Source of the DNA: Plebeiibacterium marinum
GTDB taxonomy: Bacteria; Bacteroidota; Bacteroidia; Bacteroidales; Marinilabiliaceae
NCBI RefSeq assembly: GCF_026013615.1
Contig: NZ_JAPDPI010000002.1
Location: 124,001-188,000, forward strand
Direction: 5' to 3'
DNA length: 64,000 nt
Part shown: positions 1-64,000 of the stretch, in pieces
Numbering within the stretch: the stretch's first letter is position 1
How the letters are laid out: each line of letters begins with the position of its first letter
Notes under the pieces: model-generated
What the model was told of the DNA's origin: nothing
What the model saw: the letters and a program-made list of their open reading frames with translations, nothing else
The model's database searches: none
Made by a program: the position numbers and the translations under genes

Positions 1-612
1 GCAGATTTTGTAGATTTAAAAACGTTCATTTAAACGGCAAATTCTGAAACTTATTAATGATCCGAGTTTCTGAGACTACATCAAAATAAAGGAGAAACAT
101 TTAGGAGGGCTTCATCAAACCCGTGCTTAAAAAGACTATATCATAAAATTAGGTGGGACAGAATCTGCTCACGTAAATAAATTTAATTAAATGTTCGTTT
201 TATGTTTGTGTCTATATTACTCCCCACACATAACTAGTTTAACAACAACAAAGCGCCTGCCCATTGCACAAGTATTCAGGGATGAATATTACAAAGGTGA
301 TTTTCCTGCGTAGTGAATTGGAGGAAGGTGTGAATATGAAATTAAGCGATATGTTGAGGGTACTGTTCGTATATGCTTAGGGACAGGTAGGGGATGTAGT
401 CGTGTTATGTAGGGTTTTTGTTCGCTCTTTGTTCGGACTTCGTTCGGTTTTCCTTCGGTTATTAGCGAATGAAATCCATTTTAGGTACGGTTATTGTGTA
501 TGTAAAAAGTATGGAAAACTACTAGACTTCCCGACTAAGACCCCTTTCAGTCCCGAAGCAAGGTTATACCATATTGATCTTTAAATAAATGTTTAACTTA
601 AATTTAATTGTT
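1..612. other. Intergenic region without a convincing gene
   Basis: No reading frame here has the length or composition of a real protein. The longest, about 60 codons at 402-584, reads through a TTCG-rich low-complexity stretch and encodes an odd Arg/Leu/Phe-rich peptide. A 32-codon frame at 282-380 is too short to judge. The region may be decayed DNA or the long leader of the DUF6266 gene that follows. No tRNA-like or terminator structure was recognised. Confidence 0.5.
421..458. repeat. TTCG-rich low-complexity repeat upstream of DUF6266 gene
   Basis: TTCG occurs at 421-424, 432-435, 439-442, 443-446 and 454-457, three of them extended to TTCGG, separated by pyrimidine-rich spacers. The spacing is irregular, so this is a degenerate cluster and not a strict tandem array. 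Its function is unknown. My impression that similar stretches precede small hypothetical genes in other Bacteroidota is not verified. Confidence 0.45.
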
Positions 613-1233
613 ATGGGTAAGGTAGAAAATGGAATTAATGGCGCTATAACAGGTACTGTAGGACCATCGGTATTTTATAAAATGTATGGAAAAAACTATG
701 TGCGTGCTTTACCTGATGAAAAAAAAGTAAAAGTAAAAGCTACTCCTGCACGTTTAAGACAACAACAGCGCTTAAGCCTGGTTACTGCATTTTTAAAACC
801 ATTTAAAGATTTGGTTAAAATTACTTTTGCAAGTGTTACTAAAGGCAGGGCTCCTTATCACACCGCACAATCCTTAAATATGAAGAATTGCATTATTGGT
901 GATACATACCCCGATCAGGAGATAGATTATTCAAAGACTTTGTTAAGTGCTGGAAATCTTGAATTGCCAAAGCAATGTTCAGTAAAAAGAAAAGGTACAG
1001 GATTATTATTTGAATGGGATGATTTTGATGATATTGGAACTGATACCTTAGTGGTGGCCTATTTAGATCACACACAATCCTGGAGTAAATATCACTTTAC
1101 AGGAATAGCCAAATATGAAAAAAGTTTTTATTGGGAAGCTCATATCAACGAAGAACCAATTCGTGTGTGGATGGCCTTTAGAAGTCACAACCAACAGGAT
1201 ATGAGTAACAGTGTATATTTGGGCAAGGTATGA
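613..1233 (+). CDS. DUF6266 family protein
   Basis: A protein of about 206 residues with no known biochemical function. The start fits the DUF6266 pattern: Met-Gly-Lys followed by a Gly-rich GAITGTVGP segment. The C-terminus ends in the family-like SNSVYLGKV. I chose the ATG at 613 over the one at 589 because the family N-terminus begins there and the eight extra residues look like untranslated sequence. There is no signal peptide or membrane segment. Members are often multi-copy in Bacteroidota genomes, and a decayed copy of the C-terminus lies immediately downstream. The family assignment is from recalled sequence similarity; the function is not inferable. Confidence 0.75.
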   Translation: MGKVENGINGAITGTVGPSVFYKMYGKNYVRALPDEKKVKVKATPARLRQQQRLSLVTAFLKPFKDLVKITFASVTKGRAPYHTAQSLNMKNCIIGDTYPDQEIDYSKTLLSAGNLELPKQCSVKRKGTGLLFEWDDFDDIGTDTLVVAYLDHTQSWSKYHFTGIAKYEKSFYWEAHINEEPIRVWMAFRSHNQQDMSNSVYLGKV

Positions 1234-1244
1234 ACCAGTTCTAA

Positions 1245-1382
1245 AATGATCTTACCGGCAGTATCGGTCTACCTTTTGTCCCTTCGGGCACAGAAGTGCA
1301 TTGTTATATTGCCTGTGCCGCAAACGACAACAGCACCAGTGTTAGCAACTCAGTTTATGTTGGGTTGGTAAATGTACCTTAA
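1245..1382 (+). pseudogene. Remnant of a second DUF6266 C-terminus
   Basis: After the stop of the intact gene, another frame stays open for about 45 codons to a TAA at 1380-1382. It encodes a peptide ending SVSNSVYVGLVNVP, closely parallel to the SNSVYLGKV end of the intact gene. A stop at 1242-1244 closes the frame upstream and no start codon is present. It therefore looks like the 3' end left after duplication or recombination between DUF6266 copies. A true short gene is unlikely. Confidence 0.7.
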
Positions 1383-1393
1383 ATGATTTCATA

Positions 1394-1430
1394 AAAATAC
1401 CTGTCTGTGAATTTGCCAGACAGGTATTTT
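1394..1430 (+). terminator. Hairpin terminator after DUF6266 region
   Basis: A perfect 14-bp stem pairs 1394-1407 with 1417-1430 around a 9-nt loop. The A-rich left edge and T-rich right edge would let it stop transcription in either direction. It lies between the DUF6266 remnant and the 3' end of the oppositely oriented penicillin-binding protein gene. Confidence 0.8.
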
Positions 1431-1492
1431 ACAATATTTTAAATTAATACATATAACTCCTCTGTACCCTTTTTTTTTGCAATGACCATTGA

Positions 1493-1532
1493 CTAATATC
1501 TAATGACTAACAACCAATGTCTAATATCTAAT
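1493..1532. repeat. Degenerate direct repeats CTAATATCTAAT
   Basis: CTAATATCTAAT occurs exactly at 1493-1504 and 1521-1532, 28 bp apart, embedded in related ACTAAC / ACCAAT / ACTAAT units. The array reaches almost to the stop codon of the penicillin-binding protein gene (1543-1545). On the minus strand it reads as ATTAG/ATTGG-type units. Function unknown; it may be expanding simple sequence. Confidence 0.6.
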
Positions 1533-1542
1533 AACCAATTCA

Positions 1543-3951
1543 CTAATCCTTTTTCCTAAAAAGATCCCTCATCCTGTTAAGCAAGCCTTTGCTTTTCTCT
1601 TTACGTTCTTCTTTTTCCATCTCCCTGGCCGCCCTTCTTTCTTCGGGCGACATTTTAAGTTTTGTAGAATCTACACGCGACCTTTTACCGATACGGAATA
1701 CATCAAAAATAGACTTATCAGGATCCGTTTCAGAAAAATCGGCACAATCAACCATTGATGCCAAATCCCTGTTTAAAATAGGAAAATGGGCCCTTGAATA
1801 TTTGCGATACTTAGGGTTTTGCTCAACCTGCTGCATAAACAAACCAAAAATAGGCAATGCCATATGGGCACCCTGCCCCAGGGTTGTTGTACGGAAGTGA
1901 ACCGCAGGACTTTCTGCACCAACCCATGCTCCAGCCAACAGCCCTGGAGTAAACCCTATAAACCAGCCATCAGCATTATCCTGGGTGGTTCCGGTTTTTC
2001 CGGCAAGCTGGCTTTTTAAACCATAAACACTCCTTAACCCACTACCTGTACCATTCTCCACAACCCCCTGAAGCATATAATTCATCAAATCGGCCACATC
2101 TTTGCTCAACACCTCATCACTTTCTACCTCATCTTCATACTCAAACAGCACATTCCCTTCTTTATCTTCAATTTTCAACAGTCCAACAGGAGCCCTTTTC
2201 TCGCCCCTATTGGCAAAGCAGGTATATACAGTCAGCATTTCCTGCAGAGAAATTTCACCAGCCCCCAGACTCATAGAAGGAACTGCCGGCAACTTAGACC
2301 GGACACCCATCTCCTCTGCCAGGTTTAAAACCTTATCTATGCCGGTTTCCACCATCACCTCAGCCGTTATGGTGTTCACCGAGTTGGAAAGCCCCCCCTT
2401 CATGGAGTAATACCCTTCATGGTTTCCATCCGAATTAGAAGGCGACCAATCCTGGTACTTTTCATACACCCTTCTTTCGTTAGAAATAAATTCACAGGGA
2501 CTCATCCCATCAATCAAGGCGGCTGTATACACAATGGGTTTAAAAGTAGAACCTACCTGTCGCCTGGAAGTAACATGGTCGTACTGGAAGTATTTATGGT
2601 TTACACCACCAACCCAGGCCATAATTTTTCCAGAACCCGGCTCCATAACCATAAAGCCGGTATTAAGTATTTTAAGATAATGCCTTACCGAATCGATGGG
2701 CGATAAGTTCACTTCCTTTTCATCCGGATATGCAAAAACAGTCATTTTGGTAAGCTTTTGCATCTCCTTTAAAATCTCTTCCTCTGATTTTCCACTAGCT
2801 TTTAAAGCCTTGTATCTGGTTGATGACTTAAGTGCATTTTCATATACCGATGGTTTCGTACGCCACGGATCCTTATTGCTCCAATGGTTTTTAAACTCTC
2901 TTTGTAAAGATGCCATGTGTTTTTGGACTGCAGCATCCGCATACTTTTGCAAGGTGGGATCAATGGTGGTATAAATCTTCAGCCCATCCTTGTAAATATC
3001 GTAGTGGTCGCCATATCTGTCTTCAAGTATCTGTACCGCCTTTTTCCTTATAATTTCACGAAAATAGGGCGCTATCCCGGTATTGTGATCTATCTTTTGA
3101 TACTGCAACTGTATATCCTGGCTCTGCAACTTTTGGGTTTCCTTATCCGACAGGAACCCAAATTCATTCATCCGGGTTAAAACAACATTCCTCCGGGTTT
3201 TTGAGCGCTCCGGATGTAATCTGGGATTATAGGCAGTATTTGCGGCCAACATCCCTATCAACACAGCCGCCTCGTCGGCCTTTAAATCTGACGAATGCTT
3301 ACTGAAAAAACGCATTGCTGCGGCTTCAATTCCATAAACATCCTCTCCAAAAGGCACGGTATTCAGGTAAAGCGTCAATATTTCATCCTTGGTATACACC
3401 TCTTCCAACCGGGAAGCAACAAATATTTCGCGCGACTTGTTTACAATCATCGAAAAGGGACCATATTTCTTTCTTGGAAATAAGTTTTTAGCCAGCTGCT
3501 GACTAATGGTACTTCCTCCACCCTGAGATTTGTCCATGAGGATAATAGTTCTGAAAAGAACCCGCCCCAAGCTAACCACATCAAAACCTTTATGCTGAAA
3601 AAAACGTTTATCCTCGGTTGCTACAAGAGCATTACGTGCATGTTCCGAAATCACCTTATTTTCAATACTCATGCGATTTTGATGATAGTATTTCCCCATA
3701 AGGGCACCATCAGCAGCATACACCTCCGAAGCCACGGCATTCTCTATCTGGGTCAGTTCCTCATGCGCAGGCAAATGCCCAAATACCCCCAGATATACAA
3801 ACAACAAAAAAATAGCACCAGCCAAAACAAGGCCTCCCAATCCTTTAATGGCAAGCATCAGGGCCTTTTTATATAAGGATGTATTTTTCTTTTTTGAGGT
3901 TGTATTTTTCTTTGACTTGGATTTGCGTGTTGATTGTTTTTTTGCAGTCAT
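1543..3951 (-). CDS. Class A penicillin-binding protein (PBP1a-type)
   Basis: Bifunctional peptidoglycan glycosyltransferase/transpeptidase that polymerises lipid II and cross-links stem peptides outside the inner membrane. A very Lys-rich cytoplasmic tail (about 1-29) precedes one membrane anchor (about 38-57). The GT51 domain shows EDKRFF (Glu113 the likely catalytic acid) and GGSTISQQLAKNL near 145-157. The transpeptidase has the three expected motifs: STFK (Ser468, Lys471), SVN (524-526) and KTGTT (652-656). The C-terminal tail is highly charged. At 802 residues it is normal length for PBP1a. It is the last of three minus-strand genes, 49 nt after the HD-domain gene, so co-transcription is possible. 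Confidence 0.95.
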   Translation of the reverse strand: MTAKKQSTRKSKSKKNTTSKKKNTSLYKKALMLAIKGLGGLVLAGAIFLLFVYLGVFGHLPAHEELTQIENAVASEVYAADGALMGKYYHQNRMSIENKVISEHARNALVATEDKRFFQHKGFDVVSLGRVLFRTIILMDKSQGGGSTISQQLAKNLFPRKKYGPFSMIVNKSREIFVASRLEEVYTKDEILTLYLNTVPFGEDVYGIEAAAMRFFSKHSSDLKADEAAVLIGMLAANTAYNPRLHPERSKTRRNVVLTRMNEFGFLSDKETQKLQSQDIQLQYQKIDHNTGIAPYFREIIRKKAVQILEDRYGDHYDIYKDGLKIYTTIDPTLQKYADAAVQKHMASLQREFKNHWSNKDPWRTKPSVYENALKSSTRYKALKASGKSEEEILKEMQKLTKMTVFAYPDEKEVNLSPIDSVRHYLKILNTGFMVMEPGSGKIMAWVGGVNHKYFQYDHVTSRRQVGSTFKPIVYTAALIDGMSPCEFISNERRVYEKYQDWSPSNSDGNHEGYYSMKGGLSNSVNTITAEVMVETGIDKVLNLAEEMGVRSKLPAVPSMSLGAGEISLQEMLTVYTCFANRGEKRAPVGLLKIEDKEGNVLFEYEDEVESDEVLSKDVADLMNYMLQGVVENGTGSGLRSVYGLKSQLAGKTGTTQDNADGWFIGFTPGLLAGAWVGAESPAVHFRTTTLGQGAHMALPIFGLFMQQVEQNPKYRKYSRAHFPILNRDLASMVDCADFSETDPDKSIFDVFRIGKRSRVDSTKLKMSPEERRAAREMEKEERKEKSKGLLNRMRDLFRKKD

Positions 3952-4000
3952 TCAGAGGTTTTTAGTTTCATATATACCGACAAAAGTAATCATTCAAATG

Positions 4001-4657
4001 CTAAAAACCATCATGCCCTATTTCTGAATAGAATTGCTTAAGAAAACCTTCCATAAAAAGGTGCCTTTCTTTAGCCAGTTCCTTACCCATTTCCGTTTCC
4101 ATGCGATCTTTTAACAACAGGAGTTTTTCATAAAAATGATTGATGGTAGGCGAAGTACTATTTCTATATTCTTGTGTAGATTGATATGCCATGGGAGGGA
4201 TTTCAGGATTAAATAACTCACGATCCTTACTTCCCCCATAATGAAATGTTCGTGCTATGCCAATCGCCCCAAGGGCATCCAGCCTGTCGGCATCACGGAC
4301 TACCTTTTGCTCAGGAGTCAGCACCCGGTCTTTATCAAACTCAGACCCAAACGAAACAGCATTGATGATTTCAAAAATCTGCAAAACCTCTTTGTCTTTT
4401 AACCCTATTTCATGTAAAAAACAATGAAGCTCATGCTCTGCTTTGCTTTTATCGAACAACTTTTCGTCCGTAATATCATGCAACAGGGCTCCGGCCTCAA
4501 CAAGAAAACCATTTGCTTTTTCAACTCCGTTAATATGTATGGCATTATGCAAAACCCGCAATACATGGCTTAGATCATGTCCAGCGTCAACATGTTTCAG
4601 TTTATCAGAAACATAGTCGTAAATATGCTTTAAGAGTTCTTCTTGATGACTATTCAT
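4001..4657 (-). CDS. HD-domain phosphohydrolase (YedJ-like)
   Basis: A 218-residue HD-superfamily protein, predicted to be a soluble metal-dependent phosphohydrolase. The metal-binding residues are visible: GHDLSHVLRV with His31, LLHD with His60-Asp61, and DADRLDALGAIG with Asp124. That set matches the small stand-alone YedJ-like branch, whose substrate is generally unknown. No regulatory domain, signal peptide or membrane segment is present. It sits 87 nt after a secreted C1 peptidase and 49 nt before a penicillin-binding protein on the same strand, which says little about substrate. Confidence 0.85.
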   Translation of the reverse strand: MNSHQEELLKHIYDYVSDKLKHVDAGHDLSHVLRVLHNAIHINGVEKANGFLVEAGALLHDITDEKLFDKSKAEHELHCFLHEIGLKDKEVLQIFEIINAVSFGSEFDKDRVLTPEQKVVRDADRLDALGAIGIARTFHYGGSKDRELFNPEIPPMAYQSTQEYRNSTSPTINHFYEKLLLLKDRMETEMGKELAKERHLFMEGFLKQFYSEIGHDGF

Positions 4658-4744
4658 GCTGTTGTTTTTTGTAAAAACAGGACTGTAGTAAAAGTCAAAG
4701 CTCTATTTCTCAAGCCGACGAGTTTTATTGCAAGCGCTATATAT

Positions 4745-5872
4745 CTACTGATTATTGGCAGCTACCTTTCCAAACAGTTTCTTGTTTATATCCTTACCAA
4801 GCGCTTGTTTATGAAGCATGATGGCAACGGTATTCATCCTGACATAGGCCTCCGACATATACCAATACCCCTGATATTTTGAATTAGTTCCCCAGCTGTT
4901 TTTTGTTTTAAAATAAACCGTTCCATTTTGATCCTTTGCCATACCCACAATATGCATCAAATGGTCGTCAGTAGTCTGCCACGAATAAAATGCTTTTTGC
5001 CTGGTATCCGGAGTAACCATCATTTCGTCCTGGGGCAACAATGCAGAGTTACGATCTTTGGGAAGTATGGCCACTCCTTCGTGACGGGAGAAATATTGAT
5101 CAGAAACATCACCATCCCAAACAAAACTATAACCATCTTCCAGCGCCTTTTTCATCACATCAATCAATTCATCCAAAGGCAGGTTATAATACCTGTCATG
5201 CGACCAATTATCCGGCACTTCCAGATCAAAAGCTTTATAAAAGGGGTGATGGGTATAAGAAGTCAGTTCAATATAATTATCCTTATCAATACCTAACCCT
5301 TCAGCAAACTGAACCGGAGTATATATTCTTTTATTGAATTTTGTTTCCTTTGGATCCTCACCCAGATAATTTGTTAAAACCGAATTTATATTCCTGAACC
5401 AGACATCAGACGGGCTTGCTGTTTTTTGCTCCACATAATTATCGATCATGCCTTTCAGGGTCATTTCCATTTCGGTATGGTTGTGCACCTGACCGGAATC
5501 AGCAAAGCCCGGATAGTCTTCCTCCTGAACAAAACCAAAGTCTCCAACAACATTCATCACATCATGAGCCTGTCCGCCCTGACTAAAATTCCCTAGTCCA
5601 TGTAAAAACACATATTGTCTGGCTTTATTTTGATAGGCATGCTTAACCATATACATTTCCGACAAGTCAAACTCCTGTCCCCCCATTCTCATTATTTCGC
5701 TTTCGATAAACGAAACTGTACTATATGCCCAACAAGTACCTGTTCTATCCTGACTTTTAACCGGTGAAGTTTTTACATCCACCAAGGGTTCAAAAACAAA
5801 CTTTTCCTGAGCATAGGAATTAAACACAAAAAAACATGCCCACACTAAAAATACAATACGCGATAACTTCAT
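4745..5872 (-). CDS. Secreted C1 family peptidase (aminopeptidase C / bleomycin hydrolase-like)
   Basis: Papain-fold cysteine peptidase of 375 residues. A signal peptide (about 1-21, ending SYAQ) exports it. The active site is recognisable: Cys47 in GTCWAYS, His307 in HLMHIVG and Asn325 in KNSWGT. The arrangement and the insertion between Cys and His resemble PepC/bleomycin hydrolase rather than classical papain, and there is no long propeptide between signal and catalytic Cys. Cytoplasmic PepC proteins are usually longer; exported versions like this are common in Bacteroidota and probably act on peptides in the periplasm or at the outer surface. It heads a possible operon with the HD and PBP genes. 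Confidence 0.9.
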   Translation of the reverse strand: MKLSRIVFLVWACFFVFNSYAQEKFVFEPLVDVKTSPVKSQDRTGTCWAYSTVSFIESEIMRMGGQEFDLSEMYMVKHAYQNKARQYVFLHGLGNFSQGGQAHDVMNVVGDFGFVQEEDYPGFADSGQVHNHTEMEMTLKGMIDNYVEQKTASPSDVWFRNINSVLTNYLGEDPKETKFNKRIYTPVQFAEGLGIDKDNYIELTSYTHHPFYKAFDLEVPDNWSHDRYYNLPLDELIDVMKKALEDGYSFVWDGDVSDQYFSRHEGVAILPKDRNSALLPQDEMMVTPDTRQKAFYSWQTTDDHLMHIVGMAKDQNGTVYFKTKNSWGTNSKYQGYWYMSEAYVRMNTVAIMLHKQALGKDINKKLFGKVAANNQ

Positions 5873-5945
5873 AGACTATTATTTTATGCAACGAAAATAT
5901 AAATTCTTTATGATTTTTTCACAATCCGCATCCTCTTAACAAAAA

Positions 5946-5979
5946 TAAAGCCACAGAGAAAAATATCCCTGTGGCTTTA
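5946..5979 (-). terminator. Hairpin terminator downstream of carB
   Basis: A 12-bp stem pairs 5946-5957 with 5968-5979 around a 10-nt A/T-rich loop. It lies 27 nt beyond the carB stop codon and upstream of the C1 peptidase gene on the same strand. On the minus strand it is followed by a T-containing tract (TTATTTTTG), so it should end the carB transcript. Confidence 0.75.
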
Positions 5980-6005
5980 AAGCGTTAATATCTAATATCA
6001 ATACT

Positions 6006-9000
6006 CTACTTATACTCTTCCCAGCTCTTGATTTTAATATCCTCCTTACCCATTTTACAGAATGCCTGAATAAACGCACTTGCCAAACGGGCATTGGTAA
6101 TCAAAGGTATATTAAAGTCGATTGCACTACGACGGATGGTATACCCATTCCTCAACTCACTTGTACTAAGGTTTTTTGGGATGTTAACAACCAGGTCAAT
6201 TTCCTTTTCCCGAATCATTTCCAACGAATTAGGATGCTGATCCGGTTCACTTGGCCAGTAAATATGTGTTGTTTCAACTCCATTTTCAGCAAAGAACTTG
6301 TGTGTTCCGCCGGTAGCATAAATGTTGAAACCATGTTCTTTCAATAACTTTGCACTCTTTAGCAGTTCCATTTTTGAACGAAGCGGACCTGAAGAGATCA
6401 ATATATTTTTCTTTGGAATTTCGTAACCCACCGAAAGCATGGAATTAAGAATAGCCTCATCAAAATTATCTCCGATACATCCTACCTCACCTGTTGACGA
6501 CATATCAACGCCCAATACCGGGTCGGCTTTTGCCAAACGGGCAAATGAAAACTGAGGAGCCTTAATCCCTACACAATCCAGATCAAATAAGTTCTTATTT
6601 GGTTTCTGAACATCCATTCCCAGCATCACCTGTGTAGCTAGGTCGATCAAGTTCACTTTAAGGATTTTAGAAACAAACGGGAAACTACGTGACGCCCTTA
6701 GGTTACACTCAATAACTTTAAGCTCATTGTTTTTACCCAACAACTGCATATTGAAAGGCCCGGAAATATTTAATGCTTTTGCAATCTCCCTGGCAATTTT
6801 CTTTACACGGCGCATCGTTTCAATATAAAGCTTTTGCGGAGGGAATACTATGGTAGCATCACCTGAGTGCACCCCGGCAAACTCCACGTGCTCAGAAATT
6901 GCATAAGCAATCACCTCACCGTTCTTAGCCACAGCATCCACTTCAATCTCTTTGGCTTCTTCAATAAACTCTGAAACCACTACCGGATACTCTTTAGACA
7001 CATTGGCTGCAAGTGTTAAGAAATGCTCCAATTCGTCTTTATTACTCACCACGTTCATTGCCGCACCCGAAAGCACGTAACTTGGACGAACCAATACCGG
7101 GAATCCAACCTCATCAACAAAAGTGAAAATATCTTCAATTGAAGTAAGCTCACTCCATCGTGGCTGGTCAATATTTAAGCTATCAAGCATTGATGAGAAC
7201 TTCTGACGGTTCTCTGCGTTATCAATATTTTCCGGAGAAGTTCCTAAAATAGGCACCTGTTGTTTGTTCAGCTTCATGGCCAGGTTATTCGGAATCTGAC
7301 CTCCCACTGAAACAATAACCCCTTTAGGTGTTTCCAGGTCAATCACATCCATCACCCTTTCAAAGGTAAGCTCATCAAAGTATAAACGATCACAAACATC
7401 ATAATCTGTACTAACCGTTTCCGGGTTGTAGTTGATCATGATGGAGCGATACTTCTGCTCGCGGATGGTATTCAGTGCATTTACACTACACCAGTCGAAC
7501 TCAACAGAACTACCAATCCGGTATGCCCCACTACCTAACACAATAACCGACTTACCATCATCTGTGTAATCAATATCGTGTTCGGTACCGCTGTAAGTCA
7601 GATACAGATAATTGATTTGAGCAGGAAACTCACCTGCCATGGTATCAATCTGCTTAACTACCGGTAATATATTACGTTTTTTACGTTCAGCCCTAACTTT
7701 CAACAGGTCGTCTCCAATTACCTCACTGGTGCTTTTAAATACACACCTGGCAACCTGAAAATCGGAATACCCGGCTCTTTTTGCCAATCGCAACAAATCA
7801 TCAGGCAGATCCTCAAGTTTAGAATAAGTCTTCAACTCATTCTCTATGTCGCTGATATTTTTTAGTTTTTCAAGGAACCAGTGATCAATTTTACTTAATT
7901 CATGGATCTCCTCTACCGACATTCCATCTTCAAAAGCCTGGGCAATGGCATATATACGCTGATCTGTAGGTTCTGCCAATTCTGTTTTTACATCAATCCC
8001 TTTTAATGGCTGGTTGGCAACAAAACCATGCATTCCCTGACCAATCATACGAAGACCCTTTTGTATAGCCTCTTCAAAAGTACGACCTATAGACATGATT
8101 TCACCAACAGATTTCATACTACTTCCAATCTGCTTGCTAACACCGTTAAACTTGTTCAAATCCCAACGAGGAATTTTACAAACCACGTAATCCAAAGCAG
8201 GCTCAAAGAAAGTAGAAGTAACCTTAGTAACTGAGTTTTTAAGTTCATGCAACCCATAACCCAAACCTAATTTTGCAGCTACAAATGCCAATGGATAACC
8301 AGTAGCTTTAGAAGCCAGTGCACTGGAACGGGATAAACGGGCGTTTACCTCAATTACCCTGTAATCCTCCGATTTTGGGTCTAAGGCATATTGCACATTA
8401 CACTCACCAACCACACCAATGTGGCGAATAATTTTAATGGCAAGCTCTCTTAACTTATGATATTCTGAATTTGATAGCGTTTGAGAAGGAGCAACTACAA
8501 TACTTTCTCCTGTATGGATTCCAAGCGGATCAAAGTTTTCCATATTACAAACCGTAATACAGTTATTGTACTTATCACGCACCACCTCATACTCAACCTC
8601 TTTCCATCCTTTAAGAGACTCTTCAACCAATATCTGATTAGAATAAGAAAAAGCATTTTCTGCACGGGCAATCAACTCCTCTTTATTATAACAGAAACCA
8701 CTACCCATACCTCCAAGGGTATAAGCAGCCCTTACAATAATTGGGAATCCTATTTTATCAGATGCTTTTACTGCTTCCTCAACCGAAGTAACAGCCAAAC
8801 TAATTGGCGTTTTAACATCAATTTCCTTTAGTTTGTTTGCAAAAATCTCCCTGTCCTCAGTATTAATAATTGCCTGAACAGGAGTTCCTAATACCTGAAG
8901 GTTGTATTTCTCCAACACCCCACTCAGGTATAACTTAGTTCCACAATTCAATGCTGTTTGACCACCAAAAGCCAGCAAAATACCGTCAGGCTTTTCCTTT

Positions 9001-9230
9001 TTAATAACCTCCTCAACAAAATAAGGCGTCACAGGCAAAAAATAAATCTTATCAGCAATTTTATCTGATGTCTGTACAGTAGCAATATTAGGATTTACCA
9101 ATACGGTTTCAATACCTTCTTCTTTAAGTGCTTTAAGAGCCTGAGATCCGGAATAATCAAATTCTCCTGCTTCCCCAATCTTTAGCGCACCCGATCCTAG
9201 TACCACTACTTTTTTAATGTCTTTATTCAT
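6006..9230 (-). CDS. carB: Carbamoyl-phosphate synthase large subunit
   Basis: Makes carbamoyl phosphate from bicarbonate, ATP and the ammonia delivered by the small subunit CarA, for arginine and pyrimidine synthesis. The 1074 residues show the internal duplication expected: GSGALKIGEAGEFDYSGSQ at the N-terminus and GSGAYRIGSSVEFDWCSV near 565, each starting an ATP-grasp half. A methylglyoxal-synthase-like regulatory domain occupies about 940-1074. The N-terminal sequence resembles the CPS type shared by Bacteroidota and eukaryotic CAD. carA is not adjacent (25.3 kb). The gene diverges from argR, and a perfect TGTAT-N4-ATACA palindrome lies 32 bp before its start, suggesting ArgR control. 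Confidence 0.97.
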   Translation of the reverse strand: MNKDIKKVVVLGSGALKIGEAGEFDYSGSQALKALKEEGIETVLVNPNIATVQTSDKIADKIYFLPVTPYFVEEVIKKEKPDGILLAFGGQTALNCGTKLYLSGVLEKYNLQVLGTPVQAIINTEDREIFANKLKEIDVKTPISLAVTSVEEAVKASDKIGFPIIVRAAYTLGGMGSGFCYNKEELIARAENAFSYSNQILVEESLKGWKEVEYEVVRDKYNNCITVCNMENFDPLGIHTGESIVVAPSQTLSNSEYHKLRELAIKIIRHIGVVGECNVQYALDPKSEDYRVIEVNARLSRSSALASKATGYPLAFVAAKLGLGYGLHELKNSVTKVTSTFFEPALDYVVCKIPRWDLNKFNGVSKQIGSSMKSVGEIMSIGRTFEEAIQKGLRMIGQGMHGFVANQPLKGIDVKTELAEPTDQRIYAIAQAFEDGMSVEEIHELSKIDHWFLEKLKNISDIENELKTYSKLEDLPDDLLRLAKRAGYSDFQVARCVFKSTSEVIGDDLLKVRAERKKRNILPVVKQIDTMAGEFPAQINYLYLTYSGTEHDIDYTDDGKSVIVLGSGAYRIGSSVEFDWCSVNALNTIREQKYRSIMINYNPETVSTDYDVCDRLYFDELTFERVMDVIDLETPKGVIVSVGGQIPNNLAMKLNKQQVPILGTSPENIDNAENRQKFSSMLDSLNIDQPRWSELTSIEDIFTFVDEVGFPVLVRPSYVLSGAAMNVVSNKDELEHFLTLAANVSKEYPVVVSEFIEEAKEIEVDAVAKNGEVIAYAISEHVEFAGVHSGDATIVFPPQKLYIETMRRVKKIAREIAKALNISGPFNMQLLGKNNELKVIECNLRASRSFPFVSKILKVNLIDLATQVMLGMDVQKPNKNLFDLDCVGIKAPQFSFARLAKADPVLGVDMSSTGEVGCIGDNFDEAILNSMLSVGYEIPKKNILISSGPLRSKMELLKSAKLLKEHGFNIYATGGTHKFFAENGVETTHIYWPSEPDQHPNSLEMIREKEIDLVVNIPKNLSTSELRNGYTIRRSAIDFNIPLITNARLASAFIQAFCKMGKEDIKIKSWEEYK

Positions 9231-9261
9231 GTTTTACTGGCTTATTATGAAATTGATGTAA

Positions 9262-9275
9262 TGTATTCTTATACA
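9262..9275 (-). promoter_or_regulatory. Candidate ArgR operator before carB
   Basis: TGTATTCTTATACA matches the palindrome TGWAT-N4-ATWCA also seen before argR and carA; E. coli ARG boxes have TGAAT-N4-ATTCA. It lies 32 bp before the carB start and overlaps by 2 bp a possible -7 box, TATTTTTG, on the minus strand (9281-9274). Binding there would block transcription. No clear -33 element was found. Confidence 0.55.
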
Positions 9276-9455
9276 AAAATAAATCAGAAAAAATTTTAAA
9301 ACTGACTTTGCTTATTTTACTTTTTATATGCGTTCTTATCGTTTATTCAAGCATCTTACCTGGTACAAAAAGCCGCTAACGCTTGTAGCTGGTATCTTTT
9401 ATGCTTTTTCACGATTCATTTCGGCTGCAAAAATACAAATATTTTGCAAATTTCT

Positions 9456-9486
9456 TTTGATTTTTTTAAAATAGTGAATATTTTTG
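9456..9486 (+). promoter_or_regulatory. Bacteroidota-type promoter for the argR operon
   Basis: TTTG at 9456-9459, a 19-bp spacer and TATTTTTG at 9479-9486 match the known TTTG / TAnnTTTG consensus of the phylum's primary sigma factor. Transcription would begin near 9492, giving a leader of under 20 nt before the argR ATG at 9510. Confidence 0.7.
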
Positions 9487-9511
9487 CATTGTAATTGAAT
9501 ATTTATACAAT
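9473..9511 (+). promoter_or_regulatory. Tandem ARG boxes over the argR promoter and start
   Basis: Two related 14-mers, TGAATATTTTTGCA (9475-9488) and TGAATATTTATACA (9496-9509), match at 12 of 14 positions. Their starts are exactly 21 bp apart. As 18-bp boxes they are separated by 3 bp, the spacing used by paired E. coli ARG boxes bound by one ArgR hexamer. The first overlaps the -7 element; the second covers the transcription start and abuts the ATG. This predicts autorepression of the whole operon. Confidence 0.65.
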
Positions 9512-9986
9512 GAAGGTCAAAGCACAAAGATTAGCTACGATTAAAAATATCATCAACTCGCAAAATGTAAGCAGTCAGGAAGAGTTGTTATCCCTTCTGG
9601 AAAAAGAAGGTTTTATGACAACCCAAGCTACTTTGTCACGCGATTTAAAGTTTTTAAAAGTTGCGAAAATACCTCATTCCGATTTAGGATATGTATATGA
9701 AATGCCCCAATCGGCAGCAAAAGCACCTGAAGAGATTCATGAAGACTTCCCTGTATCAGGAATTGAATCAATTGACTTTTCGGGTAATTTAGCAGTTATT
9801 AAAACGAGACCCGGATTTGCCAACAGTATTGCATCGGTTATTGACAGCCATGATCCTTATGAAATTTTGGGAACCATTGCCGGCGACGACACAATACTAT
9901 TAATAAACAGAGAAGGAGTTTCGAAAAATCACATAGTAGAAGTTTTATCGATTTATATACCAGGTTTAAAAGAAAAAATATTGTAG
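9510..9986 (+). CDS. argR: Arginine repressor
   Basis: ArgR/AhrC-family regulator that binds arginine and represses biosynthetic genes as a hexamer. The N-terminal winged helix (about 1-70) has the typical SQEELLSLLEKEGF...TQATLSRDLK pattern. The C-terminal oligomerisation and arginine-binding domain carries GTIAGDDTILL with the Asp pair that contacts arginine. I chose the ATG at 9510 because the upstream in-frame TTG at 9495 lies within the operator. The resulting 158 residues is normal length. It is the first gene of the arg/pro cluster and is probably autoregulated. Confidence 0.95.
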   Translation: MKVKAQRLATIKNIINSQNVSSQEELLSLLEKEGFMTTQATLSRDLKFLKVAKIPHSDLGYVYEMPQSAAKAPEEIHEDFPVSGIESIDFSGNLAVIKTRPGFANSIASVIDSHDPYEILGTIAGDDTILLINREGVSKNHIVEVLSIYIPGLKEKIL

Positions 9987-10010
9987 TTGACATAGAGCAG
10001 TCGAAAGCAA

Positions 10011-10691
10011 ATGATTAAAGATTTTTACATAGATATAGCCAAAGAGGAGCATTTGAAATATGTTGATGAAATACTCGACACTATTGCAGAGGCAGCAAAG
10101 ATCAGAGGTACGGGGATCGCAAAGCGCAGTCCCGGTTATATCATACAGAAAATAAACGAAGGCAAAGCCATCATCGCATTAGACAATGGTAAATTTGCCG
10201 GGTTTTGTTATATCGAATCCTGGGGACACAACAAATTTGTTGCAAACTCCGGGCTTATTGTATCGGATGCATACAGGGGAAAGGGCCTGGCAAAGGCTAT
10301 TAAGTCAAGAGCTTTTCAGCTTTCCAGGGTAAGGTTTCCGGATGCAAAACTTTTTGGGCTCACTACAGGGCTGGCAGTAATGAAGATCAACTCAGAGCTT
10401 GGCTACAAACCTGTTACATTTTCGGAACTCACAGACGATGAGATGTTTTGGAAGGGATGCCAGAGCTGTGTAAACTATGACATACTGGTCAGAACCAACA
10501 GGAGACATTGTCTTTGCACAGGTATGTTATACGATCCGGACAAGTCAAACAAAGACTCTGAGGAAGATAAGAGCCTGAAAGTTTATAGCAGATGGCTGAA
10601 ATTCAAGCAATCTGTATTTTTAAAAGTGAAGAAAAAGGATGCAAATAAAAATTCCTTTTTAAAACGCTTACATGTTAAATTGATATCGTAA
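10011..10691 (+). CDS. GNAT acyltransferase, candidate N-acylglutamate synthase
   Basis: GNAT-fold protein of 226 residues. The acyl-CoA binding motif A is visible as VSDAYRGKGLAKAI (about residues 84-97). A Cys-rich stretch (CQSCVNY...RHCLCTGM) follows near 157-178. It sits 24 nt after argR and 41 nt before argG, the same order as in Bacteroides, where the equivalent GNAT gene is the proposed first enzyme of arginine synthesis (N-succinyl- or N-acetylglutamate synthase). No classical ArgA or ArgJ is present in the window. The GNAT fold is clear; the substrate is inferred from context and from Pro90 in ArgF'. About 35 extra basic residues at the C-terminus are unexplained. Confidence 0.75.
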   Translation: MIKDFYIDIAKEEHLKYVDEILDTIAEAAKIRGTGIAKRSPGYIIQKINEGKAIIALDNGKFAGFCYIESWGHNKFVANSGLIVSDAYRGKGLAKAIKSRAFQLSRVRFPDAKLFGLTTGLAVMKINSELGYKPVTFSELTDDEMFWKGCQSCVNYDILVRTNRRHCLCTGMLYDPDKSNKDSEEDKSLKVYSRWLKFKQSVFLKVKKKDANKNSFLKRLHVKLIS

Positions 10692-10732
10692 ATTGATTAG
10701 GTTTTTTTAACCTGCATAATAATATTATAAAA

Positions 10733-11935
10733 ATGGAAAAAGTTGTTTTAGCCTTTAGCGGCGGATTAGATACTTCATTTTGTGTAAAGTATTTAAAACA
10801 TGAAAAAGGATTGGATATTTACTCTGCAATAGCCAACACCGGAGGTTTTTCAGACGAAGAGCTTAAAAACATTGAAGCAGGTGCTTATAACCTGGGCGTT
10901 ACCAAGCACACAACCCTTGATGTTACTGATGTGTACTATCGCAACTGTATCCGCTACATGATTTACGGAAACATCCTTAAAAACAACACATATCCACTTT
11001 CTGTTAGTTCAGAAAGAATTTTTCAGGCCTATGCCATTGTAGACTATGCCAGAAAAATTGGAGCCAAATACATTGCCCATGGAAGTACCGGAGCAGGAAA
11101 CGACCAGATCAGGTTCGACCTGACTTTCCAAATCATCGCTCCCGAGATAGAAATCATTACACCAATCAGGGACTTAACACTTTCGAGAGAGGCTGAAATT
11201 GATTACCTGAAAAAACATGGCGTTGAAAAAGACTGGAAAAAAATGGAGTATTCCATTAACAAAGGCCTTTGGGGAACCAGTGTTGGAGGCAAAGAAACCT
11301 TAACTTCCAACAAATCACTCCCTCAAGAAGCTTACCCTAGCCAGCCAACCAATGAAGAACCAACAGAATTAACCATTGAATTCAACAAAGGGGAAATCGC
11401 TTCTGTTAATGGCGAAACATTCGCAACCCCGGTTGATGCCATCAGGAAAATTGAAGCCATTGGAGCATCCTATGCTATTGGTCGCGACACCCATGTAGGC
11501 GATACCATTATCGGAATAAAAGGTAGAGTTGGTTTTGAAGCAGCTGCACCAATGCTGATCATCAAGGCACACCACCTACTTGAAAAACATACGCTTACCA
11601 AATGGCAGATGTATTGGAAAGAGCAATTAAGCAACTGGTATGGTATGCTACTCCATGAAGCGCAATATGTTGAGCCAGTGATGAGAGATATTGAAAAATT
11701 CCTTGACAATTCACAAGAGAATGTTACAGGAAAGGTAATTTTAAAACTATACCCATACAGATTTGAACTGGTAGGTATTGAATCAGACAAAGACTTGATG
11801 AACTCAGGCTTTGGAGACTATGGCGAAGTGAACAAAGGATGGAGCGGCGATGACGTTAAAGGGTTTACCACTATTTTGGGAAATCAGTTGAAAATATTCA
11901 ATAAAGTCAACGAGGGATCTTTAGATATTAAATAA
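10733..11935 (+). CDS. argG: Argininosuccinate synthase
   Basis: Condenses citrulline and aspartate to argininosuccinate with ATP cleavage, the seventh step of arginine synthesis. The N-terminal ATP pyrophosphatase loop AFSGGLDTS (7-15) is intact and the 400 residues match the family length. GSTGAGNDQIRFDL near 117-130 is the conserved citrulline/ATP region. It is third in the argR operon, 41 nt after the GNAT gene and 19 nt before argC. Confidence 0.97.
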   Translation: MEKVVLAFSGGLDTSFCVKYLKHEKGLDIYSAIANTGGFSDEELKNIEAGAYNLGVTKHTTLDVTDVYYRNCIRYMIYGNILKNNTYPLSVSSERIFQAYAIVDYARKIGAKYIAHGSTGAGNDQIRFDLTFQIIAPEIEIITPIRDLTLSREAEIDYLKKHGVEKDWKKMEYSINKGLWGTSVGGKETLTSNKSLPQEAYPSQPTNEEPTELTIEFNKGEIASVNGETFATPVDAIRKIEAIGASYAIGRDTHVGDTIIGIKGRVGFEAAAPMLIIKAHHLLEKHTLTKWQMYWKEQLSNWYGMLLHEAQYVEPVMRDIEKFLDNSQENVTGKVILKLYPYRFELVGIESDKDLMNSGFGDYGEVNKGWSGDDVKGFTTILGNQLKIFNKVNEGSLDIK

Positions 11936-11954
11936 AACACTATCTGTAAAAGAA

Positions 11955-12920
11955 ATGATTAAAGTAGGAATAGTAGGCGGAGCCGGATACACAGCCGGAG
12001 AATTATTACGAATTTTGATTTGCCATCCCGAGGTAGAAATCACATGCATCCAAAGTACCAGCAACGGAGGAAACCCCATTAGTTCTGTACACACAGATCT
12101 GATAGGCGAAACGGAACTTGTATTCTCATCTGAATTGGACACATCAGTGGTGGATGTGATCTTTTTGTGTATGGGACATGGAAAATCAAAGGAGTTTCTA
12201 ACCGAGAATAACATTCCTGCCAGCATTAAAATCATCGACCTAAGTCACGATTACAGATTAAAAGCAGATGGCAATGATTTTATCTACGGGCTGCCTGAAC
12301 TAAACAAAGAACAGATCAAGTCGGCAGATAAAATTGCCAACCCTGGCTGTTTCGCCACTGCTATCCAGCTGGCATTACTGCCATTGGCAGCAGCAGGCAA
12401 GCTAAACGAGGTACATGTAAATGCGATTACCGGTTCCACAGGTGCCGGACAAAAACCCACATCAACCTCGCATTTTAGCTGGAGAAACAACAACATTTCA
12501 GTATACAAGGCATTTGGACACCAACACCTTGGCGAAATCAAACAATCATTGAAGCAGCTACAGGATGGCTTCCAGGAAGCTGTAAACTTTATTCCTGTAA
12601 GAGGCAACTTTAGCAGGGGAATAATGGCTACAGCTTATACTGAAACAGATTTAACAGAAGAAGAAGCAATTAAGTTATACAAAGATTATTACAAAGATCA
12701 CCCATTTACAATTGTTTCGGACAGCAACCCTCACCTAAAACAAGTGGTAAACACCAATAAGGGAGTGGTTTTTATTGAGAAACACGATGGAAAATTATTA
12801 ATAATCAGCATGATCGACAACCTGATCAAAGGAGCATCCGGCCAGGCTGTGCATAACATGAACCTAATGTTCGGGCTCGAAGAAACAACCGGTCTTCGCC
12901 TTAAATCGGTAGCATTTTAA
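11955..12920 (+). CDS. argC: N-acyl-gamma-glutamyl-phosphate reductase
   Basis: NADPH-dependent reductase giving N-acylglutamate semialdehyde in arginine synthesis. The Rossmann motif GIVGGAGYTAGELLRIL is at the N-terminus. The catalytic cysteine is Cys132 in NPGCFATA, and GSTGAGQKPT is the following conserved loop. The 321 residues are typical of the Bacteroidota short form. Given the predicted succinyl pathway, the natural substrate may be the N-succinyl rather than the N-acetyl derivative. It follows argG by 19 nt. Confidence 0.96.
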   Translation: MIKVGIVGGAGYTAGELLRILICHPEVEITCIQSTSNGGNPISSVHTDLIGETELVFSSELDTSVVDVIFLCMGHGKSKEFLTENNIPASIKIIDLSHDYRLKADGNDFIYGLPELNKEQIKSADKIANPGCFATAIQLALLPLAAAGKLNEVHVNAITGSTGAGQKPTSTSHFSWRNNNISVYKAFGHQHLGEIKQSLKQLQDGFQEAVNFIPVRGNFSRGIMATAYTETDLTEEEAIKLYKDYYKDHPFTIVSDSNPHLKQVVNTNKGVVFIEKHDGKLLIISMIDNLIKGASGQAVHNMNLMFGLEETTGLRLKSVAF

Positions 12921-12999
12921 AAAGCACAACATTTCCAATATATTTTTTGAAACGCATTATACTGATTTAAGTTCTATTATAATTGATGGTTTAAATTAG

Positions 13000-13074
13000 A
13001 TGTTAACAAAAAAGAAGACCGGCAACACTCCTGCAGAGAGGCCAAGACTCAGCAGGAGTGTTTATTTCATTTAA
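13000..13074 (+). other. Possible short leader ORF before argD (speculative)
   Basis: ATG at 13000 opens a 24-codon frame reading MLTKKKTGNTPAERPRLSRS then VYFI and TAA. Three Arg codons (14, 16 and 19) fall inside or next to the loop of the hairpin at 13024-13062. That geometry could couple translation of Arg codons to hairpin folding, as in attenuators. Short frames arise easily by chance and the Arg run is weak, so this is only a suggestion. Confidence 0.2.
13024..13062 (+). terminator. Hairpin between argC and argD (terminator or attenuator)
   Basis: An 11-bp perfect stem AACACTCCTGC / GCAGGAGTGTT (13024-13034 with 13052-13062) encloses a 17-nt loop and is followed by the T-rich TTATTTCATTT. 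It lies in the 183-nt gap between argC and argD. It may be a partial terminator, an mRNA-stability element or an attenuator; the downstream genes clearly continue the pathway. Confidence 0.6.
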
Positions 13075-13103
13075 AACACAAAACAACAAAATTGCAAACG
13101 AAC

Positions 13104-14225
13104 ATGAATTTATTCGACGTATACCCACTTTTTGATATTGAACCAACAAAGGCAGAGGGATGCTATATATGGGACAAAGAAGGCAATAAATACCTCGACC
13201 TGTACGGAGGCCATGCAGTAATCTCAATTGGCCACTCCCATCCTCATTATATCAAACGAATTTCGGAGCAACTTAACAATATTGGGTTTTACTCAAATTC
13301 TGTTCAGAATCCATTACAAAAGGAGCTTGCAAATAAATTAGGTCAGATATCCCAGCTTGAAGATTATGACCTGTTCCTATGCAACTCCGGTGCCGAGGCT
13401 AATGAAAACGCTTTGAAACTGGCATCTTTTGAAACAGGTAAAAAAAGGGTTATATCATTTAAAAAAGGGTTTCACGGAAGAACATCGGCAGCAGTAGCCA
13501 TTACCGACAACCCCAAAATAGTTGCTCCAATAAACAGCAACCACGAATCAACAATACTAGAGTTAAACGATCTTGATGCCGTAGAAAAAGAACTTAAAGA
13601 AGGTGACGTTTGTGCAGTAATTATCGAAGGCATCATGGGAATTGGTGGTATTATTGTACTGGAAAACGACTTTTTGGAAGGCCTTGAGAGTTTATGCAAA
13701 AAGTACAAAGCAAAATTAATCCTTGACGAAGTGCAATCTGGTTACGGCCGTTCAGGAAAATTCTTTGCATTCCAATACAGCAGCATCCAACCCGACATTA
13801 TCACTACCGCGAAGGGCATGGGGAACGGGTTCCCTGTTGGAGCAGTTCTTATATCCAGAGAGTTTAAACCCTGGTATGGCATGTTAGGAACAACCTTTGG
13901 TGGCAATTACCTTGCCTGTGCTGCATCGTTAGCTGTTTTGGAGGTAATTGAAAATGAAAAACTCATTGAAAATTCACAGAAAACAGGCGACCATATTTTA
14001 AAAAGGCTGAATCAAGATATTAAAAAATGTGAAATTCGCGGCAAGGGATTGATGATTGGTATAGAATTTGAAGAGCCAATTGCCGATTTAAGAAAAAAGC
14101 TTCTTTTTGAAGACAAAATTTTTACAGGAGTATCAGGCGCTAATACCATTAGGATTTTACCTCCGTTATGCTTAAATCAGGAGCAATCAGATTTATTTAT
14201 TGACAAATTAACTGATTCGCTATAA
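13104..14225 (+). CDS. argD: Acetylornithine/succinylornithine aminotransferase
   Basis: Class III PLP aminotransferase converting N-acylglutamate semialdehyde to N-acylornithine with glutamate as amino donor. The PLP lysine is in TTAKGMGNGFPVGAV (Lys237 counted from the chosen ATG), and the cofactor-binding Asp is in LDEVQSGYGR. SGAEANENALKLA is the phosphate-binding loop. I chose the ATG at 13104; an upstream TTG at 13092 would only add four residues. The 373 residues are typical. It follows argC after a 183-nt gap with a hairpin, and a NUMOD4/HNH gene separates it from proC. Confidence 0.95.
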   Translation: MNLFDVYPLFDIEPTKAEGCYIWDKEGNKYLDLYGGHAVISIGHSHPHYIKRISEQLNNIGFYSNSVQNPLQKELANKLGQISQLEDYDLFLCNSGAEANENALKLASFETGKKRVISFKKGFHGRTSAAVAITDNPKIVAPINSNHESTILELNDLDAVEKELKEGDVCAVIIEGIMGIGGIIVLENDFLEGLESLCKKYKAKLILDEVQSGYGRSGKFFAFQYSSIQPDIITTAKGMGNGFPVGAVLISREFKPWYGMLGTTFGGNYLACAASLAVLEVIENEKLIENSQKTGDHILKRLNQDIKKCEIRGKGLMIGIEFEEPIADLRKKLLFEDKIFTGVSGANTIRILPPLCLNQEQSDLFIDKLTDSL

Positions 14226-14273
14226 CTTAAAGTGCCTGGTACATTTGATATAACATACAACAAAACAGGCAAT

Positions 14274-14861
14274 ATGATTAAGTCATTCTGGAACGAAGAG
14301 TGGAAAGAAATTAATTTTGAAGAAGGGGCATTACAAAAGAAATATTCCATCTCAAATTATGGCAGAGTAGTAAGCTACAAAAGCGACATTAAAGAAGGAG
14401 AACTGATTAAAGGTGGTAAGTTAAGAAATTACGCCACTTTACCAGTCCGTCCTTTTGGAAAATCAAAGACTTTCTACATCCATAAATTAGTTGCCCAATA
14501 TTTTATTGAAAATAGCCGGGAGGATGCTACTTTTGTAATACACCTGGATCATAACAAGAGCAATAACTATATTGAGAACTTAAAATGGTGCACCAAAGAA
14601 GAAGTTTTTGCGCACCAAAAAGACAACCCAATAGTTATTGAAGCCAGGAAGAGGCAAAAGGAAAACAGGTCGGACGAAGGCCACAAACTTACTTCTACAG
14701 AAGTAATCAGGTTAAAAAAGAAAATATTTGACCCCAAGCGAAAATCCAGATTGAAGATTATCGCAAAACAGTTTGGAATAAGCGAAATGCAATTATACCG
14801 GATTAAATCCGGAGAAAACTGGGGACACATTAAAGTTGAAATAAACGGCGTGGAACACTAG
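14274..14861 (+). CDS. NUMOD4/HNH-type DNA-binding protein inside the arg/pro operon
   Basis: About 195 residues from the ATG at 14274; an upstream GTG at 14232 is less likely. The N-terminal part (WKEI...YSISNYGRVVSY) matches NUMOD4. The middle (HLDHNKSNNYIENLKW) is the HNH/HNH_3 nuclease signature, with the H-N-N spacing kept although the first His-His is HL. The C-terminus (LTSTEVIRLKKKI...IAKQFGISEMQLYRIK) is a helix-turn-helix like those in phage HNH proteins. Such proteins are usually selfish endonucleases, yet this one lies between argD and proC with 48- and 60-nt gaps. It could be a mobile insertion or a domesticated DNA-binding regulator. There is no biochemical clue to which. Confidence 0.75.
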   Translation: MIKSFWNEEWKEINFEEGALQKKYSISNYGRVVSYKSDIKEGELIKGGKLRNYATLPVRPFGKSKTFYIHKLVAQYFIENSREDATFVIHLDHNKSNNYIENLKWCTKEEVFAHQKDNPIVIEARKRQKENRSDEGHKLTSTEVIRLKKKIFDPKRKSRLKIIAKQFGISEMQLYRIKSGENWGHIKVEINGVEH

Positions 14862-14921
14862 CACACAATAACACTTTCAGGTTATTTGGTGCGATTCCAA
14901 ATGCCTGAAAAAAGTTGTGCT
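14860..14921 (+). promoter_or_regulatory. proC: Three-part stem-loop ending at the proC start codon
   Basis: Nested complementary arms AGCACA/TGTGCT (14860-14865 with 14916-14921), TTTCAGG/CCTGAAA (14875-14881 with 14904-14910) and TTTGG/CCAAA (14885-14889 with 14897-14901) form one interrupted hairpin. It begins in the stop codon of the HNH gene and ends at the base before the proC ATG. It could sequester the start region, couple translation, or be an insertion scar. Confidence 0.5.
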
Positions 14922-15722
14922 ATGAAAAACAAAAAAATTACCATCATCGGTGGAGGAAATCTAGGGCAGGCCATTGCCAAGGGAATAGTAAACTCCAACG
15001 TAATTGAGGCAACCAACTTAACTGTAACACGCAGAAGAATAGAACTTTTAAAAAACCTGGCTGATTTAGGCATTCAGACCATTTCAGACAACATTGAAGC
15101 ATCTAAAAATGCCGACATCATTTTTCTTGGTGTAAAACCCTACCAGATAGAACAGATTATTACCGAAATAAAAGATTCGGTTACAGAAAATACGATTATT
15201 GTTTCATTGGCTACAGGGATCGACTCCCATACAATTGAAAATTACTTTGGAAAAAAGCTTCCGGTTTTCAGGGCAATGCCCAATACTGCAGTGGCTATAG
15301 GACAATCCATGACCTGTATTTCTGCACATAATGCAGATAAAGATCAGGAAGAGGCAGTTCTAACCTTATTTGAGCAAGTTGGGCAAGCCTTAATCATCCC
15401 TGAAGAACTGATGGCTTCGGCAACAGTATTGGCAGCATGTGGAATTGCCTTTGCCCTAAGGTTTATCAGGGCTGCTACCCAGGGCGGTATTGAAATTGGG
15501 TTTGGAGCCGACTTAGCTCTGAAAATCGCCTCTCAAACAGTAAAAGGAGCAGCTGATTTGCTCATCAATTCAGAAACACACCCCGAACACGAAATTGACA
15601 AGGTGACAACCCCACGGGGGGTTACCATTTCCGGATTGAACGAAATGGAACACCAAGGCTTCAGCTCTTCCTTAATAAAGGGCTTGCTCACTTCCTTTAA
15701 TAAAATTGAAAACGGAAAATAG
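14922..15722 (+). CDS. proC: Pyrroline-5-carboxylate reductase
   Basis: Last enzyme of proline synthesis, reducing pyrroline-5-carboxylate with NAD(P)H. The Rossmann motif IIGGGNLGQAIAKG follows the start, FRAMPNTAVAIGQSM is the conserved substrate region, and the family C-terminal signature appears as PRGVTISGLNEMEHQGF. I start it at 14922 (266 residues) so the protein begins MKNKKITIIGGG; upstream in-frame GTG and ATG codons at 14886 and 14901 lie in the hairpin. It follows the HNH gene and precedes proB by 9 nt. Confidence 0.95.
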   Translation: MKNKKITIIGGGNLGQAIAKGIVNSNVIEATNLTVTRRRIELLKNLADLGIQTISDNIEASKNADIIFLGVKPYQIEQIITEIKDSVTENTIIVSLATGIDSHTIENYFGKKLPVFRAMPNTAVAIGQSMTCISAHNADKDQEEAVLTLFEQVGQALIIPEELMASATVLAACGIAFALRFIRAATQGGIEIGFGADLALKIASQTVKGAADLLINSETHPEHEIDKVTTPRGVTISGLNEMEHQGFSSSLIKGLLTSFNKIENGK

Positions 15723-15731
15723 ATCAATATC

Positions 15732-16805
15732 GTGTTTAAATCAATCACTATAAAAATAGGCTCAAATGTATTAACCAATACAGATGGAACCCTTCATCAG
15801 GAAAGGGTTTCTCACCTGGTTGACCAAATTGCCTCTCTACATAAAAAAAATAAAAAGATCATCCTCGTTTCATCCGGGGCAGTAGCTGCCGGAAGAACCA
15901 TGGTGAAATTAAACAAAAAAACAGATACTGTTTCATCACGCCAGCTATTATCATCTGTAGGCCAGGTAAAGTTGCTAAACACCTATTCGGCTTTATTTGA
16001 GAAACATGGCATTCAGTGTGCCCAGGTTCTGGTTACAAAACAAGACTTCAGATCAAGAGAGCACTACCTGAATATGAAGAATTGCCTATCCACATTGATT
16101 GAAAATGGCATCGTCCCCATTATCAATGAAAACGATGCCGTTTCGGTAACTGCATTAATGTTTACCGACAATGACGAGCTGGCAGGCTTGCTTTCATCAA
16201 TGATGAACAGTGAAGCCTTGATTATTTTGAGCAATGTGAATGGCATTTACGATGGGGACCCCAAAGACAAAGGGGCCAAAGTAATCAGGACCGTAGACAG
16301 CACAAATGCGGACTTATCCGCTTTTATCTCTACAACCAAATCAAACTTTGGCCGTGGAGGTATGCTAACCAAATGCCATATTGCACAAAAAACAGCTATT
16401 TCAGGTACTTCTGTTCATATTGCCAACGGAACAATCCCTAATATACTGGTTGATTTAAACAACAGTGCCGATACAGTTGAGCACACCCGTTTTTTACCAG
16501 GAGAAAAATATCCTGCCATAAAAAAATGGATTGCTTATTCCGAATCATTTACCAATGCTGAAGTCATCATTAACAAGGGAGCTTTCGAAGCCCTTAATTC
16601 TTCGAAAGCCACTAGTTTGTTATTGGCCGGTGTTATAAAAATCAATGGCAATTTTAAAAAGGGCGATTTAATAAAAATCATATCCGAAGATGGTAAGGAT
16701 GTTGGTATCGGGAAAGCCCAATACGACAAAACAAAAGCTATTGAACACCTTAGCGATTCAAAATACCAGGCACTAATTCATTACGATTACTTATATATAA
16801 GATAA
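15732..16805 (+). CDS. proB: Glutamate 5-kinase
   Basis: Phosphorylates glutamate to glutamyl-5-phosphate, the committed and usually proline-inhibited step. The amino-acid kinase core shows IKIGSNVLT at the N-terminus, SSGAVAAGR, and [13 protein letters not shown]-like C-terminal domain is indicated by [18 protein letters not shown]. The start is GTG at 15732, supported because the kinase N-terminus begins immediately and proC ends at 15722. The 357 residues match the family. Confidence 0.95.
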
Positions 16806-16827
16806 TAAATACCTTAATCTTTATACA

Positions 16828-18078
16828 ATGCAGTGTTTAGCGCAATTTCAAAAAGTTAAAGAAGCTTCCCGTGGATTAGCAAAAATCAAGCAGGCTGACA
16901 TCATAAAGATGCTCAACAAACTTGCTGATGAAGCGGAAAAAAACATACCGGAACTTCTTGAGGCCAATCAAAAAGATTTAGACCGCATGGATCCCAACGA
17001 TCCTAAATTTGATCGGTTAAAACTCACTAAGGAAAGGATTGAAGCCATCGCCAACGACATCAGGAATGTATCGAAACTTCCTTATCCAATTGGTGAAATA
17101 CTTGAAGAAAAACAACTGGACAACGGATTGGAATTAAAAAAAGTAAGGGTGCCCCTAGGCGTTATCGGCGTAATTTATGAAGCGCGCCCTAACGTAACTT
17201 TCGATGTATTCTCACTTTGCATCCAATCGGGGAATGCGTGCGTTTTAAAAGGAGGAAGCGATGCTGAATACTCAAACAAGGCTATTACAGGAGTAATCCA
17301 TAAGGTATTACAAAGCGAAGGCTTTAATCCTGATTTGCTTCAGCTATTGCCGGCCGACAGATCTGCTGCAACAGAATTAATGAATGCCATTGGTTATGTC
17401 GACATCCTGATCCCTCGGGGTTCGCAAAACCTGATTAATTCAGTTAGGGAAAATGCAAATATCCCCGTGATTGAAACCGGCGCTGGCATTGTCCATACTT
17501 ATGTAGACAAATCTGCCAACATACAGAAAGCAGCAGATGTTGTGGTTAATGCAAAAACCAGGCGGGTAAGCGTTTGCAACGCACTGGACTGCATGATTAT
17601 TCACGAAGAGCAATTATCTAATATAGTTGAAATTGTTAAAGGAATGATCCCATACAAGGTTGAGGTGTATGCAGATTCAAAATCTTTTGAAAAATTGCAA
17701 GGACAATATCCGGAAGAATTGTTGCATCAGGCCACAAACGAATCATTTGGCACTGAATTTTTGTCACATAAAATGTCGATAAAGACTGTTGCAAATATTG
17801 ACCAGGCATTGGATCACATCTATAAATACAGCTCAAAACACAGCGAAGCCATCATTGCCGAAGATGCCGATGCCATTTCCCGTTTTTACAATGAAGTAGA
17901 TGCTGCTGCCGTATACGCAAACACATCAACCGCTTTTACCGATGGTGCGCAATTCGGGCTTGGAGCAGAGATTGGGATCAGCACTCAAAAGCTACATGCA
18001 AGAGGTCCAATGGCTTTAAAGGAGCTAACCAGTTATAAATGGTTGGTTTCCGGAAACGGCCACACAAGACCAGCTTAG
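16828..18078 (+). CDS. proA: Glutamate-5-semialdehyde dehydrogenase (gamma-glutamyl phosphate reductase)
   Basis: NADPH-dependent reduction of glutamyl phosphate to the semialdehyde for proline synthesis. The catalytic Cys250 lies in [10 protein letters not shown], and [16 protein letters not shown] and [10 protein letters not shown] are family signatures. The 416 residues are standard length. It follows proB by 22 nt and precedes argF' by 48 nt, so proline genes are embedded in the arginine cluster where both draw on glutamate. Confidence 0.97.
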
Positions 18079-18126
18079 GCACTTTAGTATCTTTACCAAT
18101 AGGTTAAACGCATAAAAAAATAAACA

Positions 18127-19080
18127 ATGAAAAGATTTTTAAAAGTTTCAGATATAGGAGATTTAAAACAGGCTTTAAAAGATGCCTTTGAGGTTAAAAA
18201 CAACCCGTACGCATTCACTGATCTTGGGAAAAACAAAACCATTATTCTGGTTTTCTTTAACTCTAGTTTAAGAACCCGTTTAAGCACTCAAAAAGCAGCC
18301 ATGAACCTGGGCATGAACGTTATGGTATTGGACATCAACAAGGATGGATGGAAACTGGAAACAGAAATGGGTGTGGTAATGGATAGCGACAAGCCGGAAC
18401 ATATTAAAGAGGCCGTTCCTGTAATAGGCCAATACTGCGACATGATCGGGGTACGCTCATTTGCAACCTTTGAAAACAAAGAAGACGACTATTCAGAGAA
18501 AGTAATCAACCAGTTTATTGAATATTCCGGCGTTCCGGTTATCAGTCTGGAATCAGCAACAGTACACCCATTGCAATCGTTCGCCGATTTAATCACCATT
18601 GAAGAATACAAACAAAAAGAAAAACCAAAGGTGGTTTTAACCTGGGCCCCTCACCCAAGAGCCCTACCCCAGGCGGTAGCCAACTCTTTTACTGAATGGA
18701 TGAAGGAAGCCGATGTTGAATTCGTCATCACCCATCCTGAGGGATATGAACTGGCAGATGAATTTACCCAGGGGGTAACAGTTGAATACGATCAGAGAAA
18801 AGCGTTTGAGGGTGCCGACTTTATATACGCTAAAAACTGGTCATCATACAAAGATTACGGACAGGTAAAATGTGAGGACAGAGACTGGACTGTTGATGAA
18901 GAAAAAATGGCACTTACCAACAACGCAAAATTTATGCACTGCCTGCCTGTACGAAGGAATATGATTGTTACCGATGGAGTTATTGAAAGCGACAATTCAT
19001 TGGTAGTACAAGAAGCTGCAAACAGGGTAGTTTCTGCGCAAACAGTAATTAAAAGGATGTTAGAATCTCTTGAAAAATAA
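18127..19080 (+). CDS. argF': N-succinylornithine carbamoyltransferase (ArgF')
   Basis: Transfers the carbamoyl group to an N-acylated ornithine rather than free ornithine. It shows the carbamoyl-phosphate motif FFNSSLRTR (43-51), HPLQSFAD and HCLPVRRN. Residue 90 is proline in DSDKPEH. In the Bacteroides fragilis enzyme Pro90 marks succinylornithine specificity, whereas the acetylornithine enzyme of Xanthomonas has Glu at the equivalent site. The 317 residues align closely with the B. fragilis protein as I recall it. The activity assignment rests on this residue and overall similarity. Confidence 0.93.
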   Translation: MKRFLKVSDIGDLKQALKDAFEVKNNPYAFTDLGKNKTIILVFFNSSLRTRLSTQKAAMNLGMNVMVLDINKDGWKLETEMGVVMDSDKPEHIKEAVPVIGQYCDMIGVRSFATFENKEDDYSEKVINQFIEYSGVPVISLESATVHPLQSFADLITIEEYKQKEKPKVVLTWAPHPRALPQAVANSFTEWMKEADVEFVITHPEGYELADEFTQGVTVEYDQRKAFEGADFIYAKNWSSYKDYGQVKCEDRDWTVDEEKMALTNNAKFMHCLPVRRNMIVTDGVIESDNSLVVQEAANRVVSAQTVIKRMLESLEK

Positions 19081-19166
19081 CAACAAATCTATTTACACAA
19101 ATAATAATCTTCAATCAGGTACTGTTGCTTAGATAACAATCAGTCTTGATGCTTGATACTTAAGAT

Positions 19167-19946
19167 ATGCAAGAAATCACCATAGTAAAAGTAGGCGGAA
19201 AAGTTGTTGAAACACCTGAATCGTTAAATGAATTATTAAACGATTTTGTAACCTTACCCGGCCTCAAAGTACTGGTTCACGGAGGTGGAAGATCGGCCAC
19301 AAAAGTTGCTGCCCAACTCGGAGTAGAAACAAAAATGGTTGACGGCAGGAGAATTACAGACCTCGAAACCTTAAAGGTAGTTACTATGGTTTACGCCGGG
19401 TTGGTTAATAAAAATATTGTAGCCTCCCTGCAAGCCCGCAATGCCAATTCAGTAGGACTAACCGGAGCTGACTTAAACTTGATTAAAGCTGTAAAACGCC
19501 CGGTTAAGGAAATAGACTATGGTTATGTTGGCGATGTGGAATCAGTTCAGGTTAACGAGCTAATGGATCTGATCAACAAAGGAGTTATTCCTGTAGTGGC
19601 TCCTTTAACACACGATGGCAAAGGAAATATGCTAAATACCAATGCAGACACTATGGCTTCTGCCCTGGCTTCTGCCCTGGCAAAACATTATAAAGTAAAC
19701 CTGGTTTACTGTTTTGAAAAAAAAGGAGTTCTCAGTAATCCCGATGATGACGAATCGGTAATAAAAGAACTTAGCCATAAGCTATTTAAAGAACACCAGG
19801 AAACCGGTGTTATAACAGAAGGTATGATTCCAAAACTGGACAATGGATTTAACGCATTAAATGCCGGAGTTATAAAAGTTAGCATCACAAACACACAAGG
19901 ACTAAAAGGAGGATTGGATAAAGGAACATTACTAAAAAAAGATTAA
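19167..19946 (+). CDS. argB: N-acylglutamate kinase
   Basis: Phosphorylates N-acetyl- or N-succinylglutamate. The amino-acid kinase fold shows VKVGGKVV at the N-terminus, VLVHGGGRSATKVA, and NTNADTMASALASAL near the nucleotide site. The 259 residues match the non-allosteric short form. The gap from argF' is 86 nt, containing imperfect TTGATG/TTGATA units but no clear promoter. argE starts at the base after its stop codon, which indicates tight translational coupling. Confidence 0.95.
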   Translation: MQEITIVKVGGKVVETPESLNELLNDFVTLPGLKVLVHGGGRSATKVAAQLGVETKMVDGRRITDLETLKVVTMVYAGLVNKNIVASLQARNANSVGLTGADLNLIKAVKRPVKEIDYGYVGDVESVQVNELMDLINKGVIPVVAPLTHDGKGNMLNTNADTMASALASALAKHYKVNLVYCFEKKGVLSNPDDDESVIKELSHKLFKEHQETGVITEGMIPKLDNGFNALNAGVIKVSITNTQGLKGGLDKGTLLKKD

Positions 19947-21017
19947 ATGGACAATATTCAACCTTATGCCACCGAGGCAATTGAGTTATTAAAAAAACTG
20001 ATTTCAACAGAATCGTTAAGCAGACAAGAACAGGCTGCTGGGGATATAATGGAATCATTTCTCAATGAAAAAGGCTTACGCACTAACAGAAAAGGCAACA
20101 ATGTATGGGTTAAAAGCAGCAACTGGGACACAAACAAACCTGTGATCCTGTTAAACTCACATATTGACACAGTAAAACCTTCTTCAAAGTGGACTTACAA
20201 TCCTTTTGAACCCACCCTGCAGGGAGAGGTTCTATATGGTTTAGGAAGTAACGATGCGGGTGGACCTTTAGTTTCCCTATTAGCAACATTTTTGTTACTA
20301 ACAAAAAAAGAACAACCATACAATTTGATTTATGCTGCCACCGCCGAAGAAGAAGTGTCCGGAAAGAATGGTGTTGAATCAATACTTAACGAACTGGGCA
20401 CAATCAACCTGGGCATTGTTGGCGAACCCACACAAATGAATATGGCTATAGCCGAAAAAGGGCTGCTTGTATTAGATTGTGAAGCAGTTGGCAAATCAGG
20501 ACATGCAGCAAGAAACGAAGGAATCAATGCCATTTACAAGGCAATTGAAGATATAGAATGGTTTAAAACCTTCCAATTTCCTGAAGTTTCAGAATTATTT
20601 GGGCCTGTTAAAATGAGTGTTACCCAAATTGAAGCCGGATCACAACACAATGTAGTTCCCGACCTATGCAAATTTGTGGTTGACGTAAGGGTCAATGAAA
20701 AATACACAAACATACAGGCTTCTGAGATCATAAAACAACACGTTAATTGTACTGTTACACCAAGAAGCACAAGGCTCAACAGCTCTAATATATCACTTGA
20801 CCACCCTGTTGTTAAAAGAGGTTTGTCATTGGGGAGAACATATTATGGTTCTCCCACCACATCCGACCAGGCTTTAATGAATTTTACAACACTCAAAATT
20901 GGCCCCGGAGACTCAGCAAGATCACACACTGCCGATGAATATATCAAAATCAGCGAAATTGAAGAAGGAATTGGCATTTACTATCAGTTACTGAATAATT
21001 TAGACCTCAGTAATTGA
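19947..21017 (+). CDS. argE: M20 deacylase, probable N-acylornithine/citrulline deacylase
   Basis: Zinc-dependent M20 amidohydrolase that removes the acyl group in arginine synthesis. Metal ligands and catalytic residues are visible: SHIDT (His72, Asp74), GSNDAGG (Asp103) and the EEE stretch at 134-136. The 356 residues fit ArgE/DapE-like enzymes. In organisms using ArgF', the deacylase acts on N-acylcitrulline. Its ATG directly follows the argB stop, so the pairing supports the arginine role over DapE. Whether it removes succinyl or acetyl cannot be read directly. Confidence 0.9.
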   Translation: MDNIQPYATEAIELLKKLISTESLSRQEQAAGDIMESFLNEKGLRTNRKGNNVWVKSSNWDTNKPVILLNSHIDTVKPSSKWTYNPFEPTLQGEVLYGLGSNDAGGPLVSLLATFLLLTKKEQPYNLIYAATAEEEVSGKNGVESILNELGTINLGIVGEPTQMNMAIAEKGLLVLDCEAVGKSGHAARNEGINAIYKAIEDIEWFKTFQFPEVSELFGPVKMSVTQIEAGSQHNVVPDLCKFVVDVRVNEKYTNIQASEIIKQHVNCTVTPRSTRLNSSNISLDHPVVKRGLSLGRTYYGSPTTSDQALMNFTTLKIGPGDSARSHTADEYIKISEIEEGIGIYYQLLNNLDLSN

Positions 21018-21060
21018 TAAGTTAAAAAATGTGACAAATGTCATATTTGAGAATAGTTAA

Positions 21061-21092
21061 TTTGAATTTGTAAGTTTAATAAATTATATTTG
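21061..21092 (+). promoter_or_regulatory. Promoter for argH-citrate synthase
   Basis: TTTG at 21061-21064, a 20-bp spacer and TATATTTG at 21085-21092 match the TTTG / TAnnTTTG consensus. They lie in the 164-nt gap between argE and argH. Transcription would start near 21099 with a leader of about 80 nt. A lone TGAAT half-site overlaps the spacer; no full ARG box is visible. Confidence 0.65.
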
Positions 21093-21181
21093 CGTCGATT
21101 ATAAGGTAGGTAAGTAAGGAAATTAACAATTTATAACATCTTCTCTTAATCGGGGCATTAAATCAACAGAAAATCATTACG

Positions 21182-22519
21182 ATGAAACTTTGGGATAAAG
21201 GGATAAAAGTGAATGATAAAGTAGAAAGTTTTACGGTAGGCAAAGACCGTGAAATGGATCTATATTTAGCTCCTTTTGACGTACTTGGAACCATGGCCCA
21301 CATAACCATGCTCGAAAGCGTTGGATTACTTGAGAAAGACGAATTGGAGAAACTCCTTATAGAATTACGAAATATTTATAACGAAACCTTATCAGGGAAC
21401 TTTATTATTGAAGACGGGATCGAGGATGTTCACTCTCAGGTAGAGATGATGTTAACCCAGCGTCTGGGCGATATAGGCAAAAAAGTTCACAGTGGCCGAT
21501 CCAGAAACGATCAGGTTTTGCTTGACTTGAAATTGTTTATCCGTTCTAAAATAGAAGAAGTAGCCAACAGCGTTGTCGAATTCTTTAACGCCTTACAATC
21601 TCAAAGCGAAAAATATAAGGATTATTTAATACCAGGATATACTCACCTTCAGGTTGCTATGCCATCTTCGTTTGGTTTATGGTTTGGAGCTTATGCTGAA
21701 AGCCTTACTGACGATATGTATATGTTAAATGCAGCCTGGAAAATATCTAATCAGAACCCACTGGGTGCTGCTGCAGGTTACGGAAGCAGCTTCCCGTTAA
21801 ACCGTCAGCTTACAACTGACATACTGGGTTTTGACAACATGAACTACAATGTAGTTTATGCACAAATGGGAAGAGGCAAAACGGAAAAAAATGTAGCCAT
21901 GGCACTTAGCTCCATAGCTCAGACTGTTGGAAAATTTGCCATGGACGCCTGCTTATACATGAGTCAAAACTTTGGTTTTCTGACTCTGCCCGGAGAACTA
22001 ACAACCGGTTCAAGCATCATGCCTCATAAAAAGAACCCGGACGTTTTTGAGTTAATCAGGGCAAAATGCAATCAGATACAAGCGCTTCCTGAAACAATTG
22101 CAATGATTATCGGAAACCTTCCATCTGGTTATTTCCGCGACCTGCAGTTAATCAAGGAAACATTTTTACCTGCTTTTGACGATTTAATCAGTTGTTTAGA
22201 CCTGGCTACTTTTGCTGTAAATAACATTACAGTTAAAGATGACATCTTAAACAATGATATATACAAGTATGCCTTTAGTGTAGAAGAAGTAAACAAACTG
22301 GTTTTACAGGGTGTTCCTTTTAGAGATGCATACAAACAAATTGGCGGTTTAATAGAAGAAGGCAAGTTTGAGCCTGAATTAAATGTTAAACACACACATG
22401 AAGGCACAATAGGCAACCTTTGTAACGAAGCAATCAATACAAAGATGAACAACCTTCTAAAAACCTTTAATTTTGAAAAGGTGGCCAATGCAATACAGTT
22501 ATTAATAAAAAATAAATAA
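21182..22519 (+). CDS. argH: Argininosuccinate lyase
   Basis: Splits argininosuccinate into arginine and fumarate, the last step of the pathway. The superfamily signature GSSIMPHKKNPDVFEL is present, along with HSGRSRNDQVLLDL and GYTHLQVAMPSS. The 445 residues are normal. It has its own promoter at 21061-21092 and is followed after only 6 nt by citrate synthase. Confidence 0.97.
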   Translation: MKLWDKGIKVNDKVESFTVGKDREMDLYLAPFDVLGTMAHITMLESVGLLEKDELEKLLIELRNIYNETLSGNFIIEDGIEDVHSQVEMMLTQRLGDIGKKVHSGRSRNDQVLLDLKLFIRSKIEEVANSVVEFFNALQSQSEKYKDYLIPGYTHLQVAMPSSFGLWFGAYAESLTDDMYMLNAAWKISNQNPLGAAAGYGSSFPLNRQLTTDILGFDNMNYNVVYAQMGRGKTEKNVAMALSSIAQTVGKFAMDACLYMSQNFGFLTLPGELTTGSSIMPHKKNPDVFELIRAKCNQIQALPETIAMIIGNLPSGYFRDLQLIKETFLPAFDDLISCLDLATFAVNNITVKDDILNNDIYKYAFSVEEVNKLVLQGVPFRDAYKQIGGLIEEGKFEPELNVKHTHEGTIGNLCNEAINTKMNNLLKTFNFEKVANAIQLLIKNK

Positions 22520-22525
22520 AAGAAT

Positions 22526-23866
22526 ATGGTATTATTGGAAAACTTGGCTAAACTGGCCGTACAATCCTGCGAAATCGAAAAAGAACTCTTTGACCAATAT
22601 GGCGTTAAAAGAGGTCTTAGAAATGCCGATTTTTCAGGGGTACTGGTAGGTTTAACCCATATTGGTAATGTTGTTGGTTACGATAACGTTGATGGTAATC
22701 TGATTCCCAGAGAAGGGGAATTGTACTATCGCGGCTACGAGCTAAAAGATCTTGCCAAAGGTTTCCTTTCTACCGGTCGTCATGGTTTTGAAGAAACTGC
22801 CTATTTGTTGTTAACAGGTCAGCTTCCAAACCAGACAGAACTTACAGATTTTACGGAATATCTTGCTGAGCAAAGCGAATTGCCTCCTTTCTTTTCTAAG
22901 AACATGATTCTTTCGTTAAGAGGCCGTGATGTAATGAACATGCTTGCACGTTCGGTACTTGGGTTATATGCGGCAGATGAAGATGCTGAAGATTTCAGCC
23001 ACGAAAACTTAATGAAGCAGGCTATTAGCTTAATTGCAAAATTTCCTGTTATTGTGGCCTATGCATATTATGGTATGCGCCATTCATTCCAGCGCAAATC
23101 ATTAATCATACGTCACCCACAAAAAGATTTAAGCTTAGCTGAAAACTTTTTATATATGCTCAAAGGCAATGATTACACTAAGCTTGAAGCTGATTTGCTT
23201 GATTTATCATTAGTGATCCATGCTGAGCACGGTGGTGGTAACAACTCCACCTTTACAACAAGGGTAGTAAGTTCAGCCCAAACAGATACCTATTCAGCAA
23301 TTGCGGCTGCATTGGGTTCGCTAAAAGGAGGTTTACATGGTGGCGCCAACCTTAAAGTGATTGATATGATGAAAAATATCAAACAAAACGTTAAGGACTG
23401 GACCAACAAAAAAGAGGTTTCAGATTATCTGCTTAAGCTATTAAATAAACAAGCATTTGACCACACCGGTAAGATTTACGGTATTGGTCACGCAATTTAT
23501 ACGCTTTCAGATCCAAGAGCAGTATTACTTAAGGAAAAGGCCAGAGAGCTGGCAGAAGAAAAAGGAAGGATGGACGAGTTCAACCTTTACGCCTTAATTG
23601 AAGAATTAGCTCCAGAAGTGTTCTACCAGTTTAAAGGCGAAAACGCCAAGATTATTTGTGCCAACGTTGATTTTTATTCCGGATTTGTATACGAATGTAT
23701 TAAAATCCCTAAAGAAATATACACTCCAATATTTGCTGTTGCCCGAATTGCAGGATGGGCAGCGCATCGTATAGAGGAGGTTACATTCTCGAGCCGTAGG
23801 ATTATTCGCCCGGCTTACAAGTGTGTAATTGATCGATCTACTTATCTTCCATTGGAATCTAGATAA
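22526..23866 (+). CDS. Citrate synthase
   Basis: Condenses acetyl-CoA and oxaloacetate. Catalytic elements are present: HAEHGGGN near 231-238, GIGHAIYTLSDPRA near 320 and the Asp in NVDFYSGF near 372. The 446 residues and internal sequence fit the Bacteroidota citrate synthase rather than 2-methylcitrate synthase, though the two are hard to separate by eye. It starts 6 nt after argH and ends at a strong terminator, so the two form an operon. It can feed 2-oxoglutarate, and hence glutamate, to arginine synthesis. Confidence 0.92.
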   Translation: MVLLENLAKLAVQSCEIEKELFDQYGVKRGLRNADFSGVLVGLTHIGNVVGYDNVDGNLIPREGELYYRGYELKDLAKGFLSTGRHGFEETAYLLLTGQLPNQTELTDFTEYLAEQSELPPFFSKNMILSLRGRDVMNMLARSVLGLYAADEDAEDFSHENLMKQAISLIAKFPVIVAYAYYGMRHSFQRKSLIIRHPQKDLSLAENFLYMLKGNDYTKLEADLLDLSLVIHAEHGGGNNSTFTTRVVSSAQTDTYSAIAAALGSLKGGLHGGANLKVIDMMKNIKQNVKDWTNKKEVSDYLLKLLNKQAFDHTGKIYGIGHAIYTLSDPRAVLLKEKARELAEEKGRMDEFNLYALIEELAPEVFYQFKGENAKIICANVDFYSGFVYECIKIPKEIYTPIFAVARIAGWAAHRIEEVTFSSRRIIRPAYKCVIDRSTYLPLESR

Positions 23867-23889
23867 GTGTTTTTGTTGATTGGGTAATG

Positions 23890-23927
23890 AAAAGGCTGTC
23901 TGTGGGGGAAATATCAGACAGCCTTTT
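23890..23927 (+). terminator. Terminator of argH-citrate synthase operon
   Basis: A 13-bp stem AAAAGGCTGTCTG / CAGACAGCCTTTT (23890-23902 with 23915-23927) with a 12-nt loop is followed by T residues. It separates the operon from the convergent PagL-like gene and could serve both strands. Confidence 0.88.
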
Positions 23928-23942
23928 TTATTCTATTACTAA

Positions 23943-25001
23943 TCACAGAATCAAACCAACCTGAAAAGCCATATAATCAGCAACTCTGCCATGAGCTTTG
24001 AGATTAGCCCCTACTGTCATTTTATTTGCTACCAAATACCGTAAATAATATATCTGAAAAAGGCTATTGGGCGCTTTTTTACCGCGCAAAACATAAACCC
24101 CTATCTGTTGACCAAATCTTAATTTACCAATTAAAAACTCATTCCCGGCCAAAGGACCAACACTCCATGGATCTATTGAAGAATCATCATCACCAACCTG
24201 CTGGTATTCGATTATTGTGGAATAGCAAAAGGCATTTAATCTACTACCTCCAGAACACCTGTTAAAGCCCAACAGCATCACATTACTCTTTTCATCTGTA
24301 TCAAGATCCGATTTTAAAGAATAAGCAGCTAATACTTCAGTCCTGTTATTACGTCTTACCTTACCCATTTTAGTCAACCCTGGAATGCAATAACTCTTGG
24401 TGGCATATTCAAGTGTCAGGCCTAAAACCGGATAGTTTATCCCCAAATTAGGCTGCCGGATTCCACCATTGGAAATATGACGGTATGAGGCAGATATTTT
24501 TAGTGCCCAATGATCATTATAACCGTAATAAACATTAACCCCTCCAACTAGCGGGAAAGCAACTTTAGTACTATTTGTAAGATTTAAAGGATTGCCGCTA
24601 CCGTAAGGATTACTAAGATACGCCAGGCCGGCACCAACTTTCCCGGAGATCCGGAACTTATCACCCGATACAAGAAAAGGCTCTAAAAATGCTATGCCAT
24701 TTATTGAATAACCTAAACTACTATGCCCAAAATCAACAAAATTTAAAGACAAACCCCATTTAGGATAAAACCCAAAGGAGTACCTTGCCTCCTCAGTAAG
24801 CATCCATTTACTATACTCCAACTCCAATCCTCTAATTTTCACACCTTCAAAGTGCGAAAGCTTGTCCGTATGAACCTGAAGATTACCACAATAAAAACCG
24901 CAGCTCCAAAAATTCGGCAATGTGGAAACATTCTCCTGTGAAGACAGCTCGTGCTGTAAAGAACAAAACATCAGCAACACAAAAACTACAATACGTCCCA
25001 T
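23943..25001 (-). CDS. Acyloxyacyl hydrolase / PagL-like lipid A deacylase
   Basis: Predicted outer-membrane beta-barrel. From the chosen ATG (25001) it begins MGRIVVFVLLMFCSLQ, a clear signal peptide; an upstream ATG at 25043 would put 14 polar residues in front. The PagL signature appears as YRHISNGGIRQPN with the catalytic His175 and Ser177, followed by LGINYPVLGL. Repeated amphipathic aromatic strands run to the C-terminus. At 352 residues it is longer than PagL of Proteobacteria (about 170), so the second half forms extra barrel or an additional domain. The likely role is lipid A remodelling. Convergent with citrate synthase. Confidence 0.75.
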   Translation of the reverse strand: MGRIVVFVLLMFCSLQHELSSQENVSTLPNFWSCGFYCGNLQVHTDKLSHFEGVKIRGLELEYSKWMLTEEARYSFGFYPKWGLSLNFVDFGHSSLGYSINGIAFLEPFLVSGDKFRISGKVGAGLAYLSNPYGSGNPLNLTNSTKVAFPLVGGVNVYYGYNDHWALKISASYRHISNGGIRQPNLGINYPVLGLTLEYATKSYCIPGLTKMGKVRRNNRTEVLAAYSLKSDLDTDEKSNVMLLGFNRCSGGSRLNAFCYSTIIEYQQVGDDDSSIDPWSVGPLAGNEFLIGKLRFGQQIGVYVLRGKKAPNSLFQIYYLRYLVANKMTVGANLKAHGRVADYMAFQVGLIL

Positions 25002-25165
25002 CCTATTACTTAACGCAATATTTTCATTTAACAATGAACCCATAATATAAAGTTAAGACTACATTGGACTCAAAACCTAATTTACATGCAAAAATCAACC
25101 AATCAGAACCCGAGCTCAAACTCCATCACGATGAACATCCATATTCCAAAACTCAATCAATACAT

Positions 25166-25179
25166 TGTATATTTATTCA
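25166..25179 (+). promoter_or_regulatory. Candidate ArgR operator before carA
   Basis: TGTATATTTATTCA fits TGWAT-N4-ATWCA and is almost the reverse complement of the argR box. A second, weaker box CTTATATTTATACA lies 31 bp further on (25197-25210) with a perfect right half, so the pair is about three helical turns apart. Both are upstream of the carA promoter. Confidence 0.5.
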
Positions 25180-25228
25180 CAACAGTGAATGTTACACTTA
25201 TATTTATACAAAGAACATCTTTTATTAG

Positions 25229-25256
25229 TTGAAAAAGTATTTATTTACTACCTTTG
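25229..25256 (+). promoter_or_regulatory. Candidate carA promoter
   Basis: TTG at 25229-25231, a 17-bp spacer and TACCTTTG at 25249-25256 resemble the phylum consensus. The spacer is at the short end. Transcription would start near 25262. Confidence 0.5.
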
Positions 25257-25337
25257 CGCCCGGAATAAAATTCGGAATTTTGGCTGGTAACCTATACTAT
25301 CAAAATTTCATATTAAATAACGGATTATCTAAATGTT

Positions 25338-26423
25338 ATGCCTGAAGTAAAAGGAATTAAATTAGTACTTGAAGACGGTACCGTATTTGAAGGAAAGTCG
25401 TTTGGTTATCACAAATCAGTTGCCGGTGAAGTTGTTTTCAACACAGCAATGACAGGTTATCCTGAAAGTTTGACTGACCCATCATATAAAGGTCAGATAT
25501 TGGTTTCTACTTATCCATTAATTGGTAACTACGGAGTTCCGAAAGATGATAAAGACGAAAATGGGATTCCTCTTTTCTACGAATCTGACCAAATACATAT
25601 TTCAGGACTCATTATTTCTGATTATTCCTTTGAATACAGCCATTGGAATGCTAAAAATTCATTGAGGGAATGGTTAATCCAAAATCAGGTACCGGGTATT
25701 TTTGATATTGACACCAGAGCATTAACAAAAATCCTTCGTGAGAAAGGGTCGATGTTAGGCAAGATACTTATCGACGATGAGGATATTGAGCAATACAATC
25801 CAAATACCGACAATCTTGTTGCACAAGTGAGCACCAAAGAAAAAAAGGTATATGGCAATGGCAAGCACAAAGTGGTATTGGTTGATACTGGTGCAAAGTA
25901 CAACATTTTACGTTGTTTACTAAAACGAGACACAACTGTTGTTCAGGTACCCTGGGATTATGACTTTACACAGGAAGATTATGATGGCATCATGCTTTCA
26001 AACGGTCCTGGAAACCCGGAAATGTGTACCAAGACGGTAGAGAATATCAAAAAAGCTATTGAAATTGGCAAGCCGATCTTTGGAATTTGTTTGGGCAACC
26101 AGTTATTGGGTATTGCATCCGGAGGTTCTACATATAAATTAAAGTATGGCCACAGGGCACATAACCACCCGGTAATAAAATTAGGAACAGACAGTTGTCA
26201 TATCACCTCTCAAAACCATGGTTTTGCATTAGATAACGACTCTCTTAAAAATGACTGGGCTCCTTTATTTGTGAATGTAAACGATAAGAGTAACGAAGGA
26301 ATCTACCATAAAACAAAACCATTTTTCTCTACTCAGTTTCACCCTGAAGCATCTAGTGGGCCAACTGACACAGAATTTCTTTTTGATGACTTCATTAATT
26401 TAATTGAAAAATCAAAACAATAA
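25338..26423 (+). CDS. carA: Carbamoyl-phosphate synthase small subunit
   Basis: Glutamine amidotransferase subunit supplying ammonia to CarB. The CPSase small-subunit N-terminal domain (about 1-150) starts IKLVLEDGTVFEGKSFG. The class I amidotransferase domain has the nucleophile Cys in GICLGNQLLG and the His-Glu pair in FHPEASSGP. The 361 residues are normal. It is unlinked to carB (about 16 kb away) but shares the candidate ArgR operator. A terminator follows, so it is monocistronic. Confidence 0.97.
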   Translation: MPEVKGIKLVLEDGTVFEGKSFGYHKSVAGEVVFNTAMTGYPESLTDPSYKGQILVSTYPLIGNYGVPKDDKDENGIPLFYESDQIHISGLIISDYSFEYSHWNAKNSLREWLIQNQVPGIFDIDTRALTKILREKGSMLGKILIDDEDIEQYNPNTDNLVAQVSTKEKKVYGNGKHKVVLVDTGAKYNILRCLLKRDTTVVQVPWDYDFTQEDYDGIMLSNGPGNPEMCTKTVENIKKAIEIGKPIFGICLGNQLLGIASGGSTYKLKYGHRAHNHPVIKLGTDSCHITSQNHGFALDNDSLKNDWAPLFVNVNDKSNEGIYHKTKPFFSTQFHPEASSGPTDTEFLFDDFINLIEKSKQ

Positions 26424-26429
26424 TATATT

Positions 26430-26457
26430 AGCCTCGGTTTTACCGGGGCTTTTTTTT
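26430..26457 (+). terminator. carA terminator
   Basis: AGCCTCGG (26430-26437) pairs with CCGGGGCT (26443-26450) with one G-U pair and a 5-nt loop. A run of eight T (26450-26457) follows. A typical rho-independent terminator 6 nt after the carA stop. Confidence 0.9.
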
Positions 26458-26581
26458 ACTCCCTCCTCATACTGTCTTAGACATATAATACCATAATGCA
26501 AAATTTATAAATAGATTGGGCTGGCCATCCCCTTACTTTTTTTGTAACTTTAGGGTATTGGTATCTTAGTACAGTTGAAAG

Positions 26582-26995
26582 ATGAAAACTTCAGTTATAA
26601 TTATTGCCCTGACCGCTTTATTGCTCTCTTGTCAAACAAAGCAATTCGTTTCTGATAAAAACAATACATTACCACAAATCAACCAGGCAAAAGAAGACTC
26701 GGTTCAATACGAACTAATAATCTACGATATAAAATTTGACACATATCTGGCTACCAGGCCACCAATGGAATTCTTTTCTCAACAATATTATGAAACCTGG
26801 AATTATCAATACGTTACGGAATGGAATATCCGACACCTTAACCCCACTAGATATGGTGACTTTTTTGAAACCCACATTGAGTATTATCAACACATGGACT
26901 ATGGATTAGAACTAAACTACAAATTGTATTACTATTTTCTTTTTATTGAAAAAGAATATGGTATAAAACTGATAAGAAGGGCAAAAAACCAATAA
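26582..26995 (+). CDS. DUF6146 family lipoprotein
   Basis: A 137-residue protein with a lipoprotein signal: the hydrophobic stretch ends in LLSC with Cys17. The body matches my recollection of DUF6146, with YDIKFDTYLATRP, YYETWNYQYVTEWN and DYGLELNYKLYYYFLFIE, and is very rich in Tyr and Trp. It is probably anchored in the outer membrane facing the periplasm. Function unknown. It follows the carA terminator and precedes an ABC transporter by 52 nt. Confidence 0.75.
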   Translation: MKTSVIIIALTALLLSCQTKQFVSDKNNTLPQINQAKEDSVQYELIIYDIKFDTYLATRPPMEFFSQQYYETWNYQYVTEWNIRHLNPTRYGDFFETHIEYYQHMDYGLELNYKLYYYFLFIEKEYGIKLIRRAKNQ

Positions 26996-27047
26996 TTAAT
27001 TATAAAATCTTATTTTTGAGTAGAAAATTTAATTATAATCTACTTTA

Positions 27048-27974
27048 ATGGATCTATTACAAGCTAATGGGGTGGTTAAAAAATATGCCAACCACCTTGC
27101 CCTCGACCACGTTGACATAACTATTCCCGAGAAACAAATTACAGGACTTTTAGGCCCCAATGGAGCTGGAAAAACCACGTTTATACGTATTATCAACCAT
27201 ATCACAATGCCTGATGAAGGCACCATCCTTTTCAAAGGAAAACCTTTAAATGCTTCCGACATATACCATATTGGATATCTGCCAGAAGAAAGAGGATTAT
27301 ACAAAAAAATGAAAGTTGGTGAGCAAGCTTTATATCTGGCTCAATTAAAAGGTCTTTCAAAAAGAGACGCCTACCAAAAACTTAAATACTGGTTCGAAAA
27401 ATTTGAAATAGGTGCCTGGTGGAATAAGAAAGTTGAGGAACTTTCAAAAGGTATGCAGCAAAAAGTGCAGTTTATTGTAACCGTTTTACACGAACCCGAA
27501 CTTCTGATTTTTGATGAGCCATTTAGCGGCTTCGACCCCATCAATGCCAACTTGCTTAAACAGGAGATCCTTGCCCTGAAGGAAAAAGGGGCAACAATTA
27601 TCTTCTCTACTCACAATATGAGTTCTGTAGAGGAAATTTGCGACAACATCTGCCTGATTAATAAAGCGAAGACCATCCTCAAAGGAAACATCGACGACCT
27701 GAAACAACAATTCAAAAATAATGAGGTTGCCATTGAATTCAATGGGGATCCAGCAGCATTCAGGAACAAGCTAAATGGTAATTATATCATAAAAGAACTT
27801 ATTGAGCAGCACCACAAGCATACTGCAAAAATTCAGTTAAAAACAGACAAAAATATCAACAACCTGATTTCATTGCTAATAAATGACTTTCAGATATCAG
27901 GCATCAATGAAATACTCCCCAAAATGGATGAAGTATTTATTAAAGCTGTTGAAACATCAAACTCAAATCAATAA
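27048..27974 (+). CDS. ABC transporter ATP-binding protein
   Basis: Nucleotide-binding subunit with Walker A GPNGAGKT (36-43), signature LSKGM (132-136), Walker B LLIFDEP (152-158) and the switch His189 in STHN. The C-terminal extension (about 215-308) is typical of NatA/drug-export type ATPases, and DUF4162-like sequence may be present. It lies 17 nt before a matching ABC-2 permease. It probably powers export of an unidentified substrate. Confidence 0.92.
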   Translation: MDLLQANGVVKKYANHLALDHVDITIPEKQITGLLGPNGAGKTTFIRIINHITMPDEGTILFKGKPLNASDIYHIGYLPEERGLYKKMKVGEQALYLAQLKGLSKRDAYQKLKYWFEKFEIGAWWNKKVEELSKGMQQKVQFIVTVLHEPELLIFDEPFSGFDPINANLLKQEILALKEKGATIIFSTHNMSSVEEICDNICLINKAKTILKGNIDDLKQQFKNNEVAIEFNGDPAAFRNKLNGNYIIKELIEQHHKHTAKIQLKTDKNINNLISLLINDFQISGINEILPKMDEVFIKAVETSNSNQ

Positions 27975-27991
27975 TCCTTAGAAACAAAATC

Positions 27992-29329
27992 ATGAATAAG
28001 ATATTACTTATTATAAACCGTGAATATTTAACTCGTGTCCGCAAAAAAAGCTTCATCATAATGACACTGTTAAGCCCTTTGATTTTTGCAGGTATGATCG
28101 TTGTTCCCGGCTGGCTCAACACACAAAAAGACACAAAGGAAAAAATCATTGCCATTGAAGACATGACCGGTTTGTATCAGGATGTTTTTGAAAATACAGA
28201 CTATATAAAATACCAATACCAGCACAAAAAGGAAGCAATAGAAAAAAAAGAAGCCCTGCAAAAGGGTTTTGAAGCGCTTCTTGTAATAAACAGCAACCTG
28301 TTACAAAACCCATCTGACGTTCAATTGATATCAGAAGGACAGATTACCATGAACGTACAGAACAACATCAAACACCAGTTAAATACTTACTTACGAAATG
28401 AAAAGTTAAGCAGCTATAAAATTGATGGTCTGGATGAAAAAATTAAAGAAGTAAATAATTTAAGAGTCGACCTTCAGACCATCAGGCTGGATGAGGATGG
28501 CAAGGAAAAACAAAGCAGCGCCATGTTTGCCATGATAATTGGGATGGTTTCAGCCCTATTGATATACATGTTTATGCTCATGTACGGAACACAAGTTATG
28601 AGAGGTGTAATAGAAGAAAAAACCAATAGAATTGTTGAAGTCATGATTTCTTCTGTAAAACCTTTTCAGTTAATGATGGGGAAAATAATTGGAATAGGCC
28701 TGGTTGCCTTAACCCAATTCGGGCTATGGGTAATCCTGACTTTAGCCGTGATTTTCACACTGCAAAATTTTGTATTCAATCCTGAGCCTCAACAAATACA
28801 ACAAACAATGGAGATGGCGCAAAACAACCAAATATCCCAGGCATCACAAACCCAGGAGGCCGCTGCAAAGTTTAATGAGGTAATGACAATAATTGAAGAT
28901 GCCAACATTGCAGGAATCATCGCTCTTTTCCTTTTCTATTTTATAGGCGGGTATTTAATTTATTCAGCCCTTTTTGCAGCAATAGGCTCCGCTATTGATA
29001 ATGAAACGGAAACCCAGCAATTTGTAATGCCAATTCTACTACCCCTGATTTTGTCGATATATGTTGCCATGGCAGCATTTAACAATCCACATGGCGATAT
29101 TGCATTCTGGTTCTCGGTAATACCATTTACCTCGCCGGTTGTGATGATGTCGCGCATCCCATTTGATGTACCCACATGGGAATTGGTTTTATCGATGGCA
29201 ATATTAGCCTGTTCTTTTTTAATACTTACCTGGTTTGCAGGAAGGGTATACAGAACAGGAATCCTGATGTACGGGAAAAAAGTGAGTTATAAAGAAATTT
29301 GGAAGTGGTTTATACAAGCAGGTAAATAA
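27992..29329 (+). CDS. ABC-2 type permease (NatB-like)
   Basis: A 445-residue permease. A first membrane segment (about 20-43) precedes a large extracytoplasmic domain (about 45-180). Five further segments follow, including LLIYMFMLMYG, GLVALTQFGLWVILTLAVIF, ALFLFYFIGGYLIYSALF and PLILSIYVAMAAF. A Gln-rich loop (about 268-290) separates segments three and four. The one-plus-five topology fits NatB/YhaP-type exporters. It pairs with the upstream ATPase; the substrate (ions, lipid or drug) is unknown. Confidence 0.88.
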   Translation: MNKILLIINREYLTRVRKKSFIIMTLLSPLIFAGMIVVPGWLNTQKDTKEKIIAIEDMTGLYQDVFENTDYIKYQYQHKKEAIEKKEALQKGFEALLVINSNLLQNPSDVQLISEGQITMNVQNNIKHQLNTYLRNEKLSSYKIDGLDEKIKEVNNLRVDLQTIRLDEDGKEKQSSAMFAMIIGMVSALLIYMFMLMYGTQVMRGVIEEKTNRIVEVMISSVKPFQLMMGKIIGIGLVALTQFGLWVILTLAVIFTLQNFVFNPEPQQIQQTMEMAQNNQISQASQTQEAAAKFNEVMTIIEDANIAGIIALFLFYFIGGYLIYSALFAAIGSAIDNETETQQFVMPILLPLILSIYVAMAAFNNPHGDIAFWFSVIPFTSPVVMMSRIPFDVPTWELVLSMAILACSFLILTWFAGRVYRTGILMYGKKVSYKEIWKWFIQAGK

Positions 29330-29339
29330 TATAAGAATA

Positions 29340-30272
29340 ATGCAGATAGCTATCATTGATTTAGGAACCAACACCTTTAATCTATTAATTACAGAAGTTA
29401 ACGAGAATAATCAGTATACCATCATACTTGAAGACAAATACCCTTCAAAAATAGGGAAGGGTGGCATCAATAAAAACACCATAACTCCCGAAGCCTTTGA
29501 AAGAGGTTTTAAAGCTTTGGAAACACACCTCAGCACCATAGCAAAATATAATGTTGAGCAAATTTCCTGTTTTGCCACAGCAGCTGTCCGTTCAGCTTCG
29601 AATGGCAAGACTTTTGTTACCCAGGTCAAGGAAAAATTTAACCTGGATATTAACGTAATTCAAGGTGATAAAGAAGCTGAATTAATTTTTGATGGAGTAA
29701 AACAAGTAGTTCCTATTGGTCGGGAGAAGGTTTTAATAATGGATATTGGTGGAGGCAGCACCGAATTTATTATAGCTAATAAAGATGGTATTATTTGGAA
29801 ATACAGCTTCAATGTTGGAGCAGCCAGAATGCTTGATTTGGTTAAGCCTTCAGAACCAATTAAACCAGAGGAAATAAAAACATTAGAAGAATATATCAAT
29901 AATGAACTGCAATTACTTTTTACTGAAATACAGAAACATGATGTAAAAAGGTTAATCGGCTCTTCCGGTTCGTTTGACACAATTGCAGCAATGATAGCAG
30001 CAGAGGAACACCCTCACCTGGACCTATCTAAAACAACCAGCTACAAAATAGATCTGGATTTATTCGACACACTCCATCAGAGATATTTGAACAGCACTAT
30101 TGAAGAAAGGCTAAAAATGAAAAAAATGGAACCGCACAGGGTAGAGATGATCGTTTTGGCATCTGCCTTTATACAGTTTACCATTAACAAATTAAGCCTT
30201 ACAGAAGTTTATCAATGTAATTATGCTTTAAAGGAAGGGGCAATCTATCAGATTTTAAACAAAAAAATTTAA
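29340..30272 (+). CDS. Ppx/GppA family phosphatase
   Basis: ASKHA-fold phosphatase acting on polyphosphate or (p)ppGpp. The actin-like phosphate loops are visible as DLGTNTFNLLI at the N-terminus, ATAAVRSASNG, and DIGGGSTEFI near 137-146. At 310 residues it has only the two-domain core and lacks the C-terminal HD-like domains of E. coli Ppx. It starts 10 nt after the permease and ends 3 nt before the response regulator, suggesting a joint transcript. Confidence 0.92.
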   Translation: MQIAIIDLGTNTFNLLITEVNENNQYTIILEDKYPSKIGKGGINKNTITPEAFERGFKALETHLSTIAKYNVEQISCFATAAVRSASNGKTFVTQVKEKFNLDINVIQGDKEAELIFDGVKQVVPIGREKVLIMDIGGGSTEFIIANKDGIIWKYSFNVGAARMLDLVKPSEPIKPEEIKTLEEYINNELQLLFTEIQKHDVKRLIGSSGSFDTIAAMIAAEEHPHLDLSKTTSYKIDLDLFDTLHQRYLNSTIEERLKMKKMEPHRVEMIVLASAFIQFTINKLSLTEVYQCNYALKEGAIYQILNKKI

Positions 30273-30275
30273 AGT

Positions 30276-31439
30276 ATGGCAAAAATATTAGTTGTTGATG
30301 ACCAAAAAAGCATACGAAATACCTTAAAAGATATTCTTGAATATGAAGACCATGAAGTGGCTCTTGCTGAAAACGGAGAAGAAGCCATAGAATTGTTTGA
30401 CAAGAGTAAGTACGACCTGATTCTTTGTGATATTAAAATGCCCAACATGGATGGTATGGAGGTTCTCGACATCATCATTGGGAAAAATCCTGATATCCCC
30501 GTTATTATGATCTCTGGCCATGGCAATATTGATACCGCTGTTGAAGCTATCAAAAAGGGAGCCTATGATTTCATAGAAAAACCTTTAGATCTGAACCGCC
30601 TTTTGGTTACAGTAAAAAATGCACAAGAACGTAAGGATCTGGTTGTTGAAACCAAGGTTTTAAAAAGAAAAGTCAGCAAGACTTATGATATGATTGGAGA
30701 GTCGGAACCAATAAAAATGGTTCAGGACATGATTGACAAAGTGGCTCCAACCGATGCAAGGGTACTGATCACCGGTCAGAACGGAACAGGCAAAGAACTG
30801 GTTGCCCGATGGTTACACGAAAAAAGCAACAGATCTTCAAAACCATTTATTGAAGTAAACTGTGCTGCAATACCGTCTGAGCTTATTGAAAGCGAACTAT
30901 TTGGCCACGAAAAAGGAGCATTCACTTCAGCACACAAACAACGTAAAGGAAAATTTGAACAAGCCAACGGGGGAACCATATTTTTGGATGAAATAGGCGA
31001 CATGAGCCTGAATGCACAAGCAAAGGTGCTTCGTGCCCTTCAGGAAAATGTTATCAGCAGAGTGGGTAGCGACAAGGATATTAAAGTAGATGTGAGGGTA
31101 CTTGCTGCCACAAACAAAAACCTGAAAGAAGAAATTAAAGAAAATAACTTCCGGGAGGATTTATACCATAGGCTTAGCGTGATTTTGATACACGTGCCAT
31201 CGCTCAACGACCGCAAGGAAGATATACCTATTTTAGCAGAGCACTTTAATAAAATAATATGCGGAGAACTAGGGGTAACAGAAAAAACAATTGACGAATC
31301 AGCCATTAAAGAGTTACAAAAATACAACTGGACAGGAAATATCCGGGAATTCAGAAATGTAATTGAAAGGCTTATTATCCTTTGTCCAGAAAACATTATG
31401 GCTTCTGACGTAAAACTATATGCCGGCCCCCAGGAATAA
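30276..31439 (+). CDS. Sigma-54-dependent response regulator lacking the DNA-binding domain
   Basis: NtrC-family activator with a receiver domain (1-120, phosphorylatable Asp52 in CDIKMP) and an AAA+ domain (about 137-370). The AAA+ part has Walker A GQNGTGKE (167-174), the sigma-54 contact loop GAFTSA (214-219) and Walker B TIFLDE. The protein stops at residue 387 right after the AAA+ C-terminal lid, with no Fis-type helix-turn-helix. Complete relatives are about 440-460 residues. I recall similar HTH-less proteins across Bacteroidota, so it is probably a genuine variant that activates from solution or through partners. No cognate kinase is adjacent. Confidence 0.9.
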   Translation: MAKILVVDDQKSIRNTLKDILEYEDHEVALAENGEEAIELFDKSKYDLILCDIKMPNMDGMEVLDIIIGKNPDIPVIMISGHGNIDTAVEAIKKGAYDFIEKPLDLNRLLVTVKNAQERKDLVVETKVLKRKVSKTYDMIGESEPIKMVQDMIDKVAPTDARVLITGQNGTGKELVARWLHEKSNRSSKPFIEVNCAAIPSELIESELFGHEKGAFTSAHKQRKGKFEQANGGTIFLDEIGDMSLNAQAKVLRALQENVISRVGSDKDIKVDVRVLAATNKNLKEEIKENNFREDLYHRLSVILIHVPSLNDRKEDIPILAEHFNKIICGELGVTEKTIDESAIKELQKYNWTGNIREFRNVIERLIILCPENIMASDVKLYAGPQE

Positions 31440-31458
31440 CGTTATCAAAAACAATTCA

Positions 31459-32901
31459 ATGCGTACAGAAAAAGACTTTATAGGTTCAGTTGACATACCA
31501 GAAGATGCATTATATGGAATCCACTCTGTCAGAGCGAAAAATAATTTTCCGGATGATACTCCATTCCTAATAGAATGGTATAAATCTGTAGGCATTGTAA
31601 AACAAGCCTGTTATGAAACCTATTTAAAGTTTAAGCAGGCTGCACAATATAAATACAGGGATAAAAACCTTGCATTCATAAGTGATGAAATTCTTGACAA
31701 AATGATTGAAGCTGCCATTGAAGTTTCCCAGGGTAAACACTTCAATCATTTTATCGTACCTGCCATACAGGGAGGCGCCGGAACCAGTATAAACCTAAAT
31801 ATCAACGAAATTATTGCCAATGTTTCCTTAGGCAAACTTGGGAAAAAAAATGGGGATTACAGCACCATAGACCCATTTGAACATGCCAATATTTTCCAAT
31901 CAACTAACGATGTCATTCCTACTGCTCTAAAAGTAACCGTTATTGCATTATTCAAGGATCTTGATAATAATATTAACGAAGTTTTACTCGCTCTTGAAAA
32001 CATAGAAGGCAAAACCAGGAATCATTTGCGGCAGGCATACACCCAAATGCAGGCAGCGGTACCATCTTCATACGATAAACTTTTCAGCACATATAACAAT
32101 GCGCTGTCAAGAGACTGGTGGAGGGTTAGCAAATGCTTTGAACGCATAAAAGAAGTGAACTTAGGAGGAGGTGCTATCGGAACTGGCATTTCAATACCCT
32201 CGTACTTTATTATGGAAGTTGTAAATCAACTTCAAAGGCTAACAGGTCTCCCCATAACCCGCTCCGAAAACCTGTCGGACACAACAGCAAACCTCGACTC
32301 CTTTGTAGAGGTTCATGCCACGCTTAAGGCCCATGCTGTAAACCTTGAAAAAATGGTATCCGACCTCCGGCTATTGAGCTCCGATTTATTTTACCACAGA
32401 GAATTATACATCCCTAAAAAACAAGTTGGTAGTTCTATCATGCCTGGAAAAGTTAATCCGGTAATCCCTGAATTTGTAATTTCGGCAGTTCATAAAATAT
32501 ATGCCAACGACCAGCTGATTTCTTCTTTGTGCGCCCAGGGATGTTTAGAGCTGAATGCCTATTTACCTGCAATTGGGAATGCCCTAATCGACAGCATTAA
32601 ACTTTTAATTAACTGTAACAAAACAATTAAAGAAAACCTTTTAACAGACATTACGTTTAAAAAACTAAATAATGAAGATACCATATTCATGAATCCTTCC
32701 ATAACCACAGCACTATCGCCTTATATAGGTTATCACAAGGCTTCTGAATTGGCACACTTAATGAACAAAAAAAAATGCAGTATCATTGAGGCGAACAGGG
32801 AATTAGAATTAGTTGACAACAACTTATTAAAAGATCTCCTGCAACCAGAACAAGTGCTGAGATTAGGATATAAATTAAAAGATATTGGTGAAGATTTGTA
32901 A
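31459..32901 (+). CDS. aspA: Aspartate ammonia-lyase
   Basis: Fumarase/aspartase superfamily enzyme, 480 residues from the ATG at 31459; an upstream in-frame start at 31420 would overlap the previous gene. The signature GSSIMPGKVNP is intact, and QSTNDVIPTALK and GGAGTSINLNINEI are aspartase-like. It should deaminate aspartate to fumarate and ammonia. In several anaerobes an aspA copy lies beside hydE/hydF/hydG, and here hydF lies two genes away, so it may supply ammonia for H-cluster assembly. That link is inference; a general catabolic role is equally possible. Confidence 0.88.
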   Translation: MRTEKDFIGSVDIPEDALYGIHSVRAKNNFPDDTPFLIEWYKSVGIVKQACYETYLKFKQAAQYKYRDKNLAFISDEILDKMIEAAIEVSQGKHFNHFIVPAIQGGAGTSINLNINEIIANVSLGKLGKKNGDYSTIDPFEHANIFQSTNDVIPTALKVTVIALFKDLDNNINEVLLALENIEGKTRNHLRQAYTQMQAAVPSSYDKLFSTYNNALSRDWWRVSKCFERIKEVNLGGGAIGTGISIPSYFIMEVVNQLQRLTGLPITRSENLSDTTANLDSFVEVHATLKAHAVNLEKMVSDLRLLSSDLFYHRELYIPKKQVGSSIMPGKVNPVIPEFVISAVHKIYANDQLISSLCAQGCLELNAYLPAIGNALIDSIKLLINCNKTIKENLLTDITFKKLNNEDTIFMNPSITTALSPYIGYHKASELAHLMNKKKCSIIEANRELELVDNNLLKDLLQPEQVLRLGYKLKDIGEDL

Positions 32902-32949
32902 TTTCTTGAACAACTTTCTTATTTTTAACCAATAATACAATAACGTTTA

Positions 32950-33495
32950 ATGCAAAAAGAGGTACAATTCAAGTATGAAATCCCATCTCCTGGTATGGCC
33001 AGGGGGGAATTAACTGTACACAACACCAAAGTACCCTTTGAAGTTGCTAATGTAAGCAACCCTCTTTTTGATCTTTTGAAAGGCATGACAAGCCTTGTTC
33101 TTGAACCATCGCACCTTTGGGACGAGGAGAACATTTGTTGGGTAGATTGGTACAGTGATTTAAACGGGTATAAATGGACATTAAGTACCAATGATGGAAA
33201 AAATCTCCAAATAAAACTTGTCTTTTTAGAAGATATCTTTAACGAAGACGAAGCTCAAACAATTATTAACACCCACTGTAACTTCCATTCCTTTTACCAG
33301 GAAATAATACAAGAGCTTGATCGCTTTATCAAAAACATAGGGCTTTTAAATTACCAACAACTTTGGCAAAAGGACGAATTCCCTCTAACCTATTTTTTAA
33401 TCTTAAAAAAACACTTACTCGAGCAAGATAAATGGGAACCAATCATCCCAGACAACACCACATTCCTTGATGAGCTTAACCTCCTTCAATTATAG
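32950..33495 (+). CDS. Hypothetical protein between aspA and hydF
   Basis: A 181-residue acidic, Trp- and Leu-rich soluble protein I do not recognise. It shows no signal peptide, membrane segment or cofactor motif. The N-terminal half (YEIPSPGMARGELTVHN, LWDEENICWVDWYSD) looks beta-rich and the C-terminal half helical. It starts 48 nt after aspA and ends 5 nt before the convergent hydF stop. Coding seems real because the frame is long and its codon use resembles the neighbours. No function can be given. Confidence 0.7.
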   Translation: MQKEVQFKYEIPSPGMARGELTVHNTKVPFEVANVSNPLFDLLKGMTSLVLEPSHLWDEENICWVDWYSDLNGYKWTLSTNDGKNLQIKLVFLEDIFNEDEAQTIINTHCNFHSFYQEIIQELDRFIKNIGLLNYQQLWQKDEFPLTYFLILKKHLLEQDKWEPIIPDNTTFLDELNLLQL

Positions 33496-33500
33496 AACAA

Positions 33501-34718
33501 CTATAAATAGTCCAGAGAACTGTCATCAATACTTGCAAAAGGAGCCACTGCGCGCTGATAGATACCTAATACATACGCAATTGCCATCCCATAGTTTGTT
33601 ACAGGAATTCCAGCATCAACAGCAGGCTTTAGCCTATTTACCAATTGCTTTCTTGAAACAACACATCCACCACATTGAATTACCAAAGAATAACTTTCAA
33701 TGGGATGCGGCAAACTATCAAAACCTGCAACAACATCAAAAGAATGCTTCTTTCCTGTGAAATTTGATATCCACCTTGGAATCTTGGAACGCCCAATATC
33801 ATTACAGGACACATGGTGCGTGCATGATTCAAGCAACAACACCCTATCTCCTTCTTTTAGGTTGGAAATTTCAGGAGTCCCATTCAGATAACGGGCAAAA
33901 TCCCCCTTAAAACGGGCAAGCATAATACTAAAACTGGTCAGTGGGATATTCTTAGGAATAGAAGCATCTGCTTTCAGGAACACCTGGCTGTCAGTAATAG
34001 CCAAGGCAGGCTTTATTCCTGTTTTCATTAAAAAAGCATCCACCTCCCTTTCCTTTAGCACCACGCATACTGCATCATTATCAATGATATCCCTTATGGC
34101 CTGAACCTGCGGCAAAATAAGCCTGCCTTCCGGAGCCTCAATATCTATTGGCGTAATAAGCAGAACTATATCACCATGCTTAACAACATCACCCAATAAC
34201 GAAGGATTTGAATAGGCTGATTCGGGTATATTCTTCTTTATAGACTTTACAATAGAAGACACATCAGAATCTTTGTTAAAGATGATAAAGTCGCAACACC
34301 CTTGTTCCCAAACCTGTGCCTCCATCATTTGATCGGGTGACGACAGGTCACTTTTACTATAAATTACGATAAACGGCACTTCGTGATCTTGAAAACTTTT
34401 AATCACAGCCAATTCCTTTTCGTCGAAAAGCTGATTGCTAACCAAAAGAATAGCCAGATCCACAAGCTTTACAGCTTTATTAGTTTTTTCTATCCTTTTT
34501 TGCCCTAAATCACCCTCATCATCAAACCCTGCAGTATCAATTAAAACAACAGGTCCAAAACCAGTAATCTCAAAAGACTTTTTAACCGGATCTGTAGTTG
34601 TTCCGGCCACATTGGAGACAATAGCAACTTCCTGTCCTGCCAGCAAATTGATTAAGGTACTCTTACCATAGTTCCGTCTTCCAAAAATCCCAATATGTGG
34701 TTGCCTGTCTTTAGCCAT
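33501..34718 (-). CDS. hydF: [FeFe] hydrogenase H-cluster maturation GTPase HydF
   Basis: Scaffold GTPase that carries the di-iron precursor and delivers it to HydA. The GTPase domain has the P-loop GRRNYGKS (13-20) and DTAGFDDEG. The C-terminal 4Fe-4S region shows CTH (Cys299, His301) and CGGC (Cys349, Cys352), as expected for CxHx(44-53)HCxxC. The residue before the last Cys pair is Gln348 instead of the consensus His. The 405 residues are typical. hydE, hydG and the hydrogenase are not in the window. It is convergent with the aspA-hypothetical pair. Confidence 0.92.
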   Translation of the reverse strand: MAKDRQPHIGIFGRRNYGKSTLINLLAGQEVAIVSNVAGTTTDPVKKSFEITGFGPVVLIDTAGFDDEGDLGQKRIEKTNKAVKLVDLAILLVSNQLFDEKELAVIKSFQDHEVPFIVIYSKSDLSSPDQMMEAQVWEQGCCDFIIFNKDSDVSSIVKSIKKNIPESAYSNPSLLGDVVKHGDIVLLITPIDIEAPEGRLILPQVQAIRDIIDNDAVCVVLKEREVDAFLMKTGIKPALAITDSQVFLKADASIPKNIPLTSFSIMLARFKGDFARYLNGTPEISNLKEGDRVLLLESCTHHVSCNDIGRSKIPRWISNFTGKKHSFDVVAGFDSLPHPIESYSLVIQCGGCVVSRKQLVNRLKPAVDAGIPVTNYGMAIAYVLGIYQRAVAPFASIDDSSLDYL

Positions 34719-34859
34719 TTTTTTTTACAAAGTAAACAAATTACTATTTAACAAGTTTAAAATATAGCATTACCTCCCCAATATTTAGATATTTATTGCA
34801 CATAATCCAATATTTCACGTTATTGTAATTAATTAGGAATAAAATCAGAGAACGGGATT

Positions 34860-37067
34860 ATGATAGGGGATAACGAGTTGCTTATTGCTTTAAATAAATT
34901 AGAGACAATAGTTGTTGTAACTGATACAGAAGGAAATATCAACTATGTCAATGATGCTTTTGAAGAAAAATACGGATATTCAAGGGAAGAGGCCCTTGGA
35001 AAGAACCCCCGTATCCTGAAATCAGGAGAACATGATTCTTATTTCTACAAAGACCTTTGGAACACCATAAGCAATGGGGAGAACTGGGAAGGTGATTTTT
35101 TAAACAAGACAAAATCCGGCAGACTGATTTGGGAAAATGCCAAAATATCACCCATCATCACTGATGGTAAAATAAAGGGATATATTGCAGTAAAGGAAGA
35201 TATTACATACAAAAAAGACCTTGAAGAACAGTTTCACAAAGAAAAATTTTTACTGGATGAATTATTTGACAATGCCCCTGTTGGTGTATTGTTGGTAAAG
35301 CCACTATATTCAAACGAGAAATTTGAAGATCTGATTGTAATAAAAGCAAATCCTATAGCGGCAGGTGTTTTTAACAAACTCGGAATTGTAGGATTAACAA
35401 TGAACAGTTTTCTCCCTGAATATCAACAAATCTACTCTCGCATCAATGAACTTACATCTTCAAAACAAATATTTGAGCTATCCTGTCCGAGCATAGAAAA
35501 ATATTTAAAAATAAGGACATTCCCCCTCGGTAATGACCGTTTCTGTATGTATTTACATGATATTACAGACTATAAAAACAGCATTATAGCCCTACAAGAA
35601 AGCGAACATAGATATTATTCTCTGATTGAAGACTCACCCGCCTTAATCAGAAGGTTTAACAAGGATGGGTTAATTAACTACATTAACAGTTACTATGCAG
35701 ATTATTACAACAAAACACCACAACAAGTATTAGGAAAAAATATTTTTAATCTCTTCAGTGATAAAAACAAAGCAACTTTCATTGAAAACTTAAATAAGCT
35801 TACCATTGACAATCCAATAGTTGAATACCAACAAAAAATTGAGCTCCCCAATGGAGAAGTAAGATGGCAAAAATGGATTGACAGGGCACTGTTTGATATA
35901 ACCGGAAATATTGTTGAGTACCAATCGGTAGGAATGGACTTCACCAAGCTAAAAAAGGCGGAAGGACAACTTGAAAGCCAAAAGAATCAACTCAATGCAA
36001 TTTTCAACAATTCACTTATCGGCATAGGAGTAGTTAACAAAAATGGTAATTTTGAATTAATTAACTCCAAACTATTAGAACTCCTGAAAGCCAACTCAGC
36101 CCATGAGGATATAAATTACTTTAATCTAATATCAGAGACTTCACATAAAGAAGCCCATGCAAATTTAAAAAAAATATTTAGTGGAGAAATTACAACCCTA
36201 AATGTTCAACGAGAAATTATCAAAAAGGATGGCTCATACTTTTGGGGCGATATTTATGTTTCACCCATTTCTATAAAGGAAGGTAAGGTTACCCAAATGC
36301 TTGGCTTGATTATGGACATTACTGAGCGCCACAGGATGGAGGAGGAACTAAAAGCCAGTGAAGCAAAACTCAAAAAACTAAATAACACAAAAGATAAGCT
36401 ATTTTCGATTATTGCCCATGACATACGAAATCCATTTAATGCAATCCTGGGTTTTAGCAACATATTAGATAGAAATATAAACGATTTCACAAACTCAGAA
36501 ATAAAAGGTTTTGTATCAAAAATTGTGGAAGCCAGTGAGCAAACCTATAAACTGTTAGAAGATTTATTAACCTGGGCAAAATCTCAATTAGGTCAGTTAC
36601 AACCTAATCCCCAAAAGGTAAATCCGGAAACAACAATTAATGAGTGCATTAATTCCCTTACTTCCTTAGCAAAAAACAAGAATATAAAAATACAACCATC
36701 TTTTGCATCAGAGAGTACAATTTATGCCGATGCTGAAATGTTCAAATTTGTACTAAGGAACCTATTGCATAACGCAATAAAATTTTCCCATCCCAATGCT
36801 ACTATTGATTGCAAAACAGAAGATATAGACGACAATTATGTTTGTATTACAGTAAAAGATTATGGAATTGGTATCAGAAAAGAAAAAGTAGATGTATTAT
36901 TTAACTTAGAACAATTTTTATCCACCAGTGGTACGGCCCATGAGAAAGGTACCGGTTTAGGTTTGTCGTTATCCAAAGAGATGATTGAACTTAACGGGGG
37001 TTCTATTAAAGTATCCAGTGAGGTTAATAAAGGATCTGAATTTAGATTAAAGCTTCCCCGTTTTTAA
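34860..37067 (+). CDS. Multi-PAS sensor histidine kinase
   Basis: A 735-residue kinase with no membrane segments, so probably cytoplasmic. Four PAS or PAS-like modules run from about 5-120, 130-240, 245-365 and 375-500, two ending in typical PAC sequence (IAVKEDITYKKDLEE; LGLIMDITERHRMEE). The HisKA phospho-acceptor is His520 in AHDIRNPFNAIL, and the ATPase domain has NLLHNAIKFSHP, KDYGIGI and GTGLGLSLSKEM. No response regulator or output gene is adjacent, so it is an orphan here. The ligand is unknown; PAS sensing of redox or small molecules is usual. Confidence 0.92.
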   Translation: MIGDNELLIALNKLETIVVVTDTEGNINYVNDAFEEKYGYSREEALGKNPRILKSGEHDSYFYKDLWNTISNGENWEGDFLNKTKSGRLIWENAKISPIITDGKIKGYIAVKEDITYKKDLEEQFHKEKFLLDELFDNAPVGVLLVKPLYSNEKFEDLIVIKANPIAAGVFNKLGIVGLTMNSFLPEYQQIYSRINELTSSKQIFELSCPSIEKYLKIRTFPLGNDRFCMYLHDITDYKNSIIALQESEHRYYSLIEDSPALIRRFNKDGLINYINSYYADYYNKTPQQVLGKNIFNLFSDKNKATFIENLNKLTIDNPIVEYQQKIELPNGEVRWQKWIDRALFDITGNIVEYQSVGMDFTKLKKAEGQLESQKNQLNAIFNNSLIGIGVVNKNGNFELINSKLLELLKANSAHEDINYFNLISETSHKEAHANLKKIFSGEITTLNVQREIIKKDGSYFWGDIYVSPISIKEGKVTQMLGLIMDITERHRMEEELKASEAKLKKLNNTKDKLFSIIAHDIRNPFNAILGFSNILDRNINDFTNSEIKGFVSKIVEASEQTYKLLEDLLTWAKSQLGQLQPNPQKVNPETTINECINSLTSLAKNKNIKIQPSFASESTIYADAEMFKFVLRNLLHNAIKFSHPNATIDCKTEDIDDNYVCITVKDYGIGIRKEKVDVLFNLEQFLSTSGTAHEKGTGLGLSLSKEMIELNGGSIKVSSEVNKGSEFRLKLPRF

Positions 37068-37068
37068 A

Positions 37069-37092
37069 AAACAAGGGTAAAAACCCTTGTTT
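37069..37092. terminator. Bidirectional terminator between kinase and his genes
   Basis: AAACAAGGGT / ACCCTTGTTT (37069-37078 with 37083-37092) forms a 10-bp stem with an AAAA loop. T-rich flanks occur on the minus side (TTTTTT) and weakly on the plus side. It can end both the kinase transcript and the his operon. Confidence 0.82.
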
Positions 37093-37109
37093 CATTATAT
37101 ACTACACCA

Positions 37110-37706
37110 CTATTTGTGTCTCTTCTTTAGTTCGTTAGCCAAATCCTCTATTCTATACCCCTTGTGCGTTAACAGCACAATCAGGTGATACAATAAATCA
37201 GCCCCTTCATACAAAAAGTTTTCGTCATCGTTGGCCATAGCCCCAATAATAGTCTCCACAGCCTCCTCACCAACTTTCTGAGTAATTTTACGCGTTCCTT
37301 TCTGGAACAAAGATGTTGTATAAGATCCTTCAGGCATCTCCTCTTTTCGCTTGTCAATAAAATCCTGTAAATGGCCTAAGAAATTTACATCTGCTTTATT
37401 CTCCTCATTCCAACAAGTATCAGTACCGGTATGACAAACTGGCCCAACAGGATTTACTTTAATAAGCAAAGTATCTTTATCACAATCGTTTAATATTGAA
37501 ACAACATTTAAGAAATTACCAGACTCTTCACCCTTTGTCCACAACCTATCTTTGGTACGGCTGTAAAATGTAACCTTGCCCTCTTTTTCAGTTTTCTCGT
37601 AGGCTTCCTTATTCATAAAACCTAACATTAACACTTTATTGGTTACATCATCCTGTATAATAGCAGGAACAAGACCATTACCTAATTTATCGAAATTAAT
37701 ATCCAT
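37110..37706 (-). CDS. hisIE: Bifunctional phosphoribosyl-AMP cyclohydrolase / phosphoribosyl-ATP pyrophosphatase
   Basis: Catalyses steps two and three of histidine synthesis. The HisI half (about 1-105) has the metal-binding NDCDKDT and CHTGTDTCW. The HisE half (about 110-198) has FIDKRKEEMPEGSYT and KVGEEAVETIIGA. The fusion and its 198-residue length are typical of Bacteroidota. It is the last gene of the half his operon, 69 nt after hisF, with a candidate internal promoter in that gap. Confidence 0.96.
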   Translation of the reverse strand: MDINFDKLGNGLVPAIIQDDVTNKVLMLGFMNKEAYEKTEKEGKVTFYSRTKDRLWTKGEESGNFLNVVSILNDCDKDTLLIKVNPVGPVCHTGTDTCWNEENKADVNFLGHLQDFIDKRKEEMPEGSYTTSLFQKGTRKITQKVGEEAVETIIGAMANDDENFLYEGADLLYHLIVLLTHKGYRIEDLANELKKRHK

Positions 37707-37740
37707 ATTAATATATTGTATATCTTCTAAAATTCTGAGA

Positions 37741-37770
37741 CAAAAATAGTTGTTTTAATCAAAAGCGCAA
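37741..37770 (-). promoter_or_regulatory. Candidate internal promoter for hisIE
   Basis: On the minus strand TTG (37770-37768), a 19-bp spacer and TATTTTTG (37748-37741) fit the phylum consensus. Transcription would start about 28 nt before the hisIE ATG. Only sequence supports it. Confidence 0.4.
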
Positions 37771-37775
37771 CCCAT

Positions 37776-38534
37776 CTACAACCGAACATTAATACCTTCA
37801 TTATGCAAATACTGCTTTAGGTCAGGAATTGCTATCTCTTTATAATGAAAAATACTTGCAGCTAAACCAGCATCAGCCTTTCCTGAAGTAAACACATCTT
37901 TAAAATGCTCCATGCTGCCGGCACCCCCACTGGCAATTATGGGAATTGACAAATCTGTAGACATCTTTGCCAAAGCATCATTGGCAAAGCCTTGTTTTAC
38001 ACCATCATGATCCATTGAAGTAAAAAGGATTTCTCCGGCACCTCTGTCCTCAGCTTCTTTTGCCCAGGGAAACAACCTTTTTTCAGTAGGAATACGCCCC
38101 CCGTTCACTGTTACAATCCATTCATCACCATCAAAATGCTTGGCATCAATAGCCACCACAACAAACTGGCTACCAAAATTCCGGGCCATATCGTTTATCA
38201 GCTGTGGATTTTTTACTGCCGATGAATTAATACTGATCTTGTCAGCTCCGGCATTCAACAAAGCTTCAGCATCTTTCAATTCACTAATCCCACCTCCAAC
38301 AGTAAATGGGATATTGATATGCTGCGCTATCCGCTTAACTAAATCAACAAATGTTTTACGACCCTCATGGCTTGCGGTAATATCCAAAAAAACCAATTCA
38401 TCAGCCCCTTGCTGAGCATACAATGCCCCTAATTCAACTGGATCTCCCACTTCTTTGATGCCTACAAATTTGACACCCTTCACTGTCATTCCGTTTTTAA
38501 TATCCAAGCAAGGAATTATTCTTTTTGCCAGCAT
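37776..38534 (-). CDS. hisF: Imidazole glycerol phosphate synthase, cyclase subunit
   Basis: TIM-barrel enzyme joining PRFAR with ammonia from HisH to give imidazole glycerol phosphate and AICAR. The N-terminus [15 protein letters not shown] carries the catalytic Asp11, and the second Asp is in VVAIDAKHF near 130. The 252 residues are standard. Its ATG overlaps the hisA stop by one base (TAATG), so translation is coupled. Confidence 0.97.
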
Positions 38535-39259
38535 TATGCGTATTTTTCAAGTTGTTTTAAATCTATCTTTCCTTCGTAAATGGCCTTACCAGTAATAACC
38601 GCAGGGACACCAGCCTCAACCAGGCTATCAATATCTTCCATACTGCTCAATCCGCCACTGGCCACCAAATACAGATCCGGGAATTCACCTAACATTTTTT
38701 TATACAAGGCAACTGATGGCCCTTGTAGCATCCCATCCTTACTAATATCGGTACATATTACTTTGGTTATCCCCTTTTCTCTATATCCATTTACAAAAGG
38801 CATTAAATCAAGGTCTGACGTTTCTATCCAACCTCCAACTGCAATCTTCTCATCTTTTACATCTGCGCCAAGAATAATCTTTTCAGCTCCGTATTTCTCT
38901 ATCCACCCACCAAACACTTCAGGGTTTTTAACTGCAATACTTCCCCCTGTAATCATTTGCGCTCCACTCTCAAAAGCAATTCTTAAATCTTCATTAGACT
39001 TAAGCCCTCCTCCAAAATCAATTACAAGACTTGTTTTTGAAGCGATAGTCTCCAGCACTTTGTAATTTACAATATTTCCAGCCTTGGCTCCATCAAGATC
39101 AACCAAATGTAGCCTTTTGATACCGTGATCTTCAAACATCTGTGCTACCTCAAGTGGATTTTCATTATATACCTTTTTTTGGTTATAATCACCCTGGCTC
39201 AAACGCACACACTTACCATCTATAATATCAATTGCAGGAATTATATCAATTAACGCCAT
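38534..39259 (-). CDS. hisA: ProFAR isomerase
   Basis: Converts ProFAR to PRFAR in histidine synthesis. It is a half-barrel-duplicated TIM barrel like HisF, starting [19 protein letters not shown]. The 241 residues match HisA. It lies 1 nt after hisH and overlaps hisF by one base. Confidence 0.96.
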
Positions 39260-39260
39260 T

Positions 39261-39860
39261 TTATAATTTTATAAAGTTTTCTAGAATTTTCGATCCCACA
39301 TCACCACTCTTTTCCGGATGAAACTGAGTTGCATAAAAGTTATCCTTATGTAATGCAGAACTAAACGGGTGAATATAATGTGTAGTTGCCGCAGTATCGC
39401 CTCCCAGTGCAACATAGTAGCTATGTACAAAATATACGAACTTGTTTTCCAAACTAATATCAAACAAATCACTATTTACGTTTGTAATGGCATTCCAACC
39501 CATATGAGGTACTTTAATCAACTGAGGGTTGGGGTTTGGCAGCACAAACTTTTTTACCTTTTCCTTAAAAATCCCGAGACAATCCACGTCTCCCTCTTCG
39601 GAATAACTGCACATTAATTGCATTCCCAAACAGATACCCAAAACCGGTTGCTTCAAACTCAGGATTAGTTCATCCAATTTATTATCCTTCAAATATTTCA
39701 TGGTAGAACTAGCCTCTCCAACGCCTGGAAATATCACCTTATCCGCACCTCTGATTTCATCAGGATCGGCGGTAATAACATGCTCAACCCCCAGTCTATC
39801 CAACGCAAAGCTTACCGAACGGATATTGCCCGCATTATATTTTATAATTGCAACTTTCAT
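39261..39860 (-). CDS. hisH: Imidazole glycerol phosphate synthase, glutaminase subunit
   Basis: Class I glutamine amidotransferase partner of HisF. The nucleophile Cys is in [16 protein letters not shown] near 75-90, and the His/Glu pair is in [11 protein letters not shown]. The 199 residues are normal. It is the first his gene in this run; hisG, hisD, hisC and hisB are absent from the window, so the pathway is split. It follows the TlpA-like gene by 52 nt. Confidence 0.96.
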
Positions 39861-39912
39861 TGTCTAAATATTATTGTCAAGATTCAATTCACTATCATTA
39901 TGAATCCTTTGG

Positions 39913-40443
39913 TTACTCTGCAAGAAGCTCCTCAATTTTTTCTTTCATCGCATCAAACTCTTCCCTGTTAAACAATCGGGTCAGATACTTAATATTACCA
40001 TCTTTTCCAATGATTACATTTCTGGTAACCCCTGCTTCTTTCAATGCATACTGTCCAAAAACATCTGCTCCAGGGTCCAATGCCAAAGGGTAGGTAATTC
40101 CAGTTTTCTCCCTAAGTTTATTTAACTTTTCAACAGGTTCGTCCCTATCCACCCCGATCACTACAAAATCCTTATCCTTATTTACCTGCCAAATCTCCGA
40201 TTCAATAAAAGGCATTTCTTTAATACAAACCCCACACCAACTGGCAGTAAACTGCAGCATCACAACTTTCCCCTTGTAATCAGACAGTTTAAAATCCTGC
40301 CCATCATCAAGCTTAAGAGAGAATTCAGGAGCTTTATCGCCTACTTTTACTATATACCCTCTATCATCTTCTTTTGTTTTTGAGGAGCATGAAACAAAAA
40401 AGAAGGCGGATAACAATACCAAATACAAGATTTGTTTAATCAT
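39913..40443 (-). CDS. TlpA-like thioredoxin-fold lipoprotein
   Basis: A periplasm-facing thiol-disulfide protein of 176 residues. The lipoprotein signal ends FFFVSC with Cys19. The AhpC/TSA-redoxin type core has the active-site pair WCGVC (Cys70, Cys73) and a cis-Pro region near GVTRNVIIGKDG. Probably it reduces or exchanges disulfides in exported proteins. It lies 5 nt after purU and 52 nt before hisH; a functional link to either is not evident. Confidence 0.88.
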   Translation of the reverse strand: MIKQILYLVLLSAFFFVSCSSKTKEDDRGYIVKVGDKAPEFSLKLDDGQDFKLSDYKGKVVMLQFTASWCGVCIKEMPFIESEIWQVNKDKDFVVIGVDRDEPVEKLNKLREKTGITYPLALDPGADVFGQYALKEAGVTRNVIIGKDGNIKYLTRLFNREEFDAMKEKIEELLAE

Positions 40444-40448
40444 AACTA

Positions 40449-41315
40449 CTAATTAAATATGATAGTTCTGTTTTTATAAACCAATGTTTTTCTTTCAATA
40501 TGTGCTTTTACAGCCCTGGCCAACACAATCTTTTCAATGTCCTTTCCTTTTTGTATCAAGGTTTTTATTGAATCATGGTGAGAAATCCTGTTTATATCCT
40601 GCTCAATAATAGGCCCGGCATCCAGATCGGACGTTACATAATGGCTGGTTGCACCAATAATTTTCACTCCTCTTTTATGCGCTGCATGATAAGGCTTTGC
40701 CCCTGCAAAGGCTGGCAAAAAGGAATGATGTATATTGATAATCCTTTCGGGATAATGATTGATAAAATTTTGAGAAACCACCTGCATATAACGCGCAAGT
40801 ACAACAAAATCAATTTTATATTTCTTTAAAATTTCAAGTTCCTTTTTTTCTTGTTCTGCTTTCGATTCAGCTGTAATCGGAATATGAACAAAATCAATCC
40901 CAAATTGCTTGGCCACAGGCTCTAATGTAGTATGATTACCAATAATTACAGGCACTTCCACCCTGAATTCTCCTCCCTGATAACGTGCCAATAAATCGTA
41001 CAAACAGTGCGAAGCCTTTGAAACAAAGATAGCCATCCTAGGCACTTCATCTGTGAAATTCAGGGTCCATTTCATTTGATATGGTTCCCCCAAAAACTTT
41101 TCAAACATAGGGGCAATTTCTTCCCTTTTCAAATCAAATTCAGAAAGATCCCATGAAACCCTCATGGAGAAAAGATTCTCTTCGTGATCAACATGCTGAT
41201 CCACACTAATAATATTTCCATGGTGAAGATTGATAAAATCTGTCACCCTGGCAACGATTCCACTTTGGTCAGGACAATGTATCTTTAAAATAGCAGTGTT
41301 TCCGTTATTTTCCAT
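40449..41315 (-). CDS. purU: Formyltetrahydrofolate deformylase
   Basis: Hydrolyses 10-formyl-THF to formate and THF, balancing one-carbon pools for purine and histidine synthesis. An N-terminal ACT domain (about 8-85, HCPDQSGIVARVTDF) precedes the formyl-transferase fold. The Asn-His-Asp catalytic set is seen in INIHHSFLPAF and SDLDAGPI. The 288 residues are typical. It is 75 nt after trpA and 5 nt before the TlpA-like gene. Confidence 0.95.
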   Translation of the reverse strand: MENNGNTAILKIHCPDQSGIVARVTDFINLHHGNIISVDQHVDHEENLFSMRVSWDLSEFDLKREEIAPMFEKFLGEPYQMKWTLNFTDEVPRMAIFVSKASHCLYDLLARYQGGEFRVEVPVIIGNHTTLEPVAKQFGIDFVHIPITAESKAEQEKKELEILKKYKIDFVVLARYMQVVSQNFINHYPERIINIHHSFLPAFAGAKPYHAAHKRGVKIIGATSHYVTSDLDAGPIIEQDINRISHHDSIKTLIQKGKDIEKIVLARAVKAHIERKTLVYKNRTIIFN

Positions 41316-41372
41316 TTATGATATTTTTTAAGCCCGTAAAAATAACCATTATAACTCAGTTGAAAAACAAAT

Positions 41373-41390
41373 AGCTGACAAATATCAGCT
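41373..41390 (-). terminator. Weak hairpin after trpA
   Basis: AGCTGA / TCAGCT (41373-41378 with 41385-41390) forms a 6-bp stem immediately after the trpA stop, followed on the minus strand by ATTTGTTTTT. It may be a weak trp operon terminator; read-through into purU is possible. Confidence 0.4.
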
Positions 41391-42164
41391 CTATATCCCT
41401 TTCACTTCTTTGATAAACGACTTGATTTCTCCATGCAAATCTTTTGCCTGTCCCAGCAATTTAACAAAGGCACTTCCCACAATGGCACCATCTGCATATT
41501 TACAGGTTTCTTTATATGATTCATGATCCCCGATACCAAATCCAATTAAGGCTGGATTTTGCAGGTTCAGTTTATTTACTCGATCAAAATAAGCCAATTG
41601 GGCTTCTGACAATCCTTTTTTCGCACCGGTTACGGCAGCTGACGAAACCATATAAATAAAACCATTGGTTTTTTCATCAATCAATTTAATACGCTCCTCA
41701 GGAGTTTGAGGCGTAATCAGAAAAATATTGCTCACCCCGTACTGATCAAAAGTATCCTTATAATTATCCAAATACTCCTGAAATGGCAAATCAGGAAGGA
41801 TAACTCCATCAACACCAACCTCATTACATTTTTTTGCAAAGGTTTCTATGCCAAATTTATGAACCGTATTTATATAGCCCATCAAAATTAATGGCATTTT
41901 TACTTTTGACCGTACATCCTTCAATTGATCAAAGAGTACATTCAGGCTCATTCCATTTTTAAGGGCAGTTTCACCACTGTGCTGAATGGTTGGCCCATCA
42001 GCTAAGGGATCAGAAAAAGGAATTCCGATTTCCACGATATCGGCACCCGCATCCTCAAGCGTTTCAAGAATGGGCACGGTATCATTTAAATTTGGATACC
42101 CTGCAGTATAATAAATGGATAAAATATCTTTCTTATCCCTAAATAATTGTTTTATTCGATTCAT
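41391..42164 (-). CDS. trpA: Tryptophan synthase alpha subunit
   Basis: Cleaves indole-3-glycerol phosphate to indole, which is channelled to TrpB. The TIM barrel shows EIGIPFSDPLADGPTIQ with the catalytic Glu and Asp regions, and GFGIGDHESY near the phosphate site. The 257 residues are normal. It is the last trp gene, separated from trpB by a LysE-family transporter gene. Confidence 0.96.
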   Translation of the reverse strand: MNRIKQLFRDKKDILSIYYTAGYPNLNDTVPILETLEDAGADIVEIGIPFSDPLADGPTIQHSGETALKNGMSLNVLFDQLKDVRSKVKMPLILMGYINTVHKFGIETFAKKCNEVGVDGVILPDLPFQEYLDNYKDTFDQYGVSNIFLITPQTPEERIKLIDEKTNGFIYMVSSAAVTGAKKGLSEAQLAYFDRVNKLNLQNPALIGFGIGDHESYKETCKYADGAIVGSAFVKLLGQAKDLHGEIKSFIKEVKGI

Positions 42165-42192
42165 TTCAGTACTTATTTTTCAATATCAAAAT

Positions 42193-42819
42193 TTACTTTC
42201 GGGATAAAGCCAGGGCCAATCCTAAAACTGATAACACAGCTACTTTACTTTTATGGGTAATATTCCAAAATCGGGGACTATTTAAATAACCCGACAACCT
42301 ACCTGACAAGATGGCAACCAGGCTAAATATAACCAAGGTCTGCAACATAAAAGTTGCCCCTAAAACAATCATCTGCCAGACATATGGAACTTCACTCTCT
42401 CTAACAAATTGCGGTAACAAAGCAATAAAGAACAATGACACCTTCGGATTCAACACATTCATCAGTAACCCTTTGCGAAACAACTTCCAAAAACCTGATT
42501 GAACCTCGTCTACTTGTTCAAACTTTACAATTTGTCTTTTTTCTTTATAAGATTTATAGGCCAGAAAAAACAAATATCCAGCACCCAAATATTTTATAAC
42601 AGAAAAGACCAACGCTGATTTCTGGATGATTATTGAGATTCCAGTTGCTGCGGCAATAGTATGAACCATTACTCCGGCACACAAACCAACCGATACAGCA
42701 ATCCCTGTTTTGTGACCTTTAGTAACGCTTTCTGTTAATACGAATATATTATCAGGACCTGGCATAATTGTCAGCAAAACTGCTGCGCCTAAAAAAGAAA
42801 GTATTACCTGAGCCTCCAT
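42193..42819 (-). CDS. LysE family amino-acid translocator in trp operon
   Basis: A 208-residue integral membrane protein with about six hydrophobic segments and the family N-terminal motif TIMPGPDNIFVL. LysE/RhtB proteins export amino acids. It starts 1 nt after the trpB stop and ends 28 nt before trpA, so it is firmly within the operon. Export of tryptophan, an aromatic intermediate or another amino acid is plausible, but substrate specificity cannot be read. Confidence 0.9.
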   Translation of the reverse strand: MEAQVILSFLGAAVLLTIMPGPDNIFVLTESVTKGHKTGIAVSVGLCAGVMVHTIAAATGISIIIQKSALVFSVIKYLGAGYLFFLAYKSYKEKRQIVKFEQVDEVQSGFWKLFRKGLLMNVLNPKVSLFFIALLPQFVRESEVPYVWQMIVLGATFMLQTLVIFSLVAILSGRLSGYLNSPRFWNITHKSKVAVLSVLGLALALSRK

Positions 42820-42820
42820 C

Positions 42821-44011
42821 CTATTTCAAATTAAAACGATCCATATAAGTACCCATGTCCTTATCGCCCCTTCCCGACATGGTGATCACAACAGAGTCAT
42901 CCTTTGTCAGTTTAAGTTTATTCAGAGCAACAAAAGCATGGGCAGACTCCAATGCGGGAATAATACCTTCCAACCTTGTTACTTCAAGCGCAAAATCCAG
43001 CGCTTCCTGATCAGTAGCATCTAAAAAGATTGCCCTGTCGGTATCCTTTAAATGGGCATGTTGAGGACCAATTCCCGGATAATCCAAGCCTGCAGAAATA
43101 GAATAAGGCTCCACAATCTGCCCATCGTCATCCTGCATTAAAAACGTTTTACTTCCGTGGATAATACCCACATCGCCCAATGCAATAGTAGCAGCTGTTT
43201 CTCCGGAATCAACACCTAAACCTGAAGCTTCAACAGCCACCAACTTCACTTTTTCATCATCTAAGAAGTGATAAAAAGTACCTGATGCGTTACTACCCCC
43301 ACCTACACAAGCCACAACATAATCAGGATACTCACTTCCTGTTTTCTCTTTGAACTGCTCTTTGATTTCCTTACTGATAACACTTTGGAAACGCGCCACC
43401 ATATCCGGATATGGATGCGGGCCAACCACCGAGCCAATAATATAAAAAGTATCCTCAGGATTACATATCCAGTCCCTTAAAGCTTCGTTGGTAGCATCTT
43501 TCAAAGTTTGATTCCCTGACTTTGCAGCAACCACTTCTGCACCCAACATTTTCATCCTTGCCACATTAGGCGCCTGACGTTCAATATCCAAAGCCCCCAT
43601 ATACACTACACATTTCAATCCCATCAAGGCACAAGCGGTAGCCGTAGCCACACCATGCTGACCGGCACCTGTTTCGGCAATGATACGTTCTTTGCCCATT
43701 TCTTTAGCCAATAAAATCTGACCTAAAGTATTGTTGATTTTATGGGCTCCGGTATGATTCAGATCTTCGCGTTTTAAATAAACATTGGTATTGTACTTCT
43801 CCGATAGCCTCTTGGCATAGTAAAGTGGAGAAGGCCTTCCAACATAATCCTTCAAAAGCTGAAGATATTCCTTCTGAAACTTTTCGGTATTGATAATATC
43901 AAGATATACCTTCTTCAGGTTATCAATATTAGGCTGTAACATTTCCGGTATCCAGGCTCCACCAAAGCGCCCATACATCCCTTTTTCGTCTGCATTATAT
44001 TTTTGGCTCAT
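42821..44011 (-). CDS. trpB: Tryptophan synthase beta subunit
   Basis: PLP enzyme joining indole and serine. The PLP Lys91 is in NHTGAHKINNTLGQ, and GGGSNASGTF binds the cofactor phosphate. The 396 residues are typical of TrpB1. Its start overlaps the end of trpF by 17 nt, so the two are translationally coupled. Confidence 0.97.
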   Translation of the reverse strand: MSQKYNADEKGMYGRFGGAWIPEMLQPNIDNLKKVYLDIINTEKFQKEYLQLLKDYVGRPSPLYYAKRLSEKYNTNVYLKREDLNHTGAHKINNTLGQILLAKEMGKERIIAETGAGQHGVATATACALMGLKCVVYMGALDIERQAPNVARMKMLGAEVVAAKSGNQTLKDATNEALRDWICNPEDTFYIIGSVVGPHPYPDMVARFQSVISKEIKEQFKEKTGSEYPDYVVACVGGGSNASGTFYHFLDDEKVKLVAVEASGLGVDSGETAATIALGDVGIIHGSKTFLMQDDDGQIVEPYSISAGLDYPGIGPQHAHLKDTDRAIFLDATDQEALDFALEVTRLEGIIPALESAHAFVALNKLKLTKDDSVVITMSGRGDKDMGTYMDRFNLK

Positions 44012-44651
44012 TGCTATAACTTTTTATTTCATTAATAAAGGCCGAAACCTTATCCACATCTTTCAGGGCAGGCTCAATCTCAAACCTGCTGTTTATGTCA
44101 ACAGCATATATATTCAGGTTGGTTAATCCCATAATATCTTTAACATCATCTTTTGAAATACCCCCACTTAAAAAAATGGGTTTATTATTATCGTAACGAC
44201 TAAGTATAGTCCAGTCAAATTTATGCCCACTACCCCCAAAGGCCTTTGTTTTTGTATCAAACAAATAAAAATCACACACTTCTGTATAGGGCCTCAAAAC
44301 CGAAAAATCAAATTCCTCATCTACCTGAAATGCCTTGATCACTTCAACACCCATTTGCTTTACCATCAGACACAACTCAAACGATTCGTTCCCATGCAAC
44401 TGAACTGCATCCAGCTCAAACCTGGCAACTGCATTGGATATTTCCTGCTCAGAAGCATTAACAAAAACACCTGTTTTTTTTACCTTATCGCTCAGGTGAT
44501 AAATATTATCAGGAGAATAAGATTCTCCAATATATCTTGGAGACTTCCCGTAGAAAATAAACCCCATATAATCAGGATGCAAAGCCGCAACATCATCAAT
44601 ATTATTGCGATCTCGCATACCACAGACTTTTATTTTTGGAGGGATCAACAT
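43995..44651 (-). CDS. trpF: Phosphoribosylanthranilate isomerase
   Basis: Amadori rearrangement of phosphoribosylanthranilate. The N-terminal catalytic Cys is in KVCGMRD, and the Asp region is FYLFDTKTKAFGGSGHKFDW. The 218 residues are normal. It lies 12 nt after trpC and overlaps trpB by 17 nt; trpC and trpF are separate genes, not a fusion. Confidence 0.95.
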   Translation of the reverse strand: MLIPPKIKVCGMRDRNNIDDVAALHPDYMGFIFYGKSPRYIGESYSPDNIYHLSDKVKKTGVFVNASEQEISNAVARFELDAVQLHGNESFELCLMVKQMGVEVIKAFQVDEEFDFSVLRPYTEVCDFYLFDTKTKAFGGSGHKFDWTILSRYDNNKPIFLSGGISKDDVKDIMGLTNLNIYAVDINSRFEIEPALKDVDKVSAFINEIKSYSNEPKI

Positions 44652-44663
44652 ATTATATCCTTG

Positions 44664-45446
44664 TTACTTGATGGCATTTGAAAATTCGATACATGCTTCG
44701 CCCGGATTCTTAGTCCGCATAAAATTTTCTCCAATCAGGAATCCTTGAAATCCGTTCTCCCTTAGTAAAAATATATCCTCAGGAGTATAAATTCCACTCT
44801 CCGAAATCTTCACCACATCATTAGGCATTGCTGCGGCCAAATCAATACTTTGCTGCAAACTAACCTCAAAAGTTTTAAGGTTGCGATTGTTAACACCAAC
44901 CACATCAACTAAAGGATTAACAATTTCCAGTTCCTCCTTGCTATGAACTTCCATTAAAATATCCAAACCCAAATCTTTGGCAAGCTTTGATAGCTCATGA
45001 GCTTCATCATATGACAGTATTGCTGCAATTAACAAAATAGCACTCCCTCCAATTGCTTTTGCCTCATGAACCTGGTATGAAGAAATCATAAAATCCTTCC
45101 TTAAAATAGGAACAGTTGTAACCTTTCGGGCAGCGATTAAATCACTTTTATTTCCTCCAAAAAACTCTGAATCAGTCAGAACAGAAATTCCACTAACACC
45201 TGCTTTTTCATACAAAGGTACAACATTCTCTACAGTAGAAATATTATTGATGATACCTTTAGAAGGTGATTTTCTTTTATACTCCGAAATAATACCGTTA
45301 TGCTTACCATCTGTCAGGTGTTTTTTTAAGGATGGCACTTCAATATTATAAGCATCATATTTTCTTAGCTTATCAATAGTCACAAATTCCTGTTGCCTTG
45401 CAACCTCTGTTTTCTTCTGAGCAACAATTTTATCTAAAATATTCAT
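44664..45446 (-). CDS. trpC: Indole-3-glycerol phosphate synthase
   Basis: Closes the indole ring from CdRP. The catalytic region EYKRKSPSKGIIN is present near 54-66. I place the start at the ATG at 45446 (260 residues), beginning MNILDKIVAQKK; an upstream TTG would add two residues. It is 12 nt before trpF and about 59 nt after trpD. Confidence 0.95.
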   Translation of the reverse strand: MNILDKIVAQKKTEVARQQEFVTIDKLRKYDAYNIEVPSLKKHLTDGKHNGIISEYKRKSPSKGIINNISTVENVVPLYEKAGVSGISVLTDSEFFGGNKSDLIAARKVTTVPILRKDFMISSYQVHEAKAIGGSAILLIAAILSYDEAHELSKLAKDLGLDILMEVHSKEELEIVNPLVDVVGVNNRNLKTFEVSLQQSIDLAAAMPNDVVKISESGIYTPEDIFLLRENGFQGFLIGENFMRTKNPGEACIEFSNAIK

Positions 45447-45505
45447 TATCAAAAAGGATCAAGATTTTACCTGAATAAGGTGTTTCTGATTTTACACCAT
45501 TTATG

Positions 45506-46501
45506 TTATTTAATATCAATTAAAGCTTTAAGCACGTTTTTTGCTTTGCCTTCTAACAAAGAATCCTTTGCCTGTTCAATACAATCTTCAATAGGCTTAC
45601 TCCTGTCAAAACATTGAATACCATATGCCGCATTGGCAATAATAGCCGAATTCTGTGCTTCAGTCCCTTTCCCATCCAAAACAGTGGTAAAAATCTTTGC
45701 TGCCTCAGGAACGGTATCCCCACCAAAAATATCCTCTTGTTTTATCCTTGGCAATCCCAATTGTTCTGGTGCTACAAGTTGCTCACCTTCATTGGTAATG
45801 ACTTTAAAATCGGAAGTCAAGGAAATTTCGTCGTACCCATCCAGGCTATGTATAATGGAATAGCTTTTATCTGTGGCTTGATACAAATACTGATATAACC
45901 TCAAAACCTCAAGGCTATAAACACCCAACAATTGATTTTGGGGGAATGATGGATTTACCAAAGGCCCAATCATATTAAAGAAGGTTTTCAAACCCAGCTC
46001 TTTTCTATAAGGAGCCACTGCTTTCATTGCCGGATGAAACAACGGAGCATGTAAAAAACAAATTCCTGCTTTATCTACCTGTTTCTTTAAAACATCTTCC
46101 TCATTTGTAAAGGCATACCCCAGATATTCCATTACATTTGAAGAACCACATGAAGAAGAAACCCCATAATTTCCATGTTTAGTCACCTTATAACCAGCAC
46201 CAGCAACAACAAAGGATGCAAGCGTTGAAATATTAAAAGTATTTTTCCCGTCGCCCCCTGTTCCTACAATATCAATGGCATCAAAATCCGAGAAATCGAT
46301 TTTTTTACACAATTCCAATAAGGCATCCCTAAATCCAGATAATTCTTCCACACTAACAGGACGAATCATAAATACGGTAAGAAAAGCAACCACATGCGAT
46401 CCATTATACTTTTCAGCGGCTATATTGATCAGTATTTCTTTAGCTTCGGAGCGAGACAACCTCTTATGTTCCAAAAGCTTTTTAAGCGTTTCTTTTATCA
46501 T
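45506..46501 (-). CDS. trpD: Anthranilate phosphoribosyltransferase
   Basis: Adds phosphoribose to anthranilate. The PRPP-binding motif GTGGDGKNTFNIS is near 80-92, and KHGNYGVSSSCGSSNVMEYLG follows in two adjoining conserved segments. The 331 residues are normal. It is not fused to trpG; it follows trpG by 45 nt. Confidence 0.95.
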   Translation of the reverse strand: MIKETLKKLLEHKRLSRSEAKEILINIAAEKYNGSHVVAFLTVFMIRPVSVEELSGFRDALLELCKKIDFSDFDAIDIVGTGGDGKNTFNISTLASFVVAGAGYKVTKHGNYGVSSSCGSSNVMEYLGYAFTNEEDVLKKQVDKAGICFLHAPLFHPAMKAVAPYRKELGLKTFFNMIGPLVNPSFPQNQLLGVYSLEVLRLYQYLYQATDKSYSIIHSLDGYDEISLTSDFKVITNEGEQLVAPEQLGLPRIKQEDIFGGDTVPEAAKIFTTVLDGKGTEAQNSAIIANAAYGIQCFDRSKPIEDCIEQAKDSLLEGKAKNVLKALIDIK

Positions 46502-46546
46502 GACATTTAAATAATAAACATTAGAAGACAGGCAATATAAACAAGA

Positions 46547-47125
46547 CTAAATTGAATCTTGCAACCAGTTCTCCATCATTTTTTTTCCATGTTCAGTTAA
46601 TATTGATTCAGGATGAAACTGAACTCCCCTAACATCAAAATCTTTATGGTGAACCCCCATTATTTTACCTTCCTCATCACGAGAGGTAATTACAAAGCAA
46701 TCAGGCAAATCTTCTTCATTAACAACCCAGGAATGATACCTGCCCACATTCACGGTTTTAGGAACATCCTTAAACAGGATTTCAGAATCGGTGGTGATCT
46801 CAATAGGAGTAGCAACACCATGATACACCTTTGACAAATTAGATATAGATCCTCCAAAAGCCTCTACTATGGCCTGGTGACCTAAACACACACCCATAAT
46901 ACTTTTAGTTGCCCCATATTTCTGAATCAAAGGAATAAGCACACCTGCATCTTTGGGAATACCGGGCCCCGGCGACAATAATATTTTATCATACTTATCA
47001 ATTTCCTCTAAAGGAATCTGATCATTCCTGAATACATCTACTTTATATCCAACAATTTCCTCAATGTAATGAACCAGGTTATATGTAAATGAATCGTAAT
47101 TATCGAATACTAATATTTTTTTCAT
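46547..47125 (-). CDS. trpG: Anthranilate synthase glutamine amidotransferase component
   Basis: Provides ammonia to TrpE. The start is placed at the ATG at 47125 (192 residues), giving MKKILVFDNYDSFTYNL, the usual family N-terminus; an in-frame upstream start at 47170 adds an unlikely extension. The nucleophile Cys is in GVCLGHQAI and the His/Glu pair in QFHPESI. It lies 71 nt after trpE. Confidence 0.95.
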   Translation of the reverse strand: MKKILVFDNYDSFTYNLVHYIEEIVGYKVDVFRNDQIPLEEIDKYDKILLSPGPGIPKDAGVLIPLIQKYGATKSIMGVCLGHQAIVEAFGGSISNLSKVYHGVATPIEITTDSEILFKDVPKTVNVGRYHSWVVNEEDLPDCFVITSRDEEGKIMGVHHKDFDVRGVQFHPESILTEHGKKMMENWLQDSI

Positions 47126-47196
47126 CTCTTCTTTTTTAATTTTATGATGAATACAGAGATTATTAACCAACTGTTTCTACCTCTTTAAACCTTAAC

Positions 47197-48612
47197 TTAA
47201 AATTCGGCGGCCAATTCAACTGCCTTTTTTAAAGCTCCCAATTTATTGTTTACCTCTGCCAATTCACTTTCAGGAACAGACTCTGAAACAACACCGGCGC
47301 CAGCCTGGTAGAAAAGGGTATTGTTTTTACATAAGAAAGACCTAATCATAATAGCCTGGTTAAAAGAACCATCAAGACCAAGCATCCCTATACATCCACC
47401 ATAATAACCTCTATTCTGATTCTCGTACTTATCAATAAGCTCCATGGCCATAAATTTTGGTGCTCCCGATAAAGTACCTGCAGGAAATGTATCCGCCATA
47501 ACCCGGCATGTATTTGAGCTCTCAAGCAGCTGTCCCCGTACATCGGAAACCAAATGGAGCACATGTGAATAATACTGTACTTCCTTATAAGTTTTTACTT
47601 TTACCTTATCACAGTTTCTGCTTAAATCGTTGCGGGCCAAATCTACCAACATTACATGCTCTGCATTCTCCTTTGGATCGTTACTCAACTTTTCGGCCAA
47701 CTCACGGTCCTTAATATCATCACCTGTTCTTTTAAAAGTTCCTGCTATAGGATTTATGGTTGCTTCTCCTTTTTCAATCACTAACTGAGCCTCAGGTGAC
47801 GAACCTAATATTTTATAACTTCCATAATCAAAAAAGAACAAATAGGGTGATGGATTAATATTTCGTAAAGCCCTGTATACATTGAACTCATCTCCTGAAT
47901 ATTTTCTCTTAAATTGACGTGCCAGCACAATTTGAAAAACATCACCCTTAAAACAATGCTCCTTGCCTTTTTTCACCATCTCAACAAACTCATCATCTGT
48001 TATATTTGACGACTCCTCACTATCAGGTTGAAATTTAAATGCAGGAACAGTTCTGTTATAAAGAAGATTTAAGATTTCATCCATCTTACTTTCCTCTCCC
48101 TCAGGGCGGTTTTCGATAAGATTAAGCTGGTTACTAAAATGGTTAAAAGCCAGAATATACCTATAATAGTTATACCTCATTTCAGGTATCTCATATTCTT
48201 CTGATACTTTATTCTCAAATTTTATTGATTCAAAATGCTGAACTGCATCATAAGATGAATACCCAAACAATCCATTTACATTTACCAAGGGATCAGACTC
48301 AACCACGTCAAAGCTTTTGATATAACCATCCAACTGAGCTGGAACATCTAAAACCGAAGTTTCTTTTCCCGGAATTATCTCTCCTCCCGGAAACACCATG
48401 CTTACCTGTCCCTTATTTACTTTAAACTCCGATAAGGGCTCAAAACAAATAAACGATTGCGAATTGTTATTACCGTGGTAATCTGAACTTTCCAGCAAAA
48501 TACTATTAGGATATAAATCCCTAATTTTCAAATAAATACTTACCGGAGTGATAATATCAGCAATATTGGCCGGTACTCTTTTTGCTGAACTTACTATTTT
48601 TATCTTATCCAT
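47197..48612 (-). CDS. trpE: Anthranilate synthase component I
   Basis: Converts chorismate to anthranilate, first committed step to tryptophan. The feedback-inhibition motif LLESS is present near 39-43. Conserved chorismate-binding segments include GSSPEAQLV, IAGTFKRT, and DLARNDLSR, with AGTLSGAPKFMAMELID toward the C-terminus. The 471 residues are normal. It is the first structural gene after the trp attenuator, so expression should respond both to allosteric tryptophan and to Trp-tRNA charging. Confidence 0.97.
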   Translation of the reverse strand: MDKIKIVSSAKRVPANIADIITPVSIYLKIRDLYPNSILLESSDYHGNNNSQSFICFEPLSEFKVNKGQVSMVFPGGEIIPGKETSVLDVPAQLDGYIKSFDVVESDPLVNVNGLFGYSSYDAVQHFESIKFENKVSEEYEIPEMRYNYYRYILAFNHFSNQLNLIENRPEGEESKMDEILNLLYNRTVPAFKFQPDSEESSNITDDEFVEMVKKGKEHCFKGDVFQIVLARQFKRKYSGDEFNVYRALRNINPSPYLFFFDYGSYKILGSSPEAQLVIEKGEATINPIAGTFKRTGDDIKDRELAEKLSNDPKENAEHVMLVDLARNDLSRNCDKVKVKTYKEVQYYSHVLHLVSDVRGQLLESSNTCRVMADTFPAGTLSGAPKFMAMELIDKYENQNRGYYGGCIGMLGLDGSFNQAIMIRSFLCKNNTLFYQAGAGVVSESVPESELAEVNNKLGALKKAVELAAEF

Positions 48613-48649
48613 GCTCTATGGTATATTTGAATGCTTTAAACTTAGACAT

Positions 48650-48688
48650 AAAAAAAATGGCTTGCCGAGGTTTTCGGCAAGCCATTTT
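48650..48688 (-). terminator. trp attenuator terminator hairpin
   Basis: A perfect 15-bp stem pairs 48654-48668 with 48674-48688 around a 5-nt loop, followed on the minus strand by eight T (48657-48650). It lies between the trpL leader peptide and trpE. AACCTC at 48720-48725 (plus strand) is complementary to GAGGTT at 48667-48672 in the loop side of this hairpin. Pairing there would block the terminator, giving an antiterminator of 6 bp. Confidence 0.9.
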
Positions 48689-48727
48689 AAATTAAAATAT
48701 TTTATAATAGCGTAGCGTTAACCTCTT

Positions 48728-48769
48728 CTAGTTAAGAAAAAGCCAATGCCACCACCATGTATTTTTCAT
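48728..48769 (-). CDS. trpL: trp operon leader peptide
   Basis: A 13-codon frame encodes MKNTWWWHWLFLN followed by TAG. Four of 13 codons are UGG, three consecutive. It precedes an antiterminator-capable segment and a strong terminator, all upstream of trpE and on its strand. This is the classical arrangement for ribosome-mediated attenuation: stalling at Trp codons when charged tRNA-Trp is scarce would favour antitermination. The chance of such a Trp cluster in this exact place is very small. Confidence 0.93.
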   Translation of the reverse strand: MKNTWWWHWLFLN

Positions 48770-48806
48770 TAATCTTGTCATTTTGCTTATGATTTATTAG
48801 CAGTTG

Positions 48807-48837
48807 CAAATTTTAGGATATTTTTTGAAATATCAAA
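48807..48837 (-). promoter_or_regulatory. Possible trp operon promoter
   Basis: On the minus strand TTTG (48837-48834), an 18-bp spacer and TAAAATTTG (48815-48807) resemble the phylum promoter, but the -7 element has one extra base against TAnnTTTG. It would place the transcript start about 30 nt before trpL. Confidence 0.35.
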
Positions 48838-48880
48838 ATTTATTCTGCTTACAAATTCATTTTTTAATAATTCGACAAAA

Positions 48881-49072
48881 TTAAGCAGAGATACTACAGA
48901 AAATTTCACCAATAAGATGATCGTAGTATGATCCAAATTCCTTTTTTACCCATTTGTGGAGCGCTTCTAACTCTTCAACGCTTAACCAGGTAAAAGATTT
49001 TACTAACTCTTTTCTAAATAAATGAGGGTTTTTCGCTACCCCCAAAAGCATTTTCTTCTGGTGTTCCAACAT
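48881..49072 (-). CDS. Small hypothetical protein upstream of trp operon
   Basis: A 63-residue protein, probably helical: MLEHQKKMLLGVAKNP, LFRKELVKSFTWLSVEELE and LHKWVKKEFGSYYDHL form amphipathic stretches with a WLS-EEL turn. It has no signal peptide or membrane segment. It points the same way as trpE, with its stop about 110 nt before trpL. The regular amphipathic pattern suggests a real protein. I do not recognise a named family, and any tie to tryptophan control is unsupported. Confidence 0.55.
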   Translation of the reverse strand: MLEHQKKMLLGVAKNPHLFRKELVKSFTWLSVEELEALHKWVKKEFGSYYDHLIGEIFCSISA

Positions 49073-49411
49073 GATACTGAGTTTTGGTTTTATGGTTTAA
49101 ATTTCCCGCTACAAAGGTGAGGTTATTGTGTTAACCTTGTAAAACATGAATATTAAATATGCATTAATCTACAAAAGCACAAGACAGCAACCTACCAATC
49201 TGTAATACTGAATATTACCCACTTCAAATCTCTTTTACTAATACGGTAAATTTTAAGTTTAAGTTACCAAAACAAAGGCATTTTTCAATGAAAAAGCACC
49301 TAATTTCCATCCATTTTTGACGGATGAAAAAAAATCAATGATGTAAGGCAAAAAACTTGTTTTTATTGTATATTACCGAAACTTTTGGTCCAATTTTTAA
49401 ATTTTCGAAAC
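49073..49411. other. Divergent intergenic region before PhzF gene
   Basis: About 339 A/T-rich bases without a gene. A small hairpin AGGTTA / TAACCT (49120-49125 with 49132-49137) and a CACCTTTG near-match to a -7 box on the minus strand (49119-49112) may belong to the small protein gene. Nothing else was recognised; no clear promoter for the PhzF gene was found. Confidence 0.4.
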
Positions 49412-50200
49412 ATGACATACCCGATATATCAAATTGATGCTTTCACCTCAATACTTTTTAAAGGAAATCCCGCTGCTGTTGTTTTATTAGACAAATGGCT
49501 CCCGAATGAGCGCCTACAACTAATTGCCATGGAAAACAACCTGTCAGAAACAGCTTTTATATGCCCGCAAAACGCTGAGTTACACATCAGGTGGTTTACC
49601 CCTACTACTGAGGTTGAACTCTGCGGACACGCTACTCTGGCTAGTGCCCATGTGCTATTTAACCATGAAGAAATTGAAGGCGATGAGATAACTTTTCATT
49701 CTCAAAGTGGCCTGTTGAGGGTGCTAAAAGACGACAACAAATTAACCCTCGACTTTCCTTTGGACGATTTCTATAAGGTTAATGAACTGCCAGAGCTAAT
49801 GAGAATGAACATCAGGACACAGGTTAACGAAATATATAGAGGAAAAACAGATTATATGTTTGTCTTCTCTAACCAAAAAGAAATTGAAAACTTTATCCCT
49901 TCGCTTGATATAATTGCCCAACTTGATTCGAGAGGTTTAATCATTACTGCCCCTGGTGATGAAGTTGATTTTGTTTCACGGTATTTTGGCCCTCAAACCG
50001 GAATTCCTGAAGATCCTGTAACCGGATCAGCCCATACCACCTTAACGCCCTTCTGGAGCAAAAGGTTAGGAAAACAAAAAATGAATGCCCGCCAAATTAG
50101 CCAACGGGGAGGCTGTTTAACCTGCGAACTAAGAGGATCACGGGTTTTGATTGGAGGAGGCTGCAGGACTTTCTTTAAAGGGGAGCTATATATTGATTAG
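49412..50200 (+). CDS. PhzF family isomerase/epimerase-like protein
   Basis: Diaminopimelate-epimerase-fold protein of 262 residues from the ATG at 49412; an upstream TTG would add nine residues. Family motifs are GNPAAVVLL, NLSETAFI (with the catalytic Glu), FTPTTEVELCGHATLAS, and EDPVTGSAHTTL. PhzF proteins in bacteria without phenazine genes have unknown substrates. No phenazine cluster is nearby. A terminator follows, so it is monocistronic. Confidence 0.9.
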   Translation: MTYPIYQIDAFTSILFKGNPAAVVLLDKWLPNERLQLIAMENNLSETAFICPQNAELHIRWFTPTTEVELCGHATLASAHVLFNHEEIEGDEITFHSQSGLLRVLKDDNKLTLDFPLDDFYKVNELPELMRMNIRTQVNEIYRGKTDYMFVFSNQKEIENFIPSLDIIAQLDSRGLIITAPGDEVDFVSRYFGPQTGIPEDPVTGSAHTTLTPFWSKRLGKQKMNARQISQRGGCLTCELRGSRVLIGGGCRTFFKGELYID

Positions 50201-50227
50201 ACTTTATTAATACTTTACAAAATAATT

Positions 50228-50267
50228 GAAGCCATTACTTAGTTGAAAACAACATCGTGATGGCTTC
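50228..50267 (+). terminator. Terminator of PhzF gene
   Basis: An 11-bp stem with one G-U pair (50228-50238 with 50257-50267) is followed by TTTAATT. It lies 28 nt after the PhzF stop and before the convergent outer-membrane protein gene. Confidence 0.7.
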
Positions 50268-50336
50268 TTTAATTGACATATTAGGTTAATCTTATCTTAT
50301 ACAAAAACCTAAGCCAAACAATACATTCAACACCCC

Positions 50337-51191
50337 TTACCTAATACTCTTAACCCCGGCTTTTTCAGGAGGTGTAAGGTCGAAAACCAAGCCTAGTTTT
50401 ATGCCTGCTTTCGATAGTTTTATATTATCGGCTCCCATAATTGTTCCATTAAAAACCCCGGGTTCCGGCATAATATCTGTGCTTACATCTGAGCCTGATA
50501 TATTTCCAAATGCCGGTTGAAAATAAGCAGACAAAAACACATTCATTCTTTTATTCAGATAATACTCTGCCCCAAGCTCAAAACTCCAGGCCAATGTTGA
50601 TTTCACATCCAAATCCGGAGCATCTCCTTTCATATTCAATCCCGGATAAAACCCATATTCCGCAAGATCGTCAATGGTCAGGTTCCATTGCTCATAATAC
50701 CCTGACGTTGTCAATGTTCCAGAAGTAAATTCACTTTTCATACTTCCCGTCATCATAAAAACAGGACCTGTAGTTCCTGTTAGCAAAATATCGGCACTTA
50801 CCCAACGCTGGTATTTAAACAAAATTGGAATTTCAACAACCGATAGCTTATGCTCCTCCTCTATTCCATTAGCTATCGCGGTATATAAATAACTATCATT
50901 ATCCCCATCAATCCTCTGCTCGCTTATTTCAAAATCATCAACCTTTGCAGATGCTCCATACTGACTCAATCTAAGCCCAAGACCAACAGCCATATCTTCA
51001 TTCAGATAATAAAAGGCATCTACCCCAAGATTTAATCCTGATAATCCATCAACGGTAGCATAATCAGAATCATAACTAATTTTATTACTTCCAAAACCTA
51101 TGGAAGGTTGAATTCTTATCTGAGAGGTAACAGAAAGGCTCATCAGCAATAAAGCTGAAAGGACTGTTATATTTTTATATATCGTTTTCAC
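50337..51191 (-). CDS. Outer-membrane beta-barrel protein (porin family)
   Basis: A 284-residue protein with a signal peptide (about 1-24, ending SVTSQ) and alternating aromatic strands such as YYLNEDMAVGLGLRLSQYG and AWSFELGAEYYLNKRMNVFLSAYF. It ends LGLVFDLT followed by a short polar tail. The start codon is GTG. It follows the large T9SS-exported gene by 30 nt on the same strand, so the two may be co-expressed and work at the surface together. The domain resembles the OMP_b-brl group; no substrate is evident. Confidence 0.8.
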   Translation of the reverse strand: MKTIYKNITVLSALLLMSLSVTSQIRIQPSIGFGSNKISYDSDYATVDGLSGLNLGVDAFYYLNEDMAVGLGLRLSQYGASAKVDDFEISEQRIDGDNDSYLYTAIANGIEEEHKLSVVEIPILFKYQRWVSADILLTGTTGPVFMMTGSMKSEFTSGTLTTSGYYEQWNLTIDDLAEYGFYPGLNMKGDAPDLDVKSTLAWSFELGAEYYLNKRMNVFLSAYFQPAFGNISGSDVSTDIMPEPGVFNGTIMGADNIKLSKAGIKLGLVFDLTPPEKAGVKSIR

Positions 51192-51221
51192 AATGAAATG
51201 TATTTTCTATTAACAATGAGC

Positions 51222-54200
51222 TTATTTTACAATTAGTTTCTTACAGGTTTGAACAGCCCCTTCTGTTTTAATAATATATATACCCGGCTGATCAATAGTA
51301 ATCTGATTCACATCCACAATATCATTAAGCTGTATAATCATTTTACCTGTTAGGGAATACACTTTCAAAACACTTTTTTCAATATCTTCATGTTCATACC
51401 CTTCAAGTTTTACATTGATCTCTGCTCCTTTTAATGCCGGCGAAGGATAGACCAAAATTGCTGAAAGCGAACTAATATTAATTATATTACTATCAAAGTC
51501 ATCTCCTTTAATTGTAGACACAACACAATGATAATCGCCTTGCAATTCAGAAGATGAGTAATAATACTGCTTTGTTGCACCATCAATTAAACTCCCGTTT
51601 CGATACCACTGATATGATGCAAAAAAGTTATCACTATTATCGATGATCAACATATTTGATCCTTTGCGCAATGCTTTCACTTCCGGAATAACTTCAAATT
51701 CATAAGTAATAGAAGAAGCTGCTTCATAATTATTATTTCCATTATCTTCGGCTGTTATGGTTACTATGCCATAATCTCTAATGGTGATAATATTTCCATC
51801 AACAGAAACTATATCCTGGTCAGAACTTAAATACGAAACCTCGTTGGGTGAATCTGAAGTAGCATCTAAAGTAATTGTCACCCCTTCTTCATAAGTCACC
51901 GGTGAATTCAACACGAAACTTATTGCATTAAGTGCTTTATTAATAGTAAACACCCCTGCAGCAAAGGTTAAATCATAATTAGCCGATAATGCTAAAGATC
52001 CTTGATTGATGTCATAAATTCCGGCGTTATCTCCAGATTCCCGAGATAAAGAACCACTAAAACCATCTCCGGCAACCAAAGCTCCTGATGTTAATGCATA
52101 GGTTAGCTCAGGATCTGCCTCTCCAAAAGTTTTTGATTTATCATCTGCCTTAACACTAAGCGCAATTTTATTAATTGTTGCAGTTATTCCTGGTGCCTCA
52201 AGTGTATAATTTGTTTTATCCACACCCTGCAATTCATACCCAGTCAGATTAACTTCCTTATTATCGCCAGCATTGGCATTTACAAAAGCAGCCGTCAATG
52301 ACGCGGAGTTTAACGTTACATCATCGCCTGTTTCTACTCCATTTAAAACAGCATTTCCAGACAAAGTTGCATCTGTAGTCCCGTCATAGTCTTTATCCTG
52401 GATACTAATTCCTGAAATAGCAAGTCCCTTAGCTGTAATATCAGCTTGGTCTGACACTGGCTGACTAAGAGCATAGTTACCCGCATCTGCCCCTATTAAC
52501 TCATAACCAGAAAACTCTACCGATTTATTAGCTCCCACATTTTTATTATCAAACGTGGCAGAAGCTGTATTTGCATTAAGCGTTACGTCATCGCCAGATA
52601 TGATACCATTAACAGAGGCAATGCCCTCAATGGTTGCATTTGTATTTGCATCATACACTTTATCTGCTGCAATCACTCCCTCCACCGTAACCGCTAATTT
52701 TGAAATTGTTGCCTGAGAATTTGAAGGCTGAGTCAATATATAATTTAATGCATCGGTTCCTGTTAAGGCAAATCCTTCAAATGTTACCGTTTTGTTACCT
52801 CCTTCTGTTTTACTGTCGAAACTTGCAGTACCTGAATTTACATCTATAGAAACATCATCACCTGCAATTTCGCCAATTACCTCAGGAGTTTCTACATAAG
52901 TCGCAACTGTTGTTCCATCATATATTTTATCCTCAGCAGTTAAAACCGTCATAGAAACAGGCTTCTGAAATATCGTAGCAGTTGCTCCAGCAAGAGACAA
53001 TTCATAATTTCCCTTATCTACCCCGCTAAGCTCATAACCCGAAAAGATTACATTTTTATCTACATCTGCATGTTTATCTTCAAAAGCAGCCGAAATATCT
53101 GATGTTAATAAGGTAACATCATCTGTTCCAACAACCCCTTCCAAAATGGCAGAACCCGAAAAACTAACTGTTGAAGTTCCATCATACACTTTATCTTCAG
53201 CCGTTAAACCAGAAAGTGTAAGTTCTTTTTTAGAAATGGTAACAAATAAACTATCGTACACAACAGTATAAGTAACGTTATCCACAGGGGTAAATACAAC
53301 TCTATACTTTGTTGCCACTCCACCATTATAAGCAGGTCTTGTACCTGAGTCTGTAAAAGAATACGATCCTGCAACAGACTCACTATTGCGCAAATCAACA
53401 GCACTACCACCTGTCAGCGTAATTTCGCCCAGTGTTTTTCCATACTCCATTTCAATTGGAGCAGGCAATGTAAGATCCACAAAAGCAGGTTCAAAAGCAC
53501 CTATATCCACATTTTTATTGAATAAGCGCATTTCATTGGCATAATCAGCAAAATGATCAATGGTTTCATTTTTATCTCCATCTCCATTTAGATCTGTACC
53601 AACAGCTGAATGCGCCTCAGTAAATGCAACATTATTTCCTTTTTCTATCAGGTCTGAAACCATAGATATATTCCAGTCTGTAGCAGCCAGTTCTGTTTCC
53701 TTTGCTGCATCACCATTGGTATTGCCTACAAATGTACTTGGAGAAATAAACCGGCAATAAAACAGACCATCTTCAGATCCATCATTATTTGTTGACACCA
53801 ACATGCCATTAGTTCCCTGGGTACTTCCTTCAAACGCACAATTAACTATATCCGCACCTGTTACTACCCTCAACTGTGCAGAAATACTCGCCTGATTACC
53901 TTTAAAAACCGTATTATAAAAACTAGTTTCCGAATCTCCATAGCCACCTCCACCATATTTATTAGTATCGTTTGTTTTATTATTAACGACAACTCCATTG
54001 GTGAAAAATGAAGATGTAAGATTAATCCCACCTCCATTTGAAGAAGATTCATTATTAAAAATGACAGTATTGATATAAGTAGAGAAACTTCCATAAACGC
54101 CTCCTCCAACACCTTCATTTCCCTCAATTTTATTATCAAAAACCTGACAAGAAATTACGTTTGAGCCAGAATTATACATACCTCCACCAAATGCTTTTTC

Positions 54201-55076
54201 AGTAATTTCGGAATTTGCAGAATTTGACCTTATAAAACTTGAATCAATAACACAATTAACAGAATACAATCCGCCCCCTCCTGCTTTTGAAGACAACATA
54301 CTTGATCCTATTGAAACAACATCACAGTTCGACACCCATGTACCCTGTACATTGGACTGGTTAACATATACTCCTCCACCATAAACCCCATCTCCTTTAA
54401 GAGAACATCCTTCAACAACACAACTTTCAATTTTGGCATTTACAGCAACTACACCACCCCCATATCCATTTAATACAGAATTACTCTCACAATTTTGTAT
54501 GATACAACCTGACACTTTCCCTCCGGAAGCAATAACTCCGGAAGCAAACATATAAGTCCCAATTCCAGTAACAGTAGATAAAGCATCCGAATACCCATCT
54601 TCAATAGTAAATCCATTTACAAGAGTTGTAACATCAGATCCATCAGGTATTATTAAAATATGTTGAGAGTTATTGGTTTTATCTCCATCATTCTGGATTT
54701 CTCCACTCAGGGTTGTGGGACTTGAAAATTCCCATGGCTCTATAATTCCATCACTATCCAAATCTAACATCGGCCTGTCATCTACTGTTGCTTCATCAGC
54801 AGTAAACCCTCCATATAATCTTACGCCGGATTTTAAAGTTATAGCAATGGTTCTGTCTGCATCATTTGGAAAGTATTTTCCTTCTTTAACCCAAATATCA
54901 TCACCACTTAGGGCGGCATCAATGGCTGTTTGAACATTGGTATAGGCAGTAGCCCAGGAACTTCCACTTGATCCATCCCCATCCGTTGCTACATATATCG
55001 TTTTGGAATATGCATTGTGAAAAGAAAACACAACAATCAAAAACAAGATTGCTTTGAAAAGGCTAGTAATTTTCAT
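51222..55076 (-). CDS. Large T9SS-exported protein with beta-helix, YDG and MBG repeats
   Basis: A 1284-residue surface or secreted protein. After a signal peptide (about 1-24) comes a parallel beta-helix-like region (about 25-530) that begins TIYVATDGDGSSGSSW and has many short GGG-V repeats. Four YDG repeats follow (each about 80 residues, keyed by DKVYDGT, DKIYDGT, DKVYDAN and DKDYDGT), then one MBG domain (KTFGEADPELTYALTSG) and an Ig-like segment. The C-terminus (LVYPSPALKGAEINV...IYIIKTEGAVQTCKKLIVK) is a type A T9SS sorting signal. Likely an adhesin or matrix protein; no enzymatic motif seen. Confidence 0.9.
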   Translation of the reverse strand: MKITSLFKAILFLIVVFSFHNAYSKTIYVATDGDGSSGSSWATAYTNVQTAIDAALSGDDIWVKEGKYFPNDADRTIAITLKSGVRLYGGFTADEATVDDRPMLDLDSDGIIEPWEFSSPTTLSGEIQNDGDKTNNSQHILIIPDGSDVTTLVNGFTIEDGYSDALSTVTGIGTYMFASGVIASGGKVSGCIIQNCESNSVLNGYGGGVVAVNAKIESCVVEGCSLKGDGVYGGGVYVNQSNVQGTWVSNCDVVSIGSSMLSSKAGGGGLYSVNCVIDSSFIRSNSANSEITEKAFGGGMYNSGSNVISCQVFDNKIEGNEGVGGGVYGSFSTYINTVIFNNESSSNGGGINLTSSFFTNGVVVNNKTNDTNKYGGGGYGDSETSFYNTVFKGNQASISAQLRVVTGADIVNCAFEGSTQGTNGMLVSTNNDGSEDGLFYCRFISPSTFVGNTNGDAAKETELAATDWNISMVSDLIEKGNNVAFTEAHSAVGTDLNGDGDKNETIDHFADYANEMRLFNKNVDIGAFEPAFVDLTLPAPIEMEYGKTLGEITLTGGSAVDLRNSESVAGSYSFTDSGTRPAYNGGVATKYRVVFTPVDNVTYTVVYDSLFVTISKKELTLSGLTAEDKVYDGTSTVSFSGSAILEGVVGTDDVTLLTSDISAAFEDKHADVDKNVIFSGYELSGVDKGNYELSLAGATATIFQKPVSMTVLTAEDKIYDGTTVATYVETPEVIGEIAGDDVSIDVNSGTASFDSKTEGGNKTVTFEGFALTGTDALNYILTQPSNSQATISKLAVTVEGVIAADKVYDANTNATIEGIASVNGIISGDDVTLNANTASATFDNKNVGANKSVEFSGYELIGADAGNYALSQPVSDQADITAKGLAISGISIQDKDYDGTTDATLSGNAVLNGVETGDDVTLNSASLTAAFVNANAGDNKEVNLTGYELQGVDKTNYTLEAPGITATINKIALSVKADDKSKTFGEADPELTYALTSGALVAGDGFSGSLSRESGDNAGIYDINQGSLALSANYDLTFAAGVFTINKALNAISFVLNSPVTYEEGVTITLDATSDSPNEVSYLSSDQDIVSVDGNIITIRDYGIVTITAEDNGNNNYEAASSITYEFEVIPEVKALRKGSNMLIIDNSDNFFASYQWYRNGSLIDGATKQYYYSSSELQGDYHCVVSTIKGDDFDSNIINISSLSAILVYPSPALKGAEINVKLEGYEHEDIEKSVLKVYSLTGKMIIQLNDIVDVNQITIDQPGIYIIKTEGAVQTCKKLIVK

Positions 55077-55245
55077 TATTTATATCAGTTAGTCACAGGT
55101 CTTCGTGTTTTATGAGGCCTTAAATTTAAACATACTTACATGGATACGTAAATAGTATAGAACAGTTACAGAAAATCCAATAAGGGCTCAAACAATTATA
55201 AACATTGCAACAAATTGAGCATTTCACATAACTAACAGATCCTGA

Positions 55246-55650
55246 TCAATATATAAAACGGGGTCTTTCTAATTCCGAAGGAAAGTAACAATCATTCCTT
55301 TTCCCAAATAATATATATCGGTTATTCGCAACCCGATCATAAATAAAATCAGTTAAAAATGCAGGAATATATCGTAGGTAAGAAAAGATTGTAAATGGCA
55401 TTTTAAGATAAGCTGCCAATCGAAAAACTGCTTTACTTTTTAAATATACTACACCATCTTCAATTAAAATAATGGTATTTAAGTTCTCTGACTTATACCC
55501 CAATTTATCCAACATCTCTTTCGTCATATCTGAGTGCAGCAAAGCAAAGTAAAGATCATGATGACGTTCATGTCTCAATATAAACTGTATGGACGCACTG
55601 CACAACACACAACATCCATCAAAAATCAAAATGGGATGAGATGATTTCAT
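55246..55650 (-). CDS. DCC family thiol-disulfide oxidoreductase (YuxK-like)
   Basis: A 134-residue DUF393 protein. The motif IFDGCCVLCSAS near 9-20 contains the DCC triplet and a CxxC pair (Cys14, Cys17). The remaining sequence (hydrophobic and basic, ending YFPSELERPRF) matches the family. Predicted redox role, partner unknown. It starts about 120 nt from the divergent receiver/PEP-binding gene. Confidence 0.88.
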   Translation of the reverse strand: MKSSHPILIFDGCCVLCSASIQFILRHERHHDLYFALLHSDMTKEMLDKLGYKSENLNTIILIEDGVVYLKSKAVFRLAAYLKMPFTIFSYLRYIPAFLTDFIYDRVANNRYILFGKRNDCYFPSELERPRFIY

Positions 55651-55773
55651 GAGGATAAAACAAATATTCCACAGGAAGGTTGAATGTATAATCAGTAATT
55701 CATCCCAACCGTGGCATAAATCATTTTTATTCCTGTTCTATTTAGTACCTTAGTTTTCCGAAAACAATACGCC

Positions 55774-58749
55774 ATGACAGAGAATAACCATTTTGAATTA
55801 AGCCAGATATATAAACGCAAAAAGAGCGACCAGGATATTTTTACCGAACTAATGGAGTTTAAAGTAAAAGAAGTACTCCTGATTGCAAACTACTACGATG
55901 CCTATTCCATTGTGAGGGAGGGAAGATTTTTTGACAGGATTTATGGCGAATTTTTACAGTTAAACCTGTTTACTGCCCCACGCATTACTTCTGCATCCAA
56001 CATTGACGAAGCCATGGATCTTATGGGCAAAAGGCATTTTGACATGGTTATTCTAATGGCAGGATTGGACAAAAAAACACCCATAAAATACAGCAAAATC
56101 ATTAAGGAGCACGCCCCAAACATGCCATTACTTGTAATGGTTAACAACAATAGCGACCTAAAATTCTTTGACGAATCCGGTCCCAATGTCGAATATATTG
56201 ACAGGGTTTTTGTTTGGAATGGAGATTCAAAGGTGTTTTTGGCCATGATTAAGCATGTAGAAGACAGCCAAAATGCGGCTAACGACACTAAGATTGGAGA
56301 AGTTAGAGTGATACTGTTGGTTGAAGATTCCCAAAAATATTACACCCGATACCTACCGATGCTTTATTCTATTATTATGAAGCAAACGCAGAACATTTTG
56401 GCCGAGGAAGGTCACGACCAGCTTCATAAAATCCTGAAGATGCGTGCCCGTCCAAAAATTCTACTGGCAAGCAATTATGAAGATGCCGTTAAAATAATTG
56501 AGCAATTCAAAGATTATCTTATTTGCGTTATCTCTGACATGAAATACATGCGAAACGGCATTACGGATGAAAATGCAGGGGTTGAACTGATTAAGTATGT
56601 GCAATCCAATTTAAACATCCCCACCTTAATCCAGTCATCCGATGCCGGCAATGCATTTAAAGCAAAACAGGCAGGTGCTGATTTTATTGATAAAAATTCA
56701 GAGACTCTGTCACAAGACATTTCTGATTTTATTCATCAGAAGCTGGGGTTTGGAGATTTTATTTTTAAAAATTCAAGAGGCAGAAAAGTCGCAACCGCCA
56801 GAAACCTGCGAGAGTTTAACAAGTGTATAAAAGACATTGAGGCAGAATCCCTTTTGTACCATGCCCGCAGAAATGGCATCAGCACGTGGCTTATGGCCCG
56901 TGGCGAAATTAATATGGCAAAAAAATTACGCCCTTATAGCATTGAAGATTTTGAAAGCTCCAATATGCTCCGCAAAGTTATTTTGGATGTATTTGAAGAT
57001 GTAAAGATTGAGCGGATAAAAGGTAAAGTTGTCAGGTTCGATTCTTCATTGATTGATTGCAACAAATATATTACACGCATTGGCGAAGGCAGCTTTGGCG
57101 GAAAAGGAAGGGGAATGGCTTTTTTAAGTCATTTTGTTGAAAATGTGGATTTCGAAAAAATTCTTCCCAAAATAAACATCGAAATACCTACAACCGCTAT
57201 TATAGGAGCAGATGAATTTTCTGATTTTATCCAGCGGAACGATTTATACAATAAGATCTATGAGCAAAAACAGTTTGAAAAGGCAAAGGATTTGTTTTTG
57301 AAAGCTTCATTTTCTGAAAAACTAAAGAATAAACTACGAAAATACGTTGAAATCATCACAGAACCATTGGCAGTAAGGTCTTCTGGACTTTTTGAAGATT
57401 CCTTGCTACAACCTTTTGCCGGGGTATACGGTACTTTTATGCTCCCAAACAACCATCCTGATATTGAAGTCAGGTACCAACAGCTAATTATGGCTGTAAA
57501 AATGGTGTATGCCTCCATATATTCTTCGTCGGCAAGGGCATATTTTGATGCTGTAAACTACAAAGTTGAAGAGGAAAAAATGGCGGTAATCATTCAAAAA
57601 ATGATAGGCGACAAGGCACACAACCGTTTCTATCCTCATATCAGCGGCATTGCGCAAAGCTACAATTACTATCCATTTTCATATATGAAACCGGAAGATG
57701 GCTTTGCGGTTATTGGGGTTGGATTAGGAAAATATGTTGTTGGAGGAGAAAAGGCCTGGCGTTTTTGTCCTAAATACCCTAATCTGGAACTCAATTCAAT
57801 CCAGGATCAGATAAAGGATTCCCAAACCCACTTTTATGCCATCGACCTGAAGAAGAGCAACTGCGACATTTCAAATGCTGAGGAAGACACTTTTATTCAA
57901 AAACTGTTAATAAGGGAAGCTGAAGAAGATGGAAACCTTCGCTTGTGTGCTTCGGTTTACGATTATAATTACGACCGTATAGTAAATAACCTAAACAAAA
58001 GAGGCCCCCGAATTTTAAACTTTGCAAACATCTTAAAATATGAATATACCCCCCTGGCAAAAAGTCTGGAATTACTTCTCAAATATTTTAAACAAGCCAT
58101 GGGTGCGCCGGTTGAGATTGAGTTTGCAGTAGACCTTAATCCCGGAAAAAACGATTTACCCACTTTATACTTATTGCAGATTAAACCACTAATACGGATT
58201 GAAAACCATGTTAAAATAAATTTTGACGAAGTAAATGAAGAACGCATTGTATTAACTTCGGACAAAGGTATGGGGAATGGTAAAATTGAATATATCAAAG
58301 ATGTTATCTTCATGAATTCAGAGCGGTTTAAACGAACTGAGACCGATGCCATGGCTCAGGAAATGGCTGACCTGAATAAAAAAATGGAAGCGAGCGATAA
58401 GGAATACCTTTTAATTGGCCCGGGACGTTGGGGAACTCGCGACAAATTTACCGGAATACCTGTTTTATGGTCGCAGATATCCTATGCCAAAGTAATTGTA
58501 GAGATGGGACTGGCTGACTTCCCTTTAGATGCCTCATTGGGATCACATTTCTTCCACAATGTTACCTCTATGAATGTAGGATATTTTTCGGTGCACCATA
58601 ACAAAACAAATGAATACGTAAACTACGAAATTCTTAAAAAACAAAAGATAGTAAACAAATCACATTACTTTACACATGTTGAATTCAACAACCCGCTTAA
58701 AATATTAATGGATGGCAAACACCAAAAGGCTGTTGTGGAATGGCAGTAA
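55774..58749 (+). CDS. Receiver-like and PEP/pyruvate-binding (PPDK-N) protein
   Basis: A 991-residue cytoplasmic protein. A degenerate receiver-like domain (about 33-165) is followed by a second (about 178-325) that keeps the receiver residues Glu184-Asp185, Asp255, Ser288/289 and Lys307. Helices to about 410 lead into a PPDK-N/PEP-synthase ATP-grasp domain: GEGSFGGKGRGMAFL (437-451), LAVRSSGLFEDS (532-543), FAGVYGTF, and VEIEFAVDL...YLLQIKPL near its end. The last 150 residues (LIGPGRWGTRDKF, LGSHFFHNVTS) are another conserved segment. The phospho-histidine swivelling domain (GGxTSH) and the PEP-binding barrel of true PEP synthase are absent, so it cannot be a complete PEP synthase. Related full-length proteins occur in Bacteroidota; function unknown. 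Confidence 0.85.
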   Translation: MTENNHFELSQIYKRKKSDQDIFTELMEFKVKEVLLIANYYDAYSIVREGRFFDRIYGEFLQLNLFTAPRITSASNIDEAMDLMGKRHFDMVILMAGLDKKTPIKYSKIIKEHAPNMPLLVMVNNNSDLKFFDESGPNVEYIDRVFVWNGDSKVFLAMIKHVEDSQNAANDTKIGEVRVILLVEDSQKYYTRYLPMLYSIIMKQTQNILAEEGHDQLHKILKMRARPKILLASNYEDAVKIIEQFKDYLICVISDMKYMRNGITDENAGVELIKYVQSNLNIPTLIQSSDAGNAFKAKQAGADFIDKNSETLSQDISDFIHQKLGFGDFIFKNSRGRKVATARNLREFNKCIKDIEAESLLYHARRNGISTWLMARGEINMAKKLRPYSIEDFESSNMLRKVILDVFEDVKIERIKGKVVRFDSSLIDCNKYITRIGEGSFGGKGRGMAFLSHFVENVDFEKILPKINIEIPTTAIIGADEFSDFIQRNDLYNKIYEQKQFEKAKDLFLKASFSEKLKNKLRKYVEIITEPLAVRSSGLFEDSLLQPFAGVYGTFMLPNNHPDIEVRYQQLIMAVKMVYASIYSSSARAYFDAVNYKVEEEKMAVIIQKMIGDKAHNRFYPHISGIAQSYNYYPFSYMKPEDGFAVIGVGLGKYVVGGEKAWRFCPKYPNLELNSIQDQIKDSQTHFYAIDLKKSNCDISNAEEDTFIQKLLIREAEEDGNLRLCASVYDYNYDRIVNNLNKRGPRILNFANILKYEYTPLAKSLELLLKYFKQAMGAPVEIEFAVDLNPGKNDLPTLYLLQIKPLIRIENHVKINFDEVNEERIVLTSDKGMGNGKIEYIKDVIFMNSERFKRTETDAMAQEMADLNKKMEASDKEYLLIGPGRWGTRDKFTGIPVLWSQISYAKVIVEMGLADFPLDASLGSHFFHNVTSMNVGYFSVHHNKTNEYVNYEILKKQKIVNKSHYFTHVEFNNPLKILMDGKHQKAVVEWQ

Positions 58750-58986
58750 AACAGGTAACAACAAATAACTGAGCTATTAAAACTTATAGAAAAGAAACAT
58801 TGGTAATTATAAGTTACAGAAAGTCTGAAATAAAAAAAGGGTTCTCACCATAATGACCTGTTATCCTTCCAGTGGGATAACCTACGAATCATTGGGTAAA
58901 AACCTCTTGCCTTACACATGTAAAAGTATAGCTATCATATTAACTTAAAATAATCTAAATGTTAACAAACAGTTATTTGTCATTTT
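58750..58986. other. Intergenic region between convergent genes
   Basis: 237 bp between the receiver/PPDK-N gene and the EamA transporter gene. A 7-bp hairpin GTTATCC / GGATAAC (58860-58866 with 58875-58881) is present without a T run. No gene or RNA was recognised. Confidence 0.4.
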
Positions 58987-59856
58987 TTATCGCGGACCAA
59001 AAAACTTAAATCTTAATCCTTTGGTCCCAATAACCCCAACACACCCTGCAATTACCATAATAGCACCAATCCATTCCTTTAGGGTAAGCACTTCGTTAAA
59101 AACATAATATCCAAGAACGATATTAAATACAGGAACCATCATCTGCATAGTTGAGCCACGCGACACCTCAACATACTTATAACCCTCTGTCATAATAAGC
59201 TGCCCAATGGCTGAGATAATTCCAATTGAAACCAATATGAGTGTTGTGTGAAGGTTTCCGTTCGCAGAAGCCATGTTTGATGGAAGTAAAAACAGCCAAA
59301 ATCCTATCAGACTTTGAGAAAAGAATATGGATGTGGACGAATCGGTACTATGCAATTTCTTTACAAGCATAACAGAAATGGCCGACAAAAGAGACCCGGC
59401 TATAGCTAACAACTCATAGATAGAGATTTGATTCACACTAAAACCATTTTTGACAGAAAGCAGCACAATACCTCCAAAAGCCATAATAACAAATAGCCAT
59501 TGAATCACTTTTACTTTTTCCTTATAAAATACAACACTGAAAAGCGTGGCAAATATTGGATAGGAGTATACAAAAACGGTTGCCTTGCCAACCCCTATCT
59601 TTACAATAGAAAAGTAAAGTAAAAACACTGCAAGTCCACCAGTAAATCCCCTAAGCACAAGAAGTGGGCTGCGATAAAAGTCAAGTTGGATTTTTTTTGT
59701 TATAGCCAACAATCCAAGTATCCCAACACCAACTGCAAAACGAACAAATGTGGTTATTGTGGAGTTAATTTGTGGTATTGACTTAACTAATGCCGACATA
59801 ATAGCAAAGGAAACAACAGACCCTGCCATTAATAAATATCCTTTAGTTGACCTCAT
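58987..59856 (-). CDS. DMT superfamily (EamA) transporter
   Basis: A 289-residue integral membrane protein with about ten hydrophobic segments in two EamA repeats. Family-like signals include MAGSVVSFAIMSALVKSIP at the start and GYKYVEVSRGSTMQMMVPVFNIVLGYYVF in the second repeat. Such transporters move amino acids, purines or other metabolites, usually outward; the substrate is not inferable. It diverges from the prohibitin-like gene. Confidence 0.9.
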   Translation of the reverse strand: MRSTKGYLLMAGSVVSFAIMSALVKSIPQINSTITTFVRFAVGVGILGLLAITKKIQLDFYRSPLLVLRGFTGGLAVFLLYFSIVKIGVGKATVFVYSYPIFATLFSVVFYKEKVKVIQWLFVIMAFGGIVLLSVKNGFSVNQISIYELLAIAGSLLSAISVMLVKKLHSTDSSTSIFFSQSLIGFWLFLLPSNMASANGNLHTTLILVSIGIISAIGQLIMTEGYKYVEVSRGSTMQMMVPVFNIVLGYYVFNEVLTLKEWIGAIMVIAGCVGVIGTKGLRFKFFGPR

Positions 59857-59959
59857 TGCGTTTTTGTTTAGGACACAAAGATATTAATGATTTAAAGTTT
59901 TATTTAGTAGATTTAAGTTCTCGTTCAGAAAATATTTAAAAACAGATAATTTTATAGTT

Positions 59960-60778
59960 ATGAAAAACAAAGTATCACCTATTATTTTAAGTGTTTTATT
60001 ACTTGGTGTTGTAATGCTTTTTGTATTTAGCAGCAGGGTATTTCACATCATTCAGCCAGGAGAAAGGGCTGTAGTTTTTAAACCTTACACAATTGGCTTA
60101 GACGTGGACAATATCAAATCAGAAGGTCTGGCCATCATTGCTCCCTGGAACCAATTGATTACATATGGAGTAAAAGAACAAACTCAGGAAGAAACAATGG
60201 ATGTACTTGACAAGAACAGTATGTCAATTAACATGGATATTACCGTACGATTTAATCCCGTTTACGATAAAGTAGGTCAGATCCACCAACGATTTGGCAA
60301 AAACTATGTTCATGTATTAGTTATCCCTGAAGTGCGTTCAGTAGTGAGGAGCATTACAGGCAGATACACCGCAGAAGAATTGTTCTCAACCAAAAGAACC
60401 GAAGTAGAAACCTTAATTGAGGAGGAAACTTCAGAAGTACTAAAAGCCAACTACATAGAATGCAAAGCTTTATTGATTCGTTCAATTAAACTACCCGAAC
60501 AAATTAAGATGGCTATTGAAAACAAGCTAAAACAAGAGCAGGAAGCATTGGCCTATCAGTTTAAGCTGGATAAAGAACGAAGCGAAGCGGAGCGTAAAAA
60601 GATTGAAGCGGAAGGTATAGCAAACTACAACAAGATTATCAATGCCAGTTTAACACCAAATATCATTAAACAAAAAGGAATTGATGCCACTTTAGAATTG
60701 GCTCAATCACAAAATTCCAAAGTGGTTGTTGTTGGCTCGGGCAAAGATGGTTTACCCCTGATTTTAGGAGGAAACTAA
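59960..60778 (+). CDS. Prohibitin family protein (SPFH domain)
   Basis: A 272-residue membrane-anchored SPFH protein. An N-terminal membrane segment (about 8-26) is followed by IQPGERAVVFKPY, the usual start of the SPFH domain, and by a helical region with many charged residues (ENKLKQEQEALAYQFKLDKERSEAERKKIEAEG). Prohibitins form ring scaffolds that regulate proteases and membrane domains. It ends in a terminator shared with the convergent DUF4097 gene. Confidence 0.92.
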   Translation: MKNKVSPIILSVLLLGVVMLFVFSSRVFHIIQPGERAVVFKPYTIGLDVDNIKSEGLAIIAPWNQLITYGVKEQTQEETMDVLDKNSMSINMDITVRFNPVYDKVGQIHQRFGKNYVHVLVIPEVRSVVRSITGRYTAEELFSTKRTEVETLIEEETSEVLKANYIECKALLIRSIKLPEQIKMAIENKLKQEQEALAYQFKLDKERSEAERKKIEAEGIANYNKIINASLTPNIIKQKGIDATLELAQSQNSKVVVVGSGKDGLPLILGGN

Positions 60779-60790
60779 ACAACAAAATAT

Positions 60791-60823
60791 TTTTGAGGTG
60801 AGTATCATGCGCTCACCTCAAAA
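60791..60823. terminator. Bidirectional terminator between prohibitin-like and DUF4097 genes
   Basis: TTTTGAGGTGAG / CTCACCTCAAAA (60791-60802 with 60812-60823) makes a 12-bp perfect stem with a 9-nt loop. A/T flanks on both sides suit termination in both directions. Confidence 0.85.
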
Positions 60824-60838
60824 TTCCTTTTTCACCTG

Positions 60839-61855
60839 CTAATAATAAGCCTGACTACCGGTAGTACTTGTTCCTGTTATCACAATACTGCCTTTCCCTA
60901 CTTTAAGCGATTTCTTTTTTGATTTGCCCATAGCCCGCAAAAATGAGTTATCTGACTTCAGTACAAAAGCAAGGTCTGATTTCGTGTTCATCTGCACTTT
61001 TATATTCCCTTCTGAAGTAGTGAATGTGGATGATCCTGTAAATTTAATTCTTGTACCGGTGATAGAACCGCTTGAGGCATGCAGATTATATACTGCTTCG
61101 GACTGAAATACCTTTTGGTTTCCTTCAAATGTGCGGGTTTCAATATTTCCTTTTACCAACGATATTTTAATGTCGCCATTGGTTGTTTTAGCAGATATAT
61201 TGCCTTCTACATTCTCAATCTCCTGAAATCCGGAACCTCCATCTGTTTTTAAATTTCCTTTGAGCTGAGAAATAGAAAAATCACCTTTGTTTGAACTCAC
61301 GCAAAAATCACCTTTTACATTGCGTAAAATTACTTTCCCGGATTTTGATTTTGATCTCAAATCGCCTTCATAGTTATCCACTACAATATCGCCTGCAGGC
61401 GAACTGCTTTGAACATTTCCTTTAACACCTGTCATATTAACATGTCCTGATTTAGAGTCGATATTAATATTTTGTACAGAAAGTGACTCCACTTCCACCT
61501 TTCCTGATTTTGAAACCACCACAACATTGAGTCCCTCCGGGAGTTTAACCACAATCTCTCCCCAATGCGATTTCCAGCTAGCTGGTTTAACAACAGACAC
61601 ACTCAACTTACTTTGAGCCACTTCTGTGTCTATTTTGTATTGATCCTGGTTTTCATCTGTTTTAATAACAGCACTGAGTTTTATATCATTGCCTTCATGT
61701 CCCGATATTTTTACTGCACAAAAATCAGCATCAATCATAATAGTATCAACACGAGCAAAAGTATCTTGTTTCTGAATAGCCACATTTTGTGCAACAATAG
61801 TAAATGCAGCACTAAATATTAAAAAAGAGGTAATAAAACGTAAACGAAAGTTCAT
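60839..61855 (-). CDS. DUF4097 beta-strand repeat protein
   Basis: A 338-residue exported protein from the ATG at 61855 with a signal peptide ending AFTIVAQ. The body is a run of short strands of the type VEVESLSVQNINIDSKSGHV and GNIETRTFEGN, the repeating pattern of DUF4097, which folds as a beta-solenoid. Function is unknown; related domains occur in envelope-stress and surface proteins. It diverges from the glycosyltransferase gene across 190 bp. Confidence 0.85.
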   Translation of the reverse strand: MNFRLRFITSFLIFSAAFTIVAQNVAIQKQDTFARVDTIMIDADFCAVKISGHEGNDIKLSAVIKTDENQDQYKIDTEVAQSKLSVSVVKPASWKSHWGEIVVKLPEGLNVVVVSKSGKVEVESLSVQNINIDSKSGHVNMTGVKGNVQSSSPAGDIVVDNYEGDLRSKSKSGKVILRNVKGDFCVSSNKGDFSISQLKGNLKTDGGSGFQEIENVEGNISAKTTNGDIKISLVKGNIETRTFEGNQKVFQSEAVYNLHASSGSITGTRIKFTGSSTFTTSEGNIKVQMNTKSDLAFVLKSDNSFLRAMGKSKKKSLKVGKGSIVITGTSTTGSQAYY

Positions 61856-62047
61856 ATTCAATAATAATTTCAGATTAATAAACTAAAAAGTAATGTTCAT
61901 CAAGTTTATTACGTCATGTATTTTTTTTGGTTTCAACATTTAGTTTATTTGTAATTGTAAGTCAAAAGTGATTGTAGTTATCTGCATTTTATATAAAGAC
62001 TACAATTAAAATGCTTACTTTTACGACACATCAAATTTTTACGCATA

Positions 62048-62989
62048 GTGAATAAGAGCAAACTCAAAGTTTTATTTGTTTACAGTAGTCATAATATTTT
62101 TGCACGTAAGCACTTAGTTACTACACAGGGCGCATCTCTCCAAAAAAGAGGCGTAAGCGTTGAATATTATGATATTTCAGGAAATAAATGGTACACTTAT
62201 CTTAAACACATAAAGTCTCTTCGGCATTTTATTAAGGAGCATGATTTTGATTTGGTCCATGCTCAGTTTGGGTATTCCGGATTTACCTGTGCCTTTGCTC
62301 ACTTCAGGCCTTTAATTGTTTCCCTGATGGGAACTGACTTCAGGTTAGAGGTTGCCAGTTCTTTATTAACACGATTATTTGCAAAACTTTTTTGGGATTA
62401 TACCATAGTAAAATCTCCAAAGATGTTCAATAGCCTAAAAATCAAAAAATCAGAAGTAATTCCTAATGGGATAGATTTTGCAAGATTTAATCCCATTGAC
62501 AGAGAAATTGCCCGAAGGCAGGTTGGTTTTAGTTCATCTGCTCATGTGCTTTGGGTTTCTGACCCGGAGCGTAAAGAAAAAAACTTTGATTTGGCCAGGG
62601 AGGCGTTAGGACATCTGGATACTGATGATGTAGAGTTAACCGTTGTTAATAATGTAGAACTTGACCAGGTTCCATTTTATTATTATGCTGCAGATGTATT
62701 GTTGGTAACTTCAAAGTGGGAAGGATCGCCCAATGTTGTTAAAGAGGCCATGGCATGTTCGCTGCCTATTGTATCAACCGATGTTGGAGATGTAATTGAC
62801 ATTACAAAAAACACTAACGGATGTTATATAACCAGTGCAGATCCGGAATCGGTGGCCAAAGCACTCGAATTAGCCTTGTCCTTTGGAAAAAGAACAAACG
62901 GTCGTGAAAAAGTTAAGTATCTTGATGTTGATTACATCTCTGAGAGATTGCTAAACACTTACCAAAAAGTACTTTCAGGAAAAAAATAA
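62048..62989 (+). CDS. Glycosyltransferase family 4 protein
   Basis: A 313-residue GT-B glycosyltransferase using a GTG start at 62048. The N-terminal domain begins KVLFVYSSHNIFARKH, and VIPNGIDFARFNP is the GT4 hinge. The donor-binding motif EGSPNVVKEAMACSLPIVSTDVGD has the Glu-x7-Glu pair. At 313 residues it is somewhat short for GT4 (often 350-400) but shows no break. It lies 160 bp before a nucleotide-sugar dehydrogenase and probably builds a surface polysaccharide. Confidence 0.9.
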   Translation: MNKSKLKVLFVYSSHNIFARKHLVTTQGASLQKRGVSVEYYDISGNKWYTYLKHIKSLRHFIKEHDFDLVHAQFGYSGFTCAFAHFRPLIVSLMGTDFRLEVASSLLTRLFAKLFWDYTIVKSPKMFNSLKIKKSEVIPNGIDFARFNPIDREIARRQVGFSSSAHVLWVSDPERKEKNFDLAREALGHLDTDDVELTVVNNVELDQVPFYYYAADVLLVTSKWEGSPNVVKEAMACSLPIVSTDVGDVIDITKNTNGCYITSADPESVAKALELALSFGKRTNGREKVKYLDVDYISERLLNTYQKVLSGKK

Positions 62990-63149
62990 CTATCAATACC
63001 ACCTTTTTACATGCACTGTTTTTCGATTCATAGGTTATTGGATCCTATTTATCAATACACTAACTATGCTTGTCAAAAAAAAATATTTTAGTAGAATAAA
63101 TTGATAGCTTTATATTTAATTTTCTAGAAATCTGATAAATTAAATATTG

Positions 63150-64000
63150 ATGTTACAAGCACTTTTAGCCAAAGAAACAAAACTTTCTGTAATAGGTTTA
63201 GGATATGTAGGACTTCCAATTGCACTGGAATTTGCCCGCAAAATGAAGGTTGTTGGATTTGACATTAAACCTGAACGAGTAGAATTAATGAAAAAGAGTA
63301 TTGATCCGAGTAATGAACTTGAATCAAAAGATTTTGAAGGGTGCGATATAGAGTTTACTTATAATATAGATGATTTAAAAGATGCCACTTTTCATGTGGT
63401 CGCTGTTCCAACCCCAATTAACGAACATAACTTACCCGATTTAAAACCTCTTTTGGGAGCAACCCAAACAGTTGGAAAAGTACTGAAAAAAGGTGACGTC
63501 GTTGTATTCGAATCAACTGTATACCCTGGCTGTACAGAAGATGACTGTGTCCCAATCCTCGAAAAAGAATCGGGACTAAAGTTTGGAGAAGATTTTAAGG
63601 TTGGGTATTCCCCTGAGCGCATTAACCCAGGCGACAAGGAACATACTTTAACTAAGATTTTGAAAATAGTATCAGGCAACGACCAGGAGGCGTTGGATTT
63701 GGTAGCCAATGTTTATGAATCAATCATTAAAGCAGGAATTCATAAAGCCAGCTCCATTAAAGTGGCTGAAGCGGCCAAAATTATTGAAAACACGCAACGC
63801 GATGTAAATATTGCATTAATGAACGAGCTGTCACTAATTTTCGACAGACTGGACATCAACACCTTTGAGGTATTGGAAGCAGCAGGCACCAAATGGAATT
63901 TCCTAAAATTTTTCCCTGGATTGGTGGGTGGTCATTGTATTGGTGTGGATCCATATTACCTTACATACAAAGCAAATGCACTTGGCTATCACACAAAAAT
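63150..64000 (+). CDS. UDP-N-acetylhexosamine 6-dehydrogenase (TviB/WbpA-like), partial
   Basis: The frame opens at ATG 63150 and is still open at the window end, giving about 283 codons of an expected 420 or so. The N-terminal Rossmann motif [16 protein letters not shown] binds NAD. Family landmarks are [42 protein letters not shown] and [36 protein letters not shown] contains the catalytic Cys. The sequence resembles TviB/WbpA-type enzymes, which oxidise UDP-GlcNAc to the uronate for capsule or O-antigen. Exact substrate is uncertain. Confidence 0.92.

Follow-up and report, generated by a model that had tools for sequence, protein, structure and literature searches.

A predicted loop-capture tryptophan attenuator ahead of the trp operon of Plebeiibacterium marinum and other Bacteroidota

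In the trp attenuator of Escherichia coli (trpL), region 2 forms the antiterminator together with the 5' arm of the terminator. Attenuators of amino-acid operons were reportedly predicted in some Bacteroidetes/Chlorobi too, by Vitreschak et al. in 2004. The sections of PMC9723704 (2021) considered here describe strong clues of leader-peptide attenuation ahead of amino-acid operons in Flavobacterium psychrophilum, the elements located before pheA and hisG being conserved in the family without Rfam hits. As far as these sections go, the F. psychrophilum leaders belong to amino-acid operons and share their proposed mechanism with the element described below. The words trp and tryptophan are absent from the main text, and its attenuation section gives no antiterminator geometry, unlike what could be drawn for the present element. 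Besides, short ORFs reminiscent of leader peptides occur in the 5' UTRs of Bacteroides thetaiotaomicron (passages of PMC7366714), and the passages retrieved from PMC4833913 describe leader genes close to the structural gene and mention no Bacteroidetes attenuator. Beyond PMC9723704 and PMC7366714, no account of amino-acid operons of the phylum being controlled by leader-peptide attenuation was noticed within the literature searched, most subscription journals lying outside it. The original prediction at this locus, made from the DNA letters, held that attenuation appears much less described in Bacteroidota; this is only partly right, given the strong clues already published for F. psychrophilum (PMC9723704).

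The window, i.e., the whole stretch of 64,000 nt of Plebeiibacterium marinum (NZ_JAPDPI010000002.1) that was analysed and whose positions serve as coordinates, carries on its minus strand a trp operon in the order trpE-trpG-trpD-trpC-trpF-trpB-(LysE-type transporter)-trpA. The names of trpE and of the transporter were assigned via Pfam, those of the other genes by reading the ORFs. The first gene, trpE (47197-48612, minus strand), encodes component I of anthranilate synthase (PF00425, PF04715). The LysE-type transporter gene (PF01810) is inserted between trpB and trpA at 42193-42819, where a tryptophan exporter would fit. A 63-amino-acid ORF without Pfam match is found further upstream of the leader, on the minus strand (48881-49072).

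All parts of the leader lie on the minus strand. The leader peptide ORF, MTRLMKNTWWWHWLFLN, occupies 48728-48781 and consists of 17 codons followed by the stop codon TAG (48730-48728). It contains the control codons Trp-Trp-Trp-His-Trp (48743-48757), the Trp codons being located at 48757-48749 and 48745-48743. According to the minimum-energy fold and to a swap test, an anti-antiterminator hairpin (region 1:2, 48707-48758) would be formed by a 5' strand at 48758-48735, whose base contains the Trp codons, and a 3' strand at 48729-48707. Region 2, GAGGUU (48720-48725), comes directly past the leader stop codon and constitutes the 5' half of the antiterminator, the 3' half being region 3, AACCUC (48667-48672), which takes in the loop of the terminator and extends two bases into the 3' arm; both were delineated from the sequence and from co-evolution. 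The antiterminator of the window thus comprises 6 bp, GAGGTT (48725-48720) with AACCTC (48672-48667), and a spacer separates region 2 from the terminator hairpin. The intrinsic terminator (48650-48688), recognised from its hairpin and covariation, has a 15-bp stem (48688-48654), a 5-nt loop and a U-run encoded by eight T at 48657-48650. Hence, the W-W-W-H-W codons, the AACCTC/GAGGTT pair and the 15-bp hairpin with U8 are all present as originally described. The leader folds at -47.8 kcal/mol against a shuffle mean of -22.8 (n = 200; z -7.3), none of the shuffles being as good. E. coli trpL (Rfam Trp_leader) shares with this locus a short ORF with Trp codons, a hairpin 1:2, an antiterminator and an intrinsic terminator before trpE. 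Instead of the 5' arm, region 2 of the window is complementary to the loop and the upper end of the 3' arm; moreover, the window element has no Rfam match, and no Shine-Dalgarno-like motif was found before its leader start. The mechanism of attenuation is known, and the present element is a modest structural variant of it.

The leader start had been placed at 48769, which is an internal ATG, the conserved start being 12 nt further upstream at 48781. Among 41 aligned elements from the window and its relatives, an ATG was found 7-9 codons ahead of the first Trp codon in 40, the exception being G006, while an ATG at the place first proposed, four codons ahead of the first Trp codon, occurred in just 8. 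Because the conserved start corresponds to 48781, the peptide reads as the 17 codons given above, and the element extends past the edge drawn at 48769. Further upstream, promoter-like boxes were recognised through a post hoc pattern at 48807-48836 (minus strand), as TTG (48836-48834) and TAAAATTTG (48815-48807). This looser promoter pattern, which was written after the sequences had been inspected, was present in 23 of the 41 elements, against a mean of 0.9 and a maximum of 5 in 300 shuffles. The strict Bacteroidetes -7 box, TANNTTTG, was found in 5/41 elements, against a shuffle mean of 2.6 and a maximum of 7. The transcript would accordingly begin near 48800, ahead of the leader ORF. A transcript starting downstream of 48728, named at the outset as incompatible with attenuation, is argued against by the upstream promoter-like boxes, this argument being drawn from sequence rather than from a 5'-end map. 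The spacer of the boxes also holds a dyad, GATATTTCAAAAAATATC (48817-48834), which is kept in several members of the genus and is possibly an operator, or else a chance product of A+T-rich DNA.

No motif of the listed Shine-Dalgarno-like set was detected ahead of the 41 start codons tested, which fits the earlier remark on initiation independent of such sites. The element opens to direct experiment the question of how a control that depends on prompt initiation and on a coupled ribosome can work when initiation is not based on Shine-Dalgarno sites. In relatives (e.g., L032 and L039), region 2 is often GGGAGGTGA, which combines a Shine-Dalgarno-like sequence with the stop codon, and the terminator loop is CTCC, resembling an anti-Shine-Dalgarno sequence.

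Conservation was assessed in 59 relatives besides the window genome, 45 of which have a trpE ortholog at E <= 1e-140. One of them (G030) was left out, its contig having 44 bases upstream of trpE, so that the upstream regions of 44 relatives plus the window gave 45 regions. A Trp-rich leader followed by a terminator was found in 40 of these 45 regions. As G042 has two, the 40 positive genomes provided the 41 elements mentioned above; in this genome, two complete Trp attenuators stand in tandem ahead of a single trpE (L036). In four of the five exceptions, trpE comes directly after trpB (G038, G052, G056) or trpA (G051) and so does not head the operon; the fifth (G029) shows the remnant of a terminator at the margin of the upstream piece. 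Double changes were observed in 11 of the 12 consensus pairs of the terminator. The RNAalifold consensus recovered the terminator only, the alternative stems being absent from it. Together with the co-evolution of the antiterminator and of the anti-antiterminator, these results give a favourable outcome to the check proposed beforehand, in which related genomes were to be compared for conserved Trp codons and stem covariation.

The pairing of region 2 with the terminator loop was then scored for each element, own partners being compared with permuted partners. In the 41 elements, which form the set where the pairing pattern was first noticed, own partners scored 15.8 against 11.6 for permuted partners (sd 0.38; 0/10,000 permutations). 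For 41 further loci, many of them from one family, with L181 omitted and L067 included though scored on the wrong strand, the values were 16.8 and 13.8, respectively (sd 0.37; 0/10,000). The permutations ignore kinship, which is expected to make the comparison conservative, as near kin still pair when swapped. The pairing is illustrated by GGGAATT/AATTCCC (G031), GGGAAAT/ATTTCCC (G018), GAAGT/ACTTC (G002) and TGCTGTGTTAAG/CTTAACACAGCA (G057), and it is weak in four Sphingobacterium loci (scores 10 to 12.6). Duplex energies calculated for the first set led to the same picture for region 2 and the loop (z -10.1, 0/5000 permutations), and in the swap test of hairpin 1:2 own pairs were also better (z -4.8, 0/5000). 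As controls, a start-codon segment (z -0.6) and a spacer segment (z +2.6) paired no better with their own loop. A classical antiterminator involving the 5' arm was considered for the trp element and rejected, since region 2 showed no co-evolution with this arm (own -7.68 vs permuted -8.01, z +1.4). Because the loop pairing co-evolves whereas the 5'-arm pairing does not, the antiterminator is taken to be the loop pairing, and these sequence comparisons indicate that the partner of region 2 is the loop of the terminator along with the upper part of its 3' arm. The antiterminator-capable pair originally noticed is supported by this co-evolution, its geometry being unusual. It would represent another way of building an antiterminator.

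The element is most probably a ribosome-mediated transcription attenuator sensing charged tRNA-Trp (probability of about 0.9). This reading, already put forward at first sight of the sequence, is supported by the component parts and their conservation, by the co-evolution of the pairings and by the folds predicted, with the start amended and the geometry being unusual. In the proposed mechanism, RNA polymerase would start just ahead of the leader ORF, which the ribosome would translate without a Shine-Dalgarno site. When Trp is ample, the ribosome would reach the stop codon and cover region 2 (GAGGUU), the terminator would form and transcription would stop before trpE. When Trp is scarce, the ribosome would stall on the Trp codons and melt hairpin 1:2; the freed region 2 would pair with the loop of the terminator and the upper end of its 3' arm as they emerge, keeping the terminator open and allowing transcription of the operon. 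In the absence of translation, region 2 would be held by hairpin 1:2 and the terminator would form. The scheme would imply that the timing is co-transcriptional, that loop capture excludes the terminator and that the operon responds to Trp. Regarding exclusion, a steric argument suggests that a hairpin could not close once the 4-5 bases of its loop are tied up in a helix, which would make loop capture exclusive. As judged from its organisation, the attenuator probably limits the synthesis of these enzymes to Trp shortage, and a response to Trp is predicted. For a phylum that is abundant in the gut, in soil and in the sea, this provides a concrete and testable circuit of amino-acid control.

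The attenuation logic is reproduced by folding with a masked ribosome, within the limits of the model. Transcripts ending four bases into the 3' arm were folded for 81 elements (L067 being left out), the masks being set by hand from the ribosome footprint. For the window, the predicted probability of the antiterminator was 1.00 with the ribosome stalled at Trp, 0.00 with the ribosome at the stop codon, where the mask covers region 2 by design, and 0.00 without ribosome. It exceeded 0.5 in 72/81 elements in the stalled state, in 4/81 at the stop codon (same mask) and in 31/81 without ribosome, 16 of these 31 coming from a single family (f30). In nine of the 81 elements the value did not exceed 0.5 even with a stalled ribosome, and three of these nine are among the eight genus mates of the window (G002, G005 and G006). 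When the full-length window leader was folded at equilibrium, the terminator prevailed in every state (0.96), which means that the switch must be kinetic.

The contact between region 2 and the loop could also be read as a pseudoknot or kissing interaction that tunes the hairpin or pausing, antitermination being then the work either of the ribosome itself or of a different pairing. Such a role would be in line with a pairing aimed at the loop while region 2 and the 5' arm lack co-evolution (z +1.4), with the presence of 7-nt loops that could pair whole (G018, G031), and with the fact that the window antiterminator overlaps the stem by 2 bases, leaving 13 of the 15 terminator pairs intact if both coexist. 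However, the pairing reaches into the 3' arm in many elements, that of the window included, where it competes with the stem, and a ribosome at the stop codon keeps it at or below 0.5 in 77/81 elements, as would fit an antiterminator blocked under ample Trp. A mere tuning contact is thus considered unlikely, and the attenuator with an antiterminator made by loop capture is preferred.

Two further explanations were considered. The trp genes of other phyla are controlled by a T-box, a TRAP-like protein or the Trp repressor, and one of these devices might act on the operon leader instead; this is very improbable here, given that no Rfam family, T-box and Trp_leader included, was matched in the window at gathering scores, and that a search for the Trp_repressor family gave no match in the genome. 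Alternatively, the hairpin might simply terminate the transcript of a gene lying upstream, and the Trp-rich ORF might be a product of chance; a 63-amino-acid ORF on the same strand, without Pfam match, indeed ends at 48881. This hardly credible scenario was ruled out by conservation, as the Trp-rich leader and the terminator recur ahead of trp operons, whichever trp gene comes first, both in relatives and more widely in the phylum.

A covariance model, R1, was built from the 41 elements, and it can find such unannotated leaders. Run on 392 genomes of the phylum, it matched 279 at E 0.01, the weak matches including bare terminators and not being counted as attenuators. Among the best matches in other genomes, 29 loci were read: a WWW leader was present in all 29, partly by selection since the leader belongs to R1, and the downstream gene, which lies outside R1, was trpE in 28 cases and trpB in one. 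The leader precedes trpE in a Prolixibacteraceae MAG, two Saprospiraceae MAGs, Phaeodactylibacter luteus, a Flavobacteriia MAG and a Bacteroides sp. MAG, trpB in two Paludibacter MAGs and trpD in four Sphingobacterium loci. Hence, the element tracks whichever trp gene comes first. A pattern scan of genome contigs was too loose, returning 120 stretches, many from other phyla; when R1 was applied to 80 of them, nine loci were matched at E <= 1e-10, all titled Bacteroidota. From 25 loci picked by Bacteroidota-like titles, 14 had a WWW leader and a terminator and 11 did not; among the 14, L160 ends before a trp gene is reached, and the sole evidence of one in L101 is a weak TrpB-like match (31% identity). 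Within the literature searched, which is incomplete, the loop-capture geometry and the wide occurrence of the trp element may be new.

In the upstream regions that were read, other leader peptides were found in the same genome, namely MTNLVHHHGHHYNLP before hisG, MTHFAFFYSFYFYFFGFSSQKEVGL before pheA, MTNNFSFILIINIILLVITRQE before ilvD and MVYNLFHTITTTTTSTFTPWGV before thrA. Their ORFs are rich in His for hisG (L174), in Phe/Tyr for pheA (L216), in Ile/Leu/Val for ilvD (L243) and in Thr/Ile for thrA (L225). Among nine genomes of the genus, that of the window included, such leaders were found before pheA in 8, ilvD in 9, thrA in 7 and hisG in 6. Like the trp element, the pheA and ilvD leaders of the window genome are rich in the amino acid that the pathway makes (or in related ones) and are followed by a terminator before the gene; the pairings of region 2 found for such leaders, in contrast, involve the 5' arm. 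For pheA, the terminator is present in 9/9 genus genomes, and in all nine region 2 repeats the sequence of the 3' arm, so that 6-8 bp can form with the 5' arm. For ilvD, a pairing of 6-7 bp with the 5' arm was found in 7/9 genomes, another hairpin having been chosen by the script in the remaining two, among them the window genome. Two antiterminator designs thus seem to coexist in one genome, loop capture for trp and 5'-arm capture for pheA. The terminator scan found none for the Thr-rich thrA leader (L225), and the his leaders showed no clear pairing of region 2 with an arm or the loop. Taken jointly, the odds are about even that trp operons of Bacteroidota widely use a loop-capture attenuator, that pheA in the same genome uses the classical 5'-arm design, and that attenuation free of Shine-Dalgarno sites is general for amino-acid operons (trp, his, phe, ilv and perhaps thr). 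A search of the window genome with R1 returned 31 matches at E 1, trp included, and among five further loci that were read only the his leader, L174:1501-1626 (G000:C151:14978-15103), was attenuator-like.
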